From: Planctomycetes bacterium GWC2_45_44
GTDB lineage: Bacteria > Planctomycetota > Phycisphaerae > Sedimentisphaerales > UBA12454
DNA length: 33,634 bases
Reading direction: 5' to 3'
Assembly (NCBI GenBank): GCA_001824555.1
Contig: MHXU01000103.1
Span: 1 to 33,634, forward strand
Shown here: piece by piece, positions 1 to 33,634 of the stretch
Layout: each line of letters begins with the position of its first letter
Position numbering within the stretch: position 1 is the first letter of the stretch
The notes under the pieces: model-generated
The model's input: the letters and a program-made list of their open reading frames with translations, nothing else
Databases searched by the model: none
Told to the model about the DNA's origin: nothing
Made by a program: the position numbers and the translations under genes

Positions 1-74
1 TGGAGTCCCTAAAAGGGTTAAACCGGATTCGTAATTCGGGCTGCTGCGGAACACAAAGTAACAGGAGTTTTAAA
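1..74 (+). other. Leader region upstream of rplL with two small hairpins
   Basis: No coding region is visible. There are two dyads: CCCT/AGGG around 8-17 and CCGGATT/AATTCGG with a 3-base loop at 23-39 (one G-T wobble). A clear ribosome binding site, GGAG, follows 7-8 bases before the rplL start. By family order rplJ should end just upstream of the window, so this is probably the rplJ-rplL gap. Whether the hairpins regulate is not shown. Confidence 0.4.
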
Positions 75-464
75 ATGGCAGAATTCAGCACAGAAGTAAA
101 AGAACTTGGCGACAAAATCGTTAAGCTGACCCTCATTCAGGCTAAAGAGCTTGGCGATTATCTCAAGGAAACCTATGGCATCGAGCCTGCAGCAGGCGCT
201 GCGGTTATGATGGCAGGCCCGGCAGCAGGCGCAGCAGCGGCAGTCGAGGAAAAGACGACTTTCGATGTAGTCCTTAAAGAAGTCGGCGATAAGAAAATCC
301 AGGTTATCAAGGAAGTTCGCGCTTTGACAGGTCTTGGCCTGAAAGAAGCAAAAGACCTCGTTGACGGCGCTCCGAAGACCGTTAAAGAAGGTGTCAGCAA
401 AGCTGACGCGGAAGCGGCCAAGAAGCAGATTGAAACTGCCGGCGCTGTTTGCGAAATTAAGTAA
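75..464 (+). CDS. rplL: 50S ribosomal protein L7/L12
   Basis: L7/L12 forms the flexible stalk of the large subunit, which recruits and stimulates translational GTPases such as EF-G (encoded here at 9766). The 129 residues show the usual three parts: an N-terminal dimerisation helix pair (about 1-36), an Ala/Gly-rich hinge (about 39-58) and the compact C-terminal domain (about 60-129) with the conserved [18 protein letters not shown] segment. The ATG has a GGAG site 7-8 bases upstream. It sits directly before rpoB, as in most bacteria. Length is normal. Confidence 0.98.
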
Positions 465-481
465 TACAGTTATCAGAAATT

Positions 482-526
482 CAGTTATCAGTTATCAGCA
501 GAAATTTTGCTGGTAGCTGATAACTG
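482..526 (+). promoter_or_regulatory. Long hairpin in the rplL-rpoB gap
   Basis: Two 19-base arms (482-500 and 508-526) pair along their full length with only two G-U wobbles around a 7-base loop. An AT-rich stretch without a solid T-run follows. In E. coli the same gap holds an attenuator and an RNase III site that set the L7/L12 to RNA polymerase ratio; a similar role here is inference from position. A shorter copy of the arm sequence also lies at 467-476, and a 15-base inverse match lies at 25945-25959. Confidence 0.7.
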
Positions 527-559
527 TTAATTAATTTAACACATTTTATGGAGTGTGTG

Positions 560-3500
560 ATGGGCACAAAAACCGTAAGAGATTTCGGCAAGGTTCAGGA
601 CGCGATTGCTATTCCGGATCTTACCGAAGTTCAGCGTGCCAGTTATGAAAGATTCCTTCAGGCTGAATGCGCAATGCAGAAACGAAAGAGCATCGGCCTT
701 GAGGCTCTGTTCAGGGAGATATTTCCCATCGAAAGCTACGACAAGACGATGAGTCTTGAGTTTCTGGGCTACGAAATGGACAGTCCCCGTTATACGCCGA
801 ATGAGTGCAGGGAACTGCGGCTCACTTACGGCTATCCGATGAAAATATCCTGCCGGCTGAAAAGAAAAGATATCGAAGACATTCAGGAGCAGGCCGTTTA
901 TATTGGCGAAATCCCTGTAATGATTGGCGGCGGCGAATTTATCATCAATGGAGCAGAGCGCGTTATCGTCAATCAGCTCCACCGTTCGCCCGGCGTTGAT
1001 TTTCTTGTCGAAAGCAAGGAAGGCGACAGAGTTCTGCACGGCGGAAGAATTATTCCGGAACGCGGAAGCTGGATTGAAATTTCAGTTACCAAAAAAGACG
1101 TTCTCATTGTCAGAATTGACCAGTCGAGCAAAATTCCTGCGACGATGTTCCTTCGCGCTATGGACGGACAGTACAGCAGTACCGAAGCTATTATCAGAAT
1201 ATTTTATGAAACGAAAACCATATCGGTTGACAAGCTCGACCCGATGATGTGGTCGGTCGGGCCGATAGTTGATACCGAATCCGGCGAAATCATCGTCGAG
1301 GCAGGCACGCAAATCGGCGACAGGACAGGCGCAATACAAAGAAGCTCGATTAAGAAAATCGAAGTCGTAACGAATGTTGTTGACCCGCTTGTTCTTAATA
1401 CGCTTGCCGAAGACGATTGCGAAAGCAGAGAAGAAGCTCTGCTGAAACTTTACGCGAGACTTAGGCCTGGCAATCCGCCGAATATCGAAAAGGCAACGAC
1501 CCTGTTCAACGAAAAATTCTTCGATGGCGACAGATACCGCCTCGGCAGAGTCGGCAGGTTCAGACTTAACAGAAAATTCAATCAGGAAATCAGCGAAGAC
1601 GAGATGACTCTTCGGCCTGAAGATTTCCTGAATACAATAAAATACATCATCGATATGCGAAACAATCAGGGCGCTGTTGACGATATCGACCATTTGGGCA
1701 ACAGAAGGCTGCGAACCATCGACGAACTGGCCGCTGACGAAATCAGAAAAGGTCTGCTCAAATTAAGGCGCACCGTTCAGGAACGAATGAGTTTGAAAGA
1801 GCCGCAGCAGGCTGTTCGCATTGCTGATTTGGTCAACTCAAAGAGCGTTTCGAGCAGTATTGAATACTTCTTCGGCAGAGGCGAGTTGAGTCAGGTCGTT
1901 GACCAGACGAATTCGCTAAGCCAGCTTACGCACGAAAGACGACTGTCGGCGTTAGGCCCGGGCGGTCTTAACAGAAAACGCGCAGGCTTTGAAGTCCGCG
2001 ACGTTCATATCAGTCACTACGGCAGAATTTGTCCGATTGAAACGCCGGAAGGCACGAACATCGGCCTTATTGCGTCGCTGGCGACTTTCTCGAAAGTTGA
2101 CGAATACGGCTTTTTGCTGACACCTTATCGCAAGGCTGAAAAGGGCAAACTCACCGGCGAAGTAGTTTATCTTCGAGCCGATGAAGAAATGAAATTGACC
2201 TTTGCTCCTCCGGGCGCTATCGAGAAGGGAAATAAACTTCACGACGGCGTTGTTCTGGCTATCAAGCAGAGCGAACTGTCGCAGGTTGACAGTAAAGAAG
2301 TGAACTATGTCGATGTTTCGAGCAAACAGATTGTCGGTATATCGGCTGCGCTGATTCCTTTCCTCGAACACGACGATGCCAACAGAGCGTTGATGGGTTC
2401 TAATATGATGAGGCAGGCAGTTCCGCTGCTTACGTCGGAAGCTCCTGTTGTTCAGACCGGAATGGAAGAACACGTCGCTCAAAACTCGAGTATGGTTGTT
2501 CGGGCAAGAAACGCCGGCACAATTACCGCGGTTGACGCGCTGAAAATCGTCATTGACGACACCGATGTTTATACGCTCGAAAAATTCGTCGGCCTCAATG
2601 AGAGAACTTGTCTGAATCAGACTCCGATAGTCTCGCTCGGCCAAAAGGTCAAAAAGAACGAAATTATCGCCGACGGCGGCGGAACTGATAAAGGCGTTTT
2701 GGCGCTTGGCAAAAACGTGCTTGTCGCTTTTATGATTTTTGACGGCTTCAACTTTGAGGACGCTATTCTTATCAGCGAAAGATTGGTAAAAGACGATGTC
2801 TTCACAAGCATACACATCGACGAGTTCAGCGTTGAAGTAAGAGAAACAAAACTCGGCAAAGAAGAGTTCACCAGAGACATTCCGAACGTCGGCGAAAGAG
2901 CGATGAGAAATCTCGACGAGACCGGCGTTATCAGAGAAGGCACAAGAGTCGATGCCGGCGACGTTCTTGTCGGCAAGGTTTCGCCAAAGAGCAAGACCGA
3001 ACTTACGCCCGAAGAAAAACTTCTGCATGCGATATTCGGCAGAGCGGGCGAAGATGTAAAAAATGATTCCCTCGAACTGCCGAGCGGCTACAACGGCGTT
3101 GTCGTAAAGACCAGCCGATTTACCCGAAAAGGCGCAGGCACTGACGAACAGAAAAAAGGTTTCAAACAGAAGATTAAAGACTTTGAGACCGAGACAAAAC
3201 TTAAACGCTGCAAAATGTTCAGGCAAATGGTCGATGAGATTTGCGAAAAACTCGAAATCTCAATCATCGACCCGACTACAAAGCAGAAACTCGGTGTCAG
3301 CGAGGATGCTGATGTTATTGCCGAGCAGATTGAAAACTTTGATATCGCGTGGGTAAAGCCCGCAAACGTTCGCCCGCAGGCTCAACCGGTTATCGACAAG
3401 TATATGCCCAAGATTGCCCAGATTGCTCAAGACGCAAAGGCAAGACTTGAGAGAATGAAGCACGGCGATGAATTGCCAAGCGGCGTACTCGAAATGGTCA

Positions 3501-4312
3501 AGGTCTATGTCGCCACGAAGAGAACTCTCTCGGTCGGCGATAAAATGGCGGGCAGACACGGAAACAAAGGCGTTATCGCCAGAATTATGCCGGTCGAAGA
3601 TATGCCGTTTATGGAAGACGGTACGCCTGTCGATGTTTGCCTCAATCCTCTCGGCGTACCGAGCCGTATGAACGTCGGCCAGATTCTTGAAACGCATCTC
3701 GGCTGGGCGGCAAAGGTTCTCGGTTTCGATGCCGTTACTCCGGTATTCGCCGGCGCAACAGAAGATGAAATCAAGCAGATTCTTATGGATGCCAATGACC
3801 ATACGGTTAAACGCGCCAAAGAGCTTGCTGATTCGAAGACCGCTCCGCCGGCAGGAGAGATATTCGCAAAAATCAGGCCGGATATGAAGACGACCCTCCG
3901 CGACGGCAGAACAGGCGAGCCTTTTGAGCAGGACGCTACTGTCGGACATATATATATGATGAAACTGCACCACCTTGTTGACGACAAAATTCACGCTCGT
4001 TCGACGGGTCCATACAGTCTTATCACGCAGCAGCCTCTCGGCGGAAAAGCCAGAACAGGCGGCCAGAGATTCGGCGAAATGGAAGTCTGGGCTCTGGAAG
4101 CTTATGGCGCGGCTTATACATTGCAGGAACTGCTCACCGTCAAGAGCGACGACATCGAAGGCAGAACGAAGATTTACGAGTCGATGGTCAAGGGCAAAAA
4201 TACCCTTGAAGCAGGCACGCCGATTTCGTTCGATGTGCTGTGCAGCGAAATTAAGGGATTGGGTTTGAATATCCAGCTCGAAAAGAAAAAAATCGGCGGA
4301 AAAACCCTTTAG
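560..4312 (+). CDS. rpoB: DNA-directed RNA polymerase subunit beta
   Basis: This is the beta subunit of core RNA polymerase. I chose ATG 560 because GGAG lies 5 bases upstream; an in-frame ATG at 548 would add four residues and place that site inside the gene. The protein has 1250 residues. The rifampicin pocket is at about 439-466, with the equivalents of E. coli D516 (residue 448), H526 and S531 retained but several neighbours changed. The conserved [12 protein letters not shown] segment begins near residue 993, and the C-terminal clamp segment that contacts beta' is present. Followed by rpoC after 51 bases. Confidence 0.98.
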
Positions 4313-4363
4313 TATTTCAGTGGAATAAAAGGTTTATAAACCTTATGTCAGGAGTAAGCTTAA

Positions 4364-7300
4364 ATGGCTGAAAGTATTTATGACAAAATAAATGATTACG
4401 GTTCGGTAAAGATTGGTCTTGCCAGTCCGAATGACATCAGAAGCTGGTCGTTCGGCGAAGTCAGAAAACCTGAAACGATTAACTATCGTACATACAGGCC
4501 TGAAAAAGACGGACTTTTCTGCGAACGTATCTTTGGCCCGGAAAGAGACTGGGAATGTTCCTGCGGCAAATACAAGGGAACAAAATTCAAAGGCATTATC
4601 TGCGACAGATGCGGCGTAAAAGTTACGCACAGCAGAGTCCGCAGAAAAAGAATGGGACACATTAATCTTGCCGCGCCTGCTGTGCATATATGGTTCTTTA
4701 AGGCTATGCCGTCGCGCCTCGGTTCGCTTTTGGCGATGAAAACAATCGACCTTGAAAAGATAATTTATTTTCAGGATTATGTCGTTACCGACGCGGGTCA
4801 GAGTCCTCTGAAGGTCAAGCAGCTTCTCAACGAAGAAGAATATCGCGAAGCTGTTACCAAGTACGGCAATACATTCAAGGCCTCGATGGGCGCAGAAGGC
4901 GTTAGAGATTTGCTTATGCAGCTTGACCTTGACCAGTTGGCCGGCGATTTGAAGGCGGGCATCACCAAGACCAGCAGCAAGCAGAAAATTAAAGACCTTA
5001 CCAAAAGGCTTAAGAACGTCAACGCGGTTAAGGGCAGTCCCAACAAGCCGGAATGGATAGTTCTTGAAGTTGTACCGGTGATTCCGCCGGATTTGCGTCC
5101 GTTAGTTATGTTAGAGAGCGGCAACTTCGCCACGAGCGATTTGAATGATTTGTATCGAAGAATCATTAACAGAAATAACAGACTTAAAAAACTGATGGAC
5201 CTCAACGCACCGGAAGTCATCATCAGAAACGAAAAACGAATGCTCCAGCAGGCGGTTGACGCTCTGTTCGACAACGGCAGATGCAGAAGGCCCGTTCTCG
5301 GCAGCAACAACAGGCCGCTGAAGAGTCTTACGGATATGATTAAAGGCAAGCAGGGCAGATTCCGCGAGAACCTTTTAGGCAAACGCGTTGACTATTCAGC
5401 ACGTTCGGTTATCGTCGTCGGCCCATACCTTAAACTGCATCAGTGCGGCCTGCCGAAGAAAATCGCTCTTGAGCTTTTCCAGCCTTTCATTATCAGGGAA
5501 CTGAAGGAGCGCGGCCTTGCCGATACTATTAAGAGCGCAAAGAGAATGCTCGAAAGGCGTGAAGAACACGTCTGGGACATTCTCGAAAAAGTTATTCATC
5601 AGCATCCCGTAATGCTCAACCGTGCGCCTACGCTGCACAGAATGGGTATTCAGGCGTTCGAGCCGGTATTGGTCGAAGGCAACGCGATTATGCTGCACCC
5701 GTTGGTTTGCAAAGGCTTCAACGCCGACTTCGATGGCGACCAGATGGCCGTTCACCTTCCCTTGAGCATTGAGGCGCAGGTCGAAACGCATACTTTGATA
5801 ATGGCGACTAATAACGTTTTCTCGCCCGCCAACGGTTCGCCGCAGATAAGTCCATCGCAGGATATCGTGCTTGGCAACTATTATGTAACAGCCCAGAGAC
5901 TCGGTATGAAGGGCGAGGGAATGATATTCAGAGATTCCTTCGAGGCCATTACCGCCTATGAAATGGGCAAAGTCAATATCCACGCGAAAGTAAAAGTCGG
6001 CATTCCCGCAGGCAAAAAGATTGTAAGTTCCGAAGGAACAAAAGTAAGCACCGGCATTATTGAGACGACGCCGGGCAGATGTATCTTTAATGAGATGCTG
6101 CCCAAGGAAATGCCTTTTTATAATTATCTGATGTCGCAAAAGACGCTAAGACGCGTTATTAACGATTGCTTTATGCTGTGCGACGGCAACACATCTTTAA
6201 ATCTGCTTGACGATATGAAAGACCTCGGCTTCAAATATGCGACGCTTGCGGGTTTGAGTTTCGGCATTACGGATTTGAGAGTTCCGCCCGAAAAGCAGGG
6301 CATTATTGATAAAACCCAGAAGGTCATTGACAAAATTCGTAAAAACTACAACGAAGGCGTTCTGACCGAAGGCGAAAGATATAATCAGGTAATCGATGCC
6401 TGGACACACGCTCGTGTCGCTGTTACCAGCGCAATGATGCAGGGTTTAAAGAACGACACAAGAGACGGCAAAGCCTATCTTAATCCGATTTATCTGATGT
6501 CGGATTCCGGCGCGCGAGGCAGCGTTGACCAGATTCAGCAGCTTGCAGGTATGCGTGCTTTGATGGCCAAGCCGAGCGGCGAAATTATTGAAACGCCTAT
6601 TAAATCGAACTTCCGTGAAGGTTTGAACGTGCTTGAGTATTTCAGTTCGACTCACGGAGCAAGAAAAGGTTTGGCTGATACGGCTCTGAAAACGGCGGAC
6701 TCCGGCTATCTGACAAGAAAGCTGGCCGATGTCGCACAGAACGTAATCATCAATGAAATCGACTGCGGCACATTGCAGGGCATTACAAAGACGACATTGT
6801 ATAAGGGCGAGCAGGTTGATATTCCGCTGCGTGAACTCATCATCGGCAGAACCGCCCGCGACAATGTCAGAAATCCGATTACCGATGAAATGATTGTTCG
6901 CGAGAACGAAGTCATTACACACGAGGCCGCTGATAAAATCGAAGCTCTCGGCCTTGAATCAATAAGAATACGAAGCTCGCTTACCTGCGATAGTCCTCTC
7001 GGCGTTTGTGCAAAATGCTACGGCTGGGATTTGGGAACAGGCAGGCTTGTCGAAGAAGGTATGGCTGTCGGCATTATCGCCGCGCAGTCAATCGGCGAAC
7101 CAGGCACGCAGCTTACGATGCGTACGTTCCACACGGGCGGTATCGCATCTCGCGCAATTCTTGAAAACGACCAGAAGGCTCCGAGAGACGGCGTTGTTCA
7201 GTATCGCGACATTAACGTTGTGCCGGTGAAAAACGAAGACGGCACAGAAACGCTTATCGCGCTCAAGAGAAGCGGCGAATTGGCTATCGTTGACGACAGA

Positions 7301-8635
7301 GGTCGCGAGTACGATAAATTCAAAGTGCCTTACGGCGCTGTTGTTCATGTGAAAGACGGCCAGACCGTTACGGCTCGAACGAGCCTGTATAGCTGGGATC
7401 CTCACAGAGTTCCGATTCTGGCAGAAGTTGCCGGTGTTGCTCGCCTTGTTGACGTTGTCGAAGGCGAGACGATGCGCGTCGAAGAAGAACGAAAAGGCCA
7501 AAAAGGCCGGCCGGTTGTTATCGAACACAAGGGCGATAAACATCCGCAGGTTATTATCGAAGATGAAAACGGCAAAATTCTTGACATTCACTACCTGCCG
7601 GCAAAGGCTCGTATCGAAGTTGACGAAGGTCAGAAGATTCAGGCCGGTCAGCTCCTTGCCCGTCAGCCGAGAGGCCAGGGTGGTACGCAGGATATTACCG
7701 GCGGTCTGCCGAGAGTTACCGAAATCTTTGAGGCAAGAAAGCCCAAAGAGCCGGCAGCGATGGCCGAGATTAGCGGTCGTGTCGAGCTTAAGAGCGATAA
7801 ACGCCGCGGCAAAATGACTATTACCATCAAGAGCGAAAAGATGGAAAAAGAACACCATGTCCCGCGCGACAGGCATCTTAATGTCCACGCCGGGGATATG
7901 GTCGAGGCCGGCGACCCGCTGACAGACGGGCCGTTAGTTCCGCACGATATTCTCCGAATTAAGGGCGAAGAGGCTCTGCAAAGGTATCTGCTGGCTGAAG
8001 TTCTGAATGTTTATCGTTCGCAGAATGTAACGATTAACGACAAGCACATTGAGGTAATTCTTTCTCAAATGATGCAGAAAGTCGAAATAGAAACCATCGG
8101 CGACAGCAATTTCCTGCCGGGCGACATTGTTTCAAAGTATGTCTTCAGAAAGGCAAATGACGAGCTGGCGGGCAGTCTGAAAATCGCAGAACCGGGCGAT
8201 ACCGACCTTGTCGCGGGTATGGTTTATACCAAGGCGCATATCGAACAGGCCAATGAAAAGGTCGAAAAACTCGCCGGCGAGCCTGCAAAAGGCAAAAAAC
8301 CGCGTCCGGCAACCGCCGCCACGCTGCTTATGGGTATCACAAAGGCTGCATTGCAGTCGGAAAGCTGGATATCAGCGGCAAGTTTCCAGGAAACGACTAA
8401 AGTCTTGACGGAAGCGGCCTTAGGTGGTAGAGTAGATGAATTACGCGGTTTGAAAGAAAACGTCATTCTCGGCCACCTTATACCGGCCGGTACGGCGTTC
8501 AGGCCGCATCTCGAAATGACCGTGAAACACCTTGTTAAGGCTCCGCTGCCCAAGCAGCTTGCCGAACTTAAGGAAACCCACGATGCCGAAGCTCAAGCCG
8601 ATAAAGCGGCAAGAGCAGCATTGGGACTCGAATAA
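4364..8635 (+). CDS. rpoC: DNA-directed RNA polymerase subunit beta'
   Basis: This is the catalytic beta' subunit, 1423 residues and full length. The first zinc site is C65, C67, C80, C83. The Mg-binding active-site motif [12 protein letters not shown] lies at about 453-464. The second zinc site uses a Cys near 801 and the cluster near 875-885. The trigger-loop segment with the sequence [20 protein letters not shown] begins near residue 907. ATG 4364 has GGAG 9 bases upstream. It is co-directional with rpoB and very likely cotranscribed. A hairpin lies between it and rpsL. Confidence 0.98.
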
Positions 8636-8666
8636 AAAAAAATTGAAAAGTTAAAGCTAAAAGCCC

Positions 8667-8700
8667 AAAACTATGGAACGGCCTTCGGCCGATGAGTTTT
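8667..8700 (+). promoter_or_regulatory. Hairpin in the rpoC-rpsL gap
   Basis: A CGGCC/GGCCG stem with a three-base loop is extended by AAAACT/AGTTTT on the outside, and AAATTTTGGG follows. The whole 8636-8757 gap is rich in A- and T-runs that could pair further. It looks like an attenuator or transcript-processing hairpin; there is no perfect T-run, so full termination is uncertain. The gap also carries AAGGGA before the rpsL start. Confidence 0.5.
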
Positions 8701-8757
8701 AAATTTTGGGTTTTGGTTTTGGACTTTAAACTGTGAGTTTTAAGTTAAGGGAAAATA

Positions 8758-9123
8758 ATGCCAACAATCAATCAGTTAGTTAGAAAAGGCAGAGGCACAA
8801 AGGGCAAGAAGCGTATATCGGATATTACCGGCTGCCCGCAGAAACGCGGCGTTTGTCTGATAGTAAGAACCCAGACGCCAAAGAAGCCGAACTCCGCTTT
8901 GCGTAAAATCGCCCGTGTAAGACTTACCAATGGCAAGGAAGTTACAGCTTATATTCCGGGTATCGACCACAATCTGCAGGAACACAGTACTGTGCTTATC
9001 CGCGGCGGAAGAGTAAGAGACTTACCCGGCGTAAGATACCATATTGTCAGAGGCACGCTCGATACTTCAGGCGTAGCCAACAGAAAGAAAAGCCGAAGCA
9101 AATACGGCGTTAAGAATAGTTAA
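8758..9123 (+). CDS. rpsL: 30S ribosomal protein S12
   Basis: S12 lies at the decoding centre and helps set translational accuracy. The 121 residues carry the [10 protein letters not shown] loop (about 41-50) with its key lysines. The [13 protein letters not shown] loop has arginine at residue 87, the position of E. coli K88 (counting Met), where K-to-R is a classical streptomycin-resistance change. Two conserved cysteines (C26, C33) are present. It is the first gene of a str-type cluster followed by rpsG and fusA. Confidence 0.98.
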
Positions 9124-9150
9124 TAGTTGATAGTTAATCGAAGGTGAAAA

Positions 9151-9624
9151 ATGGCAAAGAAGTTCACAGCTTCTGCAAAACAGTTAAGACCTGATGCCCG
9201 CTTTAACAGCAAGCTGGCACAGAAGTTTATTAATTCGATGATGTGGCAGGGCAAGAAAACGACTGCAACGCAGATTTTCTACGATGCCCTTGATATAGCC
9301 GTCAAGAAGGTAAAGGATGTTGAACCTTTGGCGTTGTTCGAGGCCGCAATCAACAATGTTAAGCCGCAAATCGAGGTTCGCTCCAAGCGAGTCGGCGGCG
9401 CCAGTTATCAGGTGCCTATGCCCGTCAACGCCAGAAGACAGCAGTCTCTTGCATTCAGATGGATACTCGCCTCTGCCAGAGGCAAGAAGGGCAGACCAAT
9501 GTGCGACAGACTTGCGTCGGAACTGCTTGACGCTTATAACAGGCAGGGCGGCGCGATGACAACTCGTGAAAATATCCACAAAATGGCCGAGGCTAACAAG
9601 GCCTTTGCTCATTTTGCCTGGTAG
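9151..9624 (+). CDS. rpsG: 30S ribosomal protein S7
   Basis: S7 initiates assembly of the 30S head and borders the exit site for tRNA. The 157 residues match the family length and include the central [14 protein letters not shown] segment and the C-terminal half containing [20 protein letters not shown] precedes the ATG closely. It lies 27 bases after rpsL. An intrinsic terminator follows, so the usual rpsG-fusA cotranscription is at least partly interrupted. Confidence 0.98.
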
Positions 9625-9639
9625 CATCCGCAGGATTAT

Positions 9640-9690
9640 AAATGCCGCAGTTGAATTTAAGTGTTTAACGGCGGCATTTTTTTCTTTTTA
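9640..9690 (+). terminator. Rho-independent terminator after rpsG
   Basis: AAATGCCGC (9640-9648) pairs perfectly with GCGGCATTT (9671-9679), and the transcript continues into a long U-rich tail to about 9689. A second dyad without a T-run, TTCAGCC/GGCTGAA, lies at 9704-9721. The position between rpsG and fusA is unusual because these genes are normally one transcription unit. Confidence 0.88.
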
Positions 9691-9765
9691 TATAAAAAGC
9701 AGTTTCAGCCTTTGGGCTGAATCCACAATTTTAATTTTTAAACTTTAAATTTTGAATTTCTTATT

Positions 9766-11847
9766 ATGCCTAAATCAGTAGAAAGAATTCGTAATATCGG
9801 AGTAATGGCTCACATTGACGCCGGCAAAACAACCGTGTCCGAAAGGATACTTTTTTATACCGGCAAAACCTACAAAATGGGCGAAGTTCACAACGGTACA
9901 GCCGTTATGGACTACCTCGAAGAAGAGCAGCAGAGAGGCATTACAATAACAAGCGCGGCAACCACCTGTCCGTGGAAGGATTGGATTTTCAATCTGATTG
10001 ACACTCCCGGCCACGTTGATTTTACGGCGGAGGTGGAGCGTTCGCTTCGAGTGCTTGACGCGGCGATTGCCGTTTTTGACGGCAGCGAAGGCGTTCAGGC
10101 GCAGAGCGAAACCGTCTGGAGACAGGGGCTGAAATATAAAGTTCCCTGCATCTGTTTCATCAATAAGATGGACAAAACCGGCGCTGATTTTGAAATGAGC
10201 GTGCAGAGCATCAAGGATAAACTTGTCGCTCATCCGGTTTGCCTGCAAATACCAATTGGTGCCGATACCACGTTCCAGGGCGTTATAGACCTTATTCGCT
10301 TAAAGGCGATTTATTATAAAGACGAGAAGCTCGGCGCAAGTTTTGAAGAGAAAGAGATTCCGGAAGAATTCAAAGACGCTGTCGCTCACTGGCGGCACGA
10401 TATGCTTGAAGCTCTGGCCGAGTTCGACGAACATCTGATGGAAAAATATATCCACGATGAACATATCGAGGAAGATATGATTCATAACGCCGTCAGAAAG
10501 GGAATGCTTGCCAATAAACTAAATCCGGTGCTGTTCGGTTCGGCATTGCAGTATATAGGCGTTCAGCCGCTTTTGGACGCGGTTGGTATGTATTGCCCTT
10601 CGCCTGCCGATAAGCCCGAAGTTTTTGGTCACAGCCCCGGCCAGAAGGAAATGAATATACCGATTATGTGCGATTCGCATAAGCCGCTGGCTGCGCTTGC
10701 GTTCAAAATCGTCAACGATAAGCACGGCGACCTTTATTTCTTAAGAATTTATCAGGGAACGCTTAAGGGCAGCACAAGAGTTTTAAACGCCAACAACGGC
10801 AAAAAAGAAAATATTACGCGTCTGTTCCGAATGCACGCCGGCACAAGAGAAATCGTGGAAGCAGGGAAGGCGGGCGATATCGTTGCCTGTATCGGCCTGA
10901 AAGATGTCGGCACAGGCGATACCATCTGCGATACCAAACACCCCGTTATGCTCGAAAACATCGTTTTCCCGGAAACCGTTATAAGTATGTCGATTGAACC
11001 TGCCAGCGGCAGCGATAGAGATAAACTCGGCGAAGGTCTGGCGGCTTTAAGAAAAGAAGACCCAACTTTCAAATGCAAGTACGACCCGGAAACCGGCCAG
11101 ACGATTATCAGCGGTATGGGCGAACTGCATCTTGAGGTGCTTCAGCACAGATTGACAAGAGATATGAAAATCGATGTCCGGGTCGGCAGGCCGAAAGTCG
11201 CCTATCGCGAGGCTATCACAGGCACAGCCGAGGCCGAAGGCAAATTCGTTCGCCAGACAGGCGGTCGAGGCCAGTACGGTCACGCGGTTATTACGATTGA
11301 ACCTCTTTATGACGAGAGCGGTCATTTCAGCAAAGAAAACGTTTTTGAAAATAAAATCGTCGGTGGTTCTGTTCCGAGGGAATATATTTCTCCCATCGAA
11401 AACGGCGTAATGCAGGCCTTTACAAGCGGCGAATTGGCCGGGTATCCTGTTGTCGGAGCTAAAGTCTGCCTGATTGACGGTTCTTTCCATACGGTCGATT
11501 CTTCCGAAATGGCGTTTGAGCAGGCCGGCGTTTTGGCCTGCCGAGAGGGTATGAGAAGGGCAAAGCCTATTCTGCTCGAGCCTATTATGAAGGTTGAAAT
11601 TATTATACCTGAATCCGATTACGGCGTGGTTCAGGGCAATATCATAAGCAAGAGAGGTATGATTTACGATACGCGAGCTCACGGCAAAATGCGAGTTCTC
11701 GATGTCAAAGTGCCTCTTTCCGAGATGTTTGGATATTCCAGTGATTTACGCGGTATGACCAGCGGAAGAGGCAGTTTTGTAATGGAGCCGAGTACCTACG
11801 AAAAAGTTCCTGAACAAATTGCAGAAAAAATTCTTGCAGCCTCTTGA
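9766..11847 (+). CDS. fusA: Elongation factor G
   Basis: EF-G is the GTPase that drives translocation and, with RRF, ribosome recycling. The 693 residues are full length. G1 is AHIDAGKT (15-22), G2 RGITIT (57-62), G3 DTPGHVDF (79-86) and G4 NKMDK (133-137), followed by domains II-V ending in the [10 protein letters not shown] segment. No Shine-Dalgarno sequence is visible before ATG 9766; the 40 bases upstream are almost only A and T. It is separated from rpsG by a terminator, and no tuf follows. A paralogous EF-G elsewhere in the genome cannot be excluded. Confidence 0.97.
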
Positions 11848-11872
11848 CGAATGTTTCGGGGTATGGTATATA
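11844..11872 (+). promoter_or_regulatory. Strong sigma70-like promoter overlapping the fusA stop
   Basis: TTGACG (11844-11849) and TATATA (11867-11872) are separated by exactly 17 bases. The -35 overlaps the fusA stop codon. Predicted start is near 11879-11880, immediately before a dense series of RNA stems that ends in a terminator. The spacing and both hexamers are close to consensus. The dyad GGGGTAT/ATACTCC (11858-11876) overlaps the -10 and could be an operator instead of an RNA element. Confidence 0.65.
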
Positions 11873-11879
11873 CTCCTTT

Positions 11880-12022
11880 CCTTCAGTCGTAGCGAGCATG
11901 GCAACGCGTCATGCGTGTTCTGAGTTGGACTGATAAACATATCTATAGTATTACTACTATGGCAACTCAGATTCGCGATTGATAATCGTGAATCGATTAG
12001 GACCTATAATGTCCTTGTTTTT
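11880..12022 (+). ncRNA. Candidate structured RNA between fusA and rpsJ
   Basis: About 140 bases between a strong promoter and a terminator hold successive compatible stems and no open frame worth calling. GCATG/CATGC lies at 11896-11914. CTGAGTTG/CAACTCAG (11920-11927 with 11963-11970) encloses CTATAGTA/TACTATGG (11943-11962). TTCGCGATT/AATCGTGAA lies at 11972-11992, then the terminator stem at 11999-12015. CAGTC at the very 5' end (11884-11888) can pair with GACTG (11928-11932), which would form a pseudoknot with the 8-bp stem. It could be a free small RNA or a leader/attenuator for the S10 genes. I recognise no known family. Confidence 0.5.
11999..12022 (+). terminator. Intrinsic terminator/attenuator ahead of rpsJ
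   Basis: AGGAC (11999-12003) pairs with GTCCT (12011-12015) around a 7-base loop and is followed by TGTTTTT. The stem is short, so termination may be partial. It closes the candidate structured RNA and lies about 180 bases upstream of rpsJ. The rest of the gap to rpsJ holds runs of T and A (12045-12068), a weak promoter-like pair and small dyads. Confidence 0.55.
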
Positions 12023-12083
12023 GATAGTGAAAACGCGGAAAAGCTGTTTTTTGTAAAAAAACCCTTTTTTCAGCATTATTTAC

Positions 12084-12112
12084 TTGATTTTTGAATTTAT
12101 AGCGGGTATTTT
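12084..12112 (+). promoter_or_regulatory. Possible promoter for rpsJ
   Basis: TTGATT (12084-12089) and TATTTT (12107-12112) are spaced by 17 bases, about 87 bases ahead of rpsJ. Both hexamers deviate from consensus in an AT-rich stretch where chance matches are common. The short dyad GGGTA/TACCC (12104-12119) overlaps the -10. Confidence 0.3.
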
Positions 12113-12198
12113 GCTACCCCTTAGCCTTTTGCGGGGATTGCCGCGATTGAGCGAAAAAATTTGAAATTTTGGCTTGAATGCTTATTTAGAGAACTAAT

Positions 12199-12513
12199 AT
12201 GGCAGTTGAAACAGAAAAGATTCGTATCAGAATGGAAGCGTATGACCCGCGTGCGCTGGATGTCAGTGCAAAGGAAATCGTTGAGCAGGCTCGCAGGACT
12301 AACGCCAGAGTCAGCGGACCGATTCCGCTGCCCACGAGGATTGAGCGATATACAGTTTTGCGAAGTCCTCACGTTGACAAAAAGAGTCGCGAGCAGTTCG
12401 AAATGAGAACGCACAAACGTCTCATCGACATCTTTGAAGCCAACGCCAGAACCGTTGAGGCTCTCAACAGATTAGTAGTCCCGGCGGGCGTATTCGTGAA
12501 AATTAAGGCATAA
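12199..12513 (+). CDS. rpsJ: 30S ribosomal protein S10
   Basis: S10 (NusE) is a 30S head protein and also joins NusB in antitermination complexes. The 104 residues contain the conserved [14 protein letters not shown] start and the [10 protein letters not shown] helix. The Shine-Dalgarno is weak (TAGAGA, 8 bases before ATG). It should open an S10 operon, but a strong terminator separates it from rplC. Confidence 0.97.
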
Positions 12514-12525
12514 TGCGTATTTAAT

Positions 12526-12563
12526 AAACGTAAAGCTATGTAGAGCTTTACGTTTTTGTTTTT
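12526..12563 (+). terminator. Strong rho-independent terminator between rpsJ and rplC
   Basis: A perfect 12-bp stem (12526-12537 with 12544-12555), loop of six bases, is followed by TTTTTGTTTTT. By sequence this is the strongest terminator in the window. It lies only 13 bases after the rpsJ stop and about 30 before the rplC start, inside what is normally one operon. No good promoter is visible between it and rplC, so read-through or regulated antitermination must feed the downstream genes. Confidence 0.92.
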
Positions 12564-12591
12564 GGGTTTAGAAAAAAGGTTTTTTGACAAT

Positions 12592-13236
12592 ATGATGCTT
12601 CTTGGCAAAAAAGTCGGAATGACGCAGGTTTATAATGAGGCCGGTAAAATGGTTCCGGTTACCGTTATACAGGCCGGCCCTTGTACCGTTACACAGGTAA
12701 AGACAGCCGAAACCGATGGATACACAGCTATCCAGATGGGTTTTGAAGATGTAAAAAAGTCGCGTCAAATAAAGTCGGCAATCGGTCACGCTAAAAAAGC
12801 CAACGATGTTCCAAAGAGATTTGTTAAAGAATGTAATCTCGAAGGAAAGCAGGCTGAATACAAAATCGGCGACAAAATCACCGTCGAAGGTTTTGCTGAA
12901 GTCAAGTTTGTCGATGTCGTCGGCACGAGCAAAGGCAAAGGCTGGGCAGGCGTTATGAAAAGGCATGGCTTCGGCGGTTTCCCGGGAAGTCATGGTACTG
13001 AAAGAAAGCACAGAGCTCCCGGTTCGATATCCAGCCACGCTTCCGACAGAGGCCACGGCGGAAACCTTAAAAAAGGCAAGCGAATGGGCGGCAGAATGGG
13101 AACTGCTCGTGTTACCGTCAAAAATCACGCCCTTGTGAGCGTTGACACCGAGAACAATCTTCTCGTTGTAAAAGGCGCTATACCAGGTCCGTGCGGCGGA
13201 TATGTCATTGTAAAGCAAAGCAAAGGCAGGAAATAA
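12592..13236 (+). CDS. rplC: 50S ribosomal protein L3
   Basis: L3 is an early assembly protein reaching the peptidyl-transferase centre. I chose ATG 12592 (215 residues), giving a beginning with LLGKKVGMTQVY that aligns with other L3 proteins. An upstream TTG frame from 12556 would run through the terminator tail and is rejected. The finger region HGFGGFPGSHGTERKHRAPGS is intact. The Shine-Dalgarno is poor (AAAGG about 12 bases upstream). ATG 12595 is an equally possible start. rplD follows after 6 bases. Confidence 0.96.
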   Translation: MMLLGKKVGMTQVYNEAGKMVPVTVIQAGPCTVTQVKTAETDGYTAIQMGFEDVKKSRQIKSAIGHAKKANDVPKRFVKECNLEGKQAEYKIGDKITVEGFAEVKFVDVVGTSKGKGWAGVMKRHGFGGFPGSHGTERKHRAPGSISSHASDRGHGGNLKKGKRMGGRMGTARVTVKNHALVSVDTENNLLVVKGAIPGPCGGYVIVKQSKGRK

Positions 13237-13242
13237 ATAGTT

Positions 13243-13890
13243 ATGATTACCGTTGCTGTACATAATAAAGATGGTAAGGAAATCGACAGCCTTAATGTGG
13301 ACGAGACGACGCTCGGCGGCTATGTAAGGCACGCGCTGCTCAAGCAGGCAATCGTGATGTACCACGCCAACAAGCGTCAGGGAACTGTTGCCACGAAGAA
13401 CAGAAGCCTGGTCGAAGGCTCGACAAGAAAATTATATAAGCAGAAAGGCACAGGCAATGCTCGTGCCGGTACTGTCAGAACTCCGATTAGAAGGGGCGGC
13501 GGTGTCGCTTTCGCGAAAGTAACTCGCGATTTCAGGCAGGATATGCCTAAAAAGCAGAGAAGATTGGCGACAAGTTCGGCGATTCTTTCAAAGCTGATGA
13601 AGGGCAATGTCATTGTTATCGACCAGTTCGGCATCGAAAAGCCCAGGACGAAGGATTTTGTTGCCATACTCGGCAATCTCAAAATTGACAGAAGCTGCTT
13701 AGTTACAGTGAATCAGCCGGACGACAATCTTTACAAGTCGGCAAGAAACGTGCAGAAGGTTGCCGTTATGAACGTAAGCGACCTGAACGCCGGCGACATC
13801 TGCAACAGGCAGAAAATGCTTTTCACGAAAGAAGCTTTGCTGGCGATTATCGACGGCAGCAAAAATCAAAAAACAGAATCAGTTGGTTGA
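13243..13890 (+). CDS. rplD: 50S ribosomal protein L4
   Basis: L4 lines part of the exit tunnel with a long basic loop and in E. coli represses the S10 operon. The 215 residues include the loop region with KQKGTGNARAGTVRTPIRRG (about 65-85), followed by GGGVAFAKVTRDF. AGGA lies at the end of rplC before the ATG. Neighbours rplC and rplW are at operon spacing. Whether it regulates rpsJ here cannot be read from the leader. Confidence 0.97.
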   Translation: MITVAVHNKDGKEIDSLNVDETTLGGYVRHALLKQAIVMYHANKRQGTVATKNRSLVEGSTRKLYKQKGTGNARAGTVRTPIRRGGGVAFAKVTRDFRQDMPKKQRRLATSSAILSKLMKGNVIVIDQFGIEKPRTKDFVAILGNLKIDRSCLVTVNQPDDNLYKSARNVQKVAVMNVSDLNAGDICNRQKMLFTKEALLAIIDGSKNQKTESVG

Positions 13891-13902
13891 TGGATATAAA
13901 AA

Positions 13903-14181
13903 ATGGACGATCATGATATTGTTATAAAGCCGTTGATTACAGAGCAAAGCACGCATTTTGCCAACGAGAAAAATGCGTATGCGTTCGAGGTCAACAGTAA
14001 GGCCAACAAAATTCAGATTAAGGGCGCGGTCGAACGGCTCTATGGCGTTAAGGTTACCGATGTCAGAACCGCCAACCGCAAGGGAAAGCCGAAAAGACGC
14101 GGCAGATTTATGGGCAAACGGTCGGATTGGAAAAAGGCCGTCGTAGTGCTTGACGAGCAGCATCACATAGACCTGTTCTAA
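13903..14181 (+). CDS. rplW: 50S ribosomal protein L23
   Basis: L23 sits at the tunnel exit and is the docking site for trigger factor and SRP. The 92-residue protein opens with DIVIKPLITEQS and has the NKIQIKGAVERLYGVKVTDVRT core plus the GRFMGKRSDWKKAVV segment. Length is typical. It lies 12 bases after rplD and 19 before rplB. Confidence 0.97.
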   Translation: MDDHDIVIKPLITEQSTHFANEKNAYAFEVNSKANKIQIKGAVERLYGVKVTDVRTANRKGKPKRRGRFMGKRSDWKKAVVVLDEQHHIDLF

Positions 14182-14200
14182 CACATAGGAATAGATAATT

Positions 14201-15052
14201 ATGGGCATTAGAATATACAGACCAACATCAAACGGACGCAGAAATGCTTCGGTTAATGATTACGCCGAGCTTACGACGGACAGTCGGCAGAAGAGCCTTT
14301 GCAAAAGGATTAAAAAAGCCGGCGGCAAGAACAACAGCGGCAAGACCACTGTCAGATTCAGAGGCGGCGGCGCAAAGAGGATTTACAGAATCATCGACTT
14401 CAAACGCAACAAGGACACTTCTCCTGCGATAGTCGAAACAGTCGAATATGATCCGAACAGAAATTGTTTTATATCTTTAGTTGGTTATCAGGACGGCGAG
14501 AAAAGATACATACTTGCTCCGCAGGGGCTGACGGTTGGTCAGAAGATAGAAAGCGGAGCCGTCGTCGAGCCGAAAGTCGGCAATGCGATGCCTTTGGGCG
14601 CTATACCGGTCGGCGTTGAAATTCACAACATCGAAATGACCGCAGGACAGGGCGGCAAGCTCGTAAGAGGCGCAGGCCTTTCCGCAAGACTTATGGCTAA
14701 GGAAGGCGAATGGGCTACGGTCATCCTTCCAAGCGGCGAAACGAGAATGATTCGCGTTGAATGCAGAGCCACGATTGGCGGATTGAGCAATCCTGATTAT
14801 CAAAACGTAAAAATCGGTAAAGCCGGCAGAATGCGTCATATGGGCATCAGGCCGCACGTTCGCGGCAAAGCTATGAACCCTGTCGCACATCCGATGGGCG
14901 GCGGCGAAGGCAGAGCCAACGGCGGAAGACATCCATGTTCGCCAAGAGGCGTTCTGGCAAAGGGCGGCAAAACGCGTAATCCAAGAAAGAACAGCAACAA
15001 GAGAATTATCAGAAGAAGAAAAACCGGCAGAGGCCAGCAGTTAGTTCTCTAA
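14201..15052 (+). CDS. rplB: 50S ribosomal protein L2
   Basis: L2 is the largest and most conserved 50S protein, needed for subunit joining and near the peptidyl-transferase centre. The 283 residues cover the whole family with a basic C-terminal tail. The normally near-invariant loop NPVDHPHGGGEG reads NPVAHPMGGGEG here: Ala at 229 and Met at 232, with the key His230 retained. Later PWG is PRG. These differences are in clean coding sequence with no frameshift, so they look real and not degenerate. Confidence 0.97.
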   Translation: MGIRIYRPTSNGRRNASVNDYAELTTDSRQKSLCKRIKKAGGKNNSGKTTVRFRGGGAKRIYRIIDFKRNKDTSPAIVETVEYDPNRNCFISLVGYQDGEKRYILAPQGLTVGQKIESGAVVEPKVGNAMPLGAIPVGVEIHNIEMTAGQGGKLVRGAGLSARLMAKEGEWATVILPSGETRMIRVECRATIGGLSNPDYQNVKIGKAGRMRHMGIRPHVRGKAMNPVAHPMGGGEGRANGGRHPCSPRGVLAKGGKTRNPRKNSNKRIIRRRKTGRGQQLVL

Positions 15053-15073
15053 TTAGTTTGAGGTAATTTATAA

Positions 15074-15349
15074 ATGTCAAGATCGCTTAAAAAAGGTCCG
15101 TTTGTCGAAGACAGTCTTCTGCAGAAAGTGCTTAAGCAGCGCCAGACGGGCGTAAAAGACCCGATTAAAACATGGTCAAGACGCAGTACAATAGTTCCGG
15201 AATTTGTGGGCTATACATTTATGGTTCACAACGGAAAAATGTTTCATAAAGTTTTCGTCAGTGAAGAAATGGTCGGCCACAAGCTGGGCGAGTTTTCTAT
15301 AACTCGCACATTTAGAGGCCATTCAGGCAATAAAGCGGCAGGGGCATAA
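15074..15349 (+). CDS. rpsS: 30S ribosomal protein S19
   Basis: S19 binds in the 30S head beside S13 and contributes to the A-site side of the intersubunit bridge. The 91-residue protein starts [15 protein letters not shown] and has [17 protein letters not shown] and the closing [12 protein letters not shown], all family hallmarks. GAGG lies upstream of the ATG. Its tail contains AGGGG, which serves as the ribosome binding site of rplV. Confidence 0.98.
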
Positions 15350-15352
15350 CAG

Positions 15353-15904
15353 ATGTTAAGTGCAAGCAAACTTGATAATCTTATCAAAAGTACAGGCAAA
15401 AGCGTCGCCGATTTGGCGACCGGGCTCAAAAGAGCCGGTCTAACCGAAAAGCAGGCGGCTTCTGCCATAAAAAATTGGCGCAAGGGTTTGATGAAACCTC
15501 TGCCCAGAAAAAGCGATATCGAAGCTCTCGCCTCGGGTCTTGGCGTTGATGTTGTCGGCGTTTCGCAGTGGAAGTCCTCGGTCAGATACTCGCCGAGTTC
15601 GCCAAGAAAAGCCAGACTTGTTACGCAGCTTATTTATGGTCGCGGCGCACAGGAGGCTCTTGACCTGCTCAAGTTCACTCACAAGCGAGCTTCCGACACC
15701 GTAAGCAAGGCTCTCAAGAGCGCAATCGCAAGCGCAGATGAAGATTCGGCCGATGTCGAAAATCTTTATGTCTGTCTGGCGAAGGTTGACGGCGCAGGCG
15801 TAAGGGTCGGCACAAAGAGATGGATTGCCAAAGACAGAGGCAGGGCGCATTCAATTAGAAAAATGGCCAGCCATATTCACGTGGCTGTAACAGAAATTGT
15901 ATAG
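15353..15904 (+). CDS. rplV: 50S ribosomal protein L22 with N-terminal helix-turn-helix-like extension
   Basis: L22 lines the nascent-peptide tunnel through a long beta-hairpin. The canonical L22 part is about residues 73-183 (VRYSPSSPRKARLV to the end), a normal 111 residues. Ahead of it lie about 72 extra residues that resemble an XRE/Cro-type helix-turn-helix: LTEKQAASAIKNWRKG, then P, then DIEALASGLGVDVVGV. The extended start is supported by AGGGG 8 bases before ATG 15353, by only 3 bases between rpsS and this ATG, and by the absence of a start codon near the L22 core. The fusion reads in one intact frame. Confidence 0.95.
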   Translation: MLSASKLDNLIKSTGKSVADLATGLKRAGLTEKQAASAIKNWRKGLMKPLPRKSDIEALASGLGVDVVGVSQWKSSVRYSPSSPRKARLVTQLIYGRGAQEALDLLKFTHKRASDTVSKALKSAIASADEDSADVENLYVCLAKVDGAGVRVGTKRWIAKDRGRAHSIRKMASHIHVAVTEIV

Positions 15905-15932
15905 TAAATAGAAGCAGTATTAAGGACTTGAT

Positions 15933-16724
15933 ATGGGTCAGAAGGTTCAGCCGATAGGGTTCAGGACAGGCATTAGGTTGCCGTGGCAGAGTACATGGTT
16001 TGCTCCGAAAGCCAATTATGGACAGATGCTTGTTGAAGACCAGCGGATTAGAAACTATGTCGATACGAAGTTTAACAAGCAGCCTCCGTTCGCCGCGGTA
16101 TCGAAGGTTGAGATAGCAAGAACAAGAAACGAAGTTAAGGTTACACTTCACACCGCAAGGCCTGGTATTGTAATTGGCCCGAGAGGCGCAGAAGTTGACA
16201 AGCTCAAAGGCGACCTCGAAGAATTGATTGACAGACAGGTGCTCGTAAATGTTATTGAAATAAAAGAGCCTTCTCTTGATGCGAAGTTAGTCGGCGAAGC
16301 GGTTGCCGAGCAGATGAAAAAAAGAGTCGCTTTCAGAAGAGCGATGAAGCAGCAGTGCGAGCTTGCAATGCAGGCCGGCGCAAAGGGCATCAAGATTAAG
16401 TGCGGCGGCAGACTTGGCGGAGCTGAAATCGCAAGATGCGAAACTCAAATGGAAGGCAGCATTCCGCTGCATACCATTGATGCCGACGTTGATTACGCTC
16501 ATGTCGGCGCTATTACCACTTATGGTGTAATAGGCATAAAGGTTTGGATTTACAAAGGTAAATACGGAACGCAGCTTGAAGAGATGCCTGGCAGAAAAAC
16601 TCTTAGAAAGCCGCGTTCAAGAATGTATTCAAGAGACAGAGAACCGTCGCACAACGCTCCAAGGGCAGCCCACGAAAATGCAGCCCCCGCGGCAGTGCAG
16701 GACTCGACTCCGAAAAGCGAATAG
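15933..16724 (+). CDS. rpsC: 30S ribosomal protein S3
   Basis: S3 lines the mRNA entry channel and takes part in helicase activity of the ribosome. The 263 residues start GQKVQPIGFRTGI and contain a KH domain with GIVIGPRG (78-85), then the C-terminal domain with KIKCGGRLGGAEIAR. A tail of about 45 residues rich in Pro, Ala and charged residues extends beyond the core, longer than in E. coli. Placed 28 bases after rplV, before rplP. Confidence 0.97.
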   Translation: MGQKVQPIGFRTGIRLPWQSTWFAPKANYGQMLVEDQRIRNYVDTKFNKQPPFAAVSKVEIARTRNEVKVTLHTARPGIVIGPRGAEVDKLKGDLEELIDRQVLVNVIEIKEPSLDAKLVGEAVAEQMKKRVAFRRAMKQQCELAMQAGAKGIKIKCGGRLGGAEIARCETQMEGSIPLHTIDADVDYAHVGAITTYGVIGIKVWIYKGKYGTQLEEMPGRKTLRKPRSRMYSRDREPSHNAPRAAHENAAPAAVQDSTPKSE

Positions 16725-16749
16725 CAATCATAGTTGAAAAGGTATTACT

Positions 16750-17172
16750 ATGGCAATGATGCCAAAAAGAGTTAAATATCGTAAGAGCCAGCGCGGCAAG
16801 ATGAGAGGCAATGCCTGTCGGATGAACTACGTCGCTTTTGGCGAATTCGGTCTGCAGTCTCTCGAAACCAGTTGGGTTACAGGCAAGCAGATTGAGGCGG
16901 GCAGAGTGGCTGCCACCCACTTCCTTCAGAATGTGGGCAAGGTTTATATCAGAATATTTCCGCACAAGTCGATAACTAAAAAGCCGCTTGAGACTCGAAT
17001 GGGTAAAGGTAAAGCCGAAATTGACCAGTGGGTTGCCTGTGTCAAGCCGGGAACGGTAATGTTTGAAATTGGCGGAGTTACCGAAGACGTTGCAAAAAGA
17101 GCATTTTCGAGAGTTTCTCACAAAATGCCCGTAAAGTGTAGATTAGTCGCAAGAAAACATGCCATCGGATAA
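16750..17172 (+). CDS. rplP: 50S ribosomal protein L16
   Basis: L16 organises the A-site and P-site tRNA elbows of the 50S subunit. The 140 residues begin with MPKRVKYRK after a short MAM leader and hold [23 protein letters not shown] and ETRMGKGK. The usual DKP of the family is HKS here. AAAAGG lies before ATG 16750; ATG 16759 is also possible and would give the more usual N-terminus. Confidence 0.97.
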
Positions 17173-17181
17173 GGATAGAGC

Positions 17182-17382
17182 GTGAAAACAGCAAAAATAA
17201 GAGAAATGAGAGCGGATGAATGGGCAGGCGAACTGACGAGCCTCGAAAAGCAGCTTTTCGATATGAGAACAAGAGCTGTTACAGAGAAACTTGAAAATTC
17301 GCATTTGCTCAAGAACATAAAAAAGGATATCGCAAGATTTAAGACCGTTATCAGACAAAGCCAGTTAAAGGGCGAAAAATAA
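17182..17382 (+). CDS. rpmC: 50S ribosomal protein L29
   Basis: L29 binds near the tunnel exit next to L23. It is a 66-residue, mostly helical protein with the family pattern ELTSLEKQLFDMRTRAVTEKLENSH followed by I.KDIARFKTVIRQ. Translation starts at GTG 17182, supported by AAGGAT 5-6 bases upstream. It directly abuts rpsQ: the rpsQ ATG is the base after its stop, implying translational coupling. Confidence 0.96.
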   Translation: MKTAKIREMRADEWAGELTSLEKQLFDMRTRAVTEKLENSHLLKNIKKDIARFKTVIRQSQLKGEK

Positions 17383-17652
17383 ATGCAAGCCGAAAAAAAA
17401 CAAATAAAGACTGTACAAGGCGTGGTTGTCAGCCGCAGCGGCGACAAGAGCATCAGAATTGTTATTGACTACAGGATTAAGCACCCTGTGTACGGCAAGT
17501 TTATGAACAGGCGCACGAAGTTCGGCGTTCACGATGAGCAGAATGTCGCTCAAGTCGGCGATGTTGTCGAAGTTGCGCAGTGCAGGCCGATGAGCAAGAC
17601 TAAGTCATGGCGACTTCTTAATGTCGTTCAAAAAGCGGTAGAAAAAGAATAA
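17383..17652 (+). CDS. rpsQ: 30S ribosomal protein S17
   Basis: S17 is a primary 16S-binding OB-fold protein. The 89 residues carry GVVVSRSGDKSIRIVID, KHPVYGKF and the VGDVVEVAQCRPMSKTKSWR motif that marks the family. It begins immediately after the rpmC stop, with GGG inside the end of rpmC as the probable ribosome binding site. Confidence 0.97.
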   Translation: MQAEKKQIKTVQGVVVSRSGDKSIRIVIDYRIKHPVYGKFMNRRTKFGVHDEQNVAQVGDVVEVAQCRPMSKTKSWRLLNVVQKAVEKE

Positions 17653-17668
17653 CTGTAAGGGATAAAGC

Positions 17669-18058
17669 GTGATTCAACAGGAAGCATATATAGACATCGC
17701 CGATAACTCCGGCGCAAAGCAGGCGCAGTGCATTATGGTGTACGGCCAAACCAGTTCAAAGCTGGGCAAATCCACTCGCGGCGCCGCCGCGGTGGGCGAT
17801 ATTATCTGCGTCGCCATAAAAAAATTGCTGCCGACCTGTCAGCTTGACAGAAAAAAAACGTATAAATGCGTCATTATCAGAACCAAACATCCAATCAGAA
17901 GACCCGATGGCAGTTATGTAAGGTTCGACAGTAACGCCGGCGTTATTATAGACGCTGAAGGCAATCCGGTTGGAACAAGAATTTTCGGCGCAGTAGCAAG
18001 AGAACTGCGAGAGAAAAATTATATGAAGATTGTTTCTTTAGCCAGCGAAGTCGTTTAA
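17669..18058 (+). CDS. rplN: 50S ribosomal protein L14
   Basis: L14 forms intersubunit bridges and contacts L19 and 16S rRNA. The start codon is GTG 17669 with AAGGG about 7 bases upstream, giving the family N-terminus MIQQE.YIDIADNSGA. At 129 residues it is slightly longer than usual; the extra residues fall around 28-45 and in the middle. The RIFGAVARELREKNYMKIVSLA end is canonical. Confidence 0.97.
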   Translation: MIQQEAYIDIADNSGAKQAQCIMVYGQTSSKLGKSTRGAAAVGDIICVAIKKLLPTCQLDRKKTYKCVIIRTKHPIRRPDGSYVRFDSNAGVIIDAEGNPVGTRIFGAVARELREKNYMKIVSLASEVV

Positions 18059-18075
18059 GGATGCAAAAACGAGAA

Positions 18076-18099
18076 CAGAGCCCAAGCGACAGCGCAGGG
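18076..18099. repeat. Dispersed intergenic repeat, family A copy 1
   Basis: The 24 bases CAGAGCCCAAG...CGCAGGG recur identically at 19257-19280, also in a gap between ribosomal protein genes. The element sits in the rplN-rplX spacer (18059-18120), which has no other feature except the approach to the rplX start. Origin unknown. Confidence 0.85.
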
Positions 18100-18120
18100 A
18101 GTAATAGGAAAGTTTAAGTT

Positions 18121-18453
18121 ATGGCAAGAAATGTAAAAAAAGGCGATACGGTCGAAGTGATAGCCGGCGAAGGTAAAGGCACCGTCGCGAAAGTAATGCG
18201 TGTTATTACTTCAAAAGACAGAGTGATTGTCGAATCTGTCAACAGAAGATACAAACACGTCAAGCCCAGCAGAAAATACCCGCAGGGCGGAAGAATTCAG
18301 ATTGAACAGTCTGTGCATATTAGTAATGTTCAGCCGGTCAATCCGAAGACTTCAAAGGGTACGAGAGTTAAGTTTGTCGTTGGTGCAAAAGGCGAAAAGA
18401 AACGCATCGCGACCGATGGCACTGAAATCGGTATTGTTAGAAAAGCCGACTAA
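18121..18453 (+). CDS. rplX: 50S ribosomal protein L24
   Basis: L24 is one of the two assembly-initiating proteins of the 50S subunit and has a KOW domain. The N-terminal VKKGDTVEVIAGEGKGTVAKV is the KOW motif, followed by NRRYKHVKPSRKYPQGG. The 110-residue length is normal. No strong Shine-Dalgarno is visible (GGAAAG about 10 bases upstream). Confidence 0.97.
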   Translation: MARNVKKGDTVEVIAGEGKGTVAKVMRVITSKDRVIVESVNRRYKHVKPSRKYPQGGRIQIEQSVHISNVQPVNPKTSKGTRVKFVVGAKGEKKRIATDGTEIGIVRKAD

Positions 18454-18464
18454 TAAAAATGGTT

Positions 18465-18488
18465 AGCCCCCTGCTTTATGCCGGGGGT
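18465..18488. repeat. Hairpin repeat, family E copy 1
   Basis: CCCCC and GGGGG arms enclose TGCTTTATGCC, forming a hairpin with one mismatch. A related hairpin with the same CTTTATGCC core is at 26626-26651. No T-run follows on the + strand, so it is not a convincing terminator for rplX. It lies in the rplX-rplE gap. Confidence 0.65.
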
Positions 18489-18518
18489 AAGTAACATAAA
18501 CATAATAAGGTTTTAAAA

Positions 18519-19058
18519 ATGGCAAGGTTAAGCGACCTCTATAAATCGAAAGTAGTTCCTGCTCTGAAGGAAAAGTATAAGTACAAAAGCTCTATGGCTG
18601 TACCCCGAATGGAGAAGGTGGTTATCTCTATGGGCATTGGCAAGGCTACGCAGGACAAGAAGTTCCTCGAAGTTGCTTTGGCTGACCTCACGATGATTGC
18701 CGGCCAGAAGCCCCAGATATGCAAAGCCAAAAAAAGCGTATCTAACTTTAAGGTCAGAGAAGGCGAAAACACCGGCCTGAAGGTTACGCTTCGCGGCGGA
18801 AGAATGTATGAGTTTATGGACAGACTCATCAACCTCGCTATTCCGAGAGTTAAGGACTTTAGAGGTCTGAACCCGAAGAGTTTCGACGGTATGGGAAATT
18901 ATTCCCTCGGTATGAGCGAACAGACCGTATTTCCGGAAATTGACCCTGTCAAGGTTGAGACAACCCAGGGTATGAATATTACATTTGTTACGACAGCCCA
19001 GACAGATGACCAGGCGCGAGAACTGCTTAGACTGTTTGGTATGCCTTTCAGGGAGTAG
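18519..19058 (+). CDS. rplE: 50S ribosomal protein L5
   Basis: L5 binds 5S rRNA and forms the bridge to S13 in the head. The 179 residues match the family end to end, with PRMEKVVISMGIGKA, RGGRMYEFMDRLINLAIPR and the C-terminal MNITFVTTAQTDDQARELL. The downstream rpsN start lies only four bases after its stop, and the GGGAG before the stop serves as that gene's ribosome binding site. Confidence 0.98.
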   Translation: MARLSDLYKSKVVPALKEKYKYKSSMAVPRMEKVVISMGIGKATQDKKFLEVALADLTMIAGQKPQICKAKKSVSNFKVREGENTGLKVTLRGGRMYEFMDRLINLAIPRVKDFRGLNPKSFDGMGNYSLGMSEQTVFPEIDPVKVETTQGMNITFVTTAQTDDQARELLRLFGMPFRE

Positions 19059-19061
19059 TTG

Positions 19062-19247
19062 ATGTCAACAAAAGCTCTTGTTAATAAAAGCAAAAAAAAA
19101 CCAAAGTTCAGCACGCGGGCATATACAAGATGCCAGTTGTGCGGAAGAAGTCATGCGGTTTATAAAAAGTTTAAAATATGTCGTCTGTGTCTGCGAAAGC
19201 TCGCCGGCGAAGGTAAAATTCCAGGCCTCAAAAAGGCAAGCTGGTAG
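19062..19247 (+). CDS. rpsN: 30S ribosomal protein S14, zinc-binding type
   Basis: S14 completes the 30S head near S3 and S10. This is the short zinc (C+) form: 61 residues with C24, C27, C40 and C43 in a CxxC-x12-CxxC arrangement. I start at ATG 19062 because GGGAG lies 6 bases before it; a TTG three bases earlier is in frame but unnecessary. It overlaps nothing and is translationally close-coupled to rplE. Confidence 0.97.
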
Positions 19248-19256
19248 TTAATAGTT

Positions 19257-19312
19257 CAGAGCCCAAGCGACAGCGCAGGGTGTTAACAGAGCCGCGAATG
19301 TAAATGAGCGGT
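19257..19312. repeat. Dispersed intergenic repeats, family A copy 2 and family B copy 1
   Basis: Family A (19257-19280) is identical to 18076-18099. Six bases later begins family B, CAGAGCCGCGAATG..ATGAGCGGTA (19287-19312), which recurs at 26652-26678 and 26681-26706. The repeats fill most of the rpsN-rpsH spacer. The rest of that gap (19313-19352) is AT-rich with ACAGGA as the rpsH ribosome binding site. Confidence 0.85.
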
Positions 19313-19352
19313 AAAATTTAGATTTAAAAGTTTTTTTACAGGAATTTGTCAA

Positions 19353-19751
19353 ATGCACAGTGATCCGATAGCGGATATGCTTACGAGAGTAAGAAATGCT
19401 GCTTTTGCAGGCAAGGAAAACGTTGAAGTCAAAGCGTCGAAAATCTGCCGCGGTATTGCGCAGGTGCTGCTTACCGAAGGATACATCGAAGGCTTTGATA
19501 AAATAGACGATGCCACAGGCCAGGGCTTTATAAAGATTCAGCTTAAGTATGCGTTCGACGGCTCTCCGGTGATAACCGAAGTTAAAAGAATCAGCAAGAC
19601 AGGCAAGAGAGTATATCTTGCAGTTGATAAGCTGCCGAACGTTGTCAATGGTATGGGTATCGCCGTGATTTCAACGAATAAAGGCGTAATGACTGATAAA
19701 CAATGCAGAGCCGAAAATATCGGCGGCGAAATACTTTGTACGGTGAGTTAA
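19353..19751 (+). CDS. rpsH: 30S ribosomal protein S8
   Basis: S8 is a primary 16S-binding protein and in E. coli the translational repressor of the spc operon. The 132 residues start HSDPIADMLTRVRNA and end with the conserved GVMTDKQCRAENIGGEILCTV. Its stop codon overlaps the rplF start in TAATG, a strong sign of coupled translation. Confidence 0.97.
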   Translation: MHSDPIADMLTRVRNAAFAGKENVEVKASKICRGIAQVLLTEGYIEGFDKIDDATGQGFIKIQLKYAFDGSPVITEVKRISKTGKRVYLAVDKLPNVVNGMGIAVISTNKGVMTDKQCRAENIGGEILCTVS

Positions 19752-20329
19752 TGAGCAGAATAGGTAAAAAACTAATTAGCGTTCCATCAGGCGTAAAGGT
19801 TGATGTTGTTGACAGGATGGTCAAAGTCAGCGGCCCCAAAGGCACGCTTTCGATAGAATCTCATCCCAATATAAAAGTCAGCGTTGACGGCACAAATGGC
19901 GTTTCCGTTGTCAACCTGGCGCCAACGGCTAAGCTCGAAAAAGCTATGCACGGAACAGTAAGGGCGCTGATTAACAATATGATAATCGGCGTCAGCAAAG
20001 GCTTCGAGCAAAAACTCGAAATCTACGGCACAGGCTACAGCGTCAAGGAACAGGCTGGAAATATCGTCGTAACCGTCGGTTTCAGCCACCCTGTTGAACT
20101 GAAAATACCAAAAACCGTAAAAGCCGTGATTGATGTTCCTGCCACAAAAGGAAACGATATTCCTGCGAAATTCACGCTCACGGGATATGACAAACAGGAA
20201 CTTGGCCAGTTTGCTTCAAACATTAGAAAGGTCAGACCGCCTGAACCGTATCAGGGCAAGGGCATAAGGTTTGCAGGCCAGCACGTTAAGCGTAAGGTCG
20301 GTAAGGCTGTTGCAGGCGGCGCTGCTTAG
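19751..20329 (+). CDS. rplF: 50S ribosomal protein L6
   Basis: L6 lies by the sarcin-ricin loop and the GTPase factor site. I start at ATG 19751, which overlaps the rpsH stop by one base and gives MSRIGKKLISVPSGVKV, the family N-terminus; a longer frame from 19703 is inside rpsH and is rejected. It has 192 residues with the final KVRPPEPYQGKGIRF motif. Confidence 0.97.
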   Translation: MSRIGKKLISVPSGVKVDVVDRMVKVSGPKGTLSIESHPNIKVSVDGTNGVSVVNLAPTAKLEKAMHGTVRALINNMIIGVSKGFEQKLEIYGTGYSVKEQAGNIVVTVGFSHPVELKIPKTVKAVIDVPATKGNDIPAKFTLTGYDKQELGQFASNIRKVRPPEPYQGKGIRFAGQHVKRKVGKAVAGGAA

Positions 20330-20400
20330 TATTGTAGAAAATAAAAGGCTCGTATAGCCTGAAATAATAAAAATTAAAGTGATTTTTTTGAGATTTGCAA

Positions 20401-20766
20401 ATGCAGATTGATGTAATAAAAAAAGCGAGAGTCAGACGTAAGTTCAGAGTACGCAAAAATGTCGTAGGTACTCCGGAAAGACCAAGATTAAGCGTATTCA
20501 GGTCTAACCGTCACATTTACGCTCAAATTATTGACGACATCGCAGGCGTTACGCTCGCTTCGGCAGGAACTAAACAGCCTTCGCTTCGCGAAAGTCTGAA
20601 AAAAACCGGCAACATCAACGCCGCCAAAATCGTCGGCGCTGAAATTGCCAAACAGGCTATGCAGGTCGGAATTAAGGCTGTCAGGTTTGACAGAAGCCGC
20701 TTTATGTACCACGGCAGAGTTAAAGCTCTCGCTATGGCCGCCAGAGAAGCAGGCTTAGTTTTCTAA
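20401..20766 (+). CDS. rplR: 50S ribosomal protein L18
   Basis: L18 binds 5S rRNA in the central protuberance. It has 121 residues with [35 protein letters not shown] and the closing [26 protein letters not shown] use ATG 20401; a TTG two codons earlier is in frame. The Shine-Dalgarno is weak (TTGAGA). The 71-base gap before it has a small AGGCT/AGCCT dyad at 20346-20360. Confidence 0.97.
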
Positions 20767-20811
20767 ATGTATTTAATGCAATAGCTAATTGCCCAAAATC
20801 GGAGATTAAAA

Positions 20812-21327
20812 TTGGCTGAAGATTCAAGATTTATGGTTAGTCAGGAAGGCGCTATAGAAGACACCGTCGTTAAGGTCTTCCGTTGCGCTAAAGTCGTAAA
20901 AGGCGGCAGGCGTTTCAGTTTCAGCGCTATGGTGGCTGTTGGCGACAGAAAAGGCACTGTCGGCATCGGTTACGGCAAAGCAAGAGAAGTGCCAAAGGCC
21001 GTCGAAAAGGCTGTCAAAGACGCGAAGAAACAGTTGCAGCACGTCTCGCTTTACGGCCAGACGATTCCTCATCAGATTATCGGCAGGTTTGGAGCGACTA
21101 AAATTAAAATGCTGCCAGCCAGCCCCGGCACCGGCGTTATCGCCGGCGGAAGCGCAAGAGCAGTTCTCGAACTGGCCGGCGTACACGATATTCTGACGAA
21201 AGTTTATGGCAGCACGACGACTAAGAATGTTGTAAAAGCGACGATGGATGGTTTGTTAAAACTTCGTGACCCGCAGGCGTTTAGCGACATCCGCGGCATA
21301 ACGGTAGAAGCGGTAAAAAGGTGGTGA
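20812..21327 (+). CDS. rpsE: 30S ribosomal protein S5
   Basis: S5 contributes to decoding fidelity and mRNA unwinding at the entry channel. The start is TTG 20812, fixed by GGAG 8 bases upstream and by the lack of a suitable ATG before the conserved region. The 171 residues hold VVKVFRCAKVVKGGRRFSF and GDRKGTVGIGYGKA (dsRNA-binding-like fold) and GTGVIAGGSARAVLELAGV. rplO follows after 7 bases, leaving no space for rpmD. Confidence 0.97.
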   Translation: MAEDSRFMVSQEGAIEDTVVKVFRCAKVVKGGRRFSFSAMVAVGDRKGTVGIGYGKAREVPKAVEKAVKDAKKQLQHVSLYGQTIPHQIIGRFGATKIKMLPASPGTGVIAGGSARAVLELAGVHDILTKVYGSTTTKNVVKATMDGLLKLRDPQAFSDIRGITVEAVKRW

Positions 21328-21334
21328 TACAATC

Positions 21335-21781
21335 ATGATGAATCATGAAATAACTTCAATAGCAGGACACGACAAAAAGCGCAAGCGCGTCGGCAAGGGC
21401 GTTGGCAGCGGACATGGCAAAACCAGTACTCGAGGCCATAAGGGCGGCGGCAGCAGATCCGGCTGTAAATCGAGACTTGGCAATGAAGGCGGGCAGGTGC
21501 CGTTGTACAGACGTTTGCCGAAACGCGGCTTCAACAATTTTAATTTTACAACGCGGTACGAAGTCATCAACGTCTCGCAGCTTGACAGATTTGAAGACGG
21601 CGCGGTCGTTGACGCAAAGTGTCTTTTCGGCGCCGGCCTCATCAGCAGTGCAGACAGCAGAGTAAAGCTGCTTGGCGATGGCGAACTAACAAAAAAGCTC
21701 GATGTCAATGTACATAAATTCAGCAAAACCGCTCACGACAAAATTTTAAGCTGTGGCGGCGTTGCAAAGGTGGTCGCATAA
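21335..21781 (+). CDS. rplO: 50S ribosomal protein L15
   Basis: L15 is a late assembly protein with a long basic extended N-terminus. The 148 residues show KRVGKGVGSGHGKTSTRGHKGG, the GNEGGQVPLYRRLPKRGFNN loop and the C-terminal globular part. The gene normally follows rpmD, but here it comes straight after rpsE. secY begins 17 bases after its stop. Confidence 0.97.
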   Translation: MMNHEITSIAGHDKKRKRVGKGVGSGHGKTSTRGHKGGGSRSGCKSRLGNEGGQVPLYRRLPKRGFNNFNFTTRYEVINVSQLDRFEDGAVVDAKCLFGAGLISSADSRVKLLGDGELTKKLDVNVHKFSKTAHDKILSCGGVAKVVA

Positions 21782-21798
21782 TTTGACAAGGAAGACAA

Positions 21799-23169
21799 AT
21801 GTTTAATGCTGCTGTAAATATCTTTAAGATTCCTGATTTGAGGAACAAGGTGCTGTTCACTATAGCGCTGCTGATTATTTACAGGATTGGTTTCCACATT
21901 CCTTTGCCTGGCGTTGACCAGCAGAAGATGATTGGCGCTTCGGAGAATCGCGACCAGAGCAGTCCGGTCGGCAGGGCACTGGAACATCTTCAGATGCTTA
22001 GCGGCGGTAACCTCAAAAGAAGCAGTCTTTTCGGTCTCGGCATTATGCCATATATCACGGCATCTATTATATTGATGCTGCTCGGCGAAGTTATGCCCTC
22101 CCTGAAAAAGCTCAAGGCCGAAGGCCAGACCGGCTACAAAAAAATTCAGGAATACACTCGCTATCTCACTGTGCCTATATGTATTGTGCAGTCGATGATG
22201 TTTATGAAGATGATGCGTTCCTTCGCCTATCCGGGTCTTGAAGGTTCTACTGTCATTATGGGTACTATCGGTATGACCGCCGGCACAGTTTTCCTGATGT
22301 GGCTCGGCGAGCAGATTGACGAATATGGAATCGGCAACGGCATAAGCCTTTTGATTATGGCAGGTATTGTCGCGCAAATGCCGGGCACGCTTTACACAGT
22401 ATATCAAAACTCATCAATGACAGTCGGCGCCGGTTCAGCAAGCGGCACTTACGGTCCGGCCAAAATTTTATTCCTTATAGTTGCTTTTGTTTTTGTTGTC
22501 GCCGGTGCAATCTTAATTACACAGGGACAGCGAAGAATTCCCGTCCAGCAGGCAAAGCAAATGCGTGGCCGCAAGATGTATGGCGGCCAGAGGCATTATC
22601 TTCCGTTGCGAATCAATCACGGCGGAGTTATGCCGATTATCTTTGCTTCGAGTTTGATGCAGTTTCCGCCGATTGTAGTCGGTCAGCTTTTGAGCGTTGA
22701 AAAGCTCGCCAACTCGGCGATTCTCGGCAATATCGCTATGGCTCTGCAGCCCGGCGCTTATACTTACAATGTTATCTATATAATTATGATTATTTTGTTT
22801 TCATATTTCTGGACGACGGTTCAGTTCCAGCCGAAGGAAATGGCCAAAAATCTTAGAAACTCCGGCAGCTTCATTCCCGGTCTGCGGCCTGGATTTAGAA
22901 CCGCCGAATATCTTGAAACCGTTATGGCTCGAATTACTTTCTACGGCGCTGCGTTTCTGGCGATTATCGCCGTTGTTCCGACGGTCATCGCGCAGATGCC
23001 CGGCCTGTCGATTGACTGGCAGGTTGCTTCGTTCTTTGGCGGTACAGGGTTGCTTATTGTTGTGAGCGTTTCGCTCGATTTGGTTCAGAGAGTCGAATCG
23101 AATCTGATAATGAGAAATTATGAAGGCTTTAGTTCTACCGGCAGGATAAAGGGAGCAAGAGGATGGTAA
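21799..23169 (+). CDS. secY: Protein translocase subunit SecY
   Basis: SecY is the channel of the Sec translocon in the inner membrane. The 456 residues show the family's ten-helix hydrophobic pattern, the early plug-containing loop region, LGIMPYITASIILMLL (second membrane segment), the GIGNGISLLIMAGI segment and the cytoplasmic loop with RIPVQQAKQMRGRKMYGGQ before LPLRINHGGVMPIIFAS. It ends 7 bases inside adk, so the two are translated in overlapping frames. Confidence 0.98.
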   Translation: MFNAAVNIFKIPDLRNKVLFTIALLIIYRIGFHIPLPGVDQQKMIGASENRDQSSPVGRALEHLQMLSGGNLKRSSLFGLGIMPYITASIILMLLGEVMPSLKKLKAEGQTGYKKIQEYTRYLTVPICIVQSMMFMKMMRSFAYPGLEGSTVIMGTIGMTAGTVFLMWLGEQIDEYGIGNGISLLIMAGIVAQMPGTLYTVYQNSSMTVGAGSASGTYGPAKILFLIVAFVFVVAGAILITQGQRRIPVQQAKQMRGRKMYGGQRHYLPLRINHGGVMPIIFASSLMQFPPIVVGQLLSVEKLANSAILGNIAMALQPGAYTYNVIYIIMIILFSYFWTTVQFQPKEMAKNLRNSGSFIPGLRPGFRTAEYLETVMARITFYGAAFLAIIAVVPTVIAQMPGLSIDWQVASFFGGTGLLIVVSVSLDLVQRVESNLIMRNYEGFSSTGRIKGARGW

Positions 23170-23822
23170 TCGTTCTTCTTGGCCCTCCCGGCGCAGGCAA
23201 GGGTACACAGTGCAAACGCATCGTTGACAGGTTTAAGCTCACGCATTTGTCCAGCGGCGACATTTTGCGAAGCGAAAGAACCGCCGGGACGGAACTCGGC
23301 AAAAAAGCCCAGAGCTTTATGGATGCCGGCAAACTTGTGCCTGACGATTTGATTATCGCAATGATGAGCGGCGCAATCACAAAGGCAAAAGGCAATTGTG
23401 TTCTTGACGGTTTTCCAAGAACGGTTGTTCAGGCCTCCGAGCTTGACAGGGAGTTGGAGCGAAAAGGAAATAGTATCGATGCCATTGTCAATTTGGTAAT
23501 TGACGATAGCGTCGTTGAAAACAGAATTACCGGCAGAAGAAGCTGCCCGGCCTGCGGTGCTGTTTATCATCTTGAATCGCTCAAGCCGAAGGTTGATGGA
23601 TTCTGTGATAAATGTAAAGGTCAGTCGCTGACGCAAAGGGTCGATGATACGCCCGATGTGATAAGGGAAAGACTTAAAACGTATCATCAGCAGACTTCCG
23701 CTGTGGTCGGTTATTATACTGGCGCAGGCGGAGAAGTGCTGGATGTCGATGCCGACAGAGCGATTGATGCAGTAACTGCTGAAATTATTAAAAATCTCGA
23801 AAGCCTTATATTGGCTAAGTAA
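23163..23822 (+). CDS. adk: Adenylate kinase
   Basis: It interconverts ATP + AMP and 2 ADP in the cytosol. The P-loop is GPPGAGKGTQ (7-16). The NMP-binding region has SSGDILR, and LDGFPRT follows at 81-87. The LID domain carries a four-cysteine zinc site (C128, C131, C148, C151). The 219-residue length is normal for the long form. Start ATG 23163 overlaps the secY stop region by 7 bases, with AGAGG immediately upstream. The secY-adk-map order is standard. Confidence 0.98.
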   Translation: MVIVLLGPPGAGKGTQCKRIVDRFKLTHLSSGDILRSERTAGTELGKKAQSFMDAGKLVPDDLIIAMMSGAITKAKGNCVLDGFPRTVVQASELDRELERKGNSIDAIVNLVIDDSVVENRITGRRSCPACGAVYHLESLKPKVDGFCDKCKGQSLTQRVDDTPDVIRERLKTYHQQTSAVVGYYTGAGGEVLDVDADRAIDAVTAEIIKNLESLILAK

Positions 23823-23827
23823 ATAAA

Positions 23828-24607
23828 ATGGCGATAAACCTTAGAAGTCGCAGAGAAATTGAATTGATGCGAAATGCAGGCAGGGTTGTTGCCGATGTTC
23901 TTTTAAAATTAAAAAATTGTGCAGCGGTCGGTATGACCACGGCGTATTTGAATAAAATCGCCGAGGATATGACCCGACAGGCAGGTGCCATTCCGCTGTT
24001 CAAGGGCGTAAAAAATCCCTGCGGGAAAAGAGATTTTCCCGCCGCGATATGTGCTTCGCTCAACGAACAGGTCGTACACGGAATACCGTCCGAAAAAGTC
24101 ATTCTAAAAGATGGCGACATCATTAGCGTTGACTTCGGCGTAAAACTTGACGGCTACTGCGGCGATGCGGCGACGACGATTGCGATCGGAAACATCAGCG
24201 ATACGAAACAGCGATTGCTCGATGCGACAAAAAGAATGCTCGACATTGCGATTGAAGAAAGCAGGCCGGGCATAAAATGGAGCAGCGTTGCCGGCAAAAT
24301 GCAGAAGTACGTCGAGTCGCAGGGTTTTTCAGTTGTCAGAGATTTCGTCGGACACGGCATCGGAACAGAAATGCACGAAGAGCCGAAAGTCCAGAATTTC
24401 GTCAACGCCGAGCTGCTAAAGCACGATATTCTTCTGCGTGAAGGAATGATACTCGCGGTTGAGCCTATGGTGAACGCAGGCTCGTGCAGTGTAAAATCGC
24501 TTAGCGATGGATGGACGGTTGTTACTCGCGATGGAAAACCATCTGCTCATTTTGAGCATACCATAGCGATTACCGCCGCCGGCTGCGAAGTGCTTACTTT
24601 AAGTTGA
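23828..24607 (+). CDS. map: Methionine aminopeptidase, type I
   Basis: It removes the initiator methionine from nascent proteins with two metal ions. All five metal ligands are visible: D102, D113, H176 (in GHGIGT), E212 (in VEPM) and E243 (in HFEHT). The 259 residues begin INLRSRREIELMRNAG, as in the soluble type Ia form without an extra zinc-finger N-terminus. Five bases separate it from adk. Confidence 0.98.
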   Translation: MAINLRSRREIELMRNAGRVVADVLLKLKNCAAVGMTTAYLNKIAEDMTRQAGAIPLFKGVKNPCGKRDFPAAICASLNEQVVHGIPSEKVILKDGDIISVDFGVKLDGYCGDAATTIAIGNISDTKQRLLDATKRMLDIAIEESRPGIKWSSVAGKMQKYVESQGFSVVRDFVGHGIGTEMHEEPKVQNFVNAELLKHDILLREGMILAVEPMVNAGSCSVKSLSDGWTVVTRDGKPSAHFEHTIAITAAGCEVLTLS

Positions 24608-24654
24608 TGTTTATATACTAACTATTGGCTACTGGCTATTGAATACTAAAATAT

Positions 24655-24870
24655 ATGCCAAAAAAAGACGCGATAAAAGTTGAAGGAACTATACTTGAGA
24701 CATTGCCGAACGCGATGTTCAGAGTACAGCTAGAAAACGGGCATGTGATTATCGCCCACGTTTCCGGAAAAATGCGAATGCATTTTATCAGAATCCTTTC
24801 AGGCGATAAGGTTACTATCGAAATGTCGCCTTATGACCTGACTAAGGGTCGAATTGTTATGAGAAACTGA
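24655..24870 (+). CDS. infA: Translation initiation factor IF-1
   Basis: IF-1 is a small OB-fold protein occupying the A site during initiation. The 71 residues have [22 protein letters not shown] and [19 protein letters not shown], with the closing [12 protein letters not shown]. No Shine-Dalgarno is visible; the 20 bases before the ATG are almost all A/T. An imperfect ten-base duplication (around 24624-24644) lies in the gap from map. Confidence 0.97.
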
Positions 24871-24887
24871 CAGATTTTGAGGTCAAA

Positions 24888-25004
24888 ATGAAAGTTAGAA
24901 GTTCCGTTAAAAGAATATGTGAAAACTGTAAAATTGTACGGCGCAAAGGCGTTGTACGCGTTATCTGTCCGGCCAATTCCCGCCACAAACAGAGACAGGG
25001 CTGA
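24888..25004 (+). CDS. rpmJ: 50S ribosomal protein L36, zinc-binding type
   Basis: L36 is the smallest 50S protein, a zinc ribbon holding together 23S rRNA helices. The 38 codons read [17 protein letters not shown]... with ligands C11, C14, C27 and H33, the C+ form. TGAGG lies about 8 bases before the ATG. Its position between infA and rpsM is the standard one. Confidence 0.96.
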
Positions 25005-25031
25005 TTTGAAAAGTTTTAGAAAGGTTCTATT

Positions 25032-25418
25032 ATGCCTCGTATAGTTGGTGTTGATATACCAAATAATAAAGCGATTAACATTTCTCTGCTGTACATACAC
25101 GGCATTGGACCGTTCATCGCCAAAAAAATTCTAAAAGAGCTTGGCATTGAATCGAATGTTCACGCCGGCAAGCTCACTGAAGACGAAGTAAGCAAAATCG
25201 CGCAGATTATCGACCGCGACTATCTCGTTGAAGGTCAGCTTCGCAGACAGGTCTCGCAGAACATCGCAAGACTTAGAGATATCGGCTGCTATCGCGGCAT
25301 TCGTCATAGAAAAGGTCTGCCAGTCAGAGGCCAGCAGACCCAGTGTAATGCTCGAACTCGAAAGGGCAAACGTAAGACAGTCGCCGGCAAGAAGGGCGTT
25401 AAAGAAATGCGCGGCTAA
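25032..25418 (+). CDS. rpsM: 30S ribosomal protein S13
   Basis: S13 makes head bridges to L5 and contacts P-site tRNA. The 128 residues start [14 protein letters not shown] and contain [16 protein letters not shown] (helix-two-turn-helix), the long helix, and the basic tail [19 protein letters not shown]-type segment. Slightly longer than E. coli S13 through the Lys-rich end. Confidence 0.97.
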
Positions 25419-25429
25419 TAATCAGTTTT

Positions 25430-25472
25430 GTCATTGCGAGCGCAGCGAAGCAATCTCTGTGTTCTCTGTGGC
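25430..25472. repeat. Dispersed intergenic repeats, family C copy 1 overlapping family D copy 1
   Basis: GTCATTGCGAGCG.AGCGAAG-type sequence (25430-25457) recurs with one difference at 26711-26738. It runs into CTCTGTGTTCTCTGTGGC (25455-25472), which recurs at 25919-25936 and 26817-26834. They lie in the rpsM-rpsK spacer. Confidence 0.85.
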
Positions 25473-25497
25473 AGAGTTTTTTTAAGGTTCTAATTAA

Positions 25498-25869
25498 ATG
25501 GCTAAAAGTAAAATCAGAAAGAATGTTGTAAAAGGCATCGTTCATATCAGAGCGAGCTTTAACAACACGCAGATTACTATAACCGATGTTGATGGCGACA
25601 CGATAAGCAGCGATTCGGCCGGCACTGTCGGCTTCAAAGGCTCAAGAAAAAGCACGCCTTTCGCAGCTCAAAGAGCCGCTGAAAAATGTGCAAACGCCGC
25701 GAAGCGTTCCGGCGTTCGCGAAGTCGAAGTCAGAGTTAAGGGACCGGGTTCAGGCCGCGAGTCTGCCGTTTCCGCTCTCCAGGCTACGGGCTTGAGAATA
25801 TCTTCTATCGAAGATGTTACTCCGATTCCGCACAACGGCTGCCGTCCGCCGAAGAAAAGAAGAGTTTAA
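25498..25869 (+). CDS. rpsK: 30S ribosomal protein S11
   Basis: S11 lies on the 30S platform and contacts mRNA near the Shine-Dalgarno duplex. The 123 residues include [18 protein letters not shown], the [14 protein letters not shown] segment and the C-terminal [15 protein letters not shown]. Normal length. The ribosome binding site is weak (AAGG with about 11 bases' spacing). Confidence 0.98.
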
Positions 25870-25872
25870 AGA

Positions 25873-25960
25873 TTAGAGAACAGAATAACTGGCGATTTTT
25901 AAAATAAATCTCGGTGTCCTCTGTGTTCTCTGTGGCTATTTTTTACTGATAACTGAATTG
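25873..25960. repeat. Dispersed intergenic repeat, family D long copy
   Basis: TTAGAGAACAGA..TAA and GATTTTTAAAA..AAATCTC followed by CTCTGTGTTCTCTGTGGC match 26771-26836 along roughly 65 bases. The end (ACTGATAACTGAATT, 25945-25959) is the reverse complement of 478-492 in the rplL-rpoB gap. It fills most of the rpsK-rpsD spacer. Confidence 0.8.
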
Positions 25961-25973
25961 GAGTTTTTAAAAT

Positions 25974-26609
25974 ATGGGACGTATAACGATTGATCCATCA
26001 TGCAGGCTGTGCCGGCGAGAAGGTATGAAGCTGATGCTCAAGGGTGTTCGCTGCGAAACGGCAAAATGCCCAATTGAGAAAAAACAGAAAAATCTCGCTC
26101 CTGGTATGCACGGCTGGAAAAAGGGAAGAGGCAGCGACTATGGCGTCCGCTTCCGTGAAAAGCAAAAAGTCAAGAGATACTACGGTCTTGGCGAAAGACA
26201 GTTTATGATATACGTCTCCAGAGCCGAGAAAACAAAAGGAAATACCGGAGAAGTTCTCCTTACCCTGCTCGAAAGAAGACTCGACAATGTCGTCTATAAG
26301 GTGAACTTTGCCGCTTCGAGAAAAGCCGCAAGACAGCTTATCGCTCACGGACATATTTACATTAACGGCAAAAAACTTGATATTCCGGATTTCACAGTCG
26401 GCATCGGCGACAAAATTACCGTAAAGCCCGCTGAAAAGAGCAAAAAGAGAATCAAAGAGCAGCTTGCTACTAATCCGAATTTCTCCGCTCAACCGTGGCT
26501 GCAGCTTGATGCGAATACTCCCGCCGCGACAGTGCTTGCTCTGCCGACAAGACAGGATGTCCAGTTGCCGATTGAAGACCAGCTCGTTATCGAGTTCTGT
26601 TCAAGATAA
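25974..26609 (+). CDS. rpsD: 30S ribosomal protein S4, zinc-binding type
   Basis: S4 nucleates 30S assembly and in E. coli represses the alpha operon. The N-terminal domain has C10, C13, C27 and C32, the zinc (C+) version. The S4 RNA-binding domain starts near RRLDNVVYKVNFA and includes ARQLIAHGHIYINGKKLDIPD. It has 211 residues. TTGGAG precedes the ATG. It is followed by a 333-base gap before rpoA. Confidence 0.98.
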   Translation: MGRITIDPSCRLCRREGMKLMLKGVRCETAKCPIEKKQKNLAPGMHGWKKGRGSDYGVRFREKQKVKRYYGLGERQFMIYVSRAEKTKGNTGEVLLTLLERRLDNVVYKVNFAASRKAARQLIAHGHIYINGKKLDIPDFTVGIGDKITVKPAEKSKKRIKEQLATNPNFSAQPWLQLDANTPAATVLALPTRQDVQLPIEDQLVIEFCSR

Positions 26610-26625
26610 TAGTAAAAAAATAGTT

Positions 26626-26848
26626 AACCCCCGGCTTTATGCCGGCGGGTTCAGAGCCGCGACAGTAATGGAGCGGTAATCAGAGCCGCGAATGTTAATG
26701 AGCGGTATTTGTCATTGCGAGCGAAGCGAAGCAATCTCGTTCGGAAGATTTGAAAATTGAATATTGAAATTTAGAGAACAGAGTAATCAATGATTTTTAA
26801 AACAAATCTCTGTGAACTCTGTGTTCTCTGTGGCTAAATTATTTTTTT
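26626..26848. repeat. Cluster of dispersed repeats in the rpsD-rpoA gap
   Basis: Within one non-coding gap are, in order: a family E hairpin (CCGGC..GCCGG, 26626-26651), two adjacent family B copies (26652-26678 and 26681-26706), a family C copy (26711-26738) and a long family D copy (26771-26836), all with relatives in other spacers of this operon. A T-run follows at 26842-26848. No coding frame is convincing here. Confidence 0.85.
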
Positions 26849-26859
26849 AATTACTAACC

Positions 26860-26931
26860 GGCAATTAACAGATAACGATTTTGAAGGCTTGGCCGCCTGC
26901 GAATATTGTTGAGAACAATTGCCATTTTTTT
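26860..26931 (+). promoter_or_regulatory. Candidate attenuator in the rpoA leader
   Basis: GGCAATT (26860-26866) can pair with AATTGCC (26917-26923), directly followed by ATTTTTTT (26924-26931). Inside are AGGC/GCCT (26885-26898) and ATTGTT/AACAAT (26905-26919); the last stem competes with the closing one. The T-run abuts the GGAGG ribosome binding site of rpoA. This could be an attenuator or a translational switch; it is inferred from pairing only. Confidence 0.45.
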
Positions 26932-26942
26932 GGAGGCCGAAT

Positions 26943-27944
26943 ATGAGAATGACTTGGAGAGGGTTGGAACTGCCGACCCGTGTTGACCTTGATAAACAGG
27001 TTTCAACGGGAAAATATGGTTTATTCAGAGTTGAGCCGTTTGAGCATGGCTTTGGAACGACCATAGGAAACAGCTTGAGACGCGTTCTGCTGTCTTCGCT
27101 TGAGGGAGCTGCCGTAACGAACATTAAGGTCGCCGGCGCAGACCATGAATTTACTTCGCTGCCGGGCGTTAAGGAAGACATTACGGAAATCGTTCTGAAT
27201 GTCAAAAATCTGATTATTAGAAAAACCACTCGTGATCCGAGAGTTATTTCTGTTTCAGCGAACAAAATTGGCGTTGTTACCGCAGCACAGATAGAGTGCG
27301 ACCCCTCTGTTGAAATTATCAACAAGGATGCCGTCCTGGTAACTCTGACCGAAAATGTAAAGTTTTCTATGGAAATGGTCGTCGAGACCGGCAGAGGTTA
27401 TTCCGCCGCTATCGAGAGACTTGCCGAAGAAGACAGATTTGAACAGGAAATCGGCAGAATTGAAATTGATGCTATTTATTCGCCGGTCGTTCGTGTTCGT
27501 TATAAAACCGAAGATACTCGTGTCGGCCAGAAGACCAACTACGACAGATTGATTCTCGAAATATGGACGAATGGCTCCATTACTCCTGAAATGGCGATGG
27601 TTGAATCCGGCAAAATCTTGAGAAAGCACATCAATCCGTTTGTGCAGTATTTTGAACTCGGCGACGACACCGCAGAAGAAGCTGAATTTGTTGAGACGCA
27701 GCCGCATGATAAAGTTGATGACCAGCTCGAAGCAAAGCTCAAGATGTCGATTCAGGAACTTGAATTGAGCGTCAGAGCGAGCAACTGCCTCGAAGCCAGC
27801 CACATCGAAACTGTCGGCCAGTTAGTTTCGCTTTCAGAGGCTAATCTGCTCAAGCTTAGAAGTTTTGGCAAAACAAGCCTTCGGGAAATTACGCGAAAGC
27901 TCGCAGATATGGGTCTTTCGCTCGGTATGAATGCCCAGGAATAG
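26943..27944 (+). CDS. rpoA: DNA-directed RNA polymerase subunit alpha
   Basis: Alpha assembles RNA polymerase and contacts UP elements and activators. ATG 26943 is chosen because GGAGG lies 6-7 bases upstream; a TTG frame from 26919 would run through the T-tract and is rejected. It has 333 residues: N-terminal domain about 1-230, linker, and C-terminal domain about 262-325. The UP-element residues VRASNCL are kept (R278 is E. coli R265, N281 is N268), while the K298 equivalent is Thr in FGKTSL. Confidence 0.98.
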   Translation: MRMTWRGLELPTRVDLDKQVSTGKYGLFRVEPFEHGFGTTIGNSLRRVLLSSLEGAAVTNIKVAGADHEFTSLPGVKEDITEIVLNVKNLIIRKTTRDPRVISVSANKIGVVTAAQIECDPSVEIINKDAVLVTLTENVKFSMEMVVETGRGYSAAIERLAEEDRFEQEIGRIEIDAIYSPVVRVRYKTEDTRVGQKTNYDRLILEIWTNGSITPEMAMVESGKILRKHINPFVQYFELGDDTAEEAEFVETQPHDKVDDQLEAKLKMSIQELELSVRASNCLEASHIETVGQLVSLSEANLLKLRSFGKTSLREITRKLADMGLSLGMNAQE

Positions 27945-27967
27945 AAATTTTTTAGGTAGGTAAAAAT

Positions 27968-28462
27968 ATGCGTCACAGAATTGCAGGCGGACAGCTTAAT
28001 AGAACCAGCGCTCACAGACAGGCGATGAGAAGAAATCTCGCAGCCTCGCTGTTTGAGCACGAAACAATAAGCACTACTCTGCCAAAAGCCAAACACGTCA
28101 GGAGTTTTGCTGAAAAACTCATCACGCTCGCCAAAAAGGGAGACCTTAACGCCAGAAGAAGAGCCATCTCTATCCTCGGCAACAGGGACATTGTTAAGGA
28201 CGTTGACGGCAGCGTTGAAAAAACAGGAACTGTAATCGGCAAACTCTTCAGCGAATTGGCTCCTCGCTATCTCGACCGAAAGGGCGGTTATACAAGAATC
28301 ATAAAACTTGCTAAAGTTAGACTTGGCGATAATACTCCGCTCGTCCTGCTCCAGTTGGTTGGCCAGGAAAATCTGGAAAAACCAGAGACTAAGGGAAAGA
28401 AAAAGGTCGCAAAGAAAAAATCTGCCAAAAAAGCGGAAACTAAAGACAAAAAAGAAGAATAG
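27968..28462 (+). CDS. rplQ: 50S ribosomal protein L17
   Basis: L17 lies at the bottom of the 50S subunit near the tunnel exit. The family core is complete: MRHRIAGGQLNRTSAHRQAMRRNL and GGYTRIIKLAKVRLGDNTPLVLLQLV. After about residue 137 a Lys-rich low-complexity tail (about 28 residues) extends it to 164. It closes the alpha-type operon. Confidence 0.97.
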   Translation: MRHRIAGGQLNRTSAHRQAMRRNLAASLFEHETISTTLPKAKHVRSFAEKLITLAKKGDLNARRRAISILGNRDIVKDVDGSVEKTGTVIGKLFSELAPRYLDRKGGYTRIIKLAKVRLGDNTPLVLLQLVGQENLEKPETKGKKKVAKKKSAKKAETKDKKEE

Positions 28463-28476
28463 TCTTTTTTTGAATT

Positions 28477-28884
28477 ATGGATTGTATTTTTTGTCAAATA
28501 GTTGCCGGCAGTATTCCTTGTACGAAAATTTACGAGGATGAAATGGTTTTGGCTTTTCTGGATATTGCGCCGGTCAGCGCAGGCCATACTCTTGTAATTC
28601 CAAAAGAGCATTGTGATGAAGTTCACAATTGCAGTGAAAAGTATTTTGAGGCGTTGACTTCGGTTTTGCCCAAAATTGCGTTAGCTGTTTCTGACGCTGT
28701 CAGCGCTGATGGTTATAACGTCTTGTGTAATAATGGCAGGGCGGCTGGCCAGCTTGTTGAGCATTTGCATTTTCACATAATACCGAGAATGGCTGGCGAT
28801 GGAGTATTTAGTCATTGGCCTGCCGGCAAGTACCCGCCGGGCAAAGCGGATGAAGTTGCGAAAAAAATTCGTAAAAGCTTGTAA
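28477..28884 (+). CDS. HIT-family nucleotide hydrolase/binding protein
   Basis: The histidine-triad signature HLHFHII (H96, H98, H100) is present near the end of the 135 residues. C3 and C6 in the N-terminal CIFCQI match the zinc-binding form of HinT-like proteins, which cleave nucleoside phosphoramidates or related substrates. Actual substrate unknown. The gene begins 14 bases after rplQ and is likely cotranscribed. No terminator hairpin is visible after it; an A/T-tract region and tRNA-fMet follow. Confidence 0.93.
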   Translation: MDCIFCQIVAGSIPCTKIYEDEMVLAFLDIAPVSAGHTLVIPKEHCDEVHNCSEKYFEALTSVLPKIALAVSDAVSADGYNVLCNNGRAAGQLVEHLHFHIIPRMAGDGVFSHWPAGKYPPGKADEVAKKIRKSL

Positions 28885-28980
28885 TTTTTTGAGTTTTTTG
28901 ATAAAATCCGTTAGGTTTTTGAAGGTTTTTGATGTTTTTTTTGCAAAAATTTGTAAAAATTTGACAAAATTTGCAAAAAA
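28885..28980. promoter_or_regulatory. Phased A/T tracts upstream of tRNA-fMet
   Basis: T-tracts of five or more bases begin at about 28885, 28894, 28916, 28926 and 28935, and A-tracts at 28945, 28955, 28966 and 28975, close to one helical turn apart. The last part is four copies of a 10-base unit TTGNNAAAAT (28941-28980). Such phasing predicts bent DNA and can act as an UP element. A canonical -10 at the right distance from the tRNA is not evident. Confidence 0.55.
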
Positions 28981-29006
28981 CTTGCGCTTTTGGTTGAAAA
29001 ATTTAT

Positions 29007-29082
<76 letters not shown>

Positions 29083-29091
29083 GACGTAAAT

Positions 29092-29125
29092 AAGGCAATT
29101 GCAACGACTTAGTTGTGGTTGCCTT
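29092..29125 (+). terminator. Hairpin after tRNA-fMet
   Basis: Two 14-base arms (29092-29105 and 29112-29125) pair fully if three G-U wobbles are allowed, with a six-base loop. Only TTT follows, so it is a weaker terminator than the one after the second core (32808). It lies inside the island, so the present tRNA transcript ends on island-supplied sequence. The remainder to 29229 holds a CAATTGACAG-type dyad near 29170-29192 and no gene. Confidence 0.5.
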
Positions 29126-29229
29126 TGGTCGCCTATAGGGCATATGTCATTAAATTGTAATAGATGTCTACAATTGACAGCCCTGTAATTGAGAAATCAT
29201 CTCAATGAAATTACGCTAATGGCAATTCC

Positions 29230-30606
29230 CGTAATAGGCAAAAAGTCATCTTTCCGTAAAGTGAGCGATACACACACGTTATTGCTCAAATTGGCAGTGA
29301 CTTTCAACCGAAGAATTGAAAAAATGTGTGGCTGCAATGTTTTTAAAGTGCTCTTTTCAAAGTTCATAGTGAACTGAAGGCGGACCGGTACTGTCGGAGA
29401 CAGATTCATAATGATCGAAGTTTTCTGTTAAGCAGCTTTTCGATGATATGATTTCAATAGGCCGCCGAGTCGTTCGATGCAGAAGATATCGCCTGTATTG
29501 TTTCCGTATATCGGATCAATTATTCTTCCAAGCCCTTGATGTATCCGACCAGTATGGTAATAATCAAGAAACTTCGAGAGTACGTATCCAAGTTGCTCTT
29601 CAGAAGACAATATCAGGTGATTGAGGCATTCTTCTTTTACAGTTCTGACAAAGCGTTCAGCTACAGAATTCAAATTGGGGCTATGCGGTGGCAGTTTAAT
29701 ACATTCAATGCCTTCTGATTTCAGAATTGTACAGAACGTGGCCGTATACAAGGGGTCTCTGTCATGGATAAGATATTTCTTTCCCTTAAGGAAACCTTCT
29801 TCGCAATCGACCATATTTCGAGCTACTTGCTCCATCCAAATACCATCCGGGTTAGGTTTTATCCCCAGGATTTCGACCTTGCGAGTCGAAAGGTCAATCG
29901 CAAATAACACCATGCATCTGACAAGCCCTTTTATCGTGAGCAATTCAATTGAGAAGAAATCACATGCTGTTAAAATATGCCAATGGCTTTTGAGAAATTG
30001 TTTCCACGTGGATTTGGTATTTGGTTCGGGGTCATAGCCATTTGCGATCAGAATATTTCTTACAGTAGTTCTCGATACGTCAAAGCCAAGGTCTTGTAAA
30101 CAGTCACATATTTTCTGGCTACCCCATAGCATATTCTCAGTTTTGATTTTAAGTATCCAATAAACTGTTTGTTGCTCAATATGTGGCCTGCCGACTTTCT
30201 TCTGAATATTTGCACTGCCATCATACTTTTTGGCAATTAGCTTTCTGTACCAACCAAGCACAGTGGCAGGGGAGAAGAACAGGGATGTTTCTTCAAGGAG
30301 CTTTCTGGTCAACTCTTTTGCTTTTCTTGCTAATCGCATTCGTTGATTATCATTAAGCAAAATCCGTTTATCTTTTTCCTGCAGTTCTTTAAGTATGCGT
30401 ACCTGCTCTTTTAGATAGTCAATTGCCTTGTAAAGTTCTTTGTCAATGCAATATGCAAGGCATGTGATAATTGTAAGCCATAATTTTTGTTTCATAGTCT
30501 GAAAATTTTAACAATTCTGAATCTGTGCTTCAACTAATTTCGTATAGAATGGTTTTAACTCATTTTATGAAATATAGTTATGGAGTTATAATTTTTGCCT
30601 ATTACG
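29230..30606 (-). mobile_element. Complete insertion sequence with rve-type transposase
   Basis: CGTAATAGGCAAAAA at the left end (29230-29244) is inverted at the right end (30592-30606), giving about 1.38 kb. One transposase gene on the - strand fills most of it; 29245-29427 and 30496-30591 are non-coding. The family is not certain: transposase features resemble IS3/IS481-like rve elements, but the ends do not begin with the TG typical of those. I see no clear target-site duplication. Confidence 0.82.
29428..30495 (-). CDS. DDE integrase-core (rve) transposase
   Basis: The 355 residues have an N-terminal helical DNA-binding part (about 45-105, with SPATVLGWYRKL) and a second helix-turn-helix (about 108-155). 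The rve catalytic core follows: D179 (ACDFFSIE), D245 (IHDRDPLY) and E280 (NSVAERFVRTVKEE), about 34 residues after the second Asp. PPHSPNLNSVAERF is typical of integrase-core transposases. All acidic residues are present and the frame is intact, so it may be active. No second ORF or frameshift is needed. Confidence 0.88.
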   Translation of the reverse strand: MKQKLWLTIITCLAYCIDKELYKAIDYLKEQVRILKELQEKDKRILLNDNQRMRLARKAKELTRKLLEETSLFFSPATVLGWYRKLIAKKYDGSANIQKKVGRPHIEQQTVYWILKIKTENMLWGSQKICDCLQDLGFDVSRTTVRNILIANGYDPEPNTKSTWKQFLKSHWHILTACDFFSIELLTIKGLVRCMVLFAIDLSTRKVEILGIKPNPDGIWMEQVARNMVDCEEGFLKGKKYLIHDRDPLYTATFCTILKSEGIECIKLPPHSPNLNSVAERFVRTVKEECLNHLILSSEEQLGYVLSKFLDYYHTGRIHQGLGRIIDPIYGNNTGDIFCIERLGGLLKSYHRKAA

Positions 30607-30942
30607 GGAGAAGAGCAGGGATGTTTCTTCGAGGAGCTTTCTGGTCAGCTCTTTTGCTTTTCTTGCTAATCGCATTCGTTGATTATTATTAAGCAAAATC
30701 CGTTTATCTTTTTCCTGCAGTTCTTTAGGTATGCGTACCTGTTCTTTTAGATAGTCAATTGCCTTGTAAAGTTCTTTGTCAATGCAATATGCAAGGCATG
30801 TGATAATTGTAAGCCATAATTTTTGTTTCATAGCCTGAAAGTTCTAATAATTCTGAATCTGTGCTTCAACTAATTTCGTATAGAATGGTTTTAACTCATT
30901 TTATGAAATATAGTTATGGAGTTATAATTTTTGCCTATTACG
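30607..30942 (-). repeat. Tandem partial copy of the IS end
   Basis: The 336 bases repeat 30271-30606 with scattered substitutions, including the terminal inverted repeat at 30928-30942. They encode the first about 75 transposase residues (from ATG at 30829-30831) and then run out of homology exactly at the end of the full copy. This is the 5' fragment of a second IS or a tandem duplication; it is not a functional gene. Confidence 0.9.
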
Positions 30943-30962
30943 CCATATATTTTGCTCAATTC

Positions 30963-31580
30963 TTACAACTGTAGTATGCCACCACCAGACTGCTGGAAAA
31001 GTTTTTCCATTTCACGCTTAACAGTGGCAGGGTATTTTTTCAAATACTTCTGAAGCAGCTTTAAATTCAAGCGATGTAGATTACGAAACGTTACAATATC
31101 AGATGGGCAAATGCCACGCTTTCGGCACAAATAAACAAAATCACTTATGGCTTGTTCCGGTGAAGCGACGAGATTTTTCTGCGGATGTGAATAGGTCGAA
31201 TCGGTGATACATACAAAGACAATCTGCCCCAAGGTTGTACCACGTACTCTTGATCGATTATGCCTATGATTGGTAAAACACGTTATCTCTGTCGGTACTT
31301 GAGTAATTAACTGATGTCGGTAAAGAGCATACATTCCAGTAACATATGCAGCGGGATCAATAGAGGACACCAGATCCTCAATCATGACCGATTCCGCCAT
31401 ACCATATCGGCCTTTGGTATAACGCTGTATAATTCTGCGATTTACTAATCGCGAAAGTGACACTTTGAGAGATTTTGTATTCAGCGAGGAAATGTTAGAC
31501 AGCTCTGTTACTGTAAAAATAACTTTACGATATTTGTCACGTTGTTCTTGCAGCGTTTTCTGCCAATCAATTGCTTTCAT
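30963..31580 (-). CDS. AbiEi-like winged-helix protein (putative antitoxin/regulator)
   Basis: AbiEi proteins neutralise and autoregulate type IV toxin-antitoxin pairs that can act as abortive-infection phage defence. The 205 residues show an N-terminal winged-helix-like part (about 20-60: FTVTELSNISSLNTKSLKVSLSRLVNRRII..) followed by YVTGMYALYRHQLITQVPTEI, a pattern seen in AbiEi-type C-terminal domains. The ATG has GGAG 7 bases upstream and overlaps the end of the nucleotidyltransferase gene by 14 bases. The order toxin-first is unusual. The IS relic begins 20 bases after the stop. Confidence 0.75.
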   Translation of the reverse strand: MKAIDWQKTLQEQRDKYRKVIFTVTELSNISSLNTKSLKVSLSRLVNRRIIQRYTKGRYGMAESVMIEDLVSSIDPAAYVTGMYALYRHQLITQVPTEITCFTNHRHNRSRVRGTTLGQIVFVCITDSTYSHPQKNLVASPEQAISDFVYLCRKRGICPSDIVTFRNLHRLNLKLLQKYLKKYPATVKREMEKLFQQSGGGILQL

Positions 31581-32364
31581 TAGTATTCTCCATGCTAATA
31601 TATCGATTCAGTATGTTCATAACTGCATTGAGAACTATTATTCCACCACCAGTATCATTAAGTTGAGCGGCTGCTTCGGCATCAAGTTGTGTGTCGATAA
31701 CTTCCTGTATAGCCTTGGCATGGTAATCAGAATTTTTCCGGAGGTCGCACATTTTTTTTTCAAGATCCTTATTATTCATCCTTAACGCCTGCAACTTTGA
31801 TTTCAGTCTTTGAGCAGAATCAGAACGAAAGCGATCCTGAAAAAGAAATACATCTAAAATATCGCGATGTCTTAACATTATTCTGCCGAAAATGGCGATA
31901 ACTTTACTTTCGATCATGTCTGCTTCCGAAGCTGTCGCATATATAGTACCTCCTACCGTACGAACTTCAATTTGATCCGCACATCTAATGCACGTTACTT
32001 CAACAGGTATTTCTATGCGGCTATATGGCACATCATCTTTCCAGAAAGAAAGATCCACAATTTGCACAACTGGAGAATCGGCATCCGGACCAGTATGTGC
32101 ACTGATACTTCCGGAATAGCCGAGAAGCCTCGATACTTCCAAAAGCAAACCACGGTCAAAAGAATCTATAAGTTTTCTTTGTTTTTCCTTAAGGTCTCCG
32201 TCCCAGTGATAATCAATATCGTTTGAGATGCGTACGCTGGCATCTAGGAAGCGATACCTAAATCCACCGATGAGAGCCAGATTGCGTCCCACAGGGTGAG
32301 TTGCTACATACCGGGCAATGATCTTTTGGATGGCTTCTACTTTTTTCTGTTTATTAGCTATCAT
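31567..32364 (-). CDS. AbiEii/AbiGii-type nucleotidyltransferase (putative toxin)
   Basis: The 265 residues have the DNA-polymerase-beta-type nucleotidyltransferase signature: LIGGFRYRFLDASVRISNDID (GG at 33-34, DxD at 49-51), a later acidic segment RIEIPVEV (about 117-124), and ESKVIAIFGRI..RHRDILDVF (K154, R167, D168, D171) that matches the C-terminal AbiEii motif. AbiEii toxins use GTP or other NTPs to modify targets such as tRNA; the target here is unknown. AAGGA lies 7 bases before ATG 32364. A consensus promoter with a large inverted repeat is immediately upstream. Confidence 0.82.
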   Translation of the reverse strand: MIANKQKKVEAIQKIIARYVATHPVGRNLALIGGFRYRFLDASVRISNDIDYHWDGDLKEKQRKLIDSFDRGLLLEVSRLLGYSGSISAHTGPDADSPVVQIVDLSFWKDDVPYSRIEIPVEVTCIRCADQIEVRTVGGTIYATASEADMIESKVIAIFGRIMLRHRDILDVFLFQDRFRSDSAQRLKSKLQALRMNNKDLEKKMCDLRKNSDYHAKAIQEVIDTQLDAEAAAQLNDTGGGIIVLNAVMNILNRYISMENTNESN

Positions 32365-32403
32365 TGGCTATTCCTTAAAGCACTTTTCCTGTAACTAAAA
32401 GGT

Positions 32404-32455
32404 ATAATACCATATTAAGTAACAAATGTAAACATTATTGTTTATATTTGTTACT
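32404..32455 (-). promoter_or_regulatory. Promoter with overlapping operator for the AbiE-like pair
   Basis: On the - strand TTTACA (32427-32432) and TATTAT (32404-32409) are spaced by 17 bases. A 16-base-arm inverted repeat (32418-32433 and 32440-32455, spacer ATTATT, one non-identical base) covers the -35. AbiEi of known systems binds inverted repeats in its own promoter, so this is a natural operator candidate. Confidence 0.75.
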
Positions 32456-32754
32456 ATAAGGATGTTGGCCATAAGTGGCTCGGCGGATTGTTGAAATTCC
32501 GAGAAGAGCGGCATGATGGGTGGACGACTTTTTTACAAGGTACTACAGAATATTTTTTTAAAAAAGATATTGCGCTTTAAATTGAAGAGTGGTATAATTC
32601 CGGACAACTTGCTCACTGTCATTAAATTGTCATATATTTTGTGCACGTGATGCTCAATATGCTCAACATGCACATTTAAGTTAAATACCTATAAAGTAGA
32701 GATTTAGGGATAACTCGTTATTAAATAAGAAGTTGTAATTTTGCTTTATATTAA
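32456..32754. other. Non-coding right end of the island
   Basis: No gene with a start codon is visible. A frame without a start (to the stop at 32577-32579) could encode a short C-terminal relic containing WLGGLLKFREERHDGW, which I do not recognise. 32617-32630 repeats a 14-base segment near the left end. CTCAATATGCTCAACATGCA (32653-32672) is internally repetitive. These could be recombinase arm sites or debris. Confidence 0.4.
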
Positions 32755-32799
32755 GCTCATAACCCGGAGGTCGTAGGTTCGAATCCTGCCCCCGCTATT
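32755..32799. repeat. Attachment-site core, right copy
   Basis: Identical over 45 bases to the 3' end of tRNA-fMet (29038-29082). It lacks the 5' half of the tRNA, so it is not a functional gene. It marks the right junction of the inner island and the left junction of whatever carries the integrase fragment beyond it. Confidence 0.92.
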
Positions 32800-32807
32800 A
32801 GCTAAGT

Positions 32808-32853
32808 GCCTGTTGTTGCAAGAGTTGAAATCGAGCAATAGCAGGCTTTTTTT
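32808..32853 (+). terminator. Rho-independent terminator after the right core
   Basis: GCCTGTTGTTGC (32808-32819) pairs with GCAATAGCAGGC (32835-32846) using two G-U wobbles, followed by seven T (32847-32853). It would have terminated the tRNA transcript before the inner island was inserted. On the - strand no T-run follows the stem, so it is not a good terminator for the integrase fragment. Confidence 0.8.
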
Positions 32854-32864
32854 ATCTAATACCC

Positions 32865-33353
32865 CTACTGCAACAGATTTGCAACAGACATATCGGATAG
32901 AGCTTTGCTGCTTGCGGCTTTTGTCTTTTCAATCAGGTCATTTCTGACGGCGAGATAAAACTTCCTTGTTGTCTCAAAAGATGAATGACCAGCCATTGTC
33001 ATTACATCATATTCACTCAGACCGTTTCTAAACCAGTTGGTCAAACAGGTTCTTCTTAAGTCATGGAACTCGCCATCTTCAATACCCGCGTGCGACAAAA
33101 TCAGCTGGAATTGACGTCGGAAATTATTTGCAGGACACGATGCCTTACGCTGATTCCATTTGCCTTGTTTTCTTAGCTTTTGGATGTATTCATACCTTTG
33201 AGGCAAAACAAAAACATATGGAAAGCCTTCAGGCTGCTGGGCATGATGTTCGGTTAGCAGCTTAATGACTTCTTCGGTAAGAGGCAGACGCCTGCGTTCA
33301 TTGTCCTTGATTTCCCACTGCCATGTAAAGTTGCTATCTTTTTTGGGAGTAAC
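32865..33353 (-). pseudogene. 5'-truncated tyrosine integrase
   Basis: The C-terminal catalytic half of a phage/island integrase is present: FTWQWEIKDNERRRLPLT (beta-strand region), FHDLRRTCLTNW (box II, HxLRR) and AGHSSFETTRKFYLAV (His and the nucleophilic Tyr). The core-binding domain and the first catalytic Arg are missing. Homology ends at about 33353 where an IS66-type end begins; the apparent ATG at 33411-33413 belongs to the insertion. The protein should be inactive. It reads toward the adjacent core at 32755-32799, the usual place for an island integrase. Confidence 0.88.
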
Positions 33354-33541
33354 GTAACTTCCCGAGCAAATGCACCCCTGCAAAAAATTATGCGGCGAGG
33401 TCGTCTTCTGCAATTTTCGCCTTTTTTAGCGGTGGTTTCCAATTGCTCGGCAGCAACTCATCTATCCGGCTCTGTTCGCAGTGGCCGCAACAGCCGCATA
33501 AGTCAGTGGACTGAAAGGAAAATGGGGAAGATGGTTTTTTC
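33354..33541 (-). mobile_element. IS66-type right-end remnant (copy A)
   Basis: On the - strand a frame reads TDL, then RIDELLPSNWKPPLKKAK and a stop at 33388-33390, matching the C-terminus of IS66 transposase (RIDELLPWNWKP). The stop is followed by an end starting GTAACTTCCC on the + strand. Only about 160 bases remain; upstream coding is lost near 33520 where a second identical end follows. This copy interrupts the integrase. Confidence 0.8.
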
Positions 33542-33634
33542 GTAACTTCCCGAGCAAATGCACCCCTGTAAAAAATTATGCGGCGATGTCGTCTTCTGCA
33601 ATTTTCGCCTTTTTTAGCGGTGGTTTCCAATTGC
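33542..33634 (-). mobile_element. IS66-type element, right end (copy B), continuing out of the window
   Basis: From 33541 to the edge the sequence repeats 33353-33446 with two substitutions in 94 bases. It encodes NWKPPLKKAKIAEDDIAA and a stop on the - strand, the transposase C-terminus. The element presumably extends past 33634, so whether it is complete cannot be judged. Confidence 0.82.

Follow-up and report, generated by a model that had tools for sequence, protein, structure and literature searches.

Why should uL22, a highly conserved protein of the ribosomal tunnel, begin with a stretch that resembles a transcription-factor domain? The question is raised by rplV (15353..15904, + strand), an ATG-started reading frame of 183 amino acids within the 33,634-nucleotide stretch of Planctomycetes DNA analyzed here (the window). 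The window holds a standard rpoBC-str-S10-spc-alpha cluster (gene names assigned by eye), in which rplV lies between rpsS and rpsC, and the genome contains one L22 gene. The frame encodes about 72 additional residues together with a complete, single-copy uL22, as confirmed here: residues 77–179 (15581..15889, + strand) form the uL22 core, which is recognized by PF00237 (1.3e-23, 83.6 bits against a cut-off of 28), by TIGR01044, i.e., rplV_bact (82.2 bits against a cut-off of 73.65), and through Foldseek matches to ribosomal L22 chains. Ahead of the core, residues 1–72 (15353..15568, + strand) represent an extension of about 72–76 amino acids, to which ordinary L22 has no counterpart. In its complete core, S10 operon setting and single copy, the protein resembles other bacterial uL22 (PF00237, TIGR01044), from which it differs by this extra 72-residue N-terminal domain, predicted to be folded.

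Translation of the long reading frame

The preliminary description of this locus held that L22 is fused to an XRE-like helix-turn-helix (HTH) and translated as a single protein, citing a Shine-Dalgarno motif, a 3-base spacing from rpsS, and the lack of an internal start near the core. The spacing is as described, with rpsS ending at 15349 and a 3-nt gap before the rplV ATG at 15353. A Shine-Dalgarno-like AGGGG does occur 8 nt before this ATG, within the end of rpsS (15340..15344, + strand), although it is only modest in the window; in 28 of 32 diverse relatives, the same start is preceded by a clearer, purine-rich Shine-Dalgarno-like motif. Start-type codons within the window extension are limited to TTG21, TTG46, and ATG47, none of which is close to the core or conserved, and no conserved start codon near the core was found among the relatives compared.

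A protein search of species genomes returned 27 loci. The gene is spanned by 26 of these, which share one start position (MLS or MLN) and are of near-equal length. The extension alignment is gap-free over the window and these 26 relatives, with 13 invariant columns. Extension and core share one frame at all 98 fetched loci with an extension (a set in which some genomes were fetched twice), usually separated by 0–3 residues, and the extension was never found without a core. Between close pairs, dN/dS is mostly 0.05–0.21 for the extension and 0.04–0.21 for the core, and overall pN/pS is 0.45 for the extension versus 0.24 for the core; this pattern points to purifying selection acting on an extension that evolves faster than the core.

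Overall, the single-protein claim is supported by the shared frame and starts, the upstream motifs, and selection, and joint translation of the extension and L22 is nearly certain, judging from these sequence comparisons. The modest Shine-Dalgarno motif of the window, along with an AAGGG close upstream of its (non-conserved) ATG47, could be taken to mean that translation starts internally and that the frame ahead of it merely happens to lack stop codons, i.e., that the long form is an annotation artefact. This is extremely improbable given the start, length, and 13 invariant columns common to the 26 relatives, the purifying selection on the extension, the motif found upstream of this start in most relatives (28 of 32), and the lack of a conserved internal start, which together rule out a mis-called start. 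Start codon usage differs between lineages: GTG is used in 11 of 11 sampled extended L22 genes of family f5 (L170–L178, L210, and L211), versus ATG in the window's order and in family f9.

Predicted fold and recognition helix of the extension

Searched alone, the window sequence matched HTH_31 (0.017) and carph-isopro (NF046037; 7.5e-5), both under the curated cut-offs, with 22.8–23.5 bits for carph-isopro where 38 are required. Single family members matched HTH_31 (6.2e-7), HTH_3 (1e-6), and HTH_19 (4.4e-6) in Pfam, and a profile–profile comparison (hhalign) of the family with aligned true HTH_3 domains encoded in the same genome gave a probability of 94.8% (P 5e-8). AlphaFold2 predicted helices at residues 4–14, 18–25 (helix 2; 15404..15427, + strand), 32–43 (helix 3, the ‘recognition’ helix; 15446..15481, + strand), 53–63, and 67–70, the last one only in the model of the domain alone. 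The pLDDT was 80–90 in both the full-length protein and the isolated domain (87.6 for the latter). Foldseek matches to this model were almost exclusively proteins with Cro/C1-type domains, with XRE repressors on top and DdrO, ComR, SinR, and P22 c2 in the list, as well as Mbf1 from a yeast disome (TM 0.6–0.67, probability ~1.0, and E 0.035–0.2, such weak E values being expected at ~75 residues). Matches to TniQ and DISARM DrmE covered only part of the domain and were taken as a shared helical shape.

Because family profiles, profile–profile comparison, AlphaFold2, and Foldseek agree, the extension is predicted to be a Cro/C1 (XRE)-like HTH, an assignment that is firm from the family and not from the window sequence alone. 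The proposed fusion of L22 to an XRE-like domain is thus borne out by comparative, structural, and evolutionary evidence, including the structure prediction put forward earlier as a check. The domain shares the five-helix fold and core residues of known Cro/C1 domains (HTH_3, HTH_19, and HTH_31), but its helices 2 and 3 are joined by a longer turn, its base-reading position is variable, and it is fused to a ribosomal protein.

These differences bear on whether the domain could read DNA. Repressors of the Cro/C1 fold read bases mainly via three positions of helix 3, as in the 434 and P22 c2 structures, and we take these to be columns 36, 37, and 41 of the extension alignment. The three are not conserved as a set: column 36 varies more than any other of the 76 columns, column 37 is mostly small, and column 41 is an invariant Asn, presumably placed where repressors are able to contact bases. 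Other kept residues are W42 (which forms an invariant pair with N41), K6, and R27, and position 40 is mostly basic. The helix 2–3 turn (residues 26–31) is longer than the short, tight turn usual in Cro/C1 domains, with bigger inserts of several residues in three members (L165, L177, and L215), one of which also has an insert after W42. On average the extension has a net charge of +4 to +5; most members are positive, and one is at −3. Given this extended turn and the high variability of the column that would chiefly read bases, a conserved DNA-reading role seems less likely than RNA or protein binding. Among the partners suggested in the preliminary description (rRNA, the mRNA of its own operon, or DNA), sequence-specific DNA reading is therefore the one that loses ground, and rRNA or another ribosomal surface would be favoured.

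The same features weigh on autoregulation, in which surplus free L22 would use the HTH to bind its own S10-spc operon, at the DNA or mRNA level, and repress it. The predicted domain is of the repressor type, N41 is invariant, and several bacterial ribosomal proteins bind DNA (PMC10931766), but the lengthened and sometimes interrupted turn and the variability of the main base-reading position make this a possible but unlikely role. We likewise consider it unlikely that the L22-borne domain still recognizes nucleic acid in such a way that ribosomes or free L22 would tie translation to a DNA or mRNA site, through operon control or nucleoid tethering.

Distribution and origin of the extension

Within the class Phycisphaerae, a broad extension profile matched 89 of 298 genomes at E <= 1e-19, with the next match at 1.6e-4. 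The positive genomes included 60 from the window's order, 27 from family f5, and 2 from family f9. Every genome of the order having an L22 carries the extension (60 of 60), and the two order genomes without a match (G461 and G557, from the same genus and 91–96% complete) have no L22 match in their assemblies, probably because of an assembly gap. L22 proteins of families f6, f7, f8, and f105–f115 begin ~5 residues ahead of the core. Strong matches to the extension occurred only in L22 across the sampled genomes, and no match was detected outside the class among 392 genomes of the phylum. The domain thus appears limited to Phycisphaerae among the sampled genomes, all of which are from this phylum. 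The survey of L22 N-termini across Planctomycetota that had been suggested earlier therefore shows that the extension recurs in relatives, but in one class and not in the phylum as a whole.

A tree built from ten neighbouring ribosomal proteins separates the window's order from f5/f9, with plain-L22 families in between, and at least three changes are needed to explain the distribution. The L22 core tree agrees with this tree, and a single clade of extended cores is rejected, although the core is short (AU p 0.0017). Since the L22 cores mirror the species tree, movement of the fused gene in its entirety between the two branches is rejected at the same p value. At the level of the domain, an extension profile built from the window's order alone picked up the f5/f9 copies at 2e-6 to 1e-16, and nothing else in those genomes passed 0.01, which suggests that the extensions in the order and in f5/f9 descend from one ancestral domain. 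In the tree of extensions, f9 has no firm placement in either group. Two origins remain, either an old fusion followed by several losses or a transfer of the domain part alone, and these patterns raise the question of how a fusion can be gained or lost while the core tracks the species tree. No close free-standing source of the domain was found, with own-genome matches at 0.07–0.13 and phage matches at E >= 4. Separately, the L22 core of the window's order is 3 residues longer (105 versus 102) at the start of the tunnel hairpin (window ~15779-15826), where it reads VDGAGVRVGTKRW instead of VDEGPTIKRF elsewhere, in all 19 order members of the tree.

Possible roles on the ribosome

Ribosomal proteins often carry extra tails, and the fusion is an old, conserved, lineage-specific extension of a type already known as such. 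Chloroplast uL22c also has a lineage-specific extension, but at both ends and totalling 89 residues, while the lineage-specific extension of long L27 is a 9–15-residue leader removed by Prp. The L22/unknown domain fusion (PRK12279, NF008917) likewise combines L22 with an extra domain; however, the match spans positions 13–109 of the 311 in this model, so that its extra part is C-terminal and the present extension is unmatched. What is unusual here is a transcription-factor-type domain on a highly conserved tunnel protein, found order-wide and again in a distant family, and our searches of the open literature returned no description of such an L22–HTH fusion.

uL22 belongs to the proteins that surround the tunnel exit (PMC5071890), and ribosome binding is known for a Cro/C1 HTH, that of archaeal MBF1 and eukaryotic EDF1/Mbf1 (PMC7486125). 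By analogy, we lean towards a domain that is carried by the ribosome and docked on the 50S surface close to the tunnel exit, where it would hold rRNA or a neighbouring protein, or provide a docking surface. As the genome search revealed no other L22 gene, every ribosome would receive the fused L22. In the full-length model, the domain leads into the first strand of L22 with hardly any linker, and for this reason it would form a compact unit on the solvent-facing side of the 50S near the exit. A domain recruited from a repressor-type protein module may thus now grip the ribosome itself, through rRNA or a neighbouring protein, or form a docking surface as in MBF1/EDF1. We infer its presence in the mature ribosome, its position there, and its binding partner, the last by likeness to the known ribosome binding of MBF1/EDF1. 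Unlike the L22-borne domain, MBF1/EDF1 is a separate small-subunit factor with an MBF1 or zinc-ribbon domain, reported to be absent from bacteria, and a Pfam scan of the whole fused L22 returned L22 and a weak HTH only, with neither an MBF1 domain nor a zinc ribbon. The fusion may therefore stand beside the separate MBF1/EDF1 as a bacterial example of a Cro/C1 domain permanently built into a ribosomal protein.

Two further roles would make different use of the domain. It may serve as a landing platform near the tunnel exit, recruiting a lineage-specific partner, be it a factor for nascent chains or one from the membrane or nucleoid; the place of uL22 among the proteins around the exit (PMC5071890) and a conserved fold with a variable surface are consistent with this, but no partner gene was identified and we regard this role as improbable. 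Alternatively, it may aid L22 folding or assembly and then be removed, as Prp removes the long L27 leader. Processed ribosomal protein extensions are on record (PMC9405229) and the extension–core boundary is sharp; yet the short L27 leader contrasts with a folded domain here, and inspection of the junction by eye revealed no conserved protease-like motif, which makes removal quite improbable.

For the docked domain that we prefer, no matching change elsewhere in the ribosome was seen, as neither 23S length nor L32 shows one: no 23S length change is common to the extended lineages and absent from plain ones, which argues against compensation for a lost 23S segment, and L32, whose replacement was also considered, is present in 16 of 16 genomes tested. 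An open-literature search returned neither a ribosome structure nor proteomics data for these bacteria, and cultured relatives should permit direct tests by proteomics and cryo-EM. Two of the 23S rRNA genes, L231 (G127) and L237 (G372), carry insertions of ~290 nt and ~310 nt near E. coli positions 1861–1890 and 541–570, respectively. Downstream of the ribosomal cluster, the window region 29428-33413 (− strand) holds a transposase-like reading frame and an integrase-like piece, together with an AbiEi/AbiEii-like pair (30963-31580 and 31567-32364), all recognized by eye from the translations.
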